Positions 1 through 64,000 of a stretch of DNA of 64,000 bases are shown here, one piece after another. The stretch is from positions 124,001 to 188,000 of the forward strand of contig JAJEIE010000029.1 of assembly GCA_022827625.1 (NCBI GenBank), read 5' to 3'. Source of the stretch: Candidatus Poribacteria bacterium. Its GTDB lineage: Bacteria > Poribacteria > WGA-4E > WGA-3G. Each line of letters opens with the position of its first letter. The first letter of the stretch is position 1. Below the pieces are notes generated by a model, which saw only the letters and a program-made list of their open reading frames with translations, was not told where the DNA came from and made no database searches. The translations under genes and the position numbers were made by a program.

Positions 1-112
1 GACCGACATCGGAAACCGCCTCTCGAAAAATCTCGCGTACTTCCGTTTCGTAACCAGGAATTCCATCTGCTTGTGTCAATGATTTGAGTAGTTCAATTGA
101 GGTGTCAGCCAT
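1..112 (-). CDS. M42-family metallopeptidase, N-terminal fragment
   Basis: Reading the minus strand from the ATG at 112 gives about 37 residues that run off the window edge. They begin MADTSIELLKSLTQADG and continue with IPGYETEVRE. This is the usual opening of M42 aminopeptidases (glutamyl aminopeptidase / endoglucanase-M type), which are cytoplasmic zinc exopeptidases. The metal-binding core lies outside the window, so the assignment rests on the N-terminal motif only. An AAAGGGA ribosome-binding site precedes the ATG, and a good promoter lies upstream at 152-181. Confidence 0.7.
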   Translation of the reverse strand, partial: MADTSIELLKSLTQADGIPGYETEVREIFREAVSDVG

Positions 113-151
113 CGTTGCATCCCTTTGGTAATTGTGTTATAATTTGGCAAT

Positions 152-181
152 ATTATAGCACGGTTGATTTTTTTGTGACAA
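152..181 (-). promoter_or_regulatory. Sigma-70-type promoter for the M42 peptidase
   Basis: On the minus strand, TTGTCA (176-181) and TATAAT (152-157) are separated by 18 bases. The site lies about 40 bases before the peptidase ATG and is divergent from the promoter at 235-264. Confidence 0.6.
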
Positions 182-234
182 CATTTAACGAACAAGCGGC
201 ACATCTTGATAGTATATTTATAAGAAAAGATAAC

Positions 235-264
235 TTGATGATTGCTTGATAAATTTGGTATAAT
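235..264 (+). promoter_or_regulatory. Sigma-70-type promoter for the DUF6883 operon
   Basis: TTGATG (235-240) and TATAAT (259-264) are 18 bases apart. This fits the TTGAnn-N18-TATAAT pattern seen elsewhere in the window. The stretch 113-387 otherwise contains only the two divergent promoters and AT-rich sequence. Confidence 0.6.
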
Positions 265-387
265 ACATCAAACTGGGCACGTTCAAGTGGAGTATAGTTA
301 TTCTATTAACATTTTACAACGAGCAAAATAAACACAGAAAAGTTTTGCGTCCACGCGAAATTGGTCGGGTATCCTATAACAAATTTC

Positions 388-720
388 ATGAAAATACCAA
401 ATGCCGAACATGCTATCGTGGACATTCGCAAACTGCGGGATTATTGTCTGAATTCACAGAATGATAGTGGTAAACACAAAGCATACCAATTTTACGTCAC
501 GCTCGGTATAACTGCTGCTGATGCTGAAGCACTACGCGATATCTTATTGCAAGCCGTCAAGACCTACGATGCACAAATCGGAAAACGTGACATCTATGGA
601 CAACGCTATAGAATTGATTTCCCGCTTACTTGGAAAGATAGACAAGCGGTAATTCGGAGTGGTTGGATTATTAGGCAAGGTTCAAATGTCCCAAGATTGG
701 TAACTGCCTACCCAGTGTAA
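388..720 (+). CDS. DUF6883 domain protein, putative toxin-like partner
   Basis: This is a small protein of about 110 residues. MKIPNAEHAIVDIRKLRDYC, then GKHKAYQF, GQRYRIDFPL and a C-terminal VRSGWIIR/PRLVTAYPV-like end match the DUF6883 pattern as I know it. The function of the family is not established. Members commonly sit next to DUF4926 proteins, as here (20 bases downstream), and that pairing has been taken to resemble toxin-antitoxin modules. ATG 388 was chosen because homology begins there; a TTG at 361 is possible. Neither start has a strong ribosome-binding site. First gene of a three-gene operon. Confidence 0.65.
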   Translation: MKIPNAEHAIVDIRKLRDYCLNSQNDSGKHKAYQFYVTLGITAADAEALRDILLQAVKTYDAQIGKRDIYGQRYRIDFPLTWKDRQAVIRSGWIIRQGSNVPRLVTAYPV

Positions 721-740
721 GATTCAGAAGGAACAAATAG

Positions 741-1064
741 ATGCAAATTAAATTTTTCAATGTAGACATCGGTAATTTGCCTGAATATTATCCTGCATAT
801 AGCGGAACCGGTTTTTTCAAAAATCATGTTCTGGAAATTCGCAAATTACACAGAGAAATTGAACTATTCGATGTCGTTGCCCTCACACATGACATACCTG
901 AGCACAATCTCAGGCGTGGGGAAGTCGGTACGGTCGTTGAGATTCTTGCAAACGGGGACGCATTTGAAGTCGAATTCAGCGACCAGAATGGACAAGTGTA
1001 CGAATCTCTTGGATTTCGCGCCTCTCAAATCATCTTACTTCATAATGAATCTAAACAGAGATAG
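741..1064 (+). CDS. DUF4926 domain protein
   Basis: A 107-residue protein. The C-terminal half (from FDVVALTHDIPEHNLRRGEV to VEFSDQNGQVYE) matches the DUF4926 consensus, an SH3-like small beta domain often encoded beside DUF6883. The first 40 residues do not belong to that domain and I do not recognise them. AGAAGGAA precedes the ATG with good spacing. It lies 20 bases after DUF6883 and ends 2 bases before the next gene, so the three genes are probably cotranscribed. A role as the neutralising partner of the upstream protein is inference from gene pairing only. Confidence 0.65.
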   Translation: MQIKFFNVDIGNLPEYYPAYSGTGFFKNHVLEIRKLHREIELFDVVALTHDIPEHNLRRGEVGTVVEILANGDAFEVEFSDQNGQVYESLGFRASQIILLHNESKQR

Positions 1065-1066
1065 AT

Positions 1067-1948
1067 ATGGATAAAATCCTCAAAAACCTTAAAAACATTG
1101 AAGCGTGGATTGATTTTAATTCGCCGCCCCCAGATTTCAAGACGCATTATGATTTTATGAATCTCGTCGTTGAAGTTATGAACCGATGCTTGTACCTACT
1201 CAAAGCAGGTTTGGGTTCGGTACCGGATGAAGACACCGCTAACACAGGATACTCCCAGCACAAGGCAATAATTGTAGGACATTTGGTTCAACTCACGAAA
1301 TTATACGAAGGTGCGTTAATCCATATCTGTGGCTCTCAACCGCAATTGGCTCGCATCTTTCTTCGCGCTATCCTTGAAATTGCCATAAATATAGCACACC
1401 TTATCAAATTTAAAAAGCAATTCGATCAGAGTTCCCTCTTGGTGCCCTATCCATCTGAACTAAAAATGCTTCACGAATTGAAAAATAAAGCGAAAACACG
1501 GACCCTTACCCCTATTGAGCGGCGCATAAACCAGTCACTCCTATCCCGATTAGAAAAAAATGGAAGTGCTCAAACTGAATTAATGCGTGAAGACACTCAG
1601 AATATTGAGAAAAAAAACACTTCGCAATTTTGTGAAAGTCTTGGCTATAATGCATCTCTATATCTGTACGTATTTCGGAAAGAAACTGATTACGTTCATA
1701 GAGACTGGCATAATATTCGTTCACACTATTTAACCCAAAAGGGGAACTATTACGTTCCTGATTTCAGTCTCGACGCACCCGACCTGGGATTAGCATGTCA
1801 GTTGACGCAAATATGTCTTGAAACTCTCTTAGTCTATCTGGAGTGGAATAAATCCGATCCCGACGGGTTAATAGTTTCCGCAGTCGCGAAACTACGCGAA
1901 CTTAACACCGCACTTGATGATGCATACGAAAGCATCCTTGGCGAATGA
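1067..1948 (+). CDS. DUF5677-like hypothetical protein
   Basis: A 293-residue, mainly alpha-helical, soluble protein with no signal peptide. Residues about 75-125 form helices rich in aliphatic residues, and the segment YVFRKETDYVHRDWHNIRSHYL near residue 205 resembles the conserved Tyr/His-containing block of DUF5677 proteins. That family is related to HEPN-type folds. It starts 2 bases after DUF4926, so it is the third gene of the operon. No catalytic motif can be named with confidence. A HEPN RNase-like activity would be speculative because a clear Rx4-6H motif is not certain. Confidence 0.45.
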   Translation: MDKILKNLKNIEAWIDFNSPPPDFKTHYDFMNLVVEVMNRCLYLLKAGLGSVPDEDTANTGYSQHKAIIVGHLVQLTKLYEGALIHICGSQPQLARIFLRAILEIAINIAHLIKFKKQFDQSSLLVPYPSELKMLHELKNKAKTRTLTPIERRINQSLLSRLEKNGSAQTELMREDTQNIEKKNTSQFCESLGYNASLYLYVFRKETDYVHRDWHNIRSHYLTQKGNYYVPDFSLDAPDLGLACQLTQICLETLLVYLEWNKSDPDGLIVSAVAKLRELNTALDDAYESILGE

Positions 1949-2029
1949 GCTGTGTTTAATTTAATTCGCTCTCAACGCTTATTATTAGCGTGATTGGTAG
2001 GTCCGAGAAAATGTAAGAAAGGAAGGGAT

Positions 2030-5000
2030 ATGAAAGATTGGAAAAATTTTATCACGATCAGTTGTCTGCTGATGTTCAGTGCTGGTATTTATCAAAATGG
2101 GCACGCCCAAGAAAATCTCGCACAACAAACTTATGCTATTTTTCAACAAAACTGTCTCAACTGCCATGGAGAACACGGGGCGTTTACTGAAGAAATCATC
2201 ATTCATTACACAGCACTCATCGAAACCAGGGCAGTTGTTCCCGGAAAACCTATTGAATCTGAACTCTACACGCGACTCCTTGAAGGCAACCCTACAAAGC
2301 GGATGCCGTTAGGGCAACCTCGACTTCCACCAGCAGCGATTCTGACGATCGGTAATTGGATTCAAGCGGGTGCCCCGAATTGGGAAACCCCCTTACAAAC
2401 AGATGGACCCTTTATTACTCCCACAGAAATGCTCGAAACGATTGAGAGACATGTCAATTCGTTGTCCCCATTCGATCGCGCCTTCACACGCTATTTTACC
2501 CTCACACATCTCTATAACGCTGGCGAGACGACTGAGGCACTCCACGCTTATCAACGCGCACTCTCAAAATTAGTGAACAGTCTCTCGTGGGGACGCGAGG
2601 TCATCCGACCGCAAGCTATCGATCCCGAAGGCACCATCTTTTACATCGACCTGCGAGACTACGAATGGGAGATCGGCACCAACCGATGGACGCAGATTGA
2701 AGAAGTGTATCCTTATAAGATTGAGTTCAATGCGCCTACACAAACGAGTCTACATGAAAAACTGACGAATTTGCGCGAAGAGATGGATTGTGAGGTACCC
2801 TTCGTTCATGTGGACTGGTTCATTGCAACAGCATCCTTACCCCCACTCTACCACGACATCTTGGGCCTTCCACAGACAGATCGGGAATTAGAGGCACGAC
2901 TTGAGGTGAATGTCGTCGAAAATATTCAGAACGCAGCGGGTAGACGTGTCTGGCGCGCAGGTTTCAACAACTCGGGTGTTTCAAATCACAATCGCGTTGT
3001 GGAACGACACACTTCCCGGTATGGTGCGTATTGGAAAAGCTACGATTTTGCCGGGAGTGTCAGGACACAGAATATCTTCACACATCCGCTCTCTTTCACG
3101 CACGATGGTGGCGAGATTATCTTCAATCTCCCGAACGGTTTACAGGCATACTATTTGGCAGATGCGGGTGGCAATCGACTTGACGCTGCACCGATAAGCA
3201 TCGTTTCCAATCCGGCTGCGAGTGATCCGACTGTCCGCAACGGACTTTCGTGTATCGGCTGCCACACCGAGGGGATGAAAACCTTTGAAGACCAAGTACA
3301 TGCTGTTGTTCAGCAAAACACTAATCCACTTTATGACAAAGCGCAGGCATTACGTCTCTATACTGAAAAAGCCCTGATGGACGAACTTGTATCTGAGGAT
3401 ACACAACGGTATCGTCAGGCACTTGAAGCAGCAGGTGATATATTTGGCGGTATTGAACCTGTGCAGCGATTCCATGAAGCATTTCAGGCTCCACTTGATG
3501 CGCCACGTGCTGCGGTAGCTGTCGGTTTAGAAACCGAGGCTTTTCTTCAGAAAATTCATGAAAATGCGAGCTTACAAAATTTAGGGTTGCTGGTATTGGA
3601 AAGTGGCACTGTGAAGCGGGACACATGGACATCCAATTTCGGTGAAGTAGTTACTGCGTTGAGTTTGCCTGAGAGTCCTATCGTTACACCGGTCGTTCCT
3701 CAGACGGAGCGTATCCCTGGGACTTCTGTTCATATCCCTGACCCGAACCTGCGGACTGTGCTTACAGAAGCTCTTGATAAAGCCCCCGGAGACACAATTA
3801 CAGTTGAAGAGATCGCGACCCTTACACATCTTCATCCAGTAAGACCTGACATTCGAGATTTGACAGGACTTCAGTTTGCAATAAATCTAGAACATTTCGT
3901 TATGAGATGGTCGTTTGAAGGATTTATCTCTGATTTATCACCGCTTGCGGGATTAACAAAACTAAAAGCCCTTACTATTTGTGGCAAATCAATATCCGAC
4001 TTGTCACCTCTTGTAGGATTGATTAATATAGAAGACCTCGTTTTGTTTAACACTTCTGTATCTGATTTGTCACCACTTGCAGGATTCTTAAAACTGAGAC
4101 GATTATACTTTAATCATGCGCCAGTGTCCGACCTGTCAGCTCTTGCAGGTTTAACAAATTTAGAAACTCTGCACTTTTTTTATGCAGAGGAGCCCAGTCT
4201 TGAGCCGTTGAAGGGACTCACGCGTCTGAAGAGCCTATCTGCTGGACGTAGTGGAATATCCGATATTTCACCATTGGCTGGATTGATTAATTTGGAAGAA
4301 CTGGAGTTATTTGGCAATCATGAAATATCGGACATCTCACCACTTGCCTCTATGCTTAAGTTAAGACGGTTACATCTCCAACATAACGATATATTAGATG
4401 TTTCACCACTTGCCTCTTTGCGCAACTTGAAATGGGTACACTTGGGCAATAACAATATCTCAGACATCGCAGATTTAGATGGGTTCTCCGAAGATACAAA
4501 TATCCTTTGGTATGAGAATCCCGGTTTTCCCCAAGGCGGTCCGAAAATAGAGGGACCCTGGTTATGGGCAATGGTCCCGGGATCAGAACTTAATAACGAA
4601 ACAGATTTTCTATCTCAAGCGAGTGGCGGTGCTGTAACTGAGCTACATATTGCTACACAAGGTGCTGAAGAAGGGGAACTTGTTAGCGAGAATGTATGGA
4701 CTGCTCACAAGATTTCCGCCTCTGGAAGAAATAACATTGGTGAGATGATAGAAGCACTCGGTTGGACAATGGGTGAAGAGACGGTCGATTACATCCTGTA
4801 TGGTTCTATCATGTTGAATTCTCCAAGAGAACAGCAGACAAAAATGTTTGTAGGAACCGATGATGGTGTCAAGGTCTGGCTCAACGGAGAACTTGTTCAC
4901 AAAGAATTCGGTGGTGCCTGGTATCCGGATGCTAGTAATTATAAACGCATTATCCCTGTAATTCTTAATGAGGGTGTGAATATGTTGTTAGTCGCTATTG

Positions 5001-6118
5001 ACAACGCTTGGGGAGACGGAAGTGGTTTCTTTGGGTTCACCCCCGAAGCAGAATATGCAGTAGTAGCTCCCGGCACCGGCTTTGCTCTTTCAACAGATAC
5101 AACGGATGTCCGTATTGGTGAAACGTTCACGCTTCGTATCAATGCGGAAAAGGTTACAGACTTAGCGGGCTGGCAGTTTGATTTGACATTTAATCCCGAC
5201 GCGCTTGAAGCCATTGACGTGAATGAGGAGGGGTTTCTAAAGAAAAACGGTGGAACGACCTTTTTTCAGCAGGGGACAATCGATAACGCTGCGGGAAAAA
5301 TTGTAGGGTTAACTTCGGCACTGATTTCCGAAAGTGGAGTCTCCGGCACTGGAACTCTATTATCAGTCGTATTCTCAGCAAAAGCCGAGGGTGAAAGCCA
5401 ATTAGCACTCCGAAACTTTCAACTCGGTTCTAATGCAGGCGAAGTTATTCCTGCTGGTGTACGGGATCTTACGATTACTGTAGAATCCAAACCTCCTTGG
5501 GATGTGAATGCAGACGGACAGGTCAGTGTTTTGGATCTGATTCTCATTGCACGAAATTTAGGGGAAGTGGTATCCGCTCATTCGCGAATGGATGTAAACC
5601 GAGATGGCGTTATCAGCATCTTAGACCTCATCCTGATTGCACAACATCTCGGTGAGTCTACAGGGGCAGCGTCACCTTCCCTGCTTACTATGGATAATAT
5701 CGAGAACCTGGATCCTGCAGCGATACAGGCATGGATAGAACGCGCACGAGTTGAAGACGACGGCTCTATCGCCTTCCGAGAGGGCATCGCTTACCTCCAA
5801 AGCCTTCTTGCACTGCTTGTCCCTGAAGAGACAGCACTGCTGCCGAACTATCCAAATCCATTCAACCCTGAGACGTGGATACCCTATCAACTCTCCGAAC
5901 CTGCGGAGGTGACGTTGCGTATCTATGCTGTGAGCGGCGAGTTAGTTCGGACACTGGATTTAGGACATACACCTGCGGGTATCTATCAAAGCCGAAGTCG
6001 CGCAGTGTATTGGAATGGGAAAAATGAAGTCGGTGAGCCTGTAGCAAGTGGTATCTATTTCTACACGCTCACTGCAGGCGACTTCACCGCGACGCGGAAG
6101 CTGCTGATTCGGAAGTAG
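2030..6118 (+). CDS. Giant secreted cytochrome-c/LRR/cohesin/dockerin protein
   Basis: 1362 residues, with a signal peptide ending near residue 27 (GHAQ-EN). The first haem motif CLNCH is at 42-46 in a planctomycete-type cytochrome c domain, and the second, CIGCH, is at about 408-412. Residues about 615-825 hold internalin-like leucine-rich repeats (SDLSPLAGLxxLxxL). A PA14- or sugar-binding-like region follows. A cohesin-like beta domain (FALSTDTTDVRIGETFTLRI onward) covers about 1018-1150. A type-I dockerin pair (DVNADGQVSVLDLI and DVNRDGVISILDLI) is at about 1158-1210, and a FlgD/Ig-like C-terminal sorting-type domain contains NYPNPFNPETWIPYQL. GGAAGGG precedes ATG 2030. It is probably exported to the cell surface. 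Cohesin and dockerin on one chain is unusual. Substrate and partner are unknown. Confidence 0.8.
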   Translation: MKDWKNFITISCLLMFSAGIYQNGHAQENLAQQTYAIFQQNCLNCHGEHGAFTEEIIIHYTALIETRAVVPGKPIESELYTRLLEGNPTKRMPLGQPRLPPAAILTIGNWIQAGAPNWETPLQTDGPFITPTEMLETIERHVNSLSPFDRAFTRYFTLTHLYNAGETTEALHAYQRALSKLVNSLSWGREVIRPQAIDPEGTIFYIDLRDYEWEIGTNRWTQIEEVYPYKIEFNAPTQTSLHEKLTNLREEMDCEVPFVHVDWFIATASLPPLYHDILGLPQTDRELEARLEVNVVENIQNAAGRRVWRAGFNNSGVSNHNRVVERHTSRYGAYWKSYDFAGSVRTQNIFTHPLSFTHDGGEIIFNLPNGLQAYYLADAGGNRLDAAPISIVSNPAASDPTVRNGLSCIGCHTEGMKTFEDQVHAVVQQNTNPLYDKAQALRLYTEKALMDELVSEDTQRYRQALEAAGDIFGGIEPVQRFHEAFQAPLDAPRAAVAVGLETEAFLQKIHENASLQNLGLLVLESGTVKRDTWTSNFGEVVTALSLPESPIVTPVVPQTERIPGTSVHIPDPNLRTVLTEALDKAPGDTITVEEIATLTHLHPVRPDIRDLTGLQFAINLEHFVMRWSFEGFISDLSPLAGLTKLKALTICGKSISDLSPLVGLINIEDLVLFNTSVSDLSPLAGFLKLRRLYFNHAPVSDLSALAGLTNLETLHFFYAEEPSLEPLKGLTRLKSLSAGRSGISDISPLAGLINLEELELFGNHEISDISPLASMLKLRRLHLQHNDILDVSPLASLRNLKWVHLGNNNISDIADLDGFSEDTNILWYENPGFPQGGPKIEGPWLWAMVPGSELNNETDFLSQASGGAVTELHIATQGAEEGELVSENVWTAHKISASGRNNIGEMIEALGWTMGEETVDYILYGSIMLNSPREQQTKMFVGTDDGVKVWLNGELVHKEFGGAWYPDASNYKRIIPVILNEGVNMLLVAIDNAWGDGSGFFGFTPEAEYAVVAPGTGFALSTDTTDVRIGETFTLRINAEKVTDLAGWQFDLTFNPDALEAIDVNEEGFLKKNGGTTFFQQGTIDNAAGKIVGLTSALISESGVSGTGTLLSVVFSAKAEGESQLALRNFQLGSNAGEVIPAGVRDLTITVESKPPWDVNADGQVSVLDLILIARNLGEVVSAHSRMDVNRDGVISILDLILIAQHLGESTGAASPSLLTMDNIENLDPAAIQAWIERARVEDDGSIAFREGIAYLQSLLALLVPEETALLPNYPNPFNPETWIPYQLSEPAEVTLRIYAVSGELVRTLDLGHTPAGIYQSRSRAVYWNGKNEVGEPVASGIYFYTLTAGDFTATRKLLIRK

Positions 6119-6194
6119 GAGGACATTAACCGAATGTATGGGGCGTCTCTTGAAAACTTTGCTTTTCAGAACAGTTCGTGTTATTATATAAAAC

Positions 6195-6692
6195 ATGGCA
6201 ACGCATTCTCAAGAAGATAGACATCGCGTTTACATTGACGCAATGATACCAAGTTATCTTGTTGCTCCTTTGAGTCGTGACCCAAAAATAGCAGAATGGC
6301 AAAGAATCACACGTGAATTCTGGCAAGATACCCGCTTTGAGTTTGTCTTGTCAAATTATGTTATTGACGAAATATCGATGGGTGATAGAAATAAGGCGGC
6401 AAATAGGATACAAGCAGTCGTGGAGATCCCGGTTATAGTTGTGCGACATTTTGATTTAGCGTTCGCAGAACAATTGATTTATCAAAAGGCACTCCCGCAG
6501 GGCGCGCTTACCGATGCTATCCATATAGCCGTTACGGCAAGGCGTGCTATCCCCTATTTGGCAACGTGGAACTTCACACACCTTGCCAACTCAAATACAC
6601 GGTCAAAAGTTGAACAAATTTGTCACCAGATGGGCTATTCGCCTCCCCGTATTAATACACCAGAGGCGATATTGGAGGAGACTAATGTGTGA
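6195..6692 (+). CDS. PIN-domain protein, VapC-like toxin
   Basis: 165 residues. The PIN-fold acidic residues are recognisable: the Asp in VYIDAMIPSY, the Glu in YVIDEIS, the Asp in GALTDAIHIA, and the terminal TWNFTHLAN block. PIN proteins are Mg-dependent RNases, and in VapBC systems they cleave RNA to stop growth. The next, very small gene overlaps the stop codon by 8 bases. That gives a toxin-first, small-partner-second arrangement common for stand-alone PIN modules. No strong ribosome-binding site precedes the ATG. Confidence 0.75.
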   Translation: MATHSQEDRHRVYIDAMIPSYLVAPLSRDPKIAEWQRITREFWQDTRFEFVLSNYVIDEISMGDRNKAANRIQAVVEIPVIVVRHFDLAFAEQLIYQKALPQGALTDAIHIAVTARRAIPYLATWNFTHLANSNTRSKVEQICHQMGYSPPRINTPEAILEETNV

Positions 6693-6876
6693 AGATCCCG
6701 GGAAAGACATCCTTGAAGCAAAAGAACGGATTGCAGCACTGTTTGGAGACTTGGAAACCTACATGGAATTTATGACGAAAAAACAAGAAAAGGAGATGAA
6801 GGAAGGGAAAAAAAAATACATAGATTTACCAATCGTTCGCGTAAAGAAACCAGAAACGCCAAAGGTTCAAGAATAA
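6685..6876 (+). CDS. Small putative antitoxin partner of the PIN protein
   Basis: A 63-residue, highly charged protein starting MCEDPGKDILEAKERIAALF and ending in a Lys-rich segment with IDLPIVRVKK. The layout is an N-terminal helix (EAKERIAALFGDLETYMEFM) followed by a basic tail with a short LP-V-R patch. It is typical of the ~60-residue proteins found directly after PIN genes. Its ATG lies inside the end of the PIN gene (8-base overlap), which implies translational coupling. No DNA-binding fold is evident, so the antitoxin role is inferred from context. Confidence 0.55.
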   Translation: MCEDPGKDILEAKERIAALFGDLETYMEFMTKKQEKEMKEGKKKYIDLPIVRVKKPETPKVQE

Positions 6877-6911
6877 TAGTTCTGACGGATATACTGAAAA
6901 TCAGATGTCGT

Positions 6912-6940
6912 GGGTGAGCTTCTTATGCCTCGCCCTTTTT
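6912..6940 (+). terminator. Rho-independent terminator after the PIN module
   Basis: GGGTGAG (6912-6918) pairs with CTCGCCC (6929-6935) and is followed directly by TTTTT. It lies 36 bases after the stop of the small partner gene. Confidence 0.7.
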
Positions 6941-7046
6941 GTGTTTGTTGAACAAAGTTTGTAGCACTATGATTTAAAGTATGAAGACTGAAAAGCACTA
7001 ATCGCTTTAGTTCAGAGAAAAAGAAAATGTTGCGGGAGATTATTAC

Positions 7047-8075
7047 ATGGACAAAACCCCTAAAATCCGGGTTGGCGTTATTGGAACAGGACGCATCGGT
7101 AAATTACATATCGAACACCTCGCCCAAGACATACCAGAAGCCGATCTCGTGGCACTTTGCAGTCTCGACCGTCCGAGTATGGACAGTCTTGCGGATCAGT
7201 TTAATGTCCCACAGACCATAGATGATTACACCAAACTCTTAGCCGATCCACAGATTGATGCCGTGCTAATTACGTCTGCTACCAATACACACGTAGAAAT
7301 CAGCCAAGCAGCCGCGAAAGCAGGGAAACACATCTTCTGTGAGAAACCGATTGCATTAGATTTGGAAGAGATTGACGAAACTCTGGCGATTGTCGAGAAA
7401 GCAGGCGTTAAATTTCAGGTAGGCTTTCAGCGCAGATTTGATGCGAGTTTCATGCGAGTCCGAGAAACCGTTGCGTCTGGAAAGATTGGCGAGCCGCACA
7501 TTATGCGAATTACGAGTCGCGATCCGGGACCACCACCGATTGAATATATCAAGGTCTCCGGCGGCATTTTTCTTGATATGACGATTCACGATTTCGATAT
7601 GGCGCGCTATCTCATCGGGGATGAAGTCGTGGAAATCTACGCAACAGGAGACGTGCGGGTAGACCCAGAAATCGGCAAGGCAGGCGACATTGATACTGCT
7701 GTTATCATTTTACAATTTAAAAATGGAGTCATCGCAACGATTGACAATAGCAGAGAGGCTGTCTACGGTTACGACCAACGCGTTGAAGTTTTTGGTTCAA
7801 AAGGGATGGTTACGGCGGCAAATCCTTTGACGGATACTGTGGCTTTTAGTGGGAGTGAAGGCACACGCGCTGCATTACCGCCTCACTTTTTTGTGGAACG
7901 CTATAAGGCGGCGTACCTGTCGGAATTACAAGCGTTTTTCAAGTGCATTCAAGAAGGGACACCGCCACCAGTTACAGGTAAGGATGGACGAGTTCCCGTT
8001 GTGATGGGATTGGCTGCGCTGAAGTCGCTGCGTGAAAACCGTCCAGTCTTGCTATCCGAAATCTCGCCTGAGTAA
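7047..8075 (+). CDS. Gfo/Idh/MocA oxidoreductase, inositol 2-dehydrogenase-like
   Basis: 342 residues. The N-terminal Rossmann motif is GTGRIG (13-18). EKP (99-101) is the family's NAD and catalytic signature, and DMTIH (177-181) supplies the Asp/His pair typical of inositol dehydrogenase (IolG) relatives. The overall match, including VGFQRRFDASF, is closest to myo-inositol 2-dehydrogenase, which oxidises inositol to scyllo-inosose with NAD. No other iol gene is nearby, so the true polyol or sugar substrate is uncertain. It stands alone between a terminator and a convergent ABC transporter pair. Confidence 0.8.
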   Translation: MDKTPKIRVGVIGTGRIGKLHIEHLAQDIPEADLVALCSLDRPSMDSLADQFNVPQTIDDYTKLLADPQIDAVLITSATNTHVEISQAAAKAGKHIFCEKPIALDLEEIDETLAIVEKAGVKFQVGFQRRFDASFMRVRETVASGKIGEPHIMRITSRDPGPPPIEYIKVSGGIFLDMTIHDFDMARYLIGDEVVEIYATGDVRVDPEIGKAGDIDTAVIILQFKNGVIATIDNSREAVYGYDQRVEVFGSKGMVTAANPLTDTVAFSGSEGTRAALPPHFFVERYKAAYLSELQAFFKCIQEGTPPPVTGKDGRVPVVMGLAALKSLRENRPVLLSEISPE

Positions 8076-8088
8076 TTCGTGATGCCCG

Positions 8089-8817
8089 TTAGTGACCGCC
8101 CACTTCACCGACTTCGATTTCGATATCTTCACGGTTCCTAATGCGTTCAACGAGTCCATCGCGAATGTCTACAATCCTATCCGAGACATCAAGCATTTTC
8201 AGGTCGTGCGTAGCAGAAATGATAGTAACGCCCTGATCTTCATTCAACCGTTTAATTAAGTCAATAATCTCACGCCCTATAACCGTATCAAGATTTGCAG
8301 TAGGTTCATCGGCAAGGACGATGCTCGGGTCATTGGCGAGGGCTCTGGCAATAGCGACGCGCTGACGTTGTCCACCGGACAGTTCATCAGGTAGGTGATA
8401 CATCCGATCGCCTAACCCTACCATGTCGAGCAGTTCTTCGGCTTTTTCATTGCGCCGTTTCTCAGGAATCCCTGCAAAAATCATGGGTAACGTTACATTT
8501 CCATGTGCGCTCCGTACATGCAACAGGTTATAACTCTGAAAGATATAACCCACCCGGTGGCAACGAAACGCCGCAATCTGTCTTTGCGAAAGTTGCGACA
8601 TATTTTGCCCATCAATGTAAACCTGTCCTTCCGTAGGCGTATCCAGTGCGCCAATCATGTTAAAGAGCGTCGATTTCCCGGAACCGGAAGGTCCCATCAA
8701 TGAAATGTACTCTCCGCGTTCAATCTCGATATTGATACCATCCAAGGCACGGAGGACGTTTGAGCCCATTCGATATTCCTTGACGACATCTTCAGTTTTC
8801 ACAACAATATCAGCCAT
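8089..8817 (-). CDS. ABC transporter ATP-binding protein, MacB/LolD type
   Basis: 242 residues. Walker A GPSGSGKST (42-50), the Q-loop region in YIFQSYNLL, the signature LSGGQRQRVAIARAL and Walker B IVLADEPTANLD are all intact. The MacB/LolD/FtsE class energises lipoprotein release or tripartite efflux. The ATG at 8817 was chosen because GGAAAAGG precedes it; a GTG at 8850 is the alternative. It lies downstream of the FtsX-like permease on the same strand (about 100 bases apart), so the two form a transporter. The nearest TolC and fusion protein genes are 47 kb away. Confidence 0.85.
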   Translation of the reverse strand: MADIVVKTEDVVKEYRMGSNVLRALDGINIEIERGEYISLMGPSGSGKSTLFNMIGALDTPTEGQVYIDGQNMSQLSQRQIAAFRCHRVGYIFQSYNLLHVRSAHGNVTLPMIFAGIPEKRRNEKAEELLDMVGLGDRMYHLPDELSGGQRQRVAIARALANDPSIVLADEPTANLDTVIGREIIDLIKRLNEDQGVTIISATHDLKMLDVSDRIVDIRDGLVERIRNREDIEIEVGEVGGH

Positions 8818-8917
8818 AGCCTTTTCCTTTTTCGCCTCCGATCCCATCACCAGCGGAACTGTAGATTCGATTTTCAGGTGTCCCTATGCGGTGTACAAAG
8901 GACGTGTCGAATAACGC

Positions 8918-9595
8918 CTATACCTCAGTCCGCATCGCTTCAGCAGGTGGGAGTTTTGCCGCACGCCATGCTGGGAACGACGAACCGATCACAGCCAAAA
9001 TCATACCCAGACAGCATCCAAGCAAGATGACAACAAGCACACCCAACCGCATGGTTCCATCTTCAGGTTGTGCTGGTAGTAAAGGGAAATAGAAAAACAG
9101 ATCTAACCCATAGTCTTTAAGCCCCAAAAGAACGGCACCCAGTGTTCCAATGAGTGCGCCGATAAGGGCACCCGAAAACCCTTGGAACCCTGATTCAAGT
9201 AGGAATAATCGAACCACGAACCCGTCTAACGCCCCGAGACATTTCATTGTCCCAATTTCACGAAAGCGTTCCGTGACTGCCATCAACATAGAGTTTGCAA
9301 TCCCGACGACACAGACAATCAAGGACATAACAATTAGCCAAATATCTTTCGTGGAAATGCCTTTTTCTGTTGTTTCTTCAAAAGTGTTAATTGTCGATTG
9401 CCGCCCGCTCTCCTGTAAGGCGAGACCGATTTCATTATTCGTCCAGACTGAAACTAAGAATGCAATGCCCAGTGTAATACCTGCGGTTGTAATAATCGAA
9501 CGTCCAAAACGGATTTTTAAGCTTTGAAAACTAATCCGCAGCGATTCCATAAACGGGAGATCAATCTGTTCTTCAATTGGTGTTCTCTGCTGCAA
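8918..9595 (-). CDS. Compact FtsX/MacB-like ABC permease
   Basis: 225 residues with four predicted membrane spans: about 32-52, then a group of three in the C-terminal FtsX domain (LIVMSLIVCVVGIANSMLMA, the GALIGALIGTLGAVLL region and LGVLVVILLGCCLGMILAV). The MacB core domain between span 1 and span 2, usually around 200 residues, is reduced to about 45 residues. The cytoplasmic coupling segment ERFREIGTMKCLGA is intact. The TTG start at 9595 has an ideal AAGGAGG upstream; ATG 9550 is an alternative with weaker support. It pairs with the ATPase at 8089-8817. Confidence 0.75.
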   Translation of the reverse strand: MQQRTPIEEQIDLPFMESLRISFQSLKIRFGRSIITTAGITLGIAFLVSVWTNNEIGLALQESGRQSTINTFEETTEKGISTKDIWLIVMSLIVCVVGIANSMLMAVTERFREIGTMKCLGALDGFVVRLFLLESGFQGFSGALIGALIGTLGAVLLGLKDYGLDLFFYFPLLPAQPEDGTMRLGVLVVILLGCCLGMILAVIGSSFPAWRAAKLPPAEAMRTEV

Positions 9596-9628
9596 CTCTC
9601 TGCCTCCTTAATTTGTATCTACTTTTGT

Positions 9629-9657
9629 ATTGTATCAAATTTACAATTTCAAGTCAA
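9629..9657 (-). promoter_or_regulatory. Promoter for the FtsX/ABC operon
   Basis: On the minus strand, TTGACT (9652-9657) and TACAAT (9629-9634) are 17 bases apart, shortly before the TTG start at 9595. Confidence 0.65.
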
Positions 9658-9687
9658 GTTCTCATTTTTACTCCAAATTACATCAAA

Positions 9688-9716
9688 TTGACGTTTCAGC
9701 GATTTACTGATATAAT
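9688..9716 (+). promoter_or_regulatory. Promoter for the membrane protein at 9740
   Basis: TTGACG (9688-9693) and TATAAT (9711-9716) are separated by 17 bases, 24 bases before the ATG. It is divergent from the promoter at 9629-9657. Confidence 0.7.
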
Positions 9717-9739
9717 AACTGCAAAGGTAGGTACACAGG

Positions 9740-10342
9740 ATGCACCGATTTCTTTTCTTTTTTCTACTATTATCCATTGGCGTGTTGTGTTGGCGTACCC
9801 CGATTTCCGCGCACGACGCTTTTTATCCACACCACCGTGAAGATTTTGAAAATATGACGCGTCGTCGTCAACTCAGAGGAACCGTTATCCTCAGTACAAT
9901 AGTCTTCGTTGGTGTTGTGGGCACGGTTATTTATCTCGCTATGCGAAGAAATACCGCTCACGACAAAACAGACCAAATGGAAGCAAAAACCGTTCAAGAA
10001 CGTTTGACGTACGCCGCAAACACCGCCGCAAAAGCTGCCCAGCATGCGCTCAATGCTAACAGTAATATCAAGGAAGCCGCCACAACCGCACTCACAACTT
10101 ATGCCGAAACCTCTGGTGTAACATGGCAATCCCGTTCTCATGGATTAGCCAACGCCGAATCTGTCCCATACCAAATTCGGTGCAAAATCGGAAGCGATGT
10201 CGTCACCCTCACCATCAATACGAACATCATCCAAGTAAAGGCTGACCACTACTTTTCTAAGACAGGTTTCGGTTCGCAAGGCGTCTCGAAAGGTGCAAGT
10301 GCAACTGCTGTGCTAAGAATTAGAGGTGAGAAAATGGAATAG
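9740..10342 (+). CDS. Membrane-anchored hypothetical protein
   Basis: 200 residues. A signal-like hydrophobic stretch covers residues 3-24, a His-rich segment (HDAFYPHHRED) follows, and a membrane span lies at about 47-68 (GTVILSTIVFVGVVGTVIYL). After that come an Ala-rich helix (NTAAKAAQHALNANSNIKEAA) and a soluble C-terminal domain. I do not recognise a family. The two hydrophobic segments suggest a cleaved signal plus one anchor, or two spans with both ends on one side. It has its own promoter and is convergent with larB. Confidence 0.55.
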   Translation: MHRFLFFFLLLSIGVLCWRTPISAHDAFYPHHREDFENMTRRRQLRGTVILSTIVFVGVVGTVIYLAMRRNTAHDKTDQMEAKTVQERLTYAANTAAKAAQHALNANSNIKEAATTALTTYAETSGVTWQSRSHGLANAESVPYQIRCKIGSDVVTLTINTNIIQVKADHYFSKTGFGSQGVSKGASATAVLRIRGEKME

Positions 10343-10365
10343 CATTTGAGATAGGAACTGACCCG

Positions 10366-11115
10366 TTATGCCGTGAGTCGATTGATGAGTGAGGCACTAT
10401 AACCGGCACCGAACCCGTTATCAATATTCACAACAGTGACACCAGAGGCGCAGCTATTCAGCATACCCAAGAGCGCAGCAAGCCCCCCGAAACTTGCGCC
10501 ATAGCCGATGCTTGTTGGCACTGCGATGACAGGGCAATCCACCAATCCACCCACCACGCTTGGCAACGCCCCCTCCATACCGGCGACGACGATAATCACG
10601 CGCGCTGTCAAAAGTTTCTCATGATTGCTTATTAATCGGTGTAACCCCGCAACACCGACATCATAAAGCCGCTCCGGTTGGTTTCCCATCATCTGTGCCG
10701 TTTCAGCGGCTTCCTCCGCAACAGGTAAATCGGACGTACCGGCAGAAACAACCAGGATGCCCGAAACGCCCGCAGCATCGGATTCCGAGACAGCGATCGT
10801 CCGTCCAAGAGCGTTATAGCGCGCTTCAGACGCAATTTCCTTCACGGCTTCATACATATCCAGGGTAGCACGAGTTGCCAGGAGTGGATGCCCTGCCGCG
10901 AGAATACGTTCGCTAATCTGTTTCACATGCGCCACCGTCTTTCCTTCGCAAAAAATAACCTCAGGAAACCCCGTGCGAAGCTGACGATGGTGATCAATTT
11001 TTGAAAACCCTAAATCTTCAAACGGAAGCGTGCGGAGAGACTGCAGGGCATCCTCTACAGCAACTTTCCCGTCCTTAACCTGTTCAAGTAGGGTTTTTAA
11101 CCTTTCAATTTCCAT
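10366..11115 (-). CDS. larB: LarB, nickel-pincer cofactor biosynthesis carboxylase
   Basis: 249 residues. The C-terminal half carries the AIR-carboxylase (PurE)-like fold of LarB ([46 protein letters not shown]), and the N-terminal [19 protein letters not shown] segment is typical of the family. LarB carboxylates and hydrolyses nicotinic acid adenine dinucleotide in making the nickel-pincer nucleotide of lactate racemase-type enzymes. No larA, larC or larE lies in the window. It follows the ytxH-like gene on the minus strand. Confidence 0.88.
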
Positions 11116-11186
11116 TCATTTAGCAGTAGATAACAATAGAAATTTCCGCAGTTCGTCCATCTGAGACAACTGCCCTGTAACCAGAG

Positions 11187-11207
11187 GAGCGGGCTTAATG
11201 CCCGCTC
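11187..11207 (-). terminator. Stem-loop between ytxH-like gene and larB
   Basis: GAGCGGGC (11187-11194) and GCCCGCTC (11200-11207) form a perfect 8-bp stem around a 5-base loop. It lies about 20 bases after the ytxH-like stop. It lacks a clean T-run on the minus strand, so it may be a processing or weak termination site. Confidence 0.4.
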
Positions 11208-11227
11208 TCTATATATTTTAAAAAACT

Positions 11228-11638
11228 TTAGGCTTCTTCGGCAGCCTCTTCCTCGTTCTCCTCTGCCGCACCAACACTTGGGATGGAGTTAACGATTTTC
11301 GCCCGGACATCGGCGGAGACTTTGCGACCCGCTTCCACAGCACCTTTGACCTGTTCACCTGCTTCCTGGATCCGCTCCTTACCGCTATCTACAATACCTT
11401 GGACGCTCTCTCTACCCTGTTCCATGAGGTGTTGCGCACTTTGCCGCGCGCTCTCAGAGGTCTGCTGCGCCAGCTCAACCGTCCGATCTTTTGCTTCAAT
11501 GGATTTATCGCGAATTTTCTGACGGGTCTCTCTACCGGAAGTCGGTGCGTAAAGCAGGCTGATAACAGCACCCGCCATAAAACCCGTGAAAAAAGCGAAA
11601 ATCATGCCCAATCCATTGTTCTGTCCATTATTGCTCAT
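11228..11638 (-). CDS. YtxH-domain protein
   Basis: 136 residues. One N-terminal membrane span (GMIFAFFTGFMAGAVISLLYAP) is followed by the YtxH hallmark SGRETRQKIRDKS. A long amphipathic, coiled-coil-like helix rich in Ala/Gln/Glu follows, and the tail is acidic (EENEEEAAEEA). YtxH proteins are small stress-associated membrane proteins of unclear mechanism. It lies downstream of the DUF948 gene, a pairing common in other bacteria. GAAAGGAAAAG precedes the ATG. Confidence 0.75.
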   Translation of the reverse strand: MSNNGQNNGLGMIFAFFTGFMAGAVISLLYAPTSGRETRQKIRDKSIEAKDRTVELAQQTSESARQSAQHLMEQGRESVQGIVDSGKERIQEAGEQVKGAVEAGRKVSADVRAKIVNSIPSVGAAEENEEEAAEEA

Positions 11639-11818
11639 TTTCTTTTCCTTTCTATGGAATAATTAATTCCGTTTTTGGTGCAGTTTATAACTCAAAACTC
11701 GGCGTTAAAGTTTACGAGAATCAACGTAAAAAGTTTCAATTCTAACGTTCTTTTTTCCCTCGGTACAATTTTCTCTTTGATAATGCTCCGACTGTCATAC
11801 AAACTACGCGCGACGCAA

Positions 11819-12403
11819 CTATCCATCTGATGCCTCGGACACCGATGTTTCTTCTTGTTCCTGTTCTGGGGCGCGAGCGGAATCAGAAGCCGAAGCGCGA
11901 GCGGAAGCAAAATTCTCCCATCCTGCCTTGACCCCCTGCCACAAACTTATAATATCAGTTAACGAGACAGCTAACTGATTACGGAAGAAAGTAGCCTGCT
12001 CAATTGTCTGCCCAGAAAAGCCACTCACTTTTTGAACTAATTCTTCAAGTGCCTGAATACTCTGATTCAAGGCACCGCTCATTTCTTGGATATTATGCAC
12101 AGTGGGCTGAATTTCAGACTCGCTAATCCCTTGCAGGGAAGCCGTCAAACCGCTTAGATTTTGTAGCAACGCCGGTAACTCAGCGTTCACCGTTTGCACA
12201 GTCTTATCCACGTCAGCTATCAATTCACCGAGTTCCTGATTGACAATGCTTTCCGTAGAATTTAAGGTGTTTCGGATGCTATTCAGTGAATTGCGGAGAC
12301 TCCCAACTGCGGCACACAAGTAGCCCACAAGCGCGGTAAGCGCGAGCAGCAAAATACCGAGGCTAAATTTCCAAAAAATTGAAGCAATAACACCCCAATC
12401 CAT
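11819..12403 (-). CDS. DUF948-like membrane-anchored coiled-coil protein
   Basis: 194 residues from ATG 12403, which has AAGGAG before it; an upstream in-frame start at 12433 is less likely. One membrane span lies at about 10-32, followed by a long helical region with heptad-like spacing (SLNSIRNTLNSTESIVNQEL, then VDKTVQTVNAELPALLQNLS) and an acidic Ala/Ser/Glu tail. This is the DUF948 layout. The function is unknown, and the protein is usually encoded with YtxH, as here. Confidence 0.65.
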   Translation of the reverse strand: MDWGVIASIFWKFSLGILLLALTALVGYLCAAVGSLRNSLNSIRNTLNSTESIVNQELGELIADVDKTVQTVNAELPALLQNLSGLTASLQGISESEIQPTVHNIQEMSGALNQSIQALEELVQKVSGFSGQTIEQATFFRNQLAVSLTDIISLWQGVKAGWENFASARASASDSARAPEQEQEETSVSEASDG

Positions 12404-12474
12404 ATTTTCTCCTTCGTGCGTATCCCACCACACCGTTCCTCAGATCCCAGTAAAAAGATGCGATGTTTACGGGC

Positions 12475-15132
12475 TTAAACCTGAATTTGTTTTTTGATGA
12501 TTTCAGTCGCTGCATCGATTGCAGCGTTCACTTTACTTGGACTCTTGCCGCCACCTTGCGCAAGCTCAGGACGGCCCCCGCCACGCCCATCTGCTAATTG
12601 GGTTAGCTCAGAGATGATTTTACCGGCATGCAACCCGCGATTTTTCACAAGGTCGGAGGTCACACCAACCACAAAGGCTACAGCGTCGCCGTTAACAGAC
12701 GCAAGGGCAACCACACCAGATTCTAAACGATTTTTGAGTTCATCAACAAGCCGTCGCAAGCCGTCTCTATCCGTATCTGCCACAACTGAAGCGACAACCC
12801 TCACATCTTCGACAAGCGTCGCGCCTTCGACCAAGGTCCTGATATTAGTAAGTGCTTGCTGCCCTTTCAATTGTTGCAGCTGCTGCTCCAATTCCCGTTG
12901 CTCCTGCAGCAGCCGTTCAATCCGTTCAGACAAATCGGTTTTGGGGGTTTTCAGGAGGTTCGCCACACTGGAAAGCAGCGCGGTATCATCTTGAACAGTC
13001 GTTACCGCTACAGGACCCGTGAGTGCCTCAACGCGTCTAACCCCTGCAGCGATACTACTCTCACCCATCAGTTTCACGAAACCGAGTTCACCCGTCGCAT
13101 CAACATGTGTACCACCGCACAATTCAACACTATATTCACCAGCCTGCACGACCCGTACGATGTCGCCATATTTGTCGCCAAAGAAGGCTAAAGCCCCCTT
13201 TGCTTTCGCTGCATCCAAAGGCATTTCGCTGATAGAAAGCGGATCATTCTCACGAATCTTCTCATTGACGAACCCTTCAATCTCGCGGAGTTGCGCTGCG
13301 GATACAGACTCATAATGCGAAAAGTCAAACCGAAGTCTACCGGCTTCCACAAGTGAACCTGCTTGCCCAACATGCGTTCCAAGCACATGTCGCAAACCGC
13401 TGTGTAGAAGATGTGTTGCCGTGTGACTGATAGCAACACCACTTCGGCGTTCGGTATCAATGTGGGCATGCACAGCGGTATAAGGCGTAATTTCACCCAC
13501 AACCACTTTACATCTATGAACAACCAAGTCAGCCGAAGGTCTAAGTGTGTCTTGTACATGTAACTTCGCGCCCTGACTTTCAATTGTGCCGACATCGCCC
13601 ACCTGTCCACCAGATTCGCCATAAAAAGGCGTGCGATTCAGCAGCACGAAGACCTCGTCTCCTTGCTGTGCACTTGCCACCGACTCAGCATTAGCAATTA
13701 AAGCGACAATTTCAGCCTCGACGTTGTCTTGCGTGTAACCGACAAACTCCGTCTCGCCATGCTCTTTAAGGACCTCGGCGTAAACAGCAATCTCTTCATC
13801 TTTCGCGCCGCCTTTCGCTTCCCACGCTGCGCGTCCGCGCGCCCGTTGCGCCTCCATGCTCTCCTCGAACCCTACCTCATCAACAGTGAATCCACGTTCG
13901 CGCGCGAGCACTTGGGTCAAATCAAGGGGGAAACCGAACGTATCGTACAACTCAAATGCCCGCTTTCCATCAAGTTGTGTTTCAGCCTTTTCTGTCAGCG
14001 TATCAAACGACCCATCAAGGCGTTCCAAACCGCGTTCAATGGTCTGATGGAAGCGATGCTCCTCACCTTGAATCGTGCGGGTGATAAATTCACGGCGCGG
14101 CAGGACATCCGGGAAAACCTCACCGAGCAATTCAATAACCTTATCAACGAGCCGGTAAATGAAGGCTTCGTTCATATTTAATTTTTTGCCGTAAAGCACA
14201 GCGCGTCGTAGAATTCGGCGGATAACGTACCCGCGTCCCTCGTTAGATGGCATCACACCATCACCGATAGCAAAGGTCAAACACCGAATATGGTCAGCAA
14301 TAACCCGATGTGGCAACCCGCGTTCATCATGAAAATAGGCGGTGTCTGTCATATCAGCGATTGTCGCTAAGAGTGGCGTGAATATATCTGTCTTGTAGTT
14401 TGAATCAACACCTTGCAGGATGGAGGTAACCCGTTCAAACCCCATGCCCGTATCCACATGCGTTGCAGGAAGCGGTTCAAGCGTACCACTTTCGTTCCGA
14501 TTGTATTGAATGAATACAAGATTCCAGAATTCCAGGAACCGGTCGCTGGTGTTTGGACCGGCATCAGGATCATTCGCAGTTTCAGGAAAGGCTTCCACGC
14601 CCATGTCAATAAAAAGTTCACTACAGGGACCACAGGGACCGGTATCTCCCATTTCCCAAAAGTTGTCCTTATCACAACGGCGGATACGCGAGCGCGGTAA
14701 GTCGGTCTCTTGGAGCCAAAACTTTTCGGCTTCGTCGTCGTCAAGGTAGACCGTTGCCCAGAGGCGTTCCTTGGGAATCCGCCAGAGTTCGGTTGCTAAT
14801 TCCCACGCAAAAGCGATAGCCTCCTGCTTGTAATAATCCCCGAACGACCAATTTCCGAGCATCTCGAAGAAGGTCTGATGACTCGGCGAATAACCGACCT
14901 CTTCAAGGTCATTGTGCTTGCCACTGACGCGCAGACATTTTTGGGTATCGACGGCGCGTGTATATTCCCGCTGCCCGATACCGAGAAACACATCTTTGAA
15001 TTGGTTCATACCGGCGTTGGTAAACAACAGCGTCGGGTCACCAGCAGGTATCAAGGACGCACTGGGAACAATTGTGTGTCCGTGTTTGCGGAAGTATTCA
15101 AGAAAACTGGTTCTGATTTCATCTGATGTCAT
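12475..15132 (-). CDS. alaS: Alanyl-tRNA synthetase
   Basis: 885 residues, the usual length for bacterial AlaRS. The class II catalytic domain (TSDEIRTSFLEYFRKHGH, FTNAGMNQFKDVFLG), the tRNA-recognition domain and the editing domain with HTATHLLHSGLRHVLG and the CGGTHVDATGELG zinc/editing motif are all present. The C-terminal DHHA1-like oligomerisation domain ends GGGRPELAQGGG. It charges tRNA-Ala and edits mischarged Ser and Gly. It has its own TTGACT/TATAAT promoter and follows recX. Confidence 0.97.
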   Translation of the reverse strand: MTSDEIRTSFLEYFRKHGHTIVPSASLIPAGDPTLLFTNAGMNQFKDVFLGIGQREYTRAVDTQKCLRVSGKHNDLEEVGYSPSHQTFFEMLGNWSFGDYYKQEAIAFAWELATELWRIPKERLWATVYLDDDEAEKFWLQETDLPRSRIRRCDKDNFWEMGDTGPCGPCSELFIDMGVEAFPETANDPDAGPNTSDRFLEFWNLVFIQYNRNESGTLEPLPATHVDTGMGFERVTSILQGVDSNYKTDIFTPLLATIADMTDTAYFHDERGLPHRVIADHIRCLTFAIGDGVMPSNEGRGYVIRRILRRAVLYGKKLNMNEAFIYRLVDKVIELLGEVFPDVLPRREFITRTIQGEEHRFHQTIERGLERLDGSFDTLTEKAETQLDGKRAFELYDTFGFPLDLTQVLARERGFTVDEVGFEESMEAQRARGRAAWEAKGGAKDEEIAVYAEVLKEHGETEFVGYTQDNVEAEIVALIANAESVASAQQGDEVFVLLNRTPFYGESGGQVGDVGTIESQGAKLHVQDTLRPSADLVVHRCKVVVGEITPYTAVHAHIDTERRSGVAISHTATHLLHSGLRHVLGTHVGQAGSLVEAGRLRFDFSHYESVSAAQLREIEGFVNEKIRENDPLSISEMPLDAAKAKGALAFFGDKYGDIVRVVQAGEYSVELCGGTHVDATGELGFVKLMGESSIAAGVRRVEALTGPVAVTTVQDDTALLSSVANLLKTPKTDLSERIERLLQEQRELEQQLQQLKGQQALTNIRTLVEGATLVEDVRVVASVVADTDRDGLRRLVDELKNRLESGVVALASVNGDAVAFVVGVTSDLVKNRGLHAGKIISELTQLADGRGGGRPELAQGGGKSPSKVNAAIDAATEIIKKQIQV

Positions 15133-15163
15133 TTTTAAATTCTCCCCTACCTCTCCTGTTCCA

Positions 15164-15193
15164 ATTATAGTCTACTTTATATAGAGAAGTCAA
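15164..15193 (-). promoter_or_regulatory. Promoter of alaS
   Basis: On the minus strand, TTGACT (15188-15193) and TATAAT (15164-15169) are 18 bases apart, about 30 bases before the alaS ATG. Confidence 0.75.
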
Positions 15194-15237
15194 GACAAAA
15201 TTCTCGGTAGATCACTTTAACACATCACACCGACGCG

Positions 15238-15918
15238 CTAAAAAATCTGTTCAAGTACTTGTCTCACAACTTCCGATTCAAACCCGCGACGCGCCAAAAA
15301 TCCGTGCAATCGGCGCTTCGCGACATGAACGGGTAACCGTTGATATTGCTTCATCCTTCTCTGAGCGATCTGAAGTGCGAGGGTGGCTTCATCTTCAGTC
15401 TTTACCTGTGCCACGACCTGCTCCGCAGTTTCGCGGTCAACACCTTTGTCAAGAAGCTCATGTTTCAGTAAGGTCTTGCCTCTCGGATTAGACTTTTGCC
15501 TACGGACGACCCAATTCTCTGCGTACTTCCGGTCGCGAATATGCCCCGAGTCAATCAATTCCGCAACCGCCGTCTCAATGGCTGCTTCCGAAAACCCTTC
15601 TCGCGTGAGTTGACGTTCCATCTCACTTTTGGTATAGGTTTTTGACCTGACCGCAGGACGAAAATCCTCTGTCTCGTCATCGCCATCGTTATTCAGTGCT
15701 TCATGGAGCAATCTTAGGGCGTAGTTTTTGGCGCGCATTACTTCATCGGCGGCGATCAACTTCTCGATGACTTCGGCTTCAATCTCCAAACCGACGCGTA
15801 ACCCAAAATTTTCAACTAAAGCAGCATGAAGGACAACAAACGGTGTACCATCGAAAAAGAGTTGACGATGTGAAGGCAATTCAGGAACTACCTGAATATC
15901 CGTAATTCGCTGTCTCAT
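15238..15918 (-). CDS. recX: RecX-family regulator of RecA
   Basis: 226 residues of three-helix repeats: KSEMERQLTREGFSEAAIETAVAELIDSGHIRDRKYAENWVVRR, then GKTLLKHELLDKGVDRETAEQVVAQV, then the terminal HVAKRRLHGFLARRGFESEVVRQVLE repeat. RecX binds RecA filaments and inhibits recombinase activity. The N-terminal 70 residues extend beyond the core and resemble the N-terminal region found in longer RecX proteins. recA is not adjacent; alaS follows, an order seen in many bacteria. Confidence 0.85.
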   Translation of the reverse strand: MRQRITDIQVVPELPSHRQLFFDGTPFVVLHAALVENFGLRVGLEIEAEVIEKLIAADEVMRAKNYALRLLHEALNNDGDDETEDFRPAVRSKTYTKSEMERQLTREGFSEAAIETAVAELIDSGHIRDRKYAENWVVRRQKSNPRGKTLLKHELLDKGVDRETAEQVVAQVKTEDEATLALQIAQRRMKQYQRLPVHVAKRRLHGFLARRGFESEVVRQVLEQIF

Positions 15919-16069
15919 GTCCTTCCACTACTCTGAGAAGACCGCTATCATAGAATTGTGCGTGGTAATAAGCGCGAGGTTGAAAGGGGACTGCTTGAAA
16001 ACCTGCAATTACTAAAGACCCCGCGCTTCAACGAGAGGATGTACGTGCTATAACAAAAGGTTATAACAC

Positions 16070-16702
16070 TTATTGACCATTGCCCCTGCCTGCCCAGAGG
16101 GCACCGCGCTGTAGGAGCGTCCCAAACATCTCATGTTGACATGCCGCCGCATCATGACCGAGTGCGAGGTAGAAAACTTTACCTTCACCCCAGTTTTTCG
16201 TCCATGCCACAGGTGCTGCAGCACCTTTCCACAAGGCTGATGCAAGCACATGATTTCGAGGATCGTAATCGAGGATGTATTGTTCATCCGTCACGACGAA
16301 CTCGTCAAGCCCTTCCGTGATTTCGTGCTCACCATCGACAATGCTGACTTGGTAGTCGCGGTAGCGCGGATGCGTGACAAAATAGCCACCCACCATCGAA
16401 CGATATTCTGGACAGCCGCGGAAAGAATCTGCTGCGGAGTGGACACCCACGTAGCCCTTGCCTGAAGCGACATGGTTGAGCAGACCGTTCTTTTGGGCAT
16501 CTGAAATCTCACCTATCGTGTAATAGAAAACAATGAGATCGTAGGGATCGAGATTCGGTGAGACGAGCGCGTCAAGGTCTTCCTCAACTCTGGTAATCTC
16601 AAATTCATCGCTCTGTGAAAGCACCTTCACGATTTCGTCACTACACCCTTTCCAATCGTGAATCGCACCACCGGCAAAAACGAGTGTGTTAATTTTCGCC
16701 AT
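16070..16702 (-). CDS. ThuA-domain protein
   Basis: 210 residues. The ThuA (class I glutamine amidotransferase-like) fold is indicated by an N-terminal TLVFAGGAIHDWKGCSDEIV, DPYDLIVFYYTIGEI, GKGYVGVHSAADSF, the YFVTHPRYRDYQV block and the C-terminal APVAWTKNWGEGKVFYLALGHD. ThuA-like proteins are linked to disaccharide (trehalose and related) metabolism, and their biochemistry is poorly defined. AAGGAGG precedes the ATG. It is transcribed on its own, upstream of recX. Confidence 0.85.
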   Translation of the reverse strand: MAKINTLVFAGGAIHDWKGCSDEIVKVLSQSDEFEITRVEEDLDALVSPNLDPYDLIVFYYTIGEISDAQKNGLLNHVASGKGYVGVHSAADSFRGCPEYRSMVGGYFVTHPRYRDYQVSIVDGEHEITEGLDEFVVTDEQYILDYDPRNHVLASALWKGAAAPVAWTKNWGEGKVFYLALGHDAAACQHEMFGTLLQRGALWAGRGNGQ

Positions 16703-16844
16703 TATTTAGCCTCCTTAGTTATGTAATGCTGCTATTATATCACAATTGCAGAAATGTAAGCAATTTTTTTGGCGGATTTGCCAGCGTCATTTCTTATGCG
16801 TTTTTCCACTTGTCTTTTTTTTAAAAGATGCTACCATAACACGC

Positions 16845-18818
16845 ATGACGAGACTCGTAAATATACTTCTCTATGTATCGTTTCTACTCCTGGCTATTGG
16901 CTTGATATGCCACTATCTTTCACCCGTGGGTTCATCACGTCAGAGATTTGCACAACTGCCAGAAAAACTGATACCCCTTGCTGAGTTCAATCACGAATCT
17001 CATATCTACGATATCGCGTTTTCACCTATAGATGTTTCACTTGTGGCAAGTCCTGCTACTAACAACAGCATAAAATTGTGGCATCTAAAAAACACATCGG
17101 CACCACAAGCAGTCTTCAACGGACATACTGATGTCGTTAAATCAATTGCGTTCTCACCGAATGGAGAACTGCTCGCAAGCGCGGGTTTAGACGGTGAAGT
17201 TATATTGTGGGATATTGCCTCGGCAACAAAAATCAGTGCCTTTAAGGTAGCCGCTTTAGCAATCGCCATCTCGCCGGATGGACACATCTTAGCGACTGCG
17301 GGTAATCACTTACAGCTGTGGGACATCCGTAATCCCAAGAAGATAACAAAGATTAGGACGCTCCCACACGATGAATCAACTGCAGACCACACTTGGATAT
17401 GGACGGTCGATTTTTCACCTGATGGAAAATGGTTGGTATACGGAGACAAAGTTGGCAATCTCAAGGTTTGGGACGTAGAACGTCAACAATTTATTCGCTC
17501 CCAGAAAATTTTTTCAGATAAAATATTTTCTCTCCAATTTTCACCAGACATGCGTTACCTCGTAGCTTCTTCGTTTTACAATCACGCGCTATGGCGTTTG
17601 CCAGCGTGGGAACTTCACGGAAAGGTACTGGGTGAAGCGTTAAACTTAGGTGTTGCGTTTTCCCCGCATGGAAACACATACGCAACTTCCGATCTCGGTG
17701 GTGTAATCCTGCGCTCTATAGTGAATGGAGAACGGATCACTTCGTTTGGGTTTGGAGATTCTAAAAAAGCAACATGGTCGGTCGCCTTTTCATCCGATGG
17801 CAATATACTTGCAAGCGGCGGTGGAGATGAAACACTTCGACTGTGGGATGTTTCAGCGCAACAATTAGCAAAGATAGACACTACGCAACACGATACGGTT
17901 AGACTTATCTATTTTCTATCGAAGGAATCTCCACCACAGCCGGGCATTTCTGACAAACTGGATAGATTGATAAGACAAGTTCAACACTTTTACGCCACTC
18001 AGATGGAAAATAACGGGTTCGGGCGGAAGACTTTTACATTTGAAACCGATGCAGAAGGTAAAGCGAAGGTATTTTTGGTCATCGCGGAACACCCTGATGT
18101 GTATTACGATGAGGAGACTACGATAAAAATCAGAGCGGAAATCTTTGAGAAACTCAATCCTTCAAAGAACGTTTTGCTTGTGGCAGTAGATATACAGCGC
18201 GGTATTTTTCAGAAAAAGAAAAAAGGGAATATGAGGACAATCGGGCAAGGCAATATCACGACATCCCACTATAGCAAAAACTTAAGGAGGGGACTCCATG
18301 GTGGACGCGCTTTCGTTTCTGCTGCACCTAAAGATTTAGATTGGGATACGATTGCGCATGAACTTGGACACGCGTTTGGTTTGGAACACGATTTTCGTGG
18401 AAGTTACCCCAGAATTATGTCATACGCAAACAAAAGATCCGAGTTGTCTAAATGTGCCGCTGAGTGGCTGGATAAAAGCAGGTTCTTTAATCCGAATTGT
18501 CCGTTCTTTGATCAACCAGCCACAATTGAGATGCTCTCGCTTCCAGATGCATCTGATTTAACCATTGTCTCATTTGATATCGAAGATGAAGATGGAATTC
18601 ATCAAGTCCAGCTGATCGTGTCAACGACACCGAGTGATCCTGTCACAAAAGAAGGTTTCAAACTGCAGAGTTGTCAGCGACTAAACGGGAAACAAAAGGC
18701 TACGGTTGCGTTTGAATTGGAGGAAATCCCATCCAAAAAGATTATACTCAAGATGATGGATATGCAAGGAAATATTGTATGGAGAACATTTGATTTCAGT
18801 GAAAATTCAACAGACTGA
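16845..18818 (+). CDS. WD40-repeat protein fused to a metzincin-like metalloprotease
   Basis: 657 residues from ATG 16845. A signal anchor (VNILLYVSFLLLAIGLICHY) is followed by WD40 repeats over about residues 45-345, with repeat ends such as DGEVILWDIAS, VGNLKVWDVER and DETLRLWDVSA. A protease domain follows, with the zinc motif HELGHAFGLEH at 505-515 and a Met-turn-like IMSY shortly after (HExxHxxGxxH metzincin pattern). The last 100 residues look like a beta domain. It is probably extracytoplasmic. The fusion is unusual; the propeller may position protein substrates. An in-frame TTG at 16746 is a less likely start. Confidence 0.75.
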   Translation: MTRLVNILLYVSFLLLAIGLICHYLSPVGSSRQRFAQLPEKLIPLAEFNHESHIYDIAFSPIDVSLVASPATNNSIKLWHLKNTSAPQAVFNGHTDVVKSIAFSPNGELLASAGLDGEVILWDIASATKISAFKVAALAIAISPDGHILATAGNHLQLWDIRNPKKITKIRTLPHDESTADHTWIWTVDFSPDGKWLVYGDKVGNLKVWDVERQQFIRSQKIFSDKIFSLQFSPDMRYLVASSFYNHALWRLPAWELHGKVLGEALNLGVAFSPHGNTYATSDLGGVILRSIVNGERITSFGFGDSKKATWSVAFSSDGNILASGGGDETLRLWDVSAQQLAKIDTTQHDTVRLIYFLSKESPPQPGISDKLDRLIRQVQHFYATQMENNGFGRKTFTFETDAEGKAKVFLVIAEHPDVYYDEETTIKIRAEIFEKLNPSKNVLLVAVDIQRGIFQKKKKGNMRTIGQGNITTSHYSKNLRRGLHGGRAFVSAAPKDLDWDTIAHELGHAFGLEHDFRGSYPRIMSYANKRSELSKCAAEWLDKSRFFNPNCPFFDQPATIEMLSLPDASDLTIVSFDIEDEDGIHQVQLIVSTTPSDPVTKEGFKLQSCQRLNGKQKATVAFELEEIPSKKIILKMMDMQGNIVWRTFDFSENSTD

Positions 18819-18853
18819 AGGTATCAACTTTACCAAGTACGAGAGGAGAGGAT

Positions 18854-19366
18854 ATGCCGAAAAAAATTGCCATCTTCCCAGCCAGTTTCGACCCCGTCAC
18901 TAATGGACACGCAGACCTTATTGATCGGATTTGCAACCTTGATGTTTTTGACGAACTCGTTGTTGCTATCGGCGTGAACCCCGCTAAACCGGCGCGTTTT
19001 ACGCTTGAGGAGCGCACTGAGATGCTTGAAATTGTCATCGGTCCGTATCCGCAAGCCACGATTGATGGCTATACCGGATTGACGGTTCATTACGCGCAGA
19101 GACGCGGGGCGTGCGCGATTGTCCGGGGACTCCGCGAAGTCTCCGATTTTGAATGGGAGTTCAAGATGGCGCGGATGAACCAGCAGATCGCACCGGATAT
19201 TGATACCCTCTTTATGATGGCGAATACCCAGTACGCACATATTAGTTCAACGCTTGTGATGGAAGTCGTGCAGATGGCACAGCGGAAGTTAAACGAAGAG
19301 AAATTAAAGGAAATGGTGCCAGAAATCGTAGTAGAGTTTATCAAGAAAAAATTTGAGGTGTTGTAA
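18854..19366 (+). CDS. coaD: Pantetheine-phosphate adenylyltransferase
   Basis: 170 residues, the normal length for CoaD. The nucleotidyltransferase motif ASFDPVTNGH (His19 in the (H/T)xGH motif), IVRGLREVSDFEWEFKMARMN and the ISSTLV block are all present. It transfers AMP from ATP to 4'-phosphopantetheine, the penultimate step of coenzyme A synthesis. GAGAGGAG precedes the ATG. It is convergent with the TonB receptor gene. Confidence 0.96.
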   Translation: MPKKIAIFPASFDPVTNGHADLIDRICNLDVFDELVVAIGVNPAKPARFTLEERTEMLEIVIGPYPQATIDGYTGLTVHYAQRRGACAIVRGLREVSDFEWEFKMARMNQQIAPDIDTLFMMANTQYAHISSTLVMEVVQMAQRKLNEEKLKEMVPEIVVEFIKKKFEVL

Positions 19367-19380
19367 CGGGTTGTTAGTTG

Positions 19381-21714
19381 TTAAAACCGATTGTCCAGAG
19401 TTAAACTCACGTTGAAGCCTGGGGCATTTATACCCGAACCGTGCTGACGGTACCGCCTATCAAGTAGATTATCAAACGATAGTGTCAGACGTGTGTAATC
19501 AAAAAGCTTGACGCCGCCGCGGACATTGAGTGTCCACCATGCCGGTGTCCCTTGACCGATAGCGGCACCGCTCGAGTCGAACTCAACTTCCCCCGTATCA
19601 CGGGTTGTGCCTTGGATCCGTGGATCACGGATGTCGCTTCTGTTCAAGCGTCTCTGTTCGGCTGCACCCTGTACAAAGAACATTGCCCAATACGGCGTAT
19701 TTGCGGGTTCCCACTGGACTCCAATGATACCGTTTAACGGAGGTTCTCTACGCGTGCGTGCTTCCCAAGGTTTACTCGGATCCGGTGCTACGCCATTAAT
19801 CGTGAGTACCTCCCCACGTATCAACGCCACATTACCAAAAACCGACCAAGTAGACTGAATCGGGACGAGTCCGGCTAATTCAACTCCCTGAAACTGTGCC
19901 TCATCGACATTATCAAAGACGAGTACGTCAATATCTTTGTACTGTTCGATCAGGTCTTGATGGAGTTGAGGGATCGGCTCACCTTTCTCTTGGTATGCCT
20001 CTTGAACAGGTTTGCGCGCAACCAAACCGTTAACCCTGCTGTAGAAGAGCCTTAGGGCACCACGGAAGAAAGCATGCTGTGCCTTGAATCCAACCTCAGC
20101 TGTCCACGAAGTTTCAGGTCTAAGATCAGGACTCGGTGCCGTGACACCCTCATTGGTGACTTCTACCGCCGTTGTGTCATTCAGAGACGGAGCGCGGAAG
20201 GCTGTTCCAAAACTGCTGACAAAGTTCAGGTACTCTGTCAAACCGACTACCACACCGGCACTTCCCGTCAAACTGCTGTCGAATTTATTGAAGACATCAA
20301 AAGCAGGATCTCGGACGGAAAGGTCTGCATTGGTTTGATAAAACGTAGCACGTCCACCGAGTGTGAGTTCAACACGGTCGTGTACCCTAATTTCATCTTG
20401 AAGGTACACACTCGCATCCCAGAATTGAGAACCGTTAATGAAGCGTCCTTTTTCATTGTCAACTTCTTCCTTGCCTCGATCGGTTTTGACGGTCTGACTC
20501 TGTATCGTGTCGAGATAGAATTCAGCACCGGCGACCAAACGCTGCTTAGGCAGCATTGAGCTGACCGTTTGCGCACTCAAGCCGATGGTGTTAACGGTGT
20601 CGTATCGCTGCCGTCGGGCTGTTGCGCCGCGCACCACCTCGTTCCTTCCCTCTTTTTGGCGGTGATATGAGGCTGTCAGTCGGAACAGGTCAATGTTCGC
20701 TTCTACAGGGTTAACCGTATAGTTGGCATAAACGAGGTCGCGATTTTGCGGTTCAAAAAAGAACTCGGCAAACTCTTGGGGGGCGATTTTATCATACCGT
20801 GGTGTTTGCGGCTGCCGCCACATCTGGTAAGCAACACTGACATTGCTTGTATCGCTGAGTTGATACCCAAATTTTGCATCCGCATTATAAGCACGCCACC
20901 CCAAGGGACCTTCGTTATCAACGAGCCATCGGTCAGGGATATTATCCTTTGGTATCGCTTGCACTTCATCATGCTCATAAAGTTTCACGCCACTCGGCAT
21001 ATCGTCCACTATTTCATACTTCCGATTTTTGTAGTGGAGATCGTACCCATTTCCAGGGTTTACATTGCCGTAGGCTCGCAGACCACCGCCTGCGATGAAT
21101 CCAAATCGCCCTTGGTTCCCCGTCACCTCCAATCTACCAAGTCGTTCCTGTGTAGCAGTTGAATAGCGAGCAAGTAACCTTGGTTGTATAGTCAAGGTCT
21201 TTTGAGAAGGATCAATCGGTACATCTTTCGTAAAGAAACTCACAACGCCGCCCATCGCACCGCTTCCATACAGCATAGAACTTGAACCGAGTAACACCTC
21301 TGCGCGCCCCAACATCTCAGGCGCGATGGTTGCTGTGTATTGATTTGGCCCCGAACGGAACGTTGAATTATTGAGACGGACCCAGTCAACCTGTATTGAG
21401 GTTTGGTAGCCGGTTAATCCTCGAAGTATCGGTGATCCTTGTCCGACCGTCGTCTCCTGAGCGATTACACCGACAGCGTCACGAAGCAGATTGGAGGCGT
21501 GCGCTGCGTTGGAGCGTTCCACTTGATTTAAATTGAGAACAGTGACAGAATTAGGTGTATTGAAAGGATCCTTTTCGGCACGTGTAGCCGTAACCGTTAT
21601 CTCCTCCATCGTGACAACTTCCCCGTCGCTTTGGCTTTCCGCGCCGGCGCGTGGTGCCCAAGTTATCAACAAACTTAAACCTACTACAAAAAAGAAATAA
21701 AATAATTTTTTCAT
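19381..21714 (-). CDS. TonB-dependent outer-membrane receptor
   Basis: 777 residues from ATG 21714, chosen for the AAGGAG 10 bases upstream. A signal peptide (MKKLFYFFFVVGLSLLITW to AGA) is followed by a TonB-box-like segment (MEEITVTATRAEKDPF). The plug domain (SVTVLNLNQVERSNAAHASN, PILRGLTGYQTSIQVDWVRL) precedes a 22-strand-type beta barrel ending in LDNRF, a typical outer-membrane C-terminal aromatic. It imports a scarce ligand (siderophore, cobalamin or glycan); the substrate is not evident. A candidate sigma-54 promoter lies upstream. Confidence 0.88.
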   Translation of the reverse strand: MKKLFYFFFVVGLSLLITWAPRAGAESQSDGEVVTMEEITVTATRAEKDPFNTPNSVTVLNLNQVERSNAAHASNLLRDAVGVIAQETTVGQGSPILRGLTGYQTSIQVDWVRLNNSTFRSGPNQYTATIAPEMLGRAEVLLGSSSMLYGSGAMGGVVSFFTKDVPIDPSQKTLTIQPRLLARYSTATQERLGRLEVTGNQGRFGFIAGGGLRAYGNVNPGNGYDLHYKNRKYEIVDDMPSGVKLYEHDEVQAIPKDNIPDRWLVDNEGPLGWRAYNADAKFGYQLSDTSNVSVAYQMWRQPQTPRYDKIAPQEFAEFFFEPQNRDLVYANYTVNPVEANIDLFRLTASYHRQKEGRNEVVRGATARRQRYDTVNTIGLSAQTVSSMLPKQRLVAGAEFYLDTIQSQTVKTDRGKEEVDNEKGRFINGSQFWDASVYLQDEIRVHDRVELTLGGRATFYQTNADLSVRDPAFDVFNKFDSSLTGSAGVVVGLTEYLNFVSSFGTAFRAPSLNDTTAVEVTNEGVTAPSPDLRPETSWTAEVGFKAQHAFFRGALRLFYSRVNGLVARKPVQEAYQEKGEPIPQLHQDLIEQYKDIDVLVFDNVDEAQFQGVELAGLVPIQSTWSVFGNVALIRGEVLTINGVAPDPSKPWEARTRREPPLNGIIGVQWEPANTPYWAMFFVQGAAEQRRLNRSDIRDPRIQGTTRDTGEVEFDSSGAAIGQGTPAWWTLNVRGGVKLFDYTRLTLSFDNLLDRRYRQHGSGINAPGFNVSLTLDNRF

Positions 21715-21800
21715 TCCAACGTTCTCCTTCAAATCCATTTTACCTGGGCATCTTCTGCCGATCCTATATCATCAGCACTTCTTGCTTTATACTATAATGT

Positions 21801-21816
21801 AGCAAATTGTGTGCCA
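21801..21816 (-). promoter_or_regulatory. Candidate sigma-54 (RpoN) promoter of the TonB receptor
   Basis: On the minus strand the sequence TGGCACACAATTTGCT matches the -24/-12 consensus (TGGCAC-N5-TTGCW), with GG and GC exactly 10 bases apart. It is about 87 bases before the receptor ATG. Three TGTTCA/TGAACA half-sites further upstream (21868-21894) could bind an activator. Prediction from sequence only. Confidence 0.6.
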
Positions 21817-21867
21817 CTCGTAATTGTAGGTAAAACAGGCAAATTTCAGTCTGTTTTTGACATAATT

Positions 21868-21894
21868 TGTTCAGTACTGTTCATTTTTTGAACA
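21868..21894. repeat. Cluster of TGTTCA/TGAACA half-sites
   Basis: TGTTCA occurs at 21868-21873 and 21878-21883, and its inverse TGAACA at 21889-21894, with about 10-base steps (one helical turn). Its place between the divergent receptor and dehydrogenase genes makes it a possible operator or activator site. The rest of 21715-22047 is AT-rich and shows no gene. Confidence 0.4.
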
Positions 21895-21906
21895 CTTTTA
21901 TATGCG

Positions 21907-21935
21907 TTGAGACACTTTGCAAGCGTGTATATACT
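21907..21935 (+). promoter_or_regulatory. Sigma-70-type promoter for the gene group from 22048
   Basis: TTGAGA (21907-21912) and TATACT (21930-21935) are 17 bases apart. The 5' leader would be about 105 bases. Confidence 0.45.
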
Positions 21936-22047
21936 AATAATATCTGTATTCCAAGGGAAAAATTAAGGCTTGCATTTTTGTTAGGGGTCTGATAGGTTAT
22001 ACATCAAGATTTAAGTTATAGAAATAACAATACAATTAGGAGCACCT

Positions 22048-23049
22048 ATGCCAAAACAGAAACTAAACTTTGCTTTTATCGGATGTGGCGGTAATGCACG
22101 CGGACACGGACGGAGCGTGTCAAACGTTGAAAATGTGGAGATTGTTGCCCTGGCAGATCCGAGTGCCAGTTCACTCGATGCTTTCAAGGAAAACGTCGGT
22201 TTAGATGCCTCCGTACCTACCTACGCCGACCACGTTGAGATGTTAGCCGCTGCGAAGCCCGATGCCGTGGTCATCAGTTCACCACACGGTCTGCATTTCC
22301 AGCACATCATGGACGCACTTGATGCCGGATGCCATGTGCATACCGAAAAACCGATGGTCTGTACAGTAGATCATGCTAAACAGGTGATCGCAAAAGTCGA
22401 GGAAACCGACTTACACCTGATGATCGGCTACCAGCGACATCTGAGTCCTACCTACCAATACTGCCGCAACGTCGTCCAGAGCGGTGAACTTGGGCGGGTT
22501 AACTTCGTTGCTGCGCAGCAATCGCAGAACTGGTATCGGAACCAGCAGGGCAAATGGCGGCAAGACCCGTTCCTCGGTGGCGGTGGACAACTGAACGATT
22601 CAGGGAGCCATCTGATTGATATTCTCCTCTGGGTCCTGGAAGCGAGTCCTGACACCGTCTTCGCGATGATAGACAACTTAGACATCGAAGTAGATGTTCT
22701 CACTGCAATGTCCATTAAATTCGATACGGGTGCTTTGTGCAACATCAGCATCGTTGGGCACGCCTACGGCGGGGTGCAGGAAGCATTTTCTATTTGGTTG
22801 GATGAAGGGTCGCTCTATCTCCGGGACGGCACACTCTATCGTCAAGGACGGGAAGGTAGACCGGAACCTGTTGACGCGTCTGACATGCCAGCATCAGGAA
22901 ACAAAGACGTCGCCTTTATTGAACTCATCCGCGGTGAACGGACAGAGAACCCGATCGGTGTTGAGAACGGCTTGCGTGTTATCCAACTCACCGAAGCCGC
23001 ATGGCAATCTGCGGATCTCGGTAGACCCGTCAAGGTGGATCTGAGTTGA
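22048..23049 (+). CDS. Gfo/Idh/MocA-family oxidoreductase
   Basis: 333 residues. The Rossmann motif is GCGGNARGHG from residue 12, EKP is at 100-102, and GGGGQLNDSGSHLIDILLW carries the family's conserved Asp/His segment. These are NAD(P)-dependent sugar or polyol dehydrogenases. The substrate is not evident. It heads a same-strand group (orphan ABC ATPase, PhyH dioxygenase, second Gfo enzyme, CehA/McbA hydrolase), suggesting catabolism of an organic compound. TTAGGAGC precedes the ATG. Its stop overlaps the next possible start by 4 bases. Confidence 0.85.
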   Translation: MPKQKLNFAFIGCGGNARGHGRSVSNVENVEIVALADPSASSLDAFKENVGLDASVPTYADHVEMLAAAKPDAVVISSPHGLHFQHIMDALDAGCHVHTEKPMVCTVDHAKQVIAKVEETDLHLMIGYQRHLSPTYQYCRNVVQSGELGRVNFVAAQQSQNWYRNQQGKWRQDPFLGGGGQLNDSGSHLIDILLWVLEASPDTVFAMIDNLDIEVDVLTAMSIKFDTGALCNISIVGHAYGGVQEAFSIWLDEGSLYLRDGTLYRQGREGRPEPVDASDMPASGNKDVAFIELIRGERTENPIGVENGLRVIQLTEAAWQSADLGRPVKVDLS

Positions 23050-23849
23050 ACGTTGTTGTCTGTTCGATACTGCAAGGTAAATTAAAAGTGCTTGATGTCC
23101 AAAACCTGTGTAAATCCTTTGACAAGCAGTCGTTTCTCACGGAACTTACGTTTCAGGTAGCAGCGGGTGAATGCCTCATTCTACTGGGTAGGAATGGTGC
23201 AGGTAAAACCCTCCTGCTCAACATCTTAGCAACCTTAGTTGAACCGACATCCGGTAGCGTCTCTATTGGTGGTATCGATGCCTTTGCGAACTTGAAGGAG
23301 GTACGCCCGTTTATTGGATATATTCCCGTTTCATTTGAAGGATACCCTGAGTTGTCTGTTGCGGCGTATCTCAATTTTTTCGCGAGGGCATATAAATTAG
23401 AGAAGCACGAGCGTGCATCGGCGATTGAAGCTGTGCTTGAACTCATGGACATCCAACACTTGCGCGACGTTAAAATTGGGATTTTATCAACAGGGGAACG
23501 GCAGCGCCTCTTGTTTGCCAAAACTTTCCTGCATGAACCACAGTTGTGGTTGCTCGATGAACCACTCACACCGCTTGATCCGGGTGGACAAGCCGAGATG
23601 GTCGAACTACTTGGTGAACTCCGATCAATGGGAAAAACCGTCGTAATTGCCACCAACCGCCTTGAAGATGTTTCTCAATTGTGTGGTCCTGATTCACAAA
23701 ACAACACATTCATCGGAATCTTGGAAGGTGGGCAATTTGCTATGTTCAAGACGTTTCACGAGTTGCGAACGGAAAACGCTGAAGTCGATACCGCACAAAC
23801 CGCTGCCCCGAATTGGTTTAATGAACTTTTAGCGCAGCTTGTAAACTAA
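23046..23849 (+). CDS. ABC transporter ATP-binding protein without adjacent permease
   Basis: 267 residues if started at TTG 23046 (4-base overlap with the previous stop); a GTG at 23088 (AAGGT upstream) fits the domain start better. Walker A GRNGAGKT, a degenerate signature LSTGERQRLLFAK and Walker B LWLLDEPLTPLD are present. It resembles CcmA/drug-export ATPases. No permease gene follows; the next gene is a dioxygenase. The partner is either encoded elsewhere or absent. Confidence 0.8.
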   Translation: MNVVVCSILQGKLKVLDVQNLCKSFDKQSFLTELTFQVAAGECLILLGRNGAGKTLLLNILATLVEPTSGSVSIGGIDAFANLKEVRPFIGYIPVSFEGYPELSVAAYLNFFARAYKLEKHERASAIEAVLELMDIQHLRDVKIGILSTGERQRLLFAKTFLHEPQLWLLDEPLTPLDPGGQAEMVELLGELRSMGKTVVIATNRLEDVSQLCGPDSQNNTFIGILEGGQFAMFKTFHELRTENAEVDTAQTAAPNWFNELLAQLVN

Positions 23850-23887
23850 AACTTGCGCTACAAAAGTCTGGAGGTAACAAAAACATA

Positions 23888-24661
23888 ATGTCAGAGATAG
23901 GAAAATTCTTTCACGAAAACGGATACTATTTCGCTAAGGGCGTTTACTCACCTGAAGAGATCACAGCAATGGAAAGCGACTTTGATCGGGTCGTGGATCA
24001 GCTCCTTAAAAGCGATGAGAACGTTAATGCGCGTTGGGGCGGCAGATTGATGGATGCGCTCGATGGCGGCGAATCTGTTATCATACACACCCACAATATC
24101 CAGAGTTTCTCTGGCGTTTGGATGCAAGCGTTCTTGCAAGAGAAGTTCCTTGATATTACCGAAGCCATCCTTGGACCCGATATTATGCTCCATCACTCCA
24201 AACTCTTCTGCAAGCCGCCGGAGCAAGGTGCTCCCTTTCCGATGCACCAAGATTGGCAGTATTTTCCGTCCGTCAAAGATAGCATGATAGCGGCTATCAT
24301 TTACGTCTCCGAAGCGACCGATGAGATGGGGTGTGTGCGCGTCTATCCCGGCTCTCACAAGCAGCTCGGACGCACTGACGGCATGATGGGCAGCGGGGCT
24401 AACGCTGAAGTTACGGAGCGATACCCGATTGAGAACGCGACCGTTTTAGAAGCGGAACCCGGTGATGTGCTTTTCTTCAGTTACTTCACACTCCACGGTT
24501 CAATGCCGAACTACTCAAACCAGACGCGAAAGAGCGTCCTCGTTCAGATGCACGCAGGAGATGATGAGATTGAATCCGAAAACCGCCATACCAACGTTCA
24601 ATTGGTACTCCGTGGTTGGAATCATCTCGCAACCCGTTCTTCTGTCGGAAGAATTAGATAA
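23888..24661 (+). CDS. Phytanoyl-CoA dioxygenase (PhyH) family protein
   Basis: 257 residues. The Fe(II)/2-oxoglutarate facial triad is visible: His120 and Asp122 in MHQDWQYF and the distal His203 in LHGSMPNYSNQTRKS, followed by the Arg expected to bind 2-oxoglutarate. PhyH enzymes hydroxylate CoA esters or small secondary metabolites. Physiological substrates of bacterial members are mostly unknown. CTGGAGG precedes the ATG. It lies between an ABC ATPase gene and a Gfo/Idh/MocA gene, with 36-38-base gaps. Confidence 0.88.
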   Translation: MSEIGKFFHENGYYFAKGVYSPEEITAMESDFDRVVDQLLKSDENVNARWGGRLMDALDGGESVIIHTHNIQSFSGVWMQAFLQEKFLDITEAILGPDIMLHHSKLFCKPPEQGAPFPMHQDWQYFPSVKDSMIAAIIYVSEATDEMGCVRVYPGSHKQLGRTDGMMGSGANAEVTERYPIENATVLEAEPGDVLFFSYFTLHGSMPNYSNQTRKSVLVQMHAGDDEIESENRHTNVQLVLRGWNHLATRSSVGRIR

Positions 24662-24697
24662 CCTTGAATAACAAATTTCGCCAAAAAGGAGAACTAA

Positions 24698-25705
24698 ATG
24701 ATTAGAGTCGGAAAAATTAGCATGGCACACGTCCACGCCGGTGGCTACGCCCGAAAAATTAACGAAAATCCTGAAACCGAACTCGTCGCTGTCTGGGATG
24801 AAGAGGACTTTGATCACGGTGGGGGCGGTAGAGAGGCAGCAGCACAATATGAAGTCCCATTCTACACCGATCTCGATGAGATGCTCAGTCGAGACGACGT
24901 AGATGCAGTCGCCGTGGACGCAATCACGTCTGACCATCCGCGTGTGATGATCGCCGCTGCTGAAGCGGGAAAACATATCTTTACCGAGAAAGCGCTCGCG
25001 ATTACTGTCGCAGAATGCGATCCGATTATTGATGCCGTTGAGAAAGCGGGTGTGAAGTTTATGATCTCGCTGCCATCCCGCGCGAATCCTGAAATCCTGT
25101 TTGCGAAAAAGGCGATTGACGACGGACTCCTTGGGGACATCACGTTCGGTCGGGGACGAATTGCGCATTCTGCTGCCCTCGATAGTTGGTTCAGCGGCAC
25201 AAGCGCGTGGTTTGCAGATCCAGTACGTGCTGGGGGCGGTGCCCTTTTTGACTTGGGCTGCCACCGTGTCGATGTTATCCGATGGTTGATGGGTGAACCG
25301 AAGAGTGCTATTGCTAAGATTAACAACTTTACGGGTAATTTCCCGATTGATGACAACAGCGTTTCGGTCGTCGAATTCGCAAACAAGGCACTCGGTGTGA
25401 TTGATGTTGCGTGGACGCACCGTTCGGGTCCGAATATGCTGGAGATCTATGGTACAGAAGGTTCGTTTGCTGCTGGACATGGCGAGATGCATTTTGAAAC
25501 CCGCAAACTTTCTGATGAAGAAAAAGCGGACTATATTGCCAACGCACAGGCTGCGCCCCCTGAACCGATACAACAGTGGATTAATGCCATCCTTCGCGAT
25601 GAACCGATGACGATTACGATCCAAGACGGTCGCAACCTCACAGAATTGATGCAGGCGTTTTACATGTCCTCTGAACAGGGGCAGGCGATAGAATTTCCCC
25701 TATAG
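24698..25705 (+). CDS. Gfo/Idh/MocA-family oxidoreductase, divergent
   Basis: 335 residues. The nucleotide-binding loop is altered (KISMAHVHAGGYAR instead of GxGxxG), and the usual EKP is TEKAL. The C-terminal half has the family's GGGALFDLGCHRVDVIRWLMG segment with Asp/His. It may have lost or changed cofactor use. AAAAGGAG precedes the ATG. It is followed after 41 bases by the CehA/McbA-type hydrolase, likely one operon. Confidence 0.8.
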   Translation: MIRVGKISMAHVHAGGYARKINENPETELVAVWDEEDFDHGGGGREAAAQYEVPFYTDLDEMLSRDDVDAVAVDAITSDHPRVMIAAAEAGKHIFTEKALAITVAECDPIIDAVEKAGVKFMISLPSRANPEILFAKKAIDDGLLGDITFGRGRIAHSAALDSWFSGTSAWFADPVRAGGGALFDLGCHRVDVIRWLMGEPKSAIAKINNFTGNFPIDDNSVSVVEFANKALGVIDVAWTHRSGPNMLEIYGTEGSFAAGHGEMHFETRKLSDEEKADYIANAQAAPPEPIQQWINAILRDEPMTITIQDGRNLTELMQAFYMSSEQGQAIEFPL

Positions 25706-25746
25706 ACATGTCGCCCCGCGGGGGCTTTAAAAGGAAATTAGAAAAC

Positions 25747-28242
25747 ATGAAAGACTATCAACCTATTTCACTTTCTGCTTTGTGTAATGTCGGCACAAAC
25801 ATTATCGGTGAAAACGCAACGCCGAATATCGGGGCACAGACGTTTCACGGACTTCCTTTCGACATTGCTGAAGGCGAAACCTGCTTCTTAGGCTTTGGCG
25901 AAGGCGTTAGCACCGATTCCATTCAAGTTCCTATCAACGCCGACCCAAAACGGGTCATATTTGTCCATCGGCTGCTTGAGTCGCGCATTCCTGAAGGCGA
26001 ACCGATCGGCAAATTAATCGCCAATTATGTTTTCCATTACACCGACGGCGAAACGGTCAGTGTGCCGATTCGTGAACGTTTTGAGATTGGCGGCGTACCG
26101 CAGGGATGGGGGCAACAGACATTCCTTGCCATACCTGACCGACAGGAGAGTTTAGCACCACGTTATGAAGGCGCGTGGGGTTCAGCGGGCAACCGACAAA
26201 CAGAGGTGAGCCAAGGGACACCGCGCGATTACTATTTGTGGGTGTGGAAAAATCCGAGAGACGGTGCTGAAGTCGCGTCAATCGAAATCCAACCACAAGA
26301 ACGAAAATTTATTGTTGCGGCAATCACGCTCGGTTACCTCGACGAAGATCCAATACCACGTCGTCCTCGCCGCGAAGTCAAAATCACGCTACCACAACCT
26401 GATGATGCCGAGAAATCCTTTGATATGGAAGTCGATGTTGATCGCGGCGTTGCGACCTACCCGTATCCGTTGCCGGAAAACGCTCCCGATGCTTTTATTG
26501 AAGACGATTTCAAAGGTTGGGGTGAATCGCAAAACAACAAGAGCAGTCCAGCGTACGTTGAAGTATCTGCCACGCCTTCCGCGACCGTCGAAGTCAAGAA
26601 CCACGGTGAAACGCTTGGAAGCGTTAACTGGGGCGAAGTCCAAGAAAAAGGGACTGTCCAACCCAACGAACGCGTCAAGGTAGAGGTTATCGACTCCGGC
26701 AGAAATTGGGTACACACCACTGTAATTGACGAGGATACAAACAGCCCTGTACCGTGCCGTATTCACTTCCGTTCGCCACACGGCGTGCCGTATGCGCCAC
26801 ACGGACACCATGCGCACGTCAACTCAAACAACGGCACATGGCACATAGATGTCGGCGGCGATGTGAGACTCGGACAGATTAGCTACGCCTATATCGATGG
26901 CACGTGTCAGGGATGGCTCCCTCGTGGAGATGTTATCGTTGATGTCGCGCGCGGCTTTGAATACACGCCGCTGCGGACGACTGTTAACATAAAACCCGGA
27001 CAACGTGAGTTGACGCTCCGTATCAAACGGTGGTGCGATATGAACGCCGAACGCTACTTCAGTGGCGATACACACGTCCATTTCCTGTCCACACAGGGTG
27101 CACACACCGAAGCGCAAGGTGAAGACCTTGGGGTTGTAAATCTCCTCCTCTCTCAGTGGGGACATCTCTTCACAAACACAGAGGAGTTTATCGGAAGACC
27201 TACGACATCCGCCGATGGACGGAGCATTGTCTATGCGACGCAGGAAAACCGTCAACATCTCCTCGGTCATTTGACACTTCTCGGTTTAAAAGAGCAGGTC
27301 GCACCTTGGTGTTCTGACGGACCCGGAGAAGCCGAACTCGGTGGAAATATGGAGGTCACGCTTTCGCATTGGGCGGATGCGTGTCATGCGCAAGGCGGCA
27401 CAGTCGTCTTACCCCACATCCCGAACCCGAATTGCGAACCGGCGACACTCATTGCTACTGGACGTGTGGATGCCGTTGAATATCTCACCAATGCGATGTA
27501 TGGACACATTGAATACTACCGTTACCTCAACTGCGGTTATAAATTGCCGCTCGTTGGCGGGACGGATAAGATGAGTAGTGATGTGCCGGTCGGCGTTTAT
27601 CGCACCTATGTCCACATTCCTGACGACGAGGAATTCAATTACGACAACTGGTGTAAATACATGAGTGCTGGCAATACCTTCCTGAGTGGCGGTCCGATGA
27701 TCCGCCTCACTGTTGATGGACAGCCGATTGGTAGCACGATTAACCTTCCCGGTAATGGTGGCACCGTTGAGGTCGAAGCCGCTGCGGACTCCATCTTCCC
27801 AATCCATACACTGCAGATTATTCAGGCAGGACAGGTTGTTGCCTCCACTGAGGACAAAGATGGCAAAGCGCATTTACACCTAAAAGCCAACCTGAAGGTA
27901 GACAAACACTCGTGGATTGCGGCACGATGTGGTGGACCTAACTATGCCCAAGCCGTTCCACATCACGACGGATGGGGACGCGGCATTATTGCTCATACTT
28001 CACCTGTCTATATCGCGGTCGGTGGCGAGTGGTGGATGTTCGACCCGGAAACGGCGAACTATATGTTGACCTTGATTGAAGGTGGATTGTCCTACATCCA
28101 GCAGACAGCGCGCCATCATGAACATGGAACGGTGACACACCATCACGGCGAGGATGACCATCTGGAATTCCTCTCTCGTCCGTTCCAAGAAGCACGCGAG
28201 GCGATTCACCGGCGGATGCATCAATTGGGCATTCCGCATTAA
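25747..28242 (+). CDS. CehA/McbA-family metallohydrolase
   Basis: 831 residues from ATG 25747, preceded by AAAAGGAAA; a start at 25708 is less likely. The N-terminal 400 residues are beta-rich and may bind substrate or carbohydrate. The PHP-like hydrolase domain begins at FSGDTHVHFLSTQGAHTEAQ (HxH metal ligands) and continues through VVLPHIPNP and YKLPLVGGTDKMSSD. CehA and McbA hydrolyse carbamate esters, but most relatives are uncharacterised. The C-terminus is His-rich (RHHEHGTVTHHHGEDDH), perhaps metal-binding. There is no obvious signal peptide. Confidence 0.75.
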   Translation: MKDYQPISLSALCNVGTNIIGENATPNIGAQTFHGLPFDIAEGETCFLGFGEGVSTDSIQVPINADPKRVIFVHRLLESRIPEGEPIGKLIANYVFHYTDGETVSVPIRERFEIGGVPQGWGQQTFLAIPDRQESLAPRYEGAWGSAGNRQTEVSQGTPRDYYLWVWKNPRDGAEVASIEIQPQERKFIVAAITLGYLDEDPIPRRPRREVKITLPQPDDAEKSFDMEVDVDRGVATYPYPLPENAPDAFIEDDFKGWGESQNNKSSPAYVEVSATPSATVEVKNHGETLGSVNWGEVQEKGTVQPNERVKVEVIDSGRNWVHTTVIDEDTNSPVPCRIHFRSPHGVPYAPHGHHAHVNSNNGTWHIDVGGDVRLGQISYAYIDGTCQGWLPRGDVIVDVARGFEYTPLRTTVNIKPGQRELTLRIKRWCDMNAERYFSGDTHVHFLSTQGAHTEAQGEDLGVVNLLLSQWGHLFTNTEEFIGRPTTSADGRSIVYATQENRQHLLGHLTLLGLKEQVAPWCSDGPGEAELGGNMEVTLSHWADACHAQGGTVVLPHIPNPNCEPATLIATGRVDAVEYLTNAMYGHIEYYRYLNCGYKLPLVGGTDKMSSDVPVGVYRTYVHIPDDEEFNYDNWCKYMSAGNTFLSGGPMIRLTVDGQPIGSTINLPGNGGTVEVEAAADSIFPIHTLQIIQAGQVVASTEDKDGKAHLHLKANLKVDKHSWIAARCGGPNYAQAVPHHDGWGRGIIAHTSPVYIAVGGEWWMFDPETANYMLTLIEGGLSYIQQTARHHEHGTVTHHHGEDDHLEFLSRPFQEAREAIHRRMHQLGIPH

Positions 28243-28263
28243 CTGATCATTTTGAATTTGCCC

Positions 28264-28291
28264 GTAGGCACATTCTTACAAGTGTGTCTAC
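28264..28291 (+). terminator. Stem-loop after the CehA/McbA gene
   Basis: GTAGGCACA (28264-28272) pairs with TGTGTCTAC (28283-28291, one G-U pair), about 20 bases after the stop. A short T-rich stretch (AATTTTAG) follows at a distance, so termination strength is uncertain. Confidence 0.4.
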
Positions 28292-28339
28292 CGCAGAATT
28301 TTAGATGAATTAATTGCGCCTTATACGGGGAATTTAATT

Positions 28340-28609
28340 ATGACAGACTTGGCTCAACCGGTAAACATGGAAGAAACTGAGGAAAAACAAATTTCTGAGA
28401 CACGTATGCCGGCGCGTGGTCTTGAGGGAGCATACGGTAATGATGAGCCCGAGTATACGCTGGATACGCTCATTTCAGCCAATCCTAAGTATGAGGGAAC
28501 CGTCAAGGAATGTTGCCCCGAAGCACGTGTGCCGGCGCGTGGTCTTGAGGGAGCATACGGTAATGATGAGCCCGAGTATACGCTGGATATGTTCATTTCA
28601 GTTTCTTAA
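28340..28609 (+). CDS. Small acidic protein with two near-identical repeat units
   Basis: 89 residues with no recognised family. A 19-residue segment PARGLEGAYGNDEPEYTLD occurs twice, spaced by 41 residues, each preceded by Arg and followed by two variable residues and Ile-Ser. The linker holds CCPEA. The DNA repeats are identical over about 64 of 66 bases, including synonymous positions, so the copy is recent or kept identical. Acidic, hydrophilic and free of membrane segments, it could be a multi-unit precursor peptide. No modifying enzyme of a known type is adjacent. A dehydrogenase gene follows 29 bases later. Confidence 0.6.
   Translation: MTDLAQPVNMEETEEKQISETRMPARGLEGAYGNDEPEYTLDTLISANPKYEGTVKECCPEARVPARGLEGAYGNDEPEYTLDMFISVS
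28401..28466 (+). repeat. Tandem repeat unit 1 in the small acidic protein gene
   Basis: This segment is repeated 123 bases downstream at 28524-28589 with one internal difference (A/G in the fifth position). The offset is exactly 41 codons, so the reading frame is kept. Confidence 0.9.
28524..28589 (+). repeat. Tandem repeat unit 2 in the small acidic protein gene
   Basis: Second copy of the unit at 28401-28466. Similarity continues for about 11 further bases (ATTTCAG) at lower identity. Confidence 0.9.
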
Positions 28610-28638
28610 CCCTGCTGATCAAAACATAGGAGACAAAC

Positions 28639-29613
28639 ATGCCAAGAGAATTAGTCGCGGTTGCCCCTCGGCAACCCGTTCTGAGAGAATACGAGGACGG
28701 TCCGGTGCCAGCAGACAGTGTCCGGGTTCAAGTCGAATTCGGCGCGCCCAAACGAGGCACGGAACTGACGGCGTACTACGGATACAACAACGCAAATTTT
28801 CCATTGCGACTTGGGAACATGTGTGTCGGAAAAATCATTGAAATTGGAGACGAAGTTGAAGGTTTCGAGATTGGGGAACGTGTCACCAGCCACGGGCACC
28901 TCAAGGAGACACACACATGGGACGCAAAACGGGTTCTCAAGCTCCATGACCAGATGACGTGGAAGGAAGCCGTTTGTTACGATCCAGCACACTTCGCGAT
29001 GTCTGCGATTCGGGATGGAAAAGTCCGCGTTGGCGAGCGGGTCGCTGTCTTTGGGCTTGGTGCAATTGGATTGATGACGGTGCAGATGGCACGCATTGCG
29101 GGAGCAGACTTCGTCGCTGCCGTAGATCCGATTGAAAAACGGCGGAAGGTGGCTGAAAAGACCGGGGCGGAACTTGTGATTGACCCAACTGCTTGCAATA
29201 CCGGCGAAGTGCTTAAAGAAGCGACCGGCGGACTTGGCGTTGATGTGGCTGTAGAAACCAGCGCAATCTATGAGGCACTCGATGATGCGCTTCGGAGCGT
29301 CACTTTTGAAGGGACAATTGTCTACGCTGGACGTGCGAAAGCCTGTACAGGCGGACTTGACCTCGGTGCCGTCGCGCACGTCAACATTCCAAATATAATC
29401 TTTGCACGCGCCAACAGTGACCCGAACCGCGATCATCCACGTTGGAATTTCAAGCGTATTATCGATACCTGTTGGAAATGGCTTGCCGAAGGACGATTTG
29501 AATGCGAAGATGTTGTTGATCCAGTTGTGCCGTTTGAGGATTCAGTCGAAGCCTACATAGAGATGGACAATCATCCTGAGCGGAGTGTTAAATTGGGTGT
29601 CGCCTTCGGCTAA
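28639..29613 (+). CDS. Medium-chain dehydrogenase/reductase (zinc alcohol dehydrogenase-like)
   Basis: 324 residues. A GroES-like N-terminal domain (LGNMCVGKIIEIGDEVEGFEIGERV) is followed by a Rossmann domain with AVFGLGAIGLMTVQMARIAGA. The usual catalytic Cys and structural-zinc Cys cluster are not obvious, so it may be a zinc-free member, as in the sugar or quinone reductase-like MDR branches. It oxidises or reduces an alcohol or carbonyl with NAD(P). TAGGAG precedes the ATG. It ends the same-strand group begun at 22048. Confidence 0.8.
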   Translation: MPRELVAVAPRQPVLREYEDGPVPADSVRVQVEFGAPKRGTELTAYYGYNNANFPLRLGNMCVGKIIEIGDEVEGFEIGERVTSHGHLKETHTWDAKRVLKLHDQMTWKEAVCYDPAHFAMSAIRDGKVRVGERVAVFGLGAIGLMTVQMARIAGADFVAAVDPIEKRRKVAEKTGAELVIDPTACNTGEVLKEATGGLGVDVAVETSAIYEALDDALRSVTFEGTIVYAGRAKACTGGLDLGAVAHVNIPNIIFARANSDPNRDHPRWNFKRIIDTCWKWLAEGRFECEDVVDPVVPFEDSVEAYIEMDNHPERSVKLGVAFG

Positions 29614-29654
29614 GAAACTGGCGGCTATAGAGAAACAGTCCGTTTGCGAGTCGG

Positions 29655-30545
29655 CTATTGATACGCAATCAAAAAAATGCCGAATACCATCACAACAGCC
29701 GCTATAAATCGGCGTTTTGTATAGGTCTCTTTCAAGGCGTACCCACCGAGCAAAACAACGAAAATGACAGAGCACTGCCGAACCGCTGTTACGTAGCTGA
29801 CCTTCTCCGTCATCAAGACATAGAGGATGAGTGAATAGGATGTCAACGAGAGTCCAACAACAGCGAGGGCCCGTTTCCATTCCCTTCGTCCAAGCTGGGC
29901 AACCTGCTGGTGTGGAAACCGAGCGAGGCAGGTCAAACCGTAAAAGGCTTGCGAGATGCTATTCTCCATTAAATAGTAGGTCACGGCTCGCCACAAGGGA
30001 ACATCCGTTGAATAGCGATGAAATTCAGACATCCCTTGTTTATCAATCAGTGAGTATCCAATAACGCTCGCCAGAGTTGCATAAGCCCAGAGGGCATCGC
30101 GGTCGCGAAGGAAACGAAAGAAGGCTTTGAACTGGATATGTTTTTCGCGTTGCTGATAGAGGAGTATAGAGGTCATTACACATAAGATACCCATCAAACC
30201 TTGTACCGAAATTCGTTCTTTCAAAAAAAGAAAGGCAAAGAGCGGTAGGAAGGCGGGTGCAGCGCGCGCAATTGGATAAACAAATGAAATCTCACCAACG
30301 GTATAAGCCTGGGTCAAAAACAACCTGTATAACAGGTGAACGAAGGCGGAGCCAGCAATATAGACCCATACCGGTTTCGGAACCACCGGTTGCTTGAAAC
30401 CAAAGGCAACGAACGCTATGACTATGGTGTAAAATCCACACCAAAAAAAGAGGATTCGTGTATCTCTGCTGGATTTGCTATAGAAATTCCATAAAGCGTG
30501 GCAAAATGCTGATAGCAGAATTAAGGCAATTGAAGTAAGCACCAT
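29655..30545 (-). CDS. EamA/DMT-superfamily transporter
   Basis: 296 residues with ten predicted membrane spans in two EamA-like halves. It starts at VLTSIALILLSAFCHALWNF, with FVYPIARAAPAFLPLFAFLFL in the first half and VLLGGYALKETYTKRRFIAA in the second. Family members export amino acids, nucleosides or other metabolites. The substrate is unknown. It is divergent from the cyclase-family gene with about 80 bases between them and converges on the dehydrogenase gene. Confidence 0.85.
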   Translation of the reverse strand: MVLTSIALILLSAFCHALWNFYSKSSRDTRILFFWCGFYTIVIAFVAFGFKQPVVPKPVWVYIAGSAFVHLLYRLFLTQAYTVGEISFVYPIARAAPAFLPLFAFLFLKERISVQGLMGILCVMTSILLYQQREKHIQFKAFFRFLRDRDALWAYATLASVIGYSLIDKQGMSEFHRYSTDVPLWRAVTYYLMENSISQAFYGLTCLARFPHQQVAQLGRREWKRALAVVGLSLTSYSLILYVLMTEKVSYVTAVRQCSVIFVVLLGGYALKETYTKRRFIAAVVMVFGIFLIAYQ

Positions 30546-30623
30546 AGAACCTCTTGTTATTTGTAACCAACAATCTTGTGTCGTTCTTTTTTAATCCCAC
30601 AGGAAGTAATACAGGAGATAATT

Positions 30624-31580
30624 ATGCATAAAAAAGCGAAAAAACACAAACTTTTTATTTTTTTTGGGCTTGTCTTTGGCGTCCTCGCCCTCACAACAAC
30701 CGTTACCCTCACACAAGAATCGTGGTTTCCTTCCGAATGGGGTGCCGACGATCGACGGGGTGCTGTCAACCGACTAACCTCTGAGAAAGTGTTGGAGGCA
30801 GCGAGTTTGATTAAAACCGGTGAAGTTTATCAACTCGGCAGGGTCTATGAAAGTGGTATCCCTGTCTTCGGAACGCGGCACTACAGCCTGCGGATCCCAG
30901 CGATGTCAGGTCCACTCGGTGAGAATAAAACCACATGGTTTGAGGAAATCTTCAGCGGTGAGATCGGTCAGATCGGCACGCAATTCGATGGCCTCGGTCA
31001 CATCGGTATCGGGGATCTCTATTACAACGGATTGCACCAGCGCGATTTCGCCAAAGCCGAAGGTCTCATGGAACTCGGGGTCGAGAACGTGGGACCTATC
31101 GTGACGCGCGGTGTCCTGATTGATGTCGCTGGCTACAAAGGCGTTGAGCATCTCAGCAATAGCTACGAAATTACGCGCGCCGATCTTGAAGGTGCCTTGA
31201 AAAATCAGGGAGTTCAAATCACACCCGGCGATGTCGTCGTCATTCACACGGGTTGGGGTAAATTCTGGATGACAGATAACGATCGCTACGGTGCCACGGA
31301 ACCCGGTATCGGAATGGAGGCGGGGCAATACCTCGTCGATCAGAAGATTGTGATGGTGTGCAGCGATAACTGGGGGATTGAAGTTGTCCCGAACCCCGAT
31401 GAATCACTGGCATTTCCAGTGCATCAACTGTTCATCGTCAAACACGGTATCTATAATCTTGAGAATATTATCACAGAAGAGTTAGCGGCGGCAAAAGTTT
31501 ACGAGTTCGCTTTTAGTTTCGCGCCGCTCCGTCTCAAAGGAGCGACAGGTTCCCCAGGTAATCCAATCGCTATCCGTTAA
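30624..31580 (+). CDS. Cyclase-family (kynurenine formamidase-like) hydrolase, exported
   Basis: 318 residues from ATG 30624 (AGGAG upstream). A signal peptide or anchor is at about 8-28 (KLFIFFGLVFGVLALTTTVT). The family's metal motif HGTHxD is altered to IGTQFDGLGHIG, a variant I recall from a subgroup of COG1878 proteins. Other blocks are GDVVVIHTGWGKFW and FPVHQLFIVKHGIYNLENI. These enzymes hydrolyse cyclic or amide substrates with Zn or Mn. Secretion and the altered first His make the substrate hard to guess. Confidence 0.8.
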   Translation: MHKKAKKHKLFIFFGLVFGVLALTTTVTLTQESWFPSEWGADDRRGAVNRLTSEKVLEAASLIKTGEVYQLGRVYESGIPVFGTRHYSLRIPAMSGPLGENKTTWFEEIFSGEIGQIGTQFDGLGHIGIGDLYYNGLHQRDFAKAEGLMELGVENVGPIVTRGVLIDVAGYKGVEHLSNSYEITRADLEGALKNQGVQITPGDVVVIHTGWGKFWMTDNDRYGATEPGIGMEAGQYLVDQKIVMVCSDNWGIEVVPNPDESLAFPVHQLFIVKHGIYNLENIITEELAAAKVYEFAFSFAPLRLKGATGSPGNPIAIR

Positions 31581-31588
31581 CTTTCCAA

Positions 31589-31610
31589 GGGACAGCATCA
31601 ATGCTGTCCC
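31589..31610 (+). terminator. Hairpin after the cyclase-family gene
   Basis: GGGACAGCAT (31589-31598) and ATGCTGTCCC (31601-31610) form a perfect inverted repeat just after the stop codon. There is no T-run, so Rho-independent termination is not assured. The remainder of 31611-31838 contains no gene. Confidence 0.45.
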
Positions 31611-31747
31611 ATAAACCTTCCTCTTTGCCATCCCTACTTGCACAAATCCGTGCAGTCGTCCTCCCATTTGCCCTATTTTGTGCAGCGAATACCCCCGTTA
31701 AACCCGCTCAATCCGCGATATCTCCCATTTCCTCCCTTATTTCACAC

Positions 31748-31763
31748 TGGCACAGAAATTGCT
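31748..31763 (+). promoter_or_regulatory. Candidate sigma-54 promoter of the tandem lipoprotein genes
   Basis: TGGCACAGAAATTGCT matches the -24/-12 consensus with the exact GG-N10-GC spacing. It lies 75 bases before the ATG at 31839, leaving a leader of roughly 60 bases. Predicted from sequence alone. Confidence 0.6.
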
Positions 31764-31838
31764 TATTAACTCCCAATGTAGCGTATTTTAATTTTCCACA
31801 CACCAATTCGTCTTTGTTTTACATTAGGAGTTTTGAAA

Positions 31839-32297
31839 ATGTTCAGACTCATACCACTTATATTTGTAGCAAGCATGCCACTCGTTGGCTGTACAGCACC
31901 AGCACACTTAATGAATACATCTGAACTCTCACAAGACGAAAAAATGCAGCGAACCATCGCCCTATGGAAAGAAAAACATATTTCAAAAGCGATCCAGAAA
32001 TGGGGATCACCAAACGAAGTTAGCGATGACGGAACGGGTTGGCAAACCTATATCTGGGAAATACCTGTACACAGTTTCTTACCGAAACAAGAAACCCGAA
32101 TGCTGGGTTTCCAACTCCGACAAGACCCCCAGATCTACCCACGACGACCCTTTAGCGGCACCCGTGCAGTAGGTGGAACATATATATCAACCGACCATAC
32201 CTACCAGCTCACATTTTATACACGACCAGACGGTATAATCTCCAAAACCGATATAAAGAAGAATTATGAACCGACAAGTGAATTCCAGTGGAAGTAG
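31839..32297 (+). CDS. Small lipoprotein, copy 1 of a tandem pair
   Basis: 152 residues. The signal ends in a lipobox, MPLVGC, so Cys is lipidated and the protein is periplasmic or outer-membrane attached. The core reads ISKAIQKWGSPNEVSDDGTG followed by a YIWEIP block, and a C-terminal YQLTFYTRPDGIISKT. This resembles SmpA/OmlA-like small lipoproteins in layout, without firm homology. The adjacent gene (32349) is a clear paralogue. TAGGAG is placed best for ATG 31839, with TTG 31833 too close. Confidence 0.75.
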   Translation: MFRLIPLIFVASMPLVGCTAPAHLMNTSELSQDEKMQRTIALWKEKHISKAIQKWGSPNEVSDDGTGWQTYIWEIPVHSFLPKQETRMLGFQLRQDPQIYPRRPFSGTRAVGGTYISTDHTYQLTFYTRPDGIISKTDIKKNYEPTSEFQWK

Positions 32298-32348
32298 AAA
32301 GAGTCGTTTGGAATCTCGGAATTCTCGGAAAAAAGTAGGAGTTTTAAA

Positions 32349-32804
32349 ATGAACAGATTCGCATTTGCGCTATATTTTTCGTTTATTGCAAGCACTTTAC
32401 TGGCAGGATGTACGGCACCAACGTTTTTGATGAACCCTCCCGAAAGTCTTCAACCATCACCAGAAGAAAAGATGCAGCAAACCTTGGAAGCGTTGACGGG
32501 AAATCCTATTTCGAAGGCTATTCAGAAGTGGGGCACACCGCATGGTATCAGTGACGACGATGCAGGATCGCGCATCTATATCTGGCAAGTACCCGCGCAA
32601 GTGTTTCTGACGCCACAAGATGACAGTCTCCTTTTCCGGCGATCCTCCAAGGCTTTGAACCGGGCAACAGAGATTCCTTTGCCTGCAGATAACATCTATG
32701 AACTTACGTTTTATACGCATCCAAACGGTGTAATTTACAAAACGCTCACAAAAAGGGATCAAGCCTCAAGGTTTTCCTCAACGGACTTTAACGCTACAAA
32801 ATAA
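32349..32804 (+). CDS. Small lipoprotein, copy 2 of a tandem pair
   Basis: 151 residues, lipobox LLAGC, then TAPTFLMNPPES. It shares SKAIQKWG-P, the YIW-VP block, YELTFYTHPNGVIYKT and even the TAGGAGTTTT leader before the ATG with copy 1 at 31839. Function unknown. The shared leader suggests duplication that included the ribosome-binding region, and both copies are probably transcribed from the sigma-54-type promoter at 31748-31763. Confidence 0.75.
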   Translation: MNRFAFALYFSFIASTLLAGCTAPTFLMNPPESLQPSPEEKMQQTLEALTGNPISKAIQKWGTPHGISDDDAGSRIYIWQVPAQVFLTPQDDSLLFRRSSKALNRATEIPLPADNIYELTFYTHPNGVIYKTLTKRDQASRFSSTDFNATK

Positions 32805-32808
32805 GACC

Positions 32809-33633
32809 ATGAAACTTCCAACAATTTCCATCGAATCTCATCGCATTACGCGACTCATCATCGGCGGCAATCCATATAGTGGCATTTCCCACCAATCCGC
32901 AGCAGCATCGAAAGCCATGGAGGATTACTATACGACGATCCAAATTATGATGGATCTCCGGCAGGCAGAGCGGAGCGGCATTAATACCGTCCTCGCTCGC
33001 GCCGATAGACACATCATGCGCGTTCTCAACGAATACTGGAACGCAGGCGGCACCATCCAGTGGATTGCGCAGACCCCCAAAGATACAGAATACGCGAACC
33101 TTGACGAATACCTACAGATAATTGCCCGCTATAAACCGATTGCGATCTATCATCACGGTGGCACGACTGATAAGTTGTGTGCAGAAGGACGACTCGGTTC
33201 ATTACAAGAAAGTCTCAAACATATCCGAGATCTCGGTTGTGCTGTAGGGATCGGCACGCATGATCCTCATGTCCTTAAGTATTGCTATTCCGAAGGATAC
33301 GATGTTGACTTTTATGTCTGTGCGTTGTATAATCATACAAGACATAGAGAACTCTATCTGCCAAACGATCGGGATGCAGCGTTCGCAGCGATACAGGCGA
33401 TACCGGCACCGATAATCGCCATAAAGGTATTAGCCGCTGGCAGGAATGAGCCGCGCGAAGCCTTTCAACTTGCACTTGAAAACATCAAACCGACAGACGC
33501 AATGGCAGTGGGGATGTATACCCAGTTTCAACGAGATCAGATCCGTCAGAACGCACGCACTGTTGCGAAATTATTGTCTGAATCGAGATTATCAGGATTA
33601 GAGGATTTACAGGATTTGAGAACATACCAATAG
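32809..33633 (+). CDS. TIM-barrel protein, aldo/keto reductase-like
   Basis: 274 residues, soluble. Segments such as LIIGGNPYSGI, SGINTVLARADRHIMRVLNE, IYHHGGTTDKL and the C-terminal AVGMYTQFQRDQIRQNARTVAKLL fit a (beta/alpha)8 barrel. The last block resembles the end of aldo/keto reductase barrels. I cannot identify the catalytic Tyr/Lys/His set, so the enzyme class is uncertain. It begins 4 bases after the second lipoprotein stop, suggesting cotranscription. Confidence 0.45.
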   Translation: MKLPTISIESHRITRLIIGGNPYSGISHQSAAASKAMEDYYTTIQIMMDLRQAERSGINTVLARADRHIMRVLNEYWNAGGTIQWIAQTPKDTEYANLDEYLQIIARYKPIAIYHHGGTTDKLCAEGRLGSLQESLKHIRDLGCAVGIGTHDPHVLKYCYSEGYDVDFYVCALYNHTRHRELYLPNDRDAAFAAIQAIPAPIIAIKVLAAGRNEPREAFQLALENIKPTDAMAVGMYTQFQRDQIRQNARTVAKLLSESRLSGLEDLQDLRTYQ

Positions 33634-33767
33634 TGAGAGATAGTTCGTAGTAGGGCAATTCTGCGGCGTACTCGCCCAAATGCGACGTGCATTATTGCCC
33701 GTTGTTGACCTATAGACGTGCGATAAATCATACTACTACAAACATACCTGCAGAAAGGCATAACAGA

Positions 33768-34421
33768 GTGGATCGAATTGTAGAACAGGAAGTCATGGAT
33801 ACCCAAGAAGCCGCTGAAGCCTACGATGCGATGGGACACGGCGAAGTTGACCGCGCCTTTGTAGATCGCGTTGTTGCACTCGGTGCGGACTCTGGTCATT
33901 TTCTTGATGTCGGCACGGGTCCGGCGCAGATCCCTATCCTCCTCGCCCAACGTTGCCCGGATATCCACATCACCGCTATTGACCTGTCTGAGGAGATGCT
34001 GAAGATAGCGAAATGCCACGTCGCAGATGCCGGTCTCACCCATAGAATAACCCTTGAACTTGTCGATGCCAAAACCCTACCCTACGCAGACAACACCTTT
34101 GATGGACTCATCTCCAATAGTATTGTGCATCACATCCACGATGCGATGAAGGCACTCCAAGAGATGGGCAGAGTTGCGCGTCCTAAAGGTCCCGTTCTTA
34201 TCCGCGACCTCATCCGTCCGGAAACGCCAGCAGATGCACAAGCGTTTGTTGATAAGTATGCCGCTGAGGATACCCCGCATCAACAGAAGTTATACTACGA
34301 CTCCTTCCTTGCAGCGTTCACGATTGCCGAAGTCAACGAGATGCTGACACAGATGGATATGCTGGGAGCAGTTGTCGTCCAAAGCACGGATCGGCATTGG
34401 TCGATTGAGCGCGCTGTTTAA
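33768..34421 (+). CDS. Class I SAM-dependent methyltransferase
   Basis: 217 residues from GTG 33768 (AAAGG upstream). Motif I is HFLDVGTGPAQIPILLAQ, motif II AIDLSEEMLKIAKCHV, then TLPYADNTFDGLISNSIVHH and LQEMGRVARPKGPVLIRDL. This is the ubiquinone/menaquinone-methylase-like layout. The substrate is unknown. A GTG at 33687 would add an unconserved extension. It stands between the barrel protein and a LamG protein, with no operon partner. Confidence 0.85.
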   Translation: MDRIVEQEVMDTQEAAEAYDAMGHGEVDRAFVDRVVALGADSGHFLDVGTGPAQIPILLAQRCPDIHITAIDLSEEMLKIAKCHVADAGLTHRITLELVDAKTLPYADNTFDGLISNSIVHHIHDAMKALQEMGRVARPKGPVLIRDLIRPETPADAQAFVDKYAAEDTPHQQKLYYDSFLAAFTIAEVNEMLTQMDMLGAVVVQSTDRHWSIERAV

Positions 34422-34548
34422 TCTATTGCCGCTCCCCAAAATTCTTAAGGCAGACTCTCTTAGTGATCAGAAAAAGCATCTCATCTCACCGACAGATGAC
34501 AATTGAATCTCTTTAAATTTTTCCTACACTTCATCTCCACAAATATGT

Positions 34549-34554
34549 TATAAT
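34549..34554 (+). promoter_or_regulatory. Extended -10 element before the LamG gene
   Basis: TATAAT preceded by TGT gives an extended -10 (TGN-TATAAT). No good -35 is visible. It lies 58 bases before the ATG at 34612. Confidence 0.4.
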
Positions 34555-34611
34555 AGTGACAAACCTCAAGATACAGATCCAAAATTTCGCGCTTCCATAG
34601 GAGAAACTACA

Positions 34612-35361
34612 ATGCCCAAAATTACTTTTGTCCTGTCGCTATGCCTACTCCTTATTGTTGCGAACCTCAGCATCGCCAACGTCGCGGAAGACGGACTCGT
34701 CGCTTACTGGCCCTTTGATGAAGGCAAGGGTAAAGAAGTCATAGATGTCACCGGCAACGGGCACGACGGAGAGTTCAACGATGATCCCAAATGGGTCGAT
34801 GGAAAGTTCGAGGCTGGACTCGAATTTGATGGTGTGGATGACCATGTCATTGTCGCAGACGATCCCGCCTTCGCAATCGAGGAAAATATTACCCTCATGG
34901 CGTGGTTCAGTCCAAACGAGGATCTCACCGGTCACCGCTTAATGAGTAAGAACAACTCCATCTTCGTCATCTTCGACTTCGGCAATGCAGCCAGTATAGA
35001 CTTTCTCGTCAAACCGAACAACACTTTCGCTGAATCCACAACGACTGATTGGAAAGTCGGGGAATGGTATCACTTCGCTGGAACGTTCGATGGAAAGACA
35101 ATGAAGGTTTACATAAACGGCGAACTCGAAGGCGATGCGCCCAATAATGTACCAATTGCGCCGTCCAACTTAGAACTCTGGATTGGTGGCGATGATCTCG
35201 GCAACGCCACCGACCATTTTCCGGGTAAGATTGATGAAGTGCGGCTTTACGAGAAAACCCTGAGTGAAGCCGATATTCAAAAAGTCATGGAAACACCGCA
35301 AGATGTAGAAGCACGCGGCAAACTCACCACAACATGGGGAACATTGAAAACAAGACTTTAA
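34612..35361 (+). CDS. Secreted LamG (concanavalin-like) protein with TTTWG tail
   Basis: 249 residues. A signal peptide (FVLSLCLLLIVANLSIA) is followed by a LamG/concanavalin A-like jelly roll starting DGLVAYWPFDEGKGKEVIDV and including WYHFAGTFDGKTMKVYINGE and GKIDEVRLYEKTLSEADIQ. This fold binds glycans. The last 14 residues, KLTTTWGTLKTRL, are shared in form with three other LamG proteins in the window (43403, 49573, 51603). A separate sorting or anchoring tail is likely. TAGGAG precedes the ATG. Confidence 0.85.
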   Translation: MPKITFVLSLCLLLIVANLSIANVAEDGLVAYWPFDEGKGKEVIDVTGNGHDGEFNDDPKWVDGKFEAGLEFDGVDDHVIVADDPAFAIEENITLMAWFSPNEDLTGHRLMSKNNSIFVIFDFGNAASIDFLVKPNNTFAESTTTDWKVGEWYHFAGTFDGKTMKVYINGELEGDAPNNVPIAPSNLELWIGGDDLGNATDHFPGKIDEVRLYEKTLSEADIQKVMETPQDVEARGKLTTTWGTLKTRL

Positions 35362-35418
35362 AAAGAGGTCTGCCGTTCAAACAGTTTAGTAGAAAACCAG
35401 AGCCTCGTGGAGGCACTC

Positions 35419-35997
35419 ATGTCAACGCTTGCAGCACATACCTATTTAACACCCGAGGAATACCTGACTTGGGAACGCAAACAGCCTTTTAAGAACGAAT
35501 ACCACAACGGGCAGATAATCACGATGTCTGGCGCAAGTCGTTCACATAATCGTATTACGGTAGATATAACAATTCAACTGGGCAATCAGTTAATGGATGG
35601 CAAGTGTGAAGTCTTCGCCAGCGAGATGCGCGTGCGAACGAATCCAGCGGTCTCTTATTTCTATCCAGACGTTATCGTTGTCTGTGGTGAACCTCGTTTT
35701 GAGGATGATACGTTTGATACACTCCTTAACCCGATTCTTGTCATAGAAGTGCTGTCGCCGTCAACCGCAGCGTTCGACCGTGGGGAGAAATTTGAACACT
35801 ATAAACAGATCGCATCCTTGCAAGAATACCTCCTCATTTCCCAAGACAGAGTGCGCGTTGAACACTACCGTCGCCAAGGCACACAATGGACCCATAACAC
35901 CTTTCAGGAGCTTGAAGATGTCCTACAGTTTGCTTCAATCGGATGTGAAGTGCCCTTGCGCGCTATCTACAGACGTGTCCGACTCAATGCCTCATAA
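35419..35997 (+). CDS. Uma2-family putative endonuclease
   Basis: 192 residues. The Uma2 (DUF820) PD-(D/E)XK-like core is recognisable: YLTPEEYLTWERKQPFKNEY, VRTNPAVSYFYPDVIVVCGE (catalytic Asp) and NPILVIEVLSPSTAAFDRGEKFEHY (Glu-x-Leu/Val and Lys). Function in vivo is unknown; members are numerous in cyanobacteria and related groups. GGAGG precedes ATG 35419. A second member is at 44224. Confidence 0.8.
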   Translation: MSTLAAHTYLTPEEYLTWERKQPFKNEYHNGQIITMSGASRSHNRITVDITIQLGNQLMDGKCEVFASEMRVRTNPAVSYFYPDVIVVCGEPRFEDDTFDTLLNPILVIEVLSPSTAAFDRGEKFEHYKQIASLQEYLLISQDRVRVEHYRRQGTQWTHNTFQELEDVLQFASIGCEVPLRAIYRRVRLNAS

Positions 35998-36061
35998 AAA
36001 TAGAGGTCGCTGTGCTTAAAAATAGGATTTCAGATACATTATGCAATAGGAAGGAATTTGT

Positions 36062-37684
36062 GTGACAACCCAACAGAAACGCCCCGTCGTTCTCATCATC
36101 CGAGACGGCTGGGGCAACAATCCGCATCCCGAATGGAATCGGGCAAACGCCGTTCATCTCGCAAAGACTCCTGTAGATGACTGGCTTCGACAAAATTATC
36201 CATACGTCCAAATCCATACCTCCGGCGTAGATGTCGGTTTACCGGCGGGTGTTATCGGCAACAGTGAAGTCGGACATCAAAACATCGGTGCAGGACGCAT
36301 CGTGAACCAAGAACTCCTCCGTATCAGCACCATGATCCGATCCGGCGAGTTTGCTCAGAATGAAGTGCTTTTAGACGCAATTGCCCATGCGAAAAAACAT
36401 GGCACACATCTCCATCTCATGGGACTGGCAAGCGATGCCGGTGTCCACAGTTCACTTGAGCACCTCTACGGACTTCTGGAACTCGCTAAAGCAAATGGAC
36501 TCAAATCTAACCAAGTCTTTATTCACAATTTTAGTGACGGGCGCGACTGCCAACCCGACCTTGGTATCCAATTCTGTGAGCAGATTGAAGCGAAGTTGAA
36601 AGAAATCGGCATTGGACAGATAGCCTCCGTTATCGGTCGTTATTATGCAATGGATCGGGACGACCGATGGGAACGCGTTGAAATGGCGTATCGTCTTTTA
36701 ACTCAAGGCAGCGACAACCACGTTAATGCTGCCACAGATGCCTATCGCGATTATTACGAAAACCCGGACGATACAAACCGCAAAGGAGATGAGTTTGTGC
36801 GTCCATCTGTTGTCGTCGGAAGTGATGGCGAACCGCTCCCGCGCATCACTGATGGAGATGCCGTTGTCTTCTATAACTTCCGAGGCGATCGTCCCCGTGA
36901 ACTCACCAAAGCCTTTTGTCTTGACGAATTCCCGTTTCAGGCAGAAGGGAAAGACGGGGTCGTGCGAGAAATGGGATTTAAACGGAATTGCAAACTTGAC
37001 GTTAAGTTTGTTACAATGACCGAGTATGAGCAGGGAATGCCCGTTGAAGCGGCTATCAAAAAACCGCCCAAAATGCAGAATGCCCTCGGTGCTTATGTCA
37101 GCCAGGCAGGTTTAACACAATTCCGTTGCGCAGAGACCGAGAAATTTCCACACGTAACCTTCTTTTTTAACGATTATCGCGATGAACCCTACGAAGGCGA
37201 AGATAGACAAATCATCGCCTCTCCACGTGATGTGACAACCTACGATCAGAAACCGGAGATGTCCGCTCCGGGTGTGACGGCGGAGATGGTGCGTCGAATC
37301 AACTCCGACAAATATGACTTGATTGTGCTTAACTACGCCAACGGCGACATGGTCGGACATACCGGTTCGCTTTCAGCGGCTATTAAAGCAGTTGAGGCAG
37401 TCGATACAGGTGTCGGAAAAATCGTTGAGGCCGTGCTTAGAAAGGACGGGGCACTCATTGTCACCGCTGACCACGGGAATTGTGAGCAGATGATCGACCC
37501 CGAAACGGGGGGTAACCACACTGCACATACGACTTACGACGTGGATCTCATCGTTGTTGATAATGAACACAGAGGTCAACAACTCCGCACGGGTGGACGA
37601 CTGGCTGATATCGCACCGACAGCACTCTATTTGCTCGGTTTAGCACAACCCGCTGAGATGACTGGCGAATCATTAGTTTCTTAA
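36062..37684 (+). CDS. gpmI: 2,3-bisphosphoglycerate-independent phosphoglycerate mutase
   Basis: 540 residues starting at GTG 36062 (AGGAAGGAATTT upstream). The metalloenzyme motifs of GpmI are clear: VLIIRDGWG near the start, NSEVGHQNIGAGRIVNQ with the phosphorylated Ser, ADHGNCEQM, and GGNHTAHT at the C-terminal metal site. It interconverts 3- and 2-phosphoglycerate using two Mn ions. Length is slightly above the typical 510-515. It is followed by a small membrane protein and prs. Confidence 0.95.
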   Translation: MTTQQKRPVVLIIRDGWGNNPHPEWNRANAVHLAKTPVDDWLRQNYPYVQIHTSGVDVGLPAGVIGNSEVGHQNIGAGRIVNQELLRISTMIRSGEFAQNEVLLDAIAHAKKHGTHLHLMGLASDAGVHSSLEHLYGLLELAKANGLKSNQVFIHNFSDGRDCQPDLGIQFCEQIEAKLKEIGIGQIASVIGRYYAMDRDDRWERVEMAYRLLTQGSDNHVNAATDAYRDYYENPDDTNRKGDEFVRPSVVVGSDGEPLPRITDGDAVVFYNFRGDRPRELTKAFCLDEFPFQAEGKDGVVREMGFKRNCKLDVKFVTMTEYEQGMPVEAAIKKPPKMQNALGAYVSQAGLTQFRCAETEKFPHVTFFFNDYRDEPYEGEDRQIIASPRDVTTYDQKPEMSAPGVTAEMVRRINSDKYDLIVLNYANGDMVGHTGSLSAAIKAVEAVDTGVGKIVEAVLRKDGALIVTADHGNCEQMIDPETGGNHTAHTTYDVDLIVVDNEHRGQQLRTGGRLADIAPTALYLLGLAQPAEMTGESLVS

Positions 37685-37731
37685 TAGGATTTGCAGACGG
37701 TTATAACATGAAAAGTAAGGCCCTTTAAAAG

Positions 37732-38040
37732 ATGGATGACTATCAACAGCACCCGGAGGCAACAGAGGCACATTTGACAGCCGAAGAAGACGCGGAATCC
37801 GACGCAAAAAAGACGCGATGGGTTTTCATCGGTATCTTTGGCAATATCCTCGGCATTCTTATCGCTTCCGTCTATGAACCGACACCACCTGCCTCACGGC
37901 TCCTTGGTAGATCACCGGAATATGCAGCTTTGTATACAGACAGTTACAAGACCAAAAGCCGAAGCATCCAAGTGCGTCATTCGGTAATTGGGATCGCACT
38001 TTTTTTTGCATTAGCTTTCGTATCGTCGGTCCTTGTTTAG
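37732..38040 (+). CDS. Small two-span membrane protein
   Basis: 102 residues with an acidic N-terminal tail (HPEATEAHLTAEEDAESD) and two membrane spans: RWVFIGIFGNILGILIASVY and VIGIALFFALAFVSSVL. I do not recognise a family. A loop of about 35 residues lies between the spans. It lies between gpmI and prs, with gaps of 47 and 103 bases. The start is plausible but the ribosome-binding site is weak. Confidence 0.55.
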   Translation: MDDYQQHPEATEAHLTAEEDAESDAKKTRWVFIGIFGNILGILIASVYEPTPPASRLLGRSPEYAALYTDSYKTKSRSIQVRHSVIGIALFFALAFVSSVLV

Positions 38041-38143
38041 CGAAAAGCATATAGCTCGACAAAATGTACAAGATTTATAGTTTCCCGTTTCAGCAAAGTA
38101 GTTTGTGATGAATAAGATTAACTTCGTATAAGGAGGTTTTGGC

Positions 38144-39139
38144 ATGTCCACCCCGATTGATCAACAGGTTAGCAAGGATTTCAGGTTATTCGCCGGAAGC
38201 GCGAACCCGGCATTGGCAAAGGAAATTGCTGCGATCTTAGGCGTTGAACTCGGTAAGATTTCAATCAGTCCCTTCCCCAATCTTGAGACGCGCGTTCAGA
38301 TTGAGGAAAGTATCCGAGGGACCGATATCTATATAGTCCAGCCAACGAGTCAACCCGCCAACGAAACCCTGATGGAACTGCTCATTACGATTGACGCGAT
38401 GAAACGCGCGTCGGCGCGGCAGATTACCGCTATTATTCCGTATTTTGGGTACTCCCGTCAAGATCACAAGACAACGGGGCGTGAACCGATTAGCGCGAAA
38501 CTCGTCGCCAATCTCTTGACCACGGCTGGCGCAAGTCGCGTGATGGCTATTGATCTACATGTGCCGCAAATACAAGGCTTCTTTGATATCCCGATGGATC
38601 ACCTCACCGCTGTGACGACTTTGGCAAATTATTTCCGCGAGAAACAGGTCGAAAACGGCGTAATTGTTGCCCCGGATGCAGGGCGCGCCAAGTTAGCAGA
38701 GAAATACGCCGATATTCTCCACCTCCCGTTAGCTGTCATGCACAAGCGACGCACAGGTGTTGATGGGCAGAGCGTTAAATTCGTCGAACTTGTTGGGGAT
38801 GTCAAAGGTAAAACCCCAATTATCACTGACGATGAAATACAGACCGGTGGAACAATTCGACAACAAGCTATGGCGTTAGCGGAGGCTGGTGCGGAACCGG
38901 CTTATGTGAGCATCGCACACCCTATATTAGTGGGTCCGGCGTTGGAACGTCTCAATCACCCGTCAATTCGTGAGGTAGTGACTACCAATACGATTCCTGT
39001 TCCGGCTGAAAAGCAGTTAGACGGAAAGGTTAAAGTGCTTTCCATCGCGCCACTCCTCTCCCAAGCCATATTGAGGGTCCATCAGCACCGATCCGTGAGC
39101 CAAGTTTTCCGGGAGCAGCATCTCAATTTCCCGGTGTAA
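38144..39139 (+). CDS. prs: Ribose-phosphate pyrophosphokinase
   Basis: 331 residues. The PRPP synthetase motifs are in order: FAGSANPALAKEIAAIL, the RQDHK-REPISAK loop, DLHVPQIQGFFDIPMDHL, VAPDAGRAKLAEKYAD and the PRPP-binding IITDDEIQTGGTI. It transfers pyrophosphate from ATP to ribose 5-phosphate, feeding nucleotide and His/Trp synthesis. The binding loop reads DDEIQTGGT instead of the usual DDMIDTGGT, a conservative change. TAAGGAGG is well placed before the ATG. Confidence 0.93.
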   Translation: MSTPIDQQVSKDFRLFAGSANPALAKEIAAILGVELGKISISPFPNLETRVQIEESIRGTDIYIVQPTSQPANETLMELLITIDAMKRASARQITAIIPYFGYSRQDHKTTGREPISAKLVANLLTTAGASRVMAIDLHVPQIQGFFDIPMDHLTAVTTLANYFREKQVENGVIVAPDAGRAKLAEKYADILHLPLAVMHKRRTGVDGQSVKFVELVGDVKGKTPIITDDEIQTGGTIRQQAMALAEAGAEPAYVSIAHPILVGPALERLNHPSIREVVTTNTIPVPAEKQLDGKVKVLSIAPLLSQAILRVHQHRSVSQVFREQHLNFPV

Positions 39140-39173
39140 CTTAGGGGAAAGTTGCTTATAGAAATAAAAACAG

Positions 39174-40265
39174 ATGATTCCGATACTCTACCTCAGCCAT
39201 TGCGGTTCAAGCATCGGCGGGGGTGAAAAGCAACTGGCATATCTCGTCACAAACATTGACCGATCCTACTATCATCCACTGGTCGTTTGTCCTGATGATG
39301 GTGTTTTCGCAGAACACTTGAGGGCTGCTGATATTCCAACAGTCATTCTCGATCTGCCGCCGTGGCGAAAAGCGAAATCGCTGATGGCGCGGTATAGTGC
39401 GGCGAAAAAATTAGCCGCACTCGCTAAGGCACACAACGCGCAACTCATTCACACTTCCGATTCGTGGTTTAACCCGTACCTGTGGTGCCTTAGAAAGCAG
39501 TTGAAAATCCCTGTCATTTCACACGTCCGGACGTTGCTCAGCCCCTCCCAAGTGCGAAAATACAAGTTCGACCAGATGGACAGAATCATCTCTATTTCAC
39601 AGGAAAGCACAATCCCATTGGTTCAAGCAGGGGTCGACCCTCAAAAGATCGATGTCATACTGAATTGTGTTGATTTATCGGTTTTTCAACCCGCTTCTGT
39701 AAAAGCAGATTCGGAGGAATATGTCGTCGGTATTGTAGGCAGAATTGAACCCTTCAAACGCCAGAAAATGTTCGTTGAAATAGCAGCGAAGGCCGGTGCG
39801 CAAACCGACAAAGTCCGGTTTCATATCGTCGGCGCAGCACTCGACCTACCAGCACACCGCGCCTATAATCAGGAAGTCCACCAATTGGTAGCCAAATATC
39901 AGTTGCACGGGACTGTTCATTTCATAGGGCACCGCACCGATATGCCCAAGGCAATGCAAGAACTCGATCTACTCGTAACACTTTCAGCGGGGAGCGTTAT
40001 TGCAGAGGCAATGGCAACTGGCAAACCCGTCATTGGCACTCCAATTGGCAGTACCGCTGAAATGATTGTTCACGGTGTAACGGGATACGTTATACCGTCG
40101 GAATCTACAGAGGACCTTGCAAACAAAATTATCGAACTCGCCACAGATCGGATGCAAAGCGCGTCTATGGGACAGCAGGCAAGAAAATATGCTGAGGAGA
40201 CTTTCAGCGTTGAGACACACGTCCAAAAGGCACAAAATATTTATAAGAAACTGCTAAAGGGTTGA
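39174..40265 (+). CDS. Family 4-type glycosyltransferase
   Basis: 363 residues with the GT-B layout. The N-terminal loop GGGEKQLAYLV is typical of GT4. The C-terminal domain starts YVVGIVGRIEPFKRQKMFVE and has the donor-site region LVTLSAGSVIAEAMATGKPVIGTPIGSTAEMI with the EX7E-like Glu residue. It transfers a sugar from a nucleotide donor, for example in polysaccharide or glycolipid synthesis; acceptor unknown. No other cell-envelope genes are adjacent. Confidence 0.88.
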   Translation: MIPILYLSHCGSSIGGGEKQLAYLVTNIDRSYYHPLVVCPDDGVFAEHLRAADIPTVILDLPPWRKAKSLMARYSAAKKLAALAKAHNAQLIHTSDSWFNPYLWCLRKQLKIPVISHVRTLLSPSQVRKYKFDQMDRIISISQESTIPLVQAGVDPQKIDVILNCVDLSVFQPASVKADSEEYVVGIVGRIEPFKRQKMFVEIAAKAGAQTDKVRFHIVGAALDLPAHRAYNQEVHQLVAKYQLHGTVHFIGHRTDMPKAMQELDLLVTLSAGSVIAEAMATGKPVIGTPIGSTAEMIVHGVTGYVIPSESTEDLANKIIELATDRMQSASMGQQARKYAEETFSVETHVQKAQNIYKKLLKG

Positions 40266-40291
40266 AATTTTTAATGGATTTGACGTATAAT
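40262..40291 (+). promoter_or_regulatory. Promoter before the PhyH gene at 40329
   Basis: TTGAAA (40262-40267) overlaps the stop of the preceding gene, and TATAAT is at 40286-40291 after an 18-base spacer. The ATG follows 38 bases downstream. Confidence 0.65.
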
Positions 40292-40328
40292 AGCAGTATC
40301 ATCTCGCTAAGAGGAGTGTAATGAAACA

Positions 40329-41183
40329 ATGCTCACCCAAGAACAACGTGATTTTTATGACGAAAACGGCTATCTCGGTGTCGAGGCGGTGCTAACTACA
40401 GAAGAGGTTGCCGATCTTCAGCGAGTGACGGGCGAATTCGTCGAAAAATCGAGAGAAGTCACTGAACATACCGACATTTTTGATCTGGAGCCAGGACATA
40501 CCCCTGCCAACCCACGTGTCCGCCGCATCAAAAATCCGGGAATGCACCACATCGTTTATGATCACACCTTACGGCATCCGAGGATCCTGGATATTGTAGA
40601 ACAGCTCATCGGACCCGGGGTTCGGTATAACGGACATAAGTTGAATATGAAGTATCCGGAGTTCGGAAGTCCAGTTGAATGGCATCAGGACTGGGCATTC
40701 TATCCGCACACCAACGATGACCTGCTCGCAGTCGGTGTCGTTATTGACGATATGACCGTGGAGAACGGGGCATTGATGATACTCCCCGGTTCCCACAAGG
40801 GACCGACCTTGGATCATCATCAAGACGGGGCGTTCATTGGTGCAGTGACGGATCCAGATTTCACACCAGAAGGTGCTGTGCCTGTCGAGTTGAAGGCGGG
40901 GGGAATCACAATCCATCACGTTCGAGCGTTGCACGGCTCTGCTCCAAACACCTCAGATAAACCGCGCCGTTTAATGCTTGCGCAGTACTGTGCTGTAGAC
41001 GCGTGGCCCCTGAAGGGGATTCCAGATTGGCAGACGTTTAACGACCTTATCATCCGTGGCAAACCGACGAATGAACCTCGCATGGTCGCTGCGCCGGTAC
41101 GTATGCCGGAGCCTTACGCCGAACTTAAAGGCTCAATCTACGAGGTGCAATCCCTGCTTGATAACCCGCTCTACGCGAAATAG
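40329..41183 (+). CDS. Phytanoyl-CoA dioxygenase (PhyH) family protein
   Basis: 284 residues. Iron ligands are His119 and Asp121 in EWHQDWAFYPH and the distal His202 in ALHGSAPNTSDKPRR, with the downstream Arg for 2-oxoglutarate. It is a paralogue of the proteins at 23888 and 44850 but only distantly similar. It is probably a 2-oxoglutarate-dependent hydroxylase of an unknown metabolite. GAGGAG lies 12 bases before the ATG. It is convergent with the HMA lipoprotein genes, and its transcript ends near the hairpin at 41230-41255. Confidence 0.88.
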   Translation: MLTQEQRDFYDENGYLGVEAVLTTEEVADLQRVTGEFVEKSREVTEHTDIFDLEPGHTPANPRVRRIKNPGMHHIVYDHTLRHPRILDIVEQLIGPGVRYNGHKLNMKYPEFGSPVEWHQDWAFYPHTNDDLLAVGVVIDDMTVENGALMILPGSHKGPTLDHHQDGAFIGAVTDPDFTPEGAVPVELKAGGITIHHVRALHGSAPNTSDKPRRLMLAQYCAVDAWPLKGIPDWQTFNDLIIRGKPTNEPRMVAAPVRMPEPYAELKGSIYEVQSLLDNPLYAK

Positions 41184-41220
41184 CAGTCGGTTAAACACCG
41201 AAGCGCCTCACCTTTTATAG

Positions 41221-41255
41221 AAAATAAAAAATGCGAGGTATGATACCCTCGCATT
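41221..41255 (-). terminator. Rho-independent terminator of the distal HMA gene
   Basis: On the minus strand AATGCGAGG and CCTCGCATT (41230-41255) form a 9-bp stem followed by TTTTTATTTT. It lies about 75 bases after the TAA at 41331. Confidence 0.7.
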
Positions 41256-41297
41256 ACAGTATAAATTTGCTTCCGTTGGCTTCCACTGACAAGGTAG

Positions 41298-41318
41298 AGG
41301 GCGAGTCAATCTCGCCCT
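41298..41318. other. Perfect hairpin between HMA gene stop and terminator
   Basis: AGGGCGAG (41298-41305) and CTCGCCCT (41311-41318) form an 8-bp stem with a 5-base loop. It has no T-run and may stabilise the 3' end of the transcript. Confidence 0.4.
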
Positions 41319-41330
41319 GTCAATTCAGGT

Positions 41331-41690
41331 TTAGTTAGCGACTTGCGCAGTGAAACCTACATCTGTAACCGCTTTCACGAGCGCGTCTTTTTCAACCTTG
41401 CCCTTCTCAATCTTCACAACAGCCTTATTCTCATCCATAGAAACACTGACAACCTCAGAGACACCGGTAACCTTTGTGAGTGCATCCTGCACCTTACTGG
41501 TACACGCGCCTCATGTCATGCCGGTTACAGCCAGCGTTACTTCTTCAACGGCGACTTCTGCCGTCTGACTCGGTGTTTCTGCCGTCTGGCTTGGTGTTTC
41601 TGTTGTCTTCTTTTGTGTGTCCGCACACGCAACCACGAGCAGCAGCACTGCAAGGCAGACAAATACGATTCTCGCGTTTAAGTGAAGCAT
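41331..41690 (-). CDS. Probable selenoprotein: HMA-domain lipoprotein, copy A
   Basis: 119 residues if the in-frame TGA at 41511-41513 is read as selenocysteine (residue 60). The signal peptide ends in the lipobox LLVVAC. A Thr/Pro/Glu linker (with a repeated TPSQTAE) leads into a heavy-metal-associated (HMA) domain, LAVTGMT-Sec-GACTSKVQDAL, then VTGVSEVVSVSMDENKAVVK to VGFTAQVAN and TAA. In the family the site is GMTCxxC, which binds soft metals; here the first Cys is replaced by Sec and Cys63 is kept. The frame is maintained with full domain homology after the TGA. A hairpin at 41479-41493 is the candidate SECIS. GAGAGG precedes the ATG. Confidence 0.85.
41479..41493 (-). promoter_or_regulatory. 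Candidate bacterial SECIS hairpin of HMA copy A
   Basis: On the mRNA, GGTGCA and TGCACT flank a GGA triloop. The stem runs from +18 to +32 after the UGA, with the first loop G at +24. This lies within the 16-37 base window known for bacterial SECIS elements, which carry a conserved G at the start of a small apical loop. Confidence 0.6.
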
Positions 41691-41761
41691 AGGTTTGGAC
41701 CTCTCATTTGTAGTGGCGATCTTCAAATCGCGGATTCTTATGTTGCGACATGTAACCCGTT

Positions 41762-41795
41762 GATACAAAAAGAAAGGGTGGGTAAAACCCACCCT
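41762..41795 (-). terminator. Rho-independent terminator of the proximal HMA gene
   Basis: On the minus strand AGGGTGGGT-TTT-ACCCACCCT (41775-41795) forms a 9-bp stem and is followed by TTCTTTTT. It lies 12 bases after the TAA at 41808, so the two HMA genes are separated by a strong terminator. Confidence 0.8.
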
Positions 41796-41807
41796 CCGAA
41801 TTGAACT

Positions 41808-42200
41808 TTATTGGGCGGCTTCGGCACTGAAACCAGCACCTTTAACCGCAGTGGTAAGAGCGTCAGTTGTAACTTTGCCCTTCTCGACCTTCACAACAGC
41901 CGTATTCGTGTCTGAAGAGACGCTCACCACTTCAGAAACGCCTGTAACCTTGCTAAGTGCAGCCTGCACTTTACCGGTACACGCGCCTCATGTCATGCCT
42001 GTGACATTCAGTGTGATCTCTTCAACGGCGGCTTGCTCCATGTCTCCCGCCATGGCCTCTGCTTCAGCTTCCATTACGGCTTTGCCCGTGGAAGTAGTCG
42101 CAGCAGTTTCGGTCATTTCTGCTTTCTTCCCGATCATGCCACACCCGACCATGAATGCAAAGGCGACCAGACAAATCAGCGATAATTTCGCTATACGCAT
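41808..42200 (-). CDS. Probable selenoprotein: HMA-domain lipoprotein, copy B
   Basis: 130 residues with the TGA at 41988-41990 read as selenocysteine (residue 71). The lipobox is FMVGC, followed by an Ala/Glu/Met-rich linker and the HMA domain LNVTGMT-Sec-GACTGKVQAAL, VTGVSEVVSVSSDTNTAVVK and GAGFSAEAAQ before TAA. It is a paralogue of copy A: the domains match nearly throughout, while the linkers differ. Cys74 is retained as the second metal or redox ligand. AAGGAGG precedes the ATG. A TTGCCA/TAAAAT promoter lies upstream. A role in periplasmic metal binding or redox at the membrane is inference. Confidence 0.85.
41955..41971 (-). promoter_or_regulatory. Candidate bacterial SECIS hairpin of HMA copy B
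   Basis: AAGTGCA and TGCACTT form a perfect 7-bp stem with a GGC triloop, at +17 to +33 after the UGA and first loop G at +24. Position and loop match the hairpin of copy A. Confidence 0.65.
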
Positions 42201-42235
42201 GGGTTAACCTCCTTGAATAATTATATGTCTATACT

Positions 42236-42264
42236 ATTTTAACAGATATTGGTTTTCTTGGCAA
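42236..42264 (-). promoter_or_regulatory. Promoter of HMA copy B
   Basis: On the minus strand TTGCCA (42259-42264) and TAAAAT (42236-42241) are 17 bases apart. The ATG follows about 35 bases downstream. Confidence 0.55.
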
Positions 42265-42372
42265 CACATTTTTTGCAAACCCAGAAATTGCCTACCAGAT
42301 ACACAAAAACGCAACAACGATAGCCTGTCTGTTCCGAGTGTCGTCCCATCGTTCCTACCGAGAATCTCTTTC

Positions 42373-43137
42373 TCAACCATCTGTACCATCATGGGCGTAC
42401 CTCCGATGGACATCAAGAAAGGTAAAAATTTTCTGAATCCGTTGCAGCTGCTTGTGAAACGCAGCAGCCCGCTCAAATCGCAGTGCCTCCGATGCTCTAT
42501 CCCGCTTGGCAACCAGACTTTCTTGCACTTTTTCATACTCGCCATCCAGCAGATTGACGACATCCGTTATCGTCCCCTTATAGCGTTTGCTCGTAATGAG
42601 TGCTGCGCACGGTGCATTACAACGCTTCAAATCGTATTCAAAACAGGCACGGAACCCTGGTGTCGGGACAATTTCTCCTTCACATGTGCGTACGGGAAAA
42701 ATCCGCTGTAGGACATCGATCGCTTCATCTGTCCATCGCCGACTCGACAAAGGACCGAAATACCGCGCGCCATCGGGTTGCGTTTCAGACACGCGCTCAA
42801 GGCGCGGAAACGCCTCTCCAATATCTATCCGAATATACCAAGATTGCCGCCCATATTTCATAGCCGTATTATAACTCGGCTGATGCTCTTGGATTAATCG
42901 CGACTCTAAGAAGAGTGCTTCCTGCTCTGAGCGACATACCTGATACCGCACATCTGTCGTCCATCGGATAAGCCGTTTGATTTTGCTTGGACGTTTTTTG
43001 ACCTTATGGAGATAAGAACGCACCCGTTTCCGTAGACATTTTGCCTTACCGATATAGAGGATCGTCCCTGTAACCCCGCGAAAAAAGTAAACCCCTGGAT
43101 CCGATGGAACATCGGCTACCATTTCTTGCGTCAGCAT
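42373..43137 (-). CDS. Cho-like GIY-YIG nuclease (UvrC N-terminal homologue)
   Basis: 254 residues. The N-terminal GIY-YIG nuclease domain (PGVYFFRGVTGTILYIGKAKCLRKRVRSYL, with the later Glu in EALFLESRLIQEHQPSYN) is followed by the Cys-containing CFEYDLKRCNAPC segment and a UVR-like helical motif (YEKVQESLVAKRDRASEALRFERAAAFHKQLQRIQ). The RNase H-like endonuclease half of UvrC is absent. This is the Cho architecture: 3' incision in nucleotide-excision repair or an alternative to UvrC. It starts at the ATG and ends cleanly, so it is not an obvious fragment. Confidence 0.8.
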   Translation of the reverse strand: MLTQEMVADVPSDPGVYFFRGVTGTILYIGKAKCLRKRVRSYLHKVKKRPSKIKRLIRWTTDVRYQVCRSEQEALFLESRLIQEHQPSYNTAMKYGRQSWYIRIDIGEAFPRLERVSETQPDGARYFGPLSSRRWTDEAIDVLQRIFPVRTCEGEIVPTPGFRACFEYDLKRCNAPCAALITSKRYKGTITDVVNLLDGEYEKVQESLVAKRDRASEALRFERAAAFHKQLQRIQKIFTFLDVHRRYAHDGTDG

Positions 43138-43345
43138 TGCTCAATTCATATACGATAGATTTTGGAATTATGTGGACATTGTGAACAGCGAGGTGGAAAT
43201 CTCGCCTACCGATCGGAAAACCTTAGCGAAGTTAGAAACCACGCCTACCAATTATAGGTGAAAGATAGCGAGTCTATGAATGCCTGTCTTTATAAATTTA
43301 CCACATTTTTTTCTTTCATTCAACGAAAAAGAGATTTCCCCGTCC

Positions 43346-43374
43346 TTGACATATTTCCGGTTTCATGCTAAACT
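43346..43374 (+). promoter_or_regulatory. Promoter of the LamG gene at 43403
   Basis: TTGACA (43346-43351) and TAAACT (43369-43374) are separated by 17 bases, 28 bases before the ATG. The rest of 43138-43345 has no recognisable gene. Confidence 0.65.
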
Positions 43375-43402
43375 CATATATCATCAAAGGAGGAGAGGCA
43401 CA

Positions 43403-44146
43403 ATGAAACAGATATTTTGGATTGCTATGATTGTCAGCTTGTGCATAGTGAATGTCTACCTGTCTGCAGAGCTGTTAGACGATGCCGTTGGCATCTGGCT
43501 TTTTGATGAAGGTAAAGGTGGTGTCGCTACGGACACATCGGGCAACGGGAACGACGGGGCAATTACGGGAGCAAAGTGGGCGGAGGGCAAATTCGGCGGT
43601 GCATTGGAATTTGAACCACCGCACGTTGTGACAGTTGAACCCTCTGATAGCCTCAATTTCAAAGATCAGATGACGATTGCAACGTGGGTCTACATGAATA
43701 AAGGAGTCTCCGATACCGCTATTCGGAGAAACGGCTCTTATCTATTAGAGGTTCAATCGCAGACTGAACGAGTACCGGGCGGTTATGTCTTCGGTATCTG
43801 GTCCGGCGGTGGGTTTACCGGTGGTGTTTGGGGGAAAACCGTCGTTGAACCCGAAAAATGGTATCATATCGTTGGACTCTACGATGGAAATGAGATGAAA
43901 CTGTATGTGGACGGTACGCTTGAAGCTACAACCAAACAAGGCGGAGACGTAGATCAGTCAGCAGAGCTGCTGTTTGGTACTTTCGGTGGCGAGAAATTCC
44001 TCGGTAGATTGGATGAGGTTATATTTTTTAATCGAGGTATTACAGACGCAGAGGTCACAGAATTGATGAAAGGTGTAGAGGCGGTTTTACCTGTTTCTCC
44101 AAACGGTTTGCTTACGACAACTTGGGGACAACTCAAGAACCGTTGA
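43403..44146 (+). CDS. Secreted LamG protein with TTTWG tail
   Basis: 247 residues from ATG 43403 (AAAGGAGGAG upstream). A signal peptide (IFWIAMIVSLCIVNVYLSA) is followed by the LamG domain starting DAVGIWLFDEGKGGVATDTS, with EKWYHIVGLYDGNEMKLYVDGT and LDEVIFFNRGITDAEV. The last residues are GLLTTTWGQLKNR, the form shared with the other LamG proteins. Likely glycan-binding and exported. The 3' end is adjacent to a Uma2 gene. Confidence 0.85.
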   Translation: MKQIFWIAMIVSLCIVNVYLSAELLDDAVGIWLFDEGKGGVATDTSGNGNDGAITGAKWAEGKFGGALEFEPPHVVTVEPSDSLNFKDQMTIATWVYMNKGVSDTAIRRNGSYLLEVQSQTERVPGGYVFGIWSGGGFTGGVWGKTVVEPEKWYHIVGLYDGNEMKLYVDGTLEATTKQGGDVDQSAELLFGTFGGEKFLGRLDEVIFFNRGITDAEVTELMKGVEAVLPVSPNGLLTTTWGQLKNR

Positions 44147-44223
44147 GCAACTTGACACACATATTGGCAAGAGTTATCATACAGAGGTCGCCAATTGTTA
44201 AACATTCTATTGAGGAGAACACC

Positions 44224-44814
44224 GTGGCAGACATAGAACTGAATCAATCAAAACCTACATCGTTAGCCGCACAGCAGAATCTTTTAACAGCCGATGACCT
44301 TACTAAGCAGCCTGATGATGGCAGTCGCTATGAACTCGTGAAAGGAGTCCTCCAAAAAATGCCACCTGCTGGATTTGAGCACGGTATCTGCGCCGCTGAA
44401 ATCGGAAGCAAACTTAACATGTACGTCAAAAGGCATAAATTAGGATATGTCTGTGGTGCCGAAACAGGTTTTAGGATTGCTCAAAACCCAGATACAGTGC
44501 GCGCCCCAGATGCCGCTTTTGTTTGTCAGACATCAATTGAACGGCAAGGTATTGTCAAAGGTTATTGGGAAGGCGCACCGGATTTAGCCGTCGAAGTCAT
44601 TTCCCCTGGGGATACTTATGCCGAGGTAGCCGAGAAGGTAGAAGCGTGGTTAACTGCCGGCTGTAGGATGGTGTGGGTTATTAATCCACGTAGGGAAACT
44701 GTAGAGGTTTATCGTCCGAATGCAGATTTCACCATTTTACGTGGGAGCGATATACTTGATGGCGGTGATGTTGTTGAAGGGTTCCAGTGTTCCGTTCAAG
44801 ACATCTTTGTATAA
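44224..44814 (+). CDS. Uma2-family putative endonuclease
   Basis: 196 residues starting at GTG 44224, which has GAGGAG 8 bases upstream; an earlier in-frame start would overlap LamG. Core motifs: MPPAGFEHGICAAEIGSKL, RAPDAAFVCQ with the catalytic Asp, APDLAVEVISPGDTYAEVAEKVEAWLTAG and VWVINPRRETVEVYRP. This is a PD-(D/E)XK-like fold. It is more divergent from the member at 35419. The function in the cell is not known. Confidence 0.8.
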   Translation: MADIELNQSKPTSLAAQQNLLTADDLTKQPDDGSRYELVKGVLQKMPPAGFEHGICAAEIGSKLNMYVKRHKLGYVCGAETGFRIAQNPDTVRAPDAAFVCQTSIERQGIVKGYWEGAPDLAVEVISPGDTYAEVAEKVEAWLTAGCRMVWVINPRRETVEVYRPNADFTILRGSDILDGGDVVEGFQCSVQDIFV

Positions 44815-44849
44815 CCTATGACTAACGCAATTTGCGAGGTAACATCACA

Positions 44850-45710
44850 ATGGCGCGATGGCAACCAACACTTGCGCAAAAAGCGCAATACGAGAACGAA
44901 GGCTATTTTATCGAGCGCAATGTTATTTCAGAAGATTTGGCAACACAACTCCGCGGTGTCATTCGCAACGTTCTGATGCTCCCCAATGCGGGTGAATTCG
45001 CTGATTACGATCCAATGGACCCGATGGACGACTCACCCCAAGGACGCATCGCACGCTTTCGGAAACTCGCCAACTTCTGTGTCGAATCTCCACTGATATG
45101 GCACAACATCCATACGGGTCCCACAGTACTCAACATCGCACGCTATTTTCTCGGTAATGATCTCATTGTAAAGTTCAACAGCTGCTTTCTTAAACCGGCG
45201 CGCACAGGTGCCGCAACGCCATGGCACCAAGACAATGGACTCTGGCGAGATGGCGATACCGAGGCTTTCAATATCTGGATACCGCTTGAACCCGCAACAC
45301 GAGAAAATGGATGTATGCAGTTCATTCCGGGTACCCACAAAACTGAGATTGTTGAACACGTCTTATATTCTGATAGCATCCACGGTGAAATTCCGCGCAA
45401 AGTCGTTCCGAAAATGATCGAAAAACACGGTGTACATCATATCGAGTTGGATACTGGAGATGCTGTCATTTGGCACAGTAATATGTGGCACTATAGCCCG
45501 CCAAATCCGAGCGAGAAGAGCCGTATTGCGATTGCCGGGGTCCTAACAAATCCAGAAATCATCAAGAAGAACAAACGCCACTTTCCTAACGCCAAATGGG
45601 CGATGAAGAACGGTGAAATATATACACAATTTCCACCAGAACCCATTCCGAGATGGATCGAACACAATGAACCACCTCAGCCGTTTCCACCCGCTAAGGA
45701 CGAAATATAA
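44850..45710 (+). CDS. Phytanoyl-CoA dioxygenase (PhyH) family protein
   Basis: 286 residues from ATG 44850 (GAGGT upstream). Iron ligands His126 and Asp128 in PWHQDNGLWRDG and a distal His (209 or 214) in VIWHSNMWHYSPPNPSEKSR, with Arg after it. It is the first gene of a compact run. Its TAA overlaps the ATG of the sulfatase by one base, so the two are translationally coupled. Its substrate may be related to sulfated sugar or lipid catabolism, but that is inference. Confidence 0.88.
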   Translation: MARWQPTLAQKAQYENEGYFIERNVISEDLATQLRGVIRNVLMLPNAGEFADYDPMDPMDDSPQGRIARFRKLANFCVESPLIWHNIHTGPTVLNIARYFLGNDLIVKFNSCFLKPARTGAATPWHQDNGLWRDGDTEAFNIWIPLEPATRENGCMQFIPGTHKTEIVEHVLYSDSIHGEIPRKVVPKMIEKHGVHHIELDTGDAVIWHSNMWHYSPPNPSEKSRIAIAGVLTNPEIIKKNKRHFPNAKWAMKNGEIYTQFPPEPIPRWIEHNEPPQPFPPAKDEI

Positions 45711-47029
45711 TGTCATCGAAGAAACCGAACATTGTCGTTTATTTGTCCGATGACCACGGCTGGGAATATCTCGGTTGTTACGGGAATGAACATATCCAAA
45801 CGCCACACTTGGACAGCCTCGCGGAAGAAGGTATGCGTTTTATGTCCGCCTTCACACCGACCCCGACGTGTGCGCCATCCCGTTCTACGCTCTATACTGG
45901 ACTTTACCCAGCGCGTCACGGTGCTATGGGGAATCATACAGAGTGCCACGCGCATCTCAAAACCTTACCCAGTATGCTTCGAGAACTCGGCTACCGCGTC
46001 GCAATTGCAGGAAAAACGCACGTCAAACCAGAAACCCTTTTCGACTTTGAATACATCGGTGGGTTTCTCCCAAAGCGTACCGAGCATCACCGGAAATATA
46101 GGGCAGAAGGACTTGATACGGAACCTGTCGGACGGTTTCTTTCAAGCCATCAACAAGAAAACCCAGATCAACCTATCTGCCTTATCCTCGGCGACAGCAA
46201 CCCACATGTCACATGGGAACCAAACAAGATTTATGACCCGGATGCCTTGCCCCTACCGCCCTATATTGCCGACACACCGATTGCTCGCAAGGCACTTGCT
46301 AACTATTATCAGGATATTACGACGATGGATACCCGCATCGGCGAAATCGACAAAATGTTGGAAACACACGGGTATTCGGACAATACGCTCTTCATTTACA
46401 CAACCGACCACGGTTCCGAGTGGCCCCACTGTAAATGGACGCTGTATGACACCGGCATTCGTCTACCGTTCCTCGCCAAATGGCACGGCGAGATTCCAGC
46501 GGCGACTGTCTCCGATGCAATGATTTCGCACGTCGATTTCCTACCGACGCTCATAGATATCGCCGGTGGCAACCCCCCAGATAGTTTAGACGGTAGAAGT
46601 TTTAAGGAAGTTCTGCTCGGGCAGAAAGGAACCTTCCGCGACAAAATCTACGGCACGCATACCCGCGACGGAAATATGAACGTTTTTCCGCAGCGTTGCG
46701 TCCGCGATCGTCAATACAAATACATCTTGAACCTGATGTCTGAAAACAGATGGACAACGCATTTCACTGAGGTTGAAGGTATCCCAGAGAGTCACGCTGA
46801 AGTATGGAAGAGTTGGGTCGAAAAAGCCGAGATCGACCCGCAAACCGCACAACTCGTTTATCTCACACAACACCATCCAGTGGAAGAATTATACGATGTA
46901 ACGGTCGATCCATACGAGTTCAATAACTTAGCCTTCAATACAGATATGCGTCCAACGCTCGAAAAGATGCGTGCAAACGTTCGCGACTGGATGCATTTAC
47001 AAAACGATGCAGGGAGACGAGAAACATGA
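45710..47029 (+). CDS. Sulfatase of the alkaline phosphatase superfamily (FGly type)
   Basis: 439 residues. Metal ligand Asp pair SDDHGW (14-15), the formylglycine motif CAPSR at 54-58 (CxPSR, modified by FGE or anSME), the AGKTHVKPE segment and TTDHGSEWPHC confirm an arylsulfatase-type enzyme. There is no signal peptide, so it is probably cytoplasmic. It removes sulfate from sugars or aryl esters. Its stop overlaps the ATG of the selenoprotein by 4 bases and its start overlaps the previous gene: one operon with the dioxygenase, selenoprotein, isomerase and esterase. Confidence 0.9.
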   Translation: MSSKKPNIVVYLSDDHGWEYLGCYGNEHIQTPHLDSLAEEGMRFMSAFTPTPTCAPSRSTLYTGLYPARHGAMGNHTECHAHLKTLPSMLRELGYRVAIAGKTHVKPETLFDFEYIGGFLPKRTEHHRKYRAEGLDTEPVGRFLSSHQQENPDQPICLILGDSNPHVTWEPNKIYDPDALPLPPYIADTPIARKALANYYQDITTMDTRIGEIDKMLETHGYSDNTLFIYTTDHGSEWPHCKWTLYDTGIRLPFLAKWHGEIPAATVSDAMISHVDFLPTLIDIAGGNPPDSLDGRSFKEVLLGQKGTFRDKIYGTHTRDGNMNVFPQRCVRDRQYKYILNLMSENRWTTHFTEVEGIPESHAEVWKSWVEKAEIDPQTAQLVYLTQHHPVEELYDVTVDPYEFNNLAFNTDMRPTLEKMRANVRDWMHLQNDAGRRET

Positions 47030-47667
47030 AATTCAAACTGATTGATAACCATTACATAAACTTGAGATCGCTGTTTTCGCGGAAGGTTAGTTTAGTAAGC
47101 CTCTCATTTTTCTTAAGTGCTATCATTTTCCTATGCCTCGCCTGCGATAACGCTGAACGGACGACACAAATTATAACCACACCAGAGGAGGGTGCTGAAC
47201 AACTCCCGTCGGGCGAAGGACTGGATATCGGTGCACTCGCGCCGGATTTCGCGCTGCCAGATAGCGAAGGAAACACCCATAACCTTTCACAGTATCTCGG
47301 ACAAACACTCGTCATCGTTTTCTACCGGACTGGTACATGAGCCAACTGTCGCGCGCAGCTCGGCGAGTTGCAAACCGGTTATGAAGATATCCGAACCGAA
47401 GGTGCTGCATTGATTGCTATCAGTGCCGATCCCCTGACGGTTGTCGATTCAACACGAAAGAGTTTGGAAATTACATATCCGCTGCTCGTGGATAAAGATA
47501 GGAAAGTAATTGCTGCTTACAACGTTATTGACCCAAGCGACCCAGATATTGCCCGTCCAGCGACCTACATTATTAATCAGGAGGGTCGGGTCGCATCAAA
47601 ATTCTTGGATAATCTTGGAGGTCGTGTCGGGCCCGACCATATTCTCGCAGAACTGAATGAATTATAA
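47026..47667 (+). CDS. Probable selenoprotein: peroxiredoxin/thioredoxin-like lipoprotein
   Basis: 213 residues with the in-frame TGA at 47338-47340 read as selenocysteine (residue 105). A basic N-terminus, hydrophobic stretch and lipobox FLCLAC give a lipoprotein. The AhpC/TSA-type domain starts IGALAPDFALPDSEGNTHNL and runs to VIVFYRTGT-Sec-ANCRAQLGELQ; the rest (ADPLTVVDSTRKSLEITYPLLVDKD, PATYIINQEGRVA) continues the fold to TAA. A Sec-x-x-Cys pair replaces Cys-x-x-Cys at the thiol-peroxidase or thioredoxin-like site. The candidate SECIS is at 47355-47371. It overlaps the sulfatase stop by 4 bases. Confidence 0.87.
47355..47371 (+). promoter_or_regulatory. Candidate bacterial SECIS hairpin in the peroxiredoxin-like gene
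   Basis: GCAGCTC pairs with GAGTTGC (one G-U) around a GGC triloop, at +15 to +31 after the UGA; the first loop G is at +22. The loop sequence equals that of HMA copy B and is closely like copy A. Confidence 0.6.
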
Positions 47668-47690
47668 ATTGCAAAAGGAGTCTATTTGCT

Positions 47691-48503
47691 ATGATTGATG
47701 TCTGCTTTTTTGCTGACGAAGTTTCTAAAACCGATTTTGAGGAAGCCATTAAACTCGGCGTTGAAGCTGGTGCCAACACTGTTGAAGTCCGCGGCGGGGT
47801 TTGGGGTAAACACGTGACCGAAATCGATGATGACGATGTTCGACGCGTTCAGGATGTACTCAGCACCTACAACGTCCGAGTTGCCAGCGTTGGGTCGCCC
47901 TTCGGAAAATGCGCCATTGATGATTCCGAAGCGTACGATCAACACCGAAAACACTTCGACCGGATGGTGACATTAGCACACGCCTTTGATACCCAAGTCA
48001 TTCGTGGATTTACGTTCTGGAATCCGAATCGCCGCATCAAAGGGGCACCACGTCCAGATATTAACGACTACATGGAACGCATCGTTGAGAAACTCGCGCT
48101 TGTCGTCCCCGTAGCAGAGAGTGCCGATGTTACGCTCTGCTTTGAAAACGAAAGCGCCTGTCTCGCCGGAAGCTGCGAAGAGACGCGTGCCGTCATCAAC
48201 GCCCTTGGAAACAGCCCAGCCCTCACTTCTTGCTGGGACATCAATAACGGGCTACACTGCGGAGAAAACCCTTTGCCGGAAGGGTATGCCCATATCAAAG
48301 GATTGGTACGGCATGTGCATGTAAAACCGAATAGCGAGAAAAATCTTAATCCGATCGGCGATACCGAATTGAACTATGAGCAGATTTTGGAGACATTAAC
48401 GACTGACGGGTTCACGGGTTCGGCAAGCATTGAACACTGGGGGCAACCCGAAGATATGTTGAAGGGTATACGGCAACTCCGCGCTGTCGTTGATGCAATG
48501 TAG
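47691..48503 (+). CDS. Sugar phosphate isomerase/epimerase-like TIM barrel protein
   Basis: 270 residues. AP endonuclease-2/xylose-isomerase-like barrel: MIDVCFFADEVSKTDFEEAI, ANTVEVRGGVWGKHV, VTLCFENESAC, SCWDINNGLHCGE and VRHVHVKPNSEK give the metal-binding Glu/Asp/His set. These enzymes isomerise or epimerise keto-sugars or inosose. It is preceded by AAAGGAG and follows the selenoprotein by 23 bases, so it is part of the operon 44850-49515. Confidence 0.85.
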   Translation: MIDVCFFADEVSKTDFEEAIKLGVEAGANTVEVRGGVWGKHVTEIDDDDVRRVQDVLSTYNVRVASVGSPFGKCAIDDSEAYDQHRKHFDRMVTLAHAFDTQVIRGFTFWNPNRRIKGAPRPDINDYMERIVEKLALVVPVAESADVTLCFENESACLAGSCEETRAVINALGNSPALTSCWDINNGLHCGENPLPEGYAHIKGLVRHVHVKPNSEKNLNPIGDTELNYEQILETLTTDGFTGSASIEHWGQPEDMLKGIRQLRAVVDAM

Positions 48504-48528
48504 GCATTCACAAATATAGGAGAACACG

Positions 48529-49515
48529 ATGCAACTGAAGCCGGACGCACCGCAATTGACTTGGCAGGGAAGCGTCTCCCTACAGAAAACCGAAGACTGG
48601 GTGATGCCGTGGCGGACACCACACTCGATGCACGTTCTATTCCCGGAACCGCTACTGGAACGCTCGGCAATGCCCGCAGGGGTTCGCATCAGTTTCCAAA
48701 GCAATACCACACGGGTTTCGGGCAATATCGTGCCACAAAACGAAAGTGGTATACTTGACCTCTGTTGTGATGGTGAAGTCGTAGCGTCGCTTGACCTGAC
48801 GGCAAAAGACAGTTTTACCTTTGAAGACTTGTCCGATGGGGAAAAACGGATTGAATTATGGCTACCGCAATTCGGGCAGTTTCAACTCCGCAGCTTGGAG
48901 ATAGATGACGGAGCGACTTTGGAGGCGTTTACTGACACGCGCCCTCGATGGATCACCTACGGTAGTTCGATCACGCAGTGCCGGACAGCGGCATCACCGA
49001 CGCAAACGTGGCCTGCGATTGCCGCACGTGAAAGTGGTCTGAATTTAACCTGTCTCGGTTACGGTGGGCAGTGCCATCTCGATGTGATGGTGGCGCGAAT
49101 GATTCGTGACTTACCCGCGGATTATATCTCAATGTGCCTGGGTATCAACATTCAAGGTGCGTCGAGTTTGGGACCGCGGGCGTTCCGTCCTGCGATTATC
49201 GGTGCGGTTCAAATTGTCCGTGAGAAGCACCCAGATATACCGCTCGTGTTGATGTCTCCGATTTGCTCGCCACCGCGGGAGGCAACACCGAACGCCGTAG
49301 GCTTCCACCTGAAAGGGATGCGTGAAGAGGTGCAAGCGGCTGCCGAAGCCCTCCAAGCACACGGAGATAAACAGATCCATTACGTTGACGGGTTAAGTGT
49401 ATTCGGAACTGACTACGTTCACCTGCTTCCAGATGACTTACATCCCGATGCAGAAGGCTACCGAGTTATGGGTAAAAATTTCATAGCCCAAGTCGCCAAG
49501 AAATTTTTCGTATAG
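48529..49515 (+). CDS. SGNH/GDSL-family hydrolase
   Basis: 328 residues. An N-terminal beta-sandwich (about 1-140) precedes the SGNH domain: block I variant ITYGSSITQC (catalytic Ser), LGYGGQCHLDVMVARMI, CLGINIQGASS with the Asn, and PDDLHPDAEGYRVMG with the Asp/His pair. This matches carbohydrate esterase-like SGNH proteins with a sandwich domain. No signal peptide is seen. It is the last gene of the dioxygenase/sulfatase/isomerase operon and is followed by a hairpin. Confidence 0.85.
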   Translation: MQLKPDAPQLTWQGSVSLQKTEDWVMPWRTPHSMHVLFPEPLLERSAMPAGVRISFQSNTTRVSGNIVPQNESGILDLCCDGEVVASLDLTAKDSFTFEDLSDGEKRIELWLPQFGQFQLRSLEIDDGATLEAFTDTRPRWITYGSSITQCRTAASPTQTWPAIAARESGLNLTCLGYGGQCHLDVMVARMIRDLPADYISMCLGINIQGASSLGPRAFRPAIIGAVQIVREKHPDIPLVLMSPICSPPREATPNAVGFHLKGMREEVQAAAEALQAHGDKQIHYVDGLSVFGTDYVHLLPDDLHPDAEGYRVMGKNFIAQVAKKFFV

Positions 49516-49531
49516 GTCCATCTGCCTTTGT

Positions 49532-49555
49532 AGGCGCGCTGTGTAAAGCGCGCCT
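49532..49555. terminator. Bidirectional hairpin between convergent genes
   Basis: AGGCGCGCT (49532-49540) and AGCGCGCCT (49547-49555) form a perfect 9-bp stem. It lies 17 bases after the SGNH stop and 18 bases from the LamG stop on the other strand, and is followed by TAAAATATAG. It may serve both transcripts. Confidence 0.6.
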
Positions 49556-49572
49556 TAAAATATAGATGCCAC

Positions 49573-50331
49573 TTATCGGGTTTTCAGCCTTGCCCATGTA
49601 GTCGCCATTTTCCCTTTTGCGGAAACCTCCAAAGCGACATCCCAACCCTCCTCGGCAAGAAGTTGAATGTCCTCTTCTTCCAATGCGACTCCCTTTTTGG
49701 TGACAAAAACTTCATCTAATCCGCCGATGAGATTCTCGCTTCCCCAGCCACCGAACTTCAGAATAGCCGGATTATCCATATTTGCACCGACGTTCCGCTC
49801 TGTCTCCTTTTCGCCATTTACGTACAGCGAAACAACACCCTTTTGACGAACAGCAACCGTATGATGCCAACCCTTTCCAACAATATCGGTTTTACCGTCG
49901 TCAATGTGCTGTCCGCCACCCTCAAAAATAAAAAAGCCGGTGTCCCTGTCAATGCTTGAACTCATTGCCCAGAAACCGGCACCCCCGTTCCGTTTGATGA
50001 CGACATACGCATCTTTATTTTCCGAGTTCATCCAGCACCCGACGGTAAAGTCGTCATCCTCAAAATTGAAAAGGTCGTTATGTTCAATAACGACGTACTT
50101 CGGGCTTCCATCGAATTCCAAGGCTTTGCCGAACTGCCCATCTATCCATTTGGGTCCATCAAATTCCCCATCGTTTCCGTTATCAGTGAGGTCTTTAACG
50201 ACCTGTCCTTTACCTTCATCAAAGAGCCATACGCCAGCAAAATCGTCAAGATTAATTTCGGCGTTGCCGAACGAAACAACTATAAGACTCATACAGATAC
50301 TGCACAAAATCGAACTTTTGCCAGATTTCAT
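49573..50331 (-). CDS. Secreted LamG protein with ATTWA tail
   Basis: 252 residues. Signal peptide (SILCSICMSLIVVSFGNA), then the LamG domain: FAGVWLFDEGKGQVVKDLTDNGNDG, the GWHHTVAVRQKGVVSLYVNGE segment and GGLDEVFVTKKGVALEEEDI. The C-terminus is GKMATTWARLKTR, a variant of the tail on the other LamG proteins. It lies just downstream of the Gfo/Idh/MocA gene with only 2 bases between, so the two are an operon. Confidence 0.83.
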   Translation of the reverse strand: MKSGKSSILCSICMSLIVVSFGNAEINLDDFAGVWLFDEGKGQVVKDLTDNGNDGEFDGPKWIDGQFGKALEFDGSPKYVVIEHNDLFNFEDDDFTVGCWMNSENKDAYVVIKRNGGAGFWAMSSSIDRDTGFFIFEGGGQHIDDGKTDIVGKGWHHTVAVRQKGVVSLYVNGEKETERNVGANMDNPAILKFGGWGSENLIGGLDEVFVTKKGVALEEEDIQLLAEEGWDVALEVSAKGKMATTWARLKTR

Positions 50332-50333
50332 GT

Positions 50334-51389
50334 TTACCCTCCTATTTTTGCGACATCCCCCGTCTCCGCAGAGGCATAAATAGCATCGGTTATCTGCTGA
50401 ACAACAAGCGCATTTTCCAAATTTGTCAGAGGCTGACGATTTTCCCGGATAGCAGCAGCGAAATCAGACAACGGCGTGCTGTGTGGAGATTCCGGCGCAT
50501 CACCGGCTTCAGCGAGGGTCGTAGACACTACACCCGTCTCTGTTGTTGTCCGATTATAGATAACGTTTTCTGGTTCTTCATCACGCATGGTCAACTTAAG
50601 GGAACCTTCTGCCCCGATAATTTCCCAATCTGCATGTGAGTGCATCGCCATGAACTCACCGCGCTCTACACTCAGCACAATGTCGTCTTCACACCGAATA
50701 AGGGCAGTATAGTGTGTTTCGGCATCGGAACCCGGGGCAATATGCGATTGGAATACAGACGGCACCGTCCATGTCTGCGCGAATACACTTTGTGGTTTGA
50801 GTTGCCACCCTGTAAGACCAAGCAAATAGTCGAGATCGTAGCACCCCCAATTAACGAGAATACCACCACCATTGAGCGCCTTGGTGAGCCGCCAAGCAGG
50901 TCGCGGTGTGTCTGGTTTCTCTCGGCATCCGACAATGGCGCGACAGTGGACAGTCCGAAGTGCGCCCAAACCACCCGTCGTGATCAGCTGCGTTGCGAGT
51001 CGAGCCGCTGGATTGAAACGGCTACGCGAAGAGCAACATCCTGAGACCAAGTCCCCGCGTGCAGCGATGAGCTGCTCAACCGCCGCAGCGTTCATCGCGA
51101 TCGGTTTCTCAATCAGAACGTGCTTGCCTCTTTCAAATGCCCGCAAGGCTACCGCAGTCCGATACTGCGTCGGAAACGCAAGAACAACCGCCTCAACTTC
51201 AGGGTCATCAAGCAAATCATTGCCGTCGTCATATATTTTCGGGGGATTGAAACGTTCAGCAGAGGCTCTGTTCGCTTCGATCAGGTCTGCTGCTGCAACT
51301 AACTCAATGTGTGATGCCTCAGATGCAATACTCAGGTGTCTGCTTCCGATGACACCACACCCAATTACGCCTACTTTTACGGGTTCCAT
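50334..51389 (-). CDS. Gfo/Idh/MocA-family oxidoreductase
   Basis: 351 residues from ATG 51389 (AAAGGAA upstream); an in-frame start at 51428 is possible. Rossmann motif GVIGCGVIG (7-15), LIEKPIAMN, and ALNGGGILVNWGCYDLDYLLG with the conserved Asp region. It is an NAD(P)-dependent dehydrogenase; no other member in the window is closely alike. It is followed on the minus strand by a LamG gene, suggesting sugar sensing or degradation. Confidence 0.85.
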   Translation of the reverse strand: MEPVKVGVIGCGVIGSRHLSIASEASHIELVAAADLIEANRASAERFNPPKIYDDGNDLLDDPEVEAVVLAFPTQYRTAVALRAFERGKHVLIEKPIAMNAAAVEQLIAARGDLVSGCCSSRSRFNPAARLATQLITTGGLGALRTVHCRAIVGCREKPDTPRPAWRLTKALNGGGILVNWGCYDLDYLLGLTGWQLKPQSVFAQTWTVPSVFQSHIAPGSDAETHYTALIRCEDDIVLSVERGEFMAMHSHADWEIIGAEGSLKLTMRDEEPENVIYNRTTTETGVVSTTLAEAGDAPESPHSTPLSDFAAAIRENRQPLTNLENALVVQQITDAIYASAETGDVAKIGG

Positions 51390-51602
51390 AATCACAAATA
51401 TTCCTTTCTTGAGATGAAGTCTAAGCATATCCTGATTGATGCTGACAGTTGGATATCAAGCCTGAATCCTATTGTTTAGTATGGCATAAGGATGAATTGA
51501 GGTCAAGAAAATTGCGTAGAGGCGGGAGATACGGTGAGATTTATGAAAAGAAAAAATGGGCGGATATACAGAAACCCGCCCTATTACAGGAAAGGAGTTA
51601 CT

Positions 51603-52394
51603 TTAAAATGCGGACTTGATTTGACCCCAGCGAGTTGTGAGTTTATCTTGTGGTTGTACAGATAACAGATCTTTCGACTCAAAAATCTGTTTAACTTCAT
51701 CTGCTGAGAGGGCTCTGTTGTAAATGAGGACCTCATCAATGATCCCGACAAAACCGCCATCACCGGCATGACCGATCTCGGTTTCCGAACCCCCTGTAGC
51801 CATTGGACCGTTATAAGTCATCTCTTTCTCCAACTCACCGTCAACATAGAGAAACATCTCGTCATCCGCGACGACCCCGACCAGATGGTGCCACGACCCT
51901 TTCGCGAATTTAGGCGCGCCAAAGCCACCATCGCCTTGCCAACCGGGTTGGACAATAAATTCCATCTCTTGCCCGGCATTTCTACCATCAAACCGCAATG
52001 CCCAACCATTTACGTCGCGTTGCGCAACAATGGTACCACAACACCCAGCAACGACCCCTTTCACAGGGCTGTCGCTATCCGGATTTACCCAAGCAACAAC
52101 GCTCATTTCATCCTCACCCGCAAACTCTAAGGAGCCAGTTCCCGGAATGTGAATAAAATTCTCGCCGTTAAATTCAAGAGCATCCCCGATCTTACCCGCA
52201 ACCGCCTTTGGATTCCCGTCAAGTTCGCCGTCGTTATCCCCTAACAGGTCCTCAACGGTCCCACCGGCGATTGTATCTGCATCAAACGACCAATAACCCA
52301 CGACACCGTCCAAGAGATCCTGTGCGTAAGTCAACGGAACCGCTACGAAAAAAGAAGCAGTAAACAAAATTAGAAACGATATTCTCAGCAACAT
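51603..52394 (-). CDS. Secreted LamG protein with TTRWG tail
   Basis: 263 residues. A signal peptide (ISFLILFTASFFVAVPLTYA) is followed by a LamG jelly roll starting DGVVGYWSFDADTIAGGTVE, with GSWHHLVGVVADDEMFLYVDGE and IIDEVLIYNRALSADEVKQI. The C-terminus is DKLTTRWGQIKSAF, matching the tail of the other LamG proteins. It stands alone on the minus strand; an IS200/IS605-type hairpin lies just upstream of its start. Confidence 0.83.
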   Translation of the reverse strand: MLLRISFLILFTASFFVAVPLTYAQDLLDGVVGYWSFDADTIAGGTVEDLLGDNDGELDGNPKAVAGKIGDALEFNGENFIHIPGTGSLEFAGEDEMSVVAWVNPDSDSPVKGVVAGCCGTIVAQRDVNGWALRFDGRNAGQEMEFIVQPGWQGDGGFGAPKFAKGSWHHLVGVVADDEMFLYVDGELEKEMTYNGPMATGGSETEIGHAGDGGFVGIIDEVLIYNRALSADEVKQIFESKDLLSVQPQDKLTTRWGQIKSAF

Positions 52395-52422
52395 ATAATT
52401 TTTTATCCTTTATCAATTCCTC

Positions 52423-52463
52423 GGTGTCAAAACCCAATCCTTTAGGTTTGGGATGTAGACACC
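52423..52463. repeat. Solo IS605-end-like hairpin
   Basis: GGTGTC and GACACC flank a CCCAATCC-TTTA-GGTTTGGG hairpin. The CCTTTAGG core and flanking CCC/GGG resemble the right-end hairpin of the adjacent TnpB element (53842-53863). It lies outside that element's promoter, so it is probably a relict end. Confidence 0.5.
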
Positions 52464-52488
52464 GCCTATGTTTATGTCAAAAATTAAC

Positions 52489-52518
52489 TTGACTTTTGTA
52501 TCAAAATTGTGGTATAAT
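52489..52518 (+). promoter_or_regulatory. Promoter of tnpB
   Basis: TTGACT (52489-52494) and TATAAT (52513-52518) are 18 bases apart, about 100 bases before the ATG at 52618. Confidence 0.7.
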
Positions 52519-52522
52519 TAAC

Positions 52523-52607
52523 GTATCAAGTTGGACCGACATGTCAAGCATTGCTGCAAGGCAATGTGTCGGTCCCACCCACTTGACAGGGGTTAAAGAC
52601 TTGATAC
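52523..52607 (+). ncRNA. Structured 5' leader of tnpB with possible pseudoknot
   Basis: GTATCAAG (52523-52530) and CTTGATAC (52600-52607) are perfect inverses. Inside, GGACCGACA (52533-52541) pairs with TGTCGGTCC (52567-52575), and CATTGC with GCAATG. The bulged TGTCAAG (52542-52548) is complementary to CTTGACA (52582-52588), so a pseudoknot is possible. It could be a left-end DNA hairpin, a translation control element, or both. Confidence 0.45.
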
Positions 52608-52617
52608 TTGATATACC

Positions 52618-53829
52618 ATGCGAAATACGACACATAAACTGTTTCACGATAAATCGTTGCAGCGTCTGCATAACGACTTGAATATCATAGGGATTGTCCG
52701 CAACCACTTCATTGCGTTGTCGCGACGTTACTATAGGCTTTATGGTAAGCCTTTGTCGTATGCTAAAATGTCTAAGCATTTGACGAAACTTAAGAGATTG
52801 AAGAAATACGCGTATTGGAACATTCCGTATGCGTGGAGTCTTCAGAATATGATCAAGCGTCTGGCACAGTCTTACCGAGAAATGAAAACGCTTGGCAGAG
52901 GTCGTCCGCGTTTCAAGAAATGTAAGCAACACAAAGGCATGACGTTTCGCGGTGAGCAATGCCCGATAGAAAAAGTTTGTGATAAGCAAAAGCAAAAAAG
53001 AAATCACCCGACCTATAAAATCCGTCTGAACGGACGCTGGTATCGGTTTGCGTTGCACCGTGCGATACAAGGCGAAATCCGACAGGTTTATGTTACAAGG
53101 GACGCTCTTGGAGATATGTATATTACGCTGACAGAAGACTATGCCGAAATCAAGATTGAACCCAAGACCGGTAAAGCGGAAGGGTTCGATATGGGTATCA
53201 AAGACTTTCTGATTGGCAGTGATGGTCATAGATATACTTCTCCAATGTTTTACAAACAGAACGCTAAGAAACTGACGACCGCACAACAGGATTATTCTCG
53301 CAAGGTCAAAGGGTCTAACAACCAAGAGAGAGAACGTAAAAACGTTGCGCGTATTCATAAGAAAACTGCGAACCAAAGAACAGATCATCACTGGAAACTG
53401 GCAATAGAGTTGTGTCAGAAGTTTGATATACTGTTCTTTGAAGACCTGAACCTTGAGGGCATGAAACGCTTGTGGGGTAAACAGGTATCTGACCTTGCCT
53501 TCGGTGAGTTTATGCAGAAAATGAAATGGCAAGCAAAGAAACGCATACGCGCCGTGCTGAAGATTGGACGGTGGACACCCACCACAAAGTGCTGTTCTGT
53601 TTGTAATCATCATCATAAAGACCTAACGCTCGCAGATAGAAACTGGACGTGTCTAAGTTGTCACACACACCTTGACAGAGACCCAAACGCTGCGATGAAC
53701 ATTCTCAAGGAAGGGGTAGCTTCCTTTGGGTTAGGCGTTGTAAGACCTATTGTTTTGTTTAACAAAATCGTAGGCTACTCCGTTGAATCGAACCATCCGA
53801 TTCTGAAATCCACAAGTGCTTCTGTATAA
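52618..53829 (+). CDS. tnpB: TnpB, RNA-guided endonuclease of IS200/IS605 family
   Basis: 403 residues, full length. The RuvC catalytic residues are present: Asp191 in GFDMGIKD, Glu275 in LFFEDLNLEGM and Asp353 in LDRDPNAAMNI. The zinc finger has Cys326/Cys329 and Cys345/Cys348. TnpB is the ancestor of Cas12 and cleaves DNA guided by an omega-RNA made from the element's right end. The open reading frame is intact, so it may be active. A 371-codon open frame on the other strand is an antisense shadow. Confidence 0.92.
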   Translation: MRNTTHKLFHDKSLQRLHNDLNIIGIVRNHFIALSRRYYRLYGKPLSYAKMSKHLTKLKRLKKYAYWNIPYAWSLQNMIKRLAQSYREMKTLGRGRPRFKKCKQHKGMTFRGEQCPIEKVCDKQKQKRNHPTYKIRLNGRWYRFALHRAIQGEIRQVYVTRDALGDMYITLTEDYAEIKIEPKTGKAEGFDMGIKDFLIGSDGHRYTSPMFYKQNAKKLTTAQQDYSRKVKGSNNQERERKNVARIHKKTANQRTDHHWKLAIELCQKFDILFFEDLNLEGMKRLWGKQVSDLAFGEFMQKMKWQAKKRIRAVLKIGRWTPTTKCCSVCNHHHKDLTLADRNWTCLSCHTHLDRDPNAAMNILKEGVASFGLGVVRPIVLFNKIVGYSVESNHPILKSTSASV

Positions 53830-53841
53830 AAACTTGCAGAA

Positions 53842-53863
53842 GCCCAAGTCTTTAGGCTTGGGT
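53842..53863 (+). other. Right-end hairpin and likely omega-RNA end of the TnpB element
   Basis: GCCCAAG and CTTGGGT enclose TCTTTAGG, 12 bases after the tnpB stop. Right-end hairpins of IS605 elements mark the 3' region of the guide RNA, whose last bases are the target-binding guide just outside the element. Confidence 0.55.
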
Positions 53864-53990
53864 CTATCACGTTTAGATTTAGATATTTCTGTCTCCATAA
53901 TTCGCGAGACATTCTTAAATCTCATCTAATTATTATTATGCCACACGTTTAGAGCAACCGTCAATCCAATTTTCAAATCCTACTTTTCAA

Positions 53991-54020
53991 TTGACATGAG
54001 TTACGCAGTAGTGGTAATAT
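53991..54020 (+). promoter_or_regulatory. Sigma-70-type promoter upstream of the Ycf48-like gene
   Basis: TTGACA (53991-53996) and TAATAT (54015-54020) are separated by 18 bases. Its GTGGTA context resembles the tnpB promoter, so it may derive from another IS left end. It could drive the gene at 54183. Confidence 0.5.
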
Positions 54021-54021
54021 A

Positions 54022-54168
54022 TAAAATAGAATAAAACATGTAAACTTCAGTTCGCGGTTCTTGAACAGTACAAAGCAGTATCTAACACGAAGGGCGTTGC
54101 TTGCAAGCCCATCTCTAAGAAGTAAGGAGGTCGGCGCTTACTCCACACCGGAAGGGTGTGGGTTTTGA
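54022..54168 (+). other. Possible internally deleted IS605-like relict
   Basis: A short open frame ends GVACKPISKK before TAA, like the tail of an IS protein, then comes CCACACC-GGAAG-GGTGTGG (54143-54161) followed by GTTTTGAC. The GTCAAAACCC sequence (reverse strand here) also occurs at 52426-52435. With the promoter upstream, this looks like left end plus truncated gene plus right end. It could also be a plain leader with an attenuator-like hairpin before the Ycf48-like gene. The remaining part of 53871-53990 is AT-rich with no gene. Confidence 0.3.
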
Positions 54169-54182
54169 CGCTGTGAAACTTG

Positions 54183-56069
54183 ATGAAACCGAGAAAGCAA
54201 ATATTATTTATTTTAGTAGCCCTGCTCTTACTTTGCACCGTGCAGTTCGCGCTTGCACAAAAAGCATGGGTGAAAGTGAGCGAATCCGAGTGGCAAGCGC
54301 ATTTTTCAGACATCTTTTTTGTTGACGCACAACACGCTTGGATTGTAGGCAGTAAATCGACAATCCTACACACCAACGATGGAGGCGCGACATGGAACAG
54401 ACAACCGAGTCAACCGCTTCCGTTTGACATTGTGCTAAAGAAAGTCCGCTTTATTGACACACAAACGGGTTGGGTCGCCGGAGACGATGGTACAGTTCTG
54501 AAAACCACGGATGGTGGGCAGACTTGGATGAAGAAGAACACAGGGACCCTTACCGCCTTGTTAGGTGTCTCCTTCGTAGATGATAAACACGGTTGGGCAA
54601 GTGGCGATGGTGGTCTCATTATCGGCACGAAAAATGGCGGTACAACATGGGCAAAACAGGAAATTGACACCAATAATACAATTGAAGGTATCGACTTTGT
54701 AAGTCCTACAGTCGGTTGGGCAGCAGGCGGTGGTGGCACGCTGCTTCACACCAAAGATGGTGGGGCGACGTGGGAATTTCAGACCAGCGCGACAGTCAAT
54801 ACACTCGATGCGATTTCGATGCTCAATGATAAAGTCGGCTGGGCAGTTGGTGCCGGCGGTGCCGTCGTCGCAACAGTTGACGGTATGAATTGGGAAGTCC
54901 AAGAGAGCAAAGTCCCGAATTCTAACGGTATGCCTGAACCGGTTTGGGATGTCCACTTCGCTGATGAAAAGGTCGGTATTGCTGCCGCCGAATTCGGTGT
55001 AATTCTACGTACAACTGATGGTGGTACAACTTGGGCACCGATTGAACCGAGGCCTGTCGCGTCCCGCCTACAAGGTGTTCACATGCTCAGTCCAACGGAA
55101 GCATGGATGGTCGGCAACGACGCAACGATCCTGCATACAACCGACGGTGGAGACACCTGGAAGGTCATTTCCAGTTCAAGTCATTTACGGAGTGCTTATT
55201 TCCACGACGATAAACTCGGTTGGGCAGTCGGCTTGTCAGGGAGTGTTTTGCACACCAACGATGGCGGTGAAACGTGGAATCCGCAAATTAGTGGCAACGT
55301 CTTTGAACTCTTCGGCGTCGGGTTTGTGGACGCGAACAGAGGGTATATTGTCGGGAGCAACGCAGCATTGGCGGAAACACTTGACGGCGGACAAACGTGG
55401 CATGGCGTTAGCGATCCGGGTGATGAGGGGCACGGCACTGCTAAGCGAATTGTGTTTGAAGGTATAATGAGTTGGCGCAGCGCAATGGGATCCTACGGTA
55501 TGAGTTTCGGCACGCCAACCCACGCATGGGCAGTCGGGGAAACCGGACGGGTTATGCACACGACTGATGCCGGACAAACGTGGATCGGACAAGACATGGA
55601 CCCAATGATGACAGGCGCAGGATTTAATAACCTTTACGGGGTCCACTTCGTCAATGATAAAGTCGGTTGGCTTGTCGGGGATGCTGGCACGATCGCACAC
55701 ACTGCTGATGCCGGGCAAACGTGGAGTTCCATCTTACAAGGACCGAAATTGAACGATGTCTACGCTATTAACGAACAGACGGCTTGGATCGCTGGCGATC
55801 AGGGCGCTATTATGGCAACAACAGACGGTGGTGCAACATGGATTGACCAGACGGTTCCGACGCAAGCCAACCTGAACGCTATTCTGTTCCTTAACGCAAA
55901 TGAAGGTTGGGCAGCCGGAGAAGGTGGGACAATCCTCCATACAACGGATGGCGGTGTCACCTGGTTGATGCAAGAATCACCGACGAAAAGTGAGTTGTGG
56001 GACCTCGTTCAGACCCCAAGCAGTCAAATCTGGGCGATTGGCGATGCCACGACTATCATCCGCTATTAG
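54183..56069 (+). CDS. Secreted Ycf48/BNR-like beta-propeller repeat protein
   Basis: 628 residues. A signal peptide (ILFILVALLLLCTVQFALA) is followed by about 12-14 repeats with the pattern GWxxGxxGTILHTTDGGxTW, as in Ycf48/HCF136 and sialidase (BNR/Asp-box) propellers. Such repeats form one or two beta propellers and act in protein assembly or ligand binding. A photosystem role does not apply here. It lies after the IS relict and may be transcribed from a promoter within it. Confidence 0.85.
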   Translation: MKPRKQILFILVALLLLCTVQFALAQKAWVKVSESEWQAHFSDIFFVDAQHAWIVGSKSTILHTNDGGATWNRQPSQPLPFDIVLKKVRFIDTQTGWVAGDDGTVLKTTDGGQTWMKKNTGTLTALLGVSFVDDKHGWASGDGGLIIGTKNGGTTWAKQEIDTNNTIEGIDFVSPTVGWAAGGGGTLLHTKDGGATWEFQTSATVNTLDAISMLNDKVGWAVGAGGAVVATVDGMNWEVQESKVPNSNGMPEPVWDVHFADEKVGIAAAEFGVILRTTDGGTTWAPIEPRPVASRLQGVHMLSPTEAWMVGNDATILHTTDGGDTWKVISSSSHLRSAYFHDDKLGWAVGLSGSVLHTNDGGETWNPQISGNVFELFGVGFVDANRGYIVGSNAALAETLDGGQTWHGVSDPGDEGHGTAKRIVFEGIMSWRSAMGSYGMSFGTPTHAWAVGETGRVMHTTDAGQTWIGQDMDPMMTGAGFNNLYGVHFVNDKVGWLVGDAGTIAHTADAGQTWSSILQGPKLNDVYAINEQTAWIAGDQGAIMATTDGGATWIDQTVPTQANLNAILFLNANEGWAAGEGGTILHTTDGGVTWLMQESPTKSELWDLVQTPSSQIWAIGDATTIIRY

Positions 56070-56113
56070 GAACTGTTTACATCACATAAGGACGAGGCAA
56101 AGTTTGCAAGTTT

Positions 56114-56169
56114 GAAGTGTTCTAAAGTTGTCAAGTTATGCGCAGTTTAGCACAATTTTAGAACACTTC
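56114..56169. repeat. 13-bp perfect inverted repeat before the tolC-like gene
   Basis: GAAGTGTTCTAAA (56114-56126) and TTTAGAACACTTC (56157-56169) are exact inverses, 30 bases apart. They are followed by repeated GACTTTA/AACTTTA words up to 56210. No T-run follows. It may be a protein-binding or transcript-structure site governing the efflux genes. Confidence 0.5.
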
Positions 56170-56233
56170 CCAACTTTAGTCAGACTTTAGGAACTTTGGT
56201 TAGACTTTACCCAATTTGGAGGACGCGAATACA

Positions 56234-57637
56234 ATGCACCCACTCCGGTTCTGCCAGTCTGTCTGTGCTGGTGGAGCCCTGCTACTACTGCTATTGAACC
56301 TGCCTGCTATAGCGCAAGAACCCAGAGCCCTAACATTACAAGAGAGTATTGAAGTTGCGAAACAGAGCAATTTGACGCTCCAGACGGCTGAGCAAAACCT
56401 AAAAGCCGCTGAGGCACAAGTTCGAGCTGCACTTGGAGGACTCTTACCACGGGTTACGGCGAATGGCAACTACACCTATTTTAAAGATGTCCAAAAATCC
56501 GTAATCCGAGCCGAGGGTGGCTTCGGATTTCCAATGCCGGATGGCGACATGAACGACACGCCGCCGCCGAACGCGGATAGCGAAGCCGATCTGATTGAAC
56601 TCGAGTTTGGGGCACACCACAACTTTCAAGGTGCTGTTAACCTAACACAACCGCTGTTTGCTTGGGGACGTTATTATTACGGTTACCAAGCGGCGCAGCT
56701 CACCTATGAAGCGACGCAGCGGGATGTCGATGCTGCCTATAACCAACTCCGCTTAGACGTATCGGAAGCCTTCTATGGTGCCTTGGTGGCACAGGAGTTC
56801 GTCCGGGTCGCAGCACAGAGCGTTTCGCTTGTTGAAGAGCAGCTCGCCATTGCCGAAGCATCGCTTGCAGCCGGTGCAGCGACCGATTTTGATGTGCTCC
56901 GTGCGAAGGTTCAACTCGCAAACGCCAAATCAACACTCATTCGCGCTGAAAATGGGGTGCGTGCCGCCAAAAACGCCTATAAAATAGTGCTGAACATCCC
57001 ACTCGGTGAGGAGGTCAGTGTCAACGGCACACTCGAACTACCGGCAGATCAACCGACACTGGCACTCAATCTTGATGAATTAATCCAACAGGCACTGGCA
57101 AACCGTCCAGAGGTGCGTCGGACGCAATTGAGTGAAGCAGCCGCTCGTAAACAGATTGATATTGCCAAGACGCGGCGACTTCCCGATCTCGGTCTGTTCT
57201 CAAACTACCAAATCTCACAGAATGAACGCCTCACGCAAATGAACCGGATCTGGAGCGTCGGTTTCCAAATTAATATCCCCATCTTTGACGGATTCGCAAC
57301 GCGTGCTGCGGTGGAGCAAACTGAATCGGTTCTCAAACAGGTCGAGTTGGGGGGCGACCAACTCAAAGCGGGAGTGGAGTTTGAAGTTCGCGGTGCGTAT
57401 CTGAATTTGCTTGGTGCGCAAACGTTGATAGAAGTTCAACGCGAGGCGGTCGCGCAGGCACAAGAGAGCGTTCGCATTGCGAATCTGCAGTTTCAAAATG
57501 GTATTATCACTACCGTCGCGCTGACGGACACACAACTCGCACTCGCACAAGCAGAAGTCAATCGTCTTCAGGCACACCACGATTACGTTGTGGGTGTGGC
57601 GAGACTGGAAAAATCTATAGGACAAACATTACAATAG
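56234..57637 (+). CDS. TolC-family outer-membrane efflux protein
   Basis: 467 residues. A signal peptide is at about 1-28 (ending PAIAQ), then two TolC-like halves of coiled-coil helices: LTLQESIEVAKQSNLTLQTAEQNLKAAEAQV, QLRLDVSEAFYGALVAQEFVRVAAQSVSLVEEQLAIAEAS, and FEVRGAYLNLLGAQTLIEVQREAVAQAQESVRIANLQFQNG. It forms the outer-membrane channel of tripartite export. GGAGG lies 13 bases before the ATG. A fusion-protein gene follows 83 bases later. Confidence 0.9.
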   Translation: MHPLRFCQSVCAGGALLLLLLNLPAIAQEPRALTLQESIEVAKQSNLTLQTAEQNLKAAEAQVRAALGGLLPRVTANGNYTYFKDVQKSVIRAEGGFGFPMPDGDMNDTPPPNADSEADLIELEFGAHHNFQGAVNLTQPLFAWGRYYYGYQAAQLTYEATQRDVDAAYNQLRLDVSEAFYGALVAQEFVRVAAQSVSLVEEQLAIAEASLAAGAATDFDVLRAKVQLANAKSTLIRAENGVRAAKNAYKIVLNIPLGEEVSVNGTLELPADQPTLALNLDELIQQALANRPEVRRTQLSEAAARKQIDIAKTRRLPDLGLFSNYQISQNERLTQMNRIWSVGFQINIPIFDGFATRAAVEQTESVLKQVELGGDQLKAGVEFEVRGAYLNLLGAQTLIEVQREAVAQAQESVRIANLQFQNGIITTVALTDTQLALAQAEVNRLQAHHDYVVGVARLEKSIGQTLQ

Positions 57638-57720
57638 AAACTGGAATATAAGAGCACCTTAAAAAACAATCATTCCTCTAAAGCACTCCAGCAGAGTGCC
57701 ATGTCTATAGGAGAAAAAAA

Positions 57721-59328
57721 TTGAAGAAAGTACTGATCGTTATCGGCATATTATTAGTAATTGCGGTGATTTTAGCCGTGCCACGGTTCAGACAACGTCA
57801 AAACCCAGCGTCCGATCAAGCTGAAGCGGTTGTGCTTAAACCCGTAGAAATTACAAAAGCAAAACGGGGTGAGATTCGTTTAGAGCATCAACTCTCTGGC
57901 ACGATTCAAGCCGCATCGCAAGTTAATGTGTATCCGAAGATTGCCGGACGGCTTATTACCCTAAACGTAGATGAGGGAGATCGTGTTGAAAAAGACGCAC
58001 CCCTTGGCACGGTGGAGTACGAGGAACTACAACTCGCGGTACAACAGGCAGAAGCGATACTGGAATCGGCAGAGACTGCTTATTCGCAAGCGAAGCAGCT
58101 TGCGGAAGTCCGAGTGCATTCACAAGTCACACAAGCGGCGGCACAACTCCGCGCCGCAGAGGTATCTCTTCAACAAGTAATAGATCTCTCTAAAATCCGA
58201 GCCGTCACACAAATAGAACAGGCAGAAGCCGCATTAGAATCGCTTGTGGCGAATTTGCAGAAGATTAAAAGTGGTGCCCGCGCCGAAGATCGAAGGCAGG
58301 CGGAAGCAGGTCTGAATCAAGCCGACGCGAACCTTACCAATGCTAAAAGCAATCATGTACGAATGATCCAACTCTTTGAAAATGGTGCGATTAGCCAGCA
58401 ATCCCTTGAAAGTGCCAAGACGCAGTTGGATATTTCTATGGCGCAGCATAAGATTGCTACAGAGCAGCTCCAACTCATCGATAACGGGGCGCGTGTTGAA
58501 GACATCCAAGCGATGGAAGCGCAAGTCGAACAAGCCGAAGCGTCTTTACGGTTGGCAGAAACCCAAGCGGAAACAAAAACGTGGGAAAAAGACATCGAAC
58601 TGGCACGTTCACAGGTCGAAACGGCGCGTGCTGGATTCACCGCTGCGGGCGCTTTAGAGGCGGCGAAAAGCTGGGAAGCGGAGATTACATCGGCAAAAAC
58701 GGCACGCACCCAAGCAAGCGTTGCGCTTAAACTGGCTGAGAAACGTTTGAAAGATGCGACGATTTACGCCCCGATTTCCGGGGTTATCGCCAAACGGCAC
58801 TTAGATTTAGGGGGTATGGCAGTCCCTGGCGCACCGCTTTTTGAGATCGTCAATATTGATACGGTGATAGCGAGTGTTGATGTCATCGAAACGCAGTTGG
58901 GTCAACTCACGCTCAACCAAGAAGCAACAATAGAGATAGATGGCATAGATACGCCGCTGTCAGGCAGCATCACTTTCATTAGTCCGACGCTGCAAGCTGC
59001 GCGTCGGACGGCAAGTGTTGAGGTGAGCATTGATAATCCAGTAGGCAAATTGAAACCGGGGATGTTTGCGAAAGTCAGCGTGCCGATCAAGGTGCACCCG
59101 GACGCGCTGCTAATCCCGCGTGTTTCCCTCATTGAGAATGTGAATACGAAGACGCAGCATATCTTCGTGATAGAAGCGAATGTCAGTCGTCGCCGCTTGA
59201 TAGAGATAGGCCTTTTGCAGGGGGGTGTGGTTGAAGTTGTGAGTGGATTGATGGAAGGCGAATCGGTTGTTACAGCAGGTCAGCATTCTCTGAAAGATGG
59301 GGAAGAAATTAGGGTCGTTAACCCGTAG
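57721..59328 (+). CDS. Membrane fusion (HlyD/RND-MFP) adaptor protein with long hairpin
   Basis: 535 residues from TTG 57721 (TAGGAG upstream). Membrane anchor (VLIVIGILLVIAVILAVPRF), barrel-sandwich halves (QVNVYPKIAGRLITLNVDEGDRVE and DATIYAPISGVIAKRHLDLGGMAV), a very long alpha-helical hairpin between (about 110-340), then beta-barrel and MP domains. It bridges an inner-membrane transporter and TolC. No RND or ABC transporter gene is adjacent. The extended hairpin is longer than in AcrA-type adaptors. Confidence 0.88.
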   Translation: MKKVLIVIGILLVIAVILAVPRFRQRQNPASDQAEAVVLKPVEITKAKRGEIRLEHQLSGTIQAASQVNVYPKIAGRLITLNVDEGDRVEKDAPLGTVEYEELQLAVQQAEAILESAETAYSQAKQLAEVRVHSQVTQAAAQLRAAEVSLQQVIDLSKIRAVTQIEQAEAALESLVANLQKIKSGARAEDRRQAEAGLNQADANLTNAKSNHVRMIQLFENGAISQQSLESAKTQLDISMAQHKIATEQLQLIDNGARVEDIQAMEAQVEQAEASLRLAETQAETKTWEKDIELARSQVETARAGFTAAGALEAAKSWEAEITSAKTARTQASVALKLAEKRLKDATIYAPISGVIAKRHLDLGGMAVPGAPLFEIVNIDTVIASVDVIETQLGQLTLNQEATIEIDGIDTPLSGSITFISPTLQAARRTASVEVSIDNPVGKLKPGMFAKVSVPIKVHPDALLIPRVSLIENVNTKTQHIFVIEANVSRRRLIEIGLLQGGVVEVVSGLMEGESVVTAGQHSLKDGEEIRVVNP

Positions 59329-59562
59329 ACTTCCGACTTTTACCGGAAAACCGAATGACCTTGCGGAGAAAAGAGTTGATAAATAAATCCAATTGGCATA
59401 AGATAGGAGCGTAAGTGCTTGTGCTTCTGAGAACACTTGGAACCTGTTTAAAGCGATAGCAAGAAATTGGAATCAAATTCAGTCAACCGGATTTTTTGTC
59501 CCGTATTTGAGAAAGGCGTTGCCAGTAACACACTCACAAAGACATCCGCATCGGGAAGACAG

Positions 59563-61092
59563 ATGAAAGTTGAACAACTTCACGGTCCCAAAGTAAAACC
59601 CTTTCAGGTCTCTGAGTTGGAATACCTTTTACAGGACGACTCGCCAGAGCTTTTCTTTTCTTTCGGCTTACAAAAAGGTGGACAGGTAATTGTGACCTGT
59701 GCGCCCGCGAGGCTCGATATTATGGGCGGCATCGCTGATTACTGCGGCGCGAATGTTTTTGAGATGACGCTCAATCGAACTGCAGTCGCCGCATGTCAAG
59801 CCAGAGAAGATAAAAACCTCTGTGCGGTTACGCTCAATGCTGAGGGTGGATTGAAGCCTAACTTTCACCTTTCGCTTGATAACTTCTACACCGATAGCAC
59901 TCTTAAAACGTATCCAGAGATTCGGGAATTTTTTAACAAAGAACCGAGAACAGCGTGGGCAGGATACATACTCGGTGCGTTTTACGTGCTGCTTCGGGAA
60001 GGAAAAATCGATCGGTTCCCACACGGTGGGACAATCGTTATCAACAGCAATATTCCGATGGGTGGCGGCATGGCATCCTCTGCAGCCATTGAGGTCGCAA
60101 CGTTGATAGCACTCAACCAACTCTATAATTTAGAGTTAGGTATGATGGAAATCGCGAGGCTTGCACAAATCGTTGAAAACCAGATCGTCGGTGCCCCGTG
60201 TGGTATTATGGATCAGGTGACCTCTGTCGCAGGCAGGTCGACAAAAATTCTTTCAATCCTTTGTCAACCAGACGAAATCCTGGAATTCGTCTCATGCCCG
60301 TCAAATGTGAGTTTCGTCGGTATCTACACGAAAGTCCGTAGAAGTACAGCAAGTACCGCCTACATTGACACGCGCATCGGGACTTTTATGGGGCTGACTA
60401 TCCTCAAAGCAGCTTTCGCATCAGAGGGTGATACTATAGAAAAGCAGTCAGGGGACGGCGCGGGCGATGCCCCACGTAACATAGCCGCGGCATTAGCGGA
60501 TAACTACTTGTGCAATCTTTCTGTACAGGAATTCCACGAACAGTGTGAACCCTTGCTGCCTGAACAGATGCACGGCGAAGAGTTCCTCAAAAGGTACGGC
60601 GAAACAGTCGATACGGCGACACAAGTAGCACCTGAAAAGTTCTATGTCGTGAAGGATCGAGTGGCGCATGCTGTCTATGAGAACGCACGTGTCCAGCAAT
60701 TCATAACCGCGCTAAAAAATGTCGATAACGATCCAGAGAACACTTCGGGTTATCTTGGAGAGGCGGGGAACCTTATGTACGCATCCAATGCCAGTTATCG
60801 CGACTTGGCAGGACTCGGTTCTTCTGAAGTCGATGGCCTCGTGAATATCGCTCGGAAGATCGGAAAACAAGGCGGCATCTACGGTGCCAAAATTACGGGT
60901 GGCGGTGGCGGCGGCACGGTTGCTTTGCTCTGCCACGGGAACGTAGAAAGTTCACTCACGCAAATTCTCGCGGCTTACAAACTGGCTTGGGGAATCGACG
61001 CCGAACTTATTAGAGGTAACGCAGCAGGAGCGTTTGAATTTGGACACATTCTCTGGGAATTGAAAGAACTTGAACCGCCTACACACTTTTAA
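59563..61092 (+). CDS. GHMP kinase, L-arabinokinase-like
   Basis: 509 residues from ATG 59563; a TTG at 59467 would add 32 residues. GHMP motifs: CAPARLDIMGGIADYCGANV (substrate-binding loop of galactokinase type), NIPMGGGMASSAAIEVATLIAL (ATP loop) and KITGGGGGGTVALLCHG. The segment VENQIVGAPCGIMDQVTS and ILCQPDEILEF are close to plant L-arabinokinase as I remember it. It probably phosphorylates a sugar at C1 (arabinose or a similar sugar). It stands after the efflux genes with no other sugar genes nearby. Confidence 0.75.
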   Translation: MKVEQLHGPKVKPFQVSELEYLLQDDSPELFFSFGLQKGGQVIVTCAPARLDIMGGIADYCGANVFEMTLNRTAVAACQAREDKNLCAVTLNAEGGLKPNFHLSLDNFYTDSTLKTYPEIREFFNKEPRTAWAGYILGAFYVLLREGKIDRFPHGGTIVINSNIPMGGGMASSAAIEVATLIALNQLYNLELGMMEIARLAQIVENQIVGAPCGIMDQVTSVAGRSTKILSILCQPDEILEFVSCPSNVSFVGIYTKVRRSTASTAYIDTRIGTFMGLTILKAAFASEGDTIEKQSGDGAGDAPRNIAAALADNYLCNLSVQEFHEQCEPLLPEQMHGEEFLKRYGETVDTATQVAPEKFYVVKDRVAHAVYENARVQQFITALKNVDNDPENTSGYLGEAGNLMYASNASYRDLAGLGSSEVDGLVNIARKIGKQGGIYGAKITGGGGGGTVALLCHGNVESSLTQILAAYKLAWGIDAELIRGNAAGAFEFGHILWELKELEPPTHF

Positions 61093-61170
61093 CGATTAAA
61101 TCTGGTCACCGTTCCACTGAAATACTGCAAGGACAACGGACACAGCAGCCCAGAAGTAATAATTTAAAAA

Positions 61171-63132
61171 ATGGAAAAATTAGATCAACAAAACCGACAC
61201 CGGGCATCCGGTGTTACATGGCGTGCTATACTCATTGCCATCTTTTTAATCCCGCCCAATGTCTTTTGGGTCATCGAAGTTGAATGTGTCTGGCATTCCG
61301 GACACCCAACCACCATCTCCCTATTTTGGAATGTTGTCCTCAATATCTTCTTCCTGATTTTGATAAACCTCATTCTAAAACGTGTCGCCCCGCGGTCGGC
61401 ACTGACACAGGGCGAGATGATTACCATCTACGCCATGCTCTCTATCGCGTCCGGCTTGGCAGGTCATGATACCTTAGCTCTCACCATCCCTGCGCTTCCA
61501 CATGCATTCTGGTTCGCCACAATCGAGAACGATTGGGCGGACATGTTCCATAGTTACATTCCACAACACCTCGTTGTCGCAGATAGGGAGATTATTCGCG
61601 GCTTTTACGAAGGTAACACGCCCTTTTATAACGCCAAAATCGGCGGCGCATGGATTATGCCAACTTTGTGGTGGACCTCGCTTATTATTGCCCTCGGCAC
61701 CATCATGATCTGCATAAATGTGCTAATTCGGAAACAGTGGACAGAACACGAAAAATTAGCGTATCCGATTATCCAACTTCCGATGGCGATAACAGAAAGA
61801 GGCGGTGCCGCACAACTCTTCCGAAGCCGTATTCTATGGTATGGGTTTATTATCGCTGCAGTGATAAATATCTGGCACGGTTTGGCACACTTCTTTCCAA
61901 TACTCCCAGATTTCAGCGTTCGCCATAATGCGCGTAACTGGGGCAGAGTTTTCACCGAAAAACCGTGGAACGCTGTCGGTAATATCCCTGTTCCGCTCTA
62001 CCCGTTCGTGATCGGCTTGGGGTTCCTTTTACCGCTCGACCTCTCCTTCTCCATGTGGTTCTTTTATCTTTTTGAGAAAGTCCAGCGAGTTGTCGGTAGC
62101 GCGCTCGCAATCCCAGCACCCTTCCCGTATGGCAGTGAGCAATCCATTGGCGGATGGATGGCGATCTTTGTTATCGCGCTCCTTGTAACGCGTAGGCACA
62201 TAGTAAATGTCGTGCGTACAATCTTGGGTATGTCCGGTGGTATTGATGACTCACAAGAGCCTATCCGTTACCGTACCTCACTCCTGCTAATCGTTATTGC
62301 GAGTCTTTATATTATTTGGTTCTGTCTGAAGGCAGGCATGACGCTTCCAATTATTCTGCCGTTCTTCGCCTTCTTCTTTGCGATTTCGCTTGCTATTACG
62401 CGTGTGCGAGCGGAACTCGGACCGCCCGCACATGAAATGGCGGGAATGTGTAATGCGCAACAGTTCTTAATCAACATTCTCGGAACGCGCCGCATCGGAC
62501 CGAACAACTTGACAGTATTTCCCTACTTCTGGTTCTTTAGTGGACGCGGCTATCGCGAACACATCATGCCCCATCAACTTGAAGCCTTCAAAATGGCAGA
62601 ACGGGCAAATATGAACACGAAGCGACTCGTGCTGGCGATGGTTATCGCTGTTGTCTTCGGATCCCTCGCCTCATTTTGGGCAACGCTCAGTGAACTCTAT
62701 CGGCTCGGTGGTGCAGTGACTGGCGCAGGCGGCGGCATTGGTCCCTCGGTTGGGCATATCGGTCAATTCGGTTGGCTCGCCGGTCTCTTCGCTTTTCCGC
62801 GCGACCCGGACATACCAGCGATGACCTTTATGGCAGGGGGAATGGGTTTCACTTTCTTCCTCATGATTATGCGGATGCGTTTCATCTGGTGGCCCCTCCA
62901 TCCAGCAGGCTACCCGATCTCTATGACAGGGGGTGTCGGCTATTTTTGGAGTTGCCTCGTTATCAGTAGTTTTCTCAAATGGATGGCTCTCCGATTCGGA
63001 GGACCGGCGACCTACCGAACGATGGTCTTCTTCTTCTTCGGTGTTATCCTCGGTGAATACTGCGTCGGTGCCTTCTGGAGTGTCTTGAGCGTTATTATTC
63101 GCGAACCGATCTACGACTTCGCGCCAGGTTAA
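61171..63132 (+). CDS. DUF6785-family multi-span membrane protein
   Basis: 653 residues with about 14 predicted membrane spans. Markers are FLIPPNVFWVIEVECVWHSG, APRSALTQGEMITIYAMLS, WTEHEKLAYPIIQLPMAITE and RVRAELGPPAHEMAGMCNAQQ. This is the DUF6785 (with DUF6784) pattern, distantly related to oligopeptide transporters and common in planctomycetes and Poribacteria-type genomes. Transport of small peptides or metal chelates is a guess. It is followed by a terminator-like hairpin. Confidence 0.7.
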   Translation: MEKLDQQNRHRASGVTWRAILIAIFLIPPNVFWVIEVECVWHSGHPTTISLFWNVVLNIFFLILINLILKRVAPRSALTQGEMITIYAMLSIASGLAGHDTLALTIPALPHAFWFATIENDWADMFHSYIPQHLVVADREIIRGFYEGNTPFYNAKIGGAWIMPTLWWTSLIIALGTIMICINVLIRKQWTEHEKLAYPIIQLPMAITERGGAAQLFRSRILWYGFIIAAVINIWHGLAHFFPILPDFSVRHNARNWGRVFTEKPWNAVGNIPVPLYPFVIGLGFLLPLDLSFSMWFFYLFEKVQRVVGSALAIPAPFPYGSEQSIGGWMAIFVIALLVTRRHIVNVVRTILGMSGGIDDSQEPIRYRTSLLLIVIASLYIIWFCLKAGMTLPIILPFFAFFFAISLAITRVRAELGPPAHEMAGMCNAQQFLINILGTRRIGPNNLTVFPYFWFFSGRGYREHIMPHQLEAFKMAERANMNTKRLVLAMVIAVVFGSLASFWATLSELYRLGGAVTGAGGGIGPSVGHIGQFGWLAGLFAFPRDPDIPAMTFMAGGMGFTFFLMIMRMRFIWWPLHPAGYPISMTGGVGYFWSCLVISSFLKWMALRFGGPATYRTMVFFFFGVILGEYCVGAFWSVLSVIIREPIYDFAPG

Positions 63133-63150
63133 AACATTTTGCCCCGTATT

Positions 63151-63180
63151 CGCTGGCGAGGTTTCCTAACCTCGCCAGCG
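63151..63180. terminator. Strong hairpin after the DUF6785 gene
   Basis: CGCTGGCGAGGTT (63151-63163) and AACCTCGCCAGCG (63168-63180) form a perfect 13-bp stem with a 4-base loop, followed by TTTCACC. It starts 18 bases after the stop and ends 16 bases before the next ATG. Confidence 0.6.
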
Positions 63181-63196
63181 TTTCACCTTAGAATTT

Positions 63197-64000
63197 ATGA
63201 TAAAATTTCGACTGATTTACTTTTTGATTTTAATAGCAAGCCTCATTCCTGTCGCGGCTGGTTTTGCAGCAGACGAAGGGGCACACGCCGCTGAGTTCCT
63301 CAGTCACGGTGTTGGTGCCCGCGCCCTGGGAATGGGCGGCGCGTTTGTTGCTATCGCCGACGATGCTACGGCTACTTACTGGAACCCCGCTGGACTTACC
63401 AAAGTCAAAAAACATAGCTTCTCTGCGATGTATTCCGACACCTTCAGCACGGGAGACGGCAGTTGGTTGAGCAGAGGTCTGGTTACCTACAACTTCCTCA
63501 ACTACGTCTATCAGATCGAGGACATCGGTAGCGTCGGACTGAGCTGGATCCGACTCGGTATTGACGATATACCCCGGACGACCTTTATCGACATCAACAA
63601 CAACGGTTTGCTTGGCGATTTTCAGGACAAAAACGGCAACGGTATCAAAGAAGAAGGCGAACCATATATCGACAAGCCAGAAATTGCCGAGTATTTCAGT
63701 AATACCGATAACGCACTCCTCATCTCTTATGCACGGCAAGTCCACCCGATGGTCGCTGTCGGCGGCAATCTCAAACTCCTTAACCAATCCATTTTTGAAA
63801 ACAGCGGAAACGGCTTCGGCATTGACATCGGTCTGATTGCTGAACCCTATGAAGGTTTACGGGTAGGGGCGATGTTATTGGATGCAACAGGCACGCAGAT
63901 CCGTTGGGATACCCCCGACACACCGACGTTTACGCGTACACGTCGCTTCCGGCTCGGGACGGCTTACCACTTTACTGTGCCACGTTTGGGCAAAGGGGCA
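63197..64000 (+). CDS. PorV/PorQ-like outer-membrane protein, 3' end outside window
   Basis: 268 codons without a stop to the window end. A signal peptide (LIYFLILIASLIPVAAGFA) is followed by the UPF0164/PorV-PorQ start FLSHGVGARALGMGGAFVAIADDATATYWNPAGL and beta-strand segments of a FadL-like barrel (HSFSAMYSDTF, LLISYARQVHPMVAVGGNLKLL). PorV binds the tails of proteins in type IX secretion in Bacteroidota. Related proteins occur in other phyla, where the role is unknown. It may relate to the FlgD-like C-terminal tail at 2030-6118. Confidence 0.8.
   Translation, partial: MIKFRLIYFLILIASLIPVAAGFAADEGAHAAEFLSHGVGARALGMGGAFVAIADDATATYWNPAGLTKVKKHSFSAMYSDTFSTGDGSWLSRGLVTYNFLNYVYQIEDIGSVGLSWIRLGIDDIPRTTFIDINNNGLLGDFQDKNGNGIKEEGEPYIDKPEIAEYFSNTDNALLISYARQVHPMVAVGGNLKLLNQSIFENSGNGFGIDIGLIAEPYEGLRVGAMLLDATGTQIRWDTPDTPTFTRTRRFRLGTAYHFTVPRLGKGA

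Follow-up and report, generated by a model that had tools for sequence, protein, structure and literature searches.

Two tandem genes of a Candidatus Poribacteria genome, here called copies A and B, probably encode selenoproteins, namely exported lipoproteins with a heavy-metal-associated (HMA) domain in which a Sec-Cys pair most likely serves to bind a soft metal. Both genes appear to encode a lipoprotein signal followed by an HMA domain with a Sec-x-x-Cys motif. Read-through of the UGA, coding constraint, a SECIS-type hairpin, the Sec machinery, the HMA fold and the lipobox Cys are all well supported by the sequence analysis; that the cell inserts Sec, that the two proteins are exported and bind a metal, which metal this is and what physiological role they play is inferred.

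Copy A is located on the minus strand of the window (the whole stretch of 64,000 nucleotides that was analysed) at positions 41331-41690 and, with its TGA read as U, forms a single frame of 119 residues, MLHLNARIVFVCLAVLLLVVAC...GMTUGACTSKV...QVAN, closed by a TAA at 41331-41333. The initial annotation had placed an in-frame TGA at the first metal-binding position of an HMA domain continuing in frame to a TAA. This frame is present exactly as claimed, with the TGA at 41511-41513 (minus strand; read as Sec, residue 60, U60), and the read-through product matches the Pfam HMA family. Copy B is the tandem sister just upstream (41808-42200, minus strand; 130 residues, TAA at 41808-41810) and carries the GMTUGAC motif as well, its TGA at 41988-41990 (minus strand) being read as Sec at residue 71 (U71). 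The pattern GGNATGACNTGANGNNNNTG has 2 matches in the window versus 0.00 expected from 100 shuffles. Stops closing open frames of at least 250 codons in the window are TAA (22), TGA (10) and TAG (10); TGA thus serves as an ordinary stop elsewhere in the window and the genetic code is therefore not reassigned.

The read-through products of copies A and B score 39 and 40.9 bits, respectively, against the Pfam HMA profile PF00403, for a gathering score of 24.8. An AlphaFold2 model of copy A, built with Cys in place of Sec, displays an HMA core with pLDDT above 90 and a poorly defined N-terminus. Its top match in the PDB is MerP (1osd), with a TM of 0.93 of target and 40% identity; domains of copper ATPases and copper chaperones rank next. 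With profile scores above the gathering score and a ferredoxin-like fold, both copies belong to the HMA family. As judged by eye, they also have a hydrophobic N-terminus and a lipobox Cys that is invariant in 36 relatives. The corresponding codon of copy A (residue 22) lies at 41625-41627 on the minus strand and lipidation of this Cys is predicted, while the lipobox of copy B, FMVGC, is non-canonical and weaker than that of copy A.

Homologues support the assignment of the TGA as a coding position. Indeed, the motif GGNATGACNTGANGNNNNTGY is found in 70 of the 85 genomes of the phylum, for 3 matches with the reversed control, and a profile built from the genome's own three copies matches mostly frames with exactly one TGA. 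Among 253 distinct HMA stretches from the fetched loci, 164 have TGA and 82 have TGT or TGC as first-ligand codon, counts that overstate independence, the sequences of the set being related by descent; the other 7 are misaligned or have no first-ligand position. Wherever this column is aligned, it contains TGA or Cys only, and never Trp or Gly. The second ligand is a Cys in 163 TGA copies, all from Poribacteria. At one locus of Bacterium HR08 (L120), an HMA domain has a TGA at both ligands (UxxU), with Cys-Cys HMA domains in the same locus. In a tree of 189 domains, based on a short alignment and with many forks unresolved, 5 changes of the Sec/Cys label are needed, and well-supported branches force at least 3 of them.

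Downstream of the TGA, the genes of the lipoprotein group show a pS of 0.473 and a pN of 0.126 (ratio 0.27); of the 93 short genes, 47 reach their next stop 59 codons past the TGA and 29 reach it after 60. The stretch past the TGA is therefore under purifying selection, and a decaying tail is strongly disfavoured. Standard gene calling ends at the TGA, and one could argue accordingly that it is a true stop, the genes being pseudogenes or the outcome of sequencing errors and a short lipopeptide the sole product. This is exceedingly improbable, as 70 of the phylum's 85 genomes conserve the TGA, both tandem genes have it, and the 59-60 codons past it are under purifying selection. A sequencing error, which the initial annotation had named as a possible refutation, is very unlikely, since many independent Poribacteria genomes, some of them assembled as a single contig, have a TGA at this position too. 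The pseudogene and sequencing-error readings were thus rejected on the recurrence of the TGA across genomes, the TGA/Cys column and the selection acting after the TGA. Two further observations concern neighbouring or related frames. At four loci (L163, L165, L166 and L167), a conserved 167-codon frame adjoins the Sec-HMA pair, with an HMA-like start (DVTLSVTGMT) that continues as RFTSTF... without the ligand Cys residues. In a same-class genome (L021), a Sec-HMA copy has an in-frame TAG within the hairpin (GTGTAGTCTGCAC) and is perhaps a decayed copy.

A hairpin of SECIS type follows each TGA of the pair, at 41480-41492 in copy A (GTGCA-GGA-TGCAC) and at 41957-41969 in copy B (GTGCA-GGC-TGCAC), both on the minus strand. 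A scan of the locus with Rfam returned no family at or above its gathering score, and the hairpin was therefore examined by comparison. Measured from the UGA's first base, the stem GTGCA/TGCAC begins at a distance of 21 nt. Every one of the 163 Sec copies from Poribacteria uses GTG for the Val at +21 and GCA for the Ala at +30, giving GTGC/GCAC, although GTG and GCA make up only 17% of Val codons and 33% of Ala codons, respectively, in the larger genes of the window; the hairpin played no part in the searches that gathered the loci. The four-pair stem is found in 6 of 82 Cys copies overall and in 2 of the 10 poribacterial rows, and when the same peptides are recoded synonymously, the stem arises in 8% of the recodings. 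One position further in, 144 copies pair A-T, 5 pair G-C and 2 pair G-T, which is a compensatory change of limited extent; 12 copies have no such pair. The triloop is GGA, GGC, GTC or GGG in 162 of the 163 Sec copies. Loop, stem and spacing agree with the bacterial SECIS model (PMC13188914) in 163 of 163 copies. Furthermore, TGA-N18-GTGCRGNNNGCAC occurs 3 times in the whole source genome, each time in a Sec-HMA gene (reversed control, 1).

Single-sequence folding over 57 nt is ambiguous (z of -1.94 for copy A and 0.11 for copy B), for which reason codon-level conservation and RNAalifold were used; the latter, applied to 150 distinct sequences, yields this hairpin, of 6 bp, as its single consensus structure. 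The hairpin-enforced energy over 54 nt is at or below -7.5 in 99% of the copies. Copy A is the weaker of the two by energy, its 25-nt hairpin core alone reaching only -6.2 kcal/mol and its free RNA fold favouring a different structure by 2.3 kcal/mol; the minimum-energy fold of copy B includes the hairpin.

The source genome, that of a marine-sponge bacterium (5.0 Mb, 95% complete) whose closest named relatives are Candidatus Poribacteria MAGs with identities of up to 99%, encodes a tRNA-Sec (78 bits, gathering score 47) with a TCA anticodon, an adjoining selB gene (TIGR00475, 348 bits), selA (595 bits) and selD (362 bits), the latter itself with an in-frame TGA. After this TGA, a hairpin GCTCC-GGG-GGAGC was spotted by eye on the minus strand of selD (L017). 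An assignment as selenoprotein calls for an in-frame TGA with homologues having Cys at the site, and for SelA, SelB, SelD and tRNA-Sec within one genome, and both are found here. The three refuting conditions named in the initial annotation were examined and its reading withstood them: the sel genes are all present, a sequencing error is very unlikely, and homologues conserve U or C at the TGA with purifying selection on the coding sequence downstream. An invariant bacterial-type hairpin was found as well. Co-occurrence of the motif with selA is uninformative, as selA is above its cut-off in 60 of 70 motif-positive and in 12 of 15 motif-negative genomes. In an earlier study, SelA and SelB were found to co-occur in most sponge-symbiont bins, across several phyla, and to be absent from most related references (PMC5649159). 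The Sec at the UGA being a prediction from sequence, the codon might also be read as another residue, by a near-cognate tRNA-Trp or a suppressor tRNA, which would produce a mix of truncated and extended lipoprotein without selenium. We consider this very unlikely, because homologues carry Cys and never Trp or Gly at the site, selA, selB, selD and tRNA-Sec are all present, each UGA has its SECIS-type hairpin, and TGA is a normal stop elsewhere.

Sec-HMA domains occur in three architectures. The first consists of tandem lipoprotein pairs, such as copies A and B, flanked by a gene for a PhyH-like dioxygenase and by a UvrC-like gene, an order kept in many genomes of the family. The second, of about 530 residues, has a PSCyt1 cytochrome domain and WD40 repeats and ends in a Sec-HMA domain at its C-terminus. 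It is found in most genomes of the family, and the copy of the source genome (L003:115-1713) has the hairpin motif; in two genomes of another family of the same order (L215 and L216), a frame of similar length to this cytochrome-WD40 protein has Cys. The third is made of 3 or 4 Sec-HMA domains followed by 1-2 Cys-HMA domains (L172, L164, L174, L170 and L171). In these chains every TGA has its own hairpin and the hairpin is broken in most Cys domains, which provides a control within one gene.

No metal transporter, sensor or mer gene adjoins the pair, either among its neighbours in the window or in related genomes, and the metal-handling role is consequently a proposal drawn from the fold and the motif. 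A single clear heavy-metal P-type ATPase is encoded in the source genome, its HMA domain being of the ordinary Cys-Cys type, along with one CopZ-like protein that lacks a signal sequence (L004). The window also contains a gene for a peroxiredoxin/thioredoxin-like lipoprotein (47026-47667, plus strand) with an in-frame TGA at 47338-47340 (FYRTGT-U-ANC). Its syntenic copies in four related genomes (L219, L220, L221 and L224) have RTGTU, two more distant ones (L229 and L231) have a TGA at the same site, and by its sequence this gene is a second selenoprotein type in the window.

With both copies still taken as selenoproteins, the Sec-Cys pair could act by redox chemistry, either in selenenylsulfide/thiol exchange or in the removal of peroxide, and not in metal binding. 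UxxC occurs commonly as a redox motif in selenoproteins (PMC13188914), the Sec-containing peroxiredoxin-like lipoprotein lies about 5 kb off and is a neighbour of the pair in related genomes too, and one of the Sec-HMA architectures has a cytochrome c domain. We nevertheless regard a redox function as rather unlikely, since the fold is that of HMA and not thioredoxin-like, the conserved GMT-U/C-xxC loop is a metal-binding loop, and arrays of 3-4 domains would look less like enzymes than like chains that relay or buffer metal.

Soft-metal capture or transfer, whether on the external side of the cytoplasmic membrane or in the outer one, is thus the likeliest function suggested by the HMA fold and the invariant lipobox Cys. 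In the mechanism that we propose, selenocysteine would replace the first Cys of MxCxxC in small exported lipoproteins with one HMA domain, SelB and tRNA-Sec decoding the UGA under the guidance of the hairpin within the coding sequence. The signal sequence and lipobox would then put the HMA domain outside the cytoplasmic membrane, where the Sec-Cys pair would most likely bind one of the soft metals, namely Cu(I), Hg(II), Ag(I) or Cd(II). The bound ion could be buffered or handed on, as is done by MerP and CopZ with Cys-Cys. It is conceivable, albeit with somewhat less than even chances in our estimate, that Poribacteria possess a phylum-wide, selenium-based system of envelope metal capture formed by the lipoprotein pairs, the cytochrome c-WD40-Sec-HMA proteins and the 3-4-domain chains.

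The Sec-HMA proteins are a concrete candidate use of the Sec machinery in Poribacteria and would have Sec placed in a carrier-type domain outside the cytoplasm. If true, the phylum-wide system would amount to extracytoplasmic selenocysteine-based metal handling, with more Sec per chain than the 2-3 of prokaryotic families in a 2026 review, according to which most of the 119 families have one Sec and a small subset 2-3 (PMC13188914). Natural Sec and Cys versions, sometimes within one chain, make selenium versus sulfur as metal ligand directly testable. Standard annotation would probably cut short or omit these genes. No description of selenoproteins from Poribacteria was found in the open-licence literature, an earlier description elsewhere being possible, and the main text of a large-scale selenoprotein prediction paper mentions neither HMA, copper nor Poribacteria (PMC12013277).

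Selenocysteine in HMA-type proteins has precedents. A MerP-type selenoprotein was listed in an earlier ocean survey (PMC2398784), and the current list of 119 prokaryotic selenoprotein families includes the UxxU family NF041115 and a UxxC cation ATPase (PMC13188914). NF041115, a UxxU metal-binding (seleno)protein also termed "putative mercuric reductase" selenoprotein, is HMA-type and has Sec at the first ligand like copies A and B, but it has Sec at both ligands, whereas our copies have UxxC together with a lipoprotein signal and score 58.5 and 46.2 bits for a cut-off of 95. The cation-transporting P-type ATPase selenoprotein (TIGR01525, PMC13188914), compared by its listed motif, shares UxxC in a metal-handling protein; it is a membrane pump, whereas copies A and B are small lipoproteins without a pump. 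The MerT/CopZ fusion-like heavy metal transport selenoprotein NF045683 similarly has an HMA-type tail but is a membrane protein, and the copies, at 44.1 and 42.2 bits, fall far under its cut-off of 375. MerP (TIGR02052; PDB 1osd, 1afi) has an extracytoplasmic HMA domain as well, but is a soluble Cys-Cys protein of the mer operon, unlike our Sec-Cys proteins with a lipoprotein signal, which, at 47.4 and 46.9 bits, stay under its cut-off of 92.55. Membership of the pair in a mer system was rejected, mer genes being absent among its neighbours. The CopZ family metallochaperone (NF047957) shares the fold and the GMTCxxC-type loop and, of the NCBIfam models, gives both copies their highest scores (61.9 and 53.6 bits, under the cut-off of 85); CopZ is, however, cytosolic and Cys-Cys, in contrast to the Sec-Cys pair and lipoprotein signal of copies A and B. 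As both copies are below the cut-off of every NCBIfam model and Sec in metal-handling proteins is already on record, the Sec-Cys HMA lipoprotein is a variant of these precedents and not a new kind of selenoprotein.
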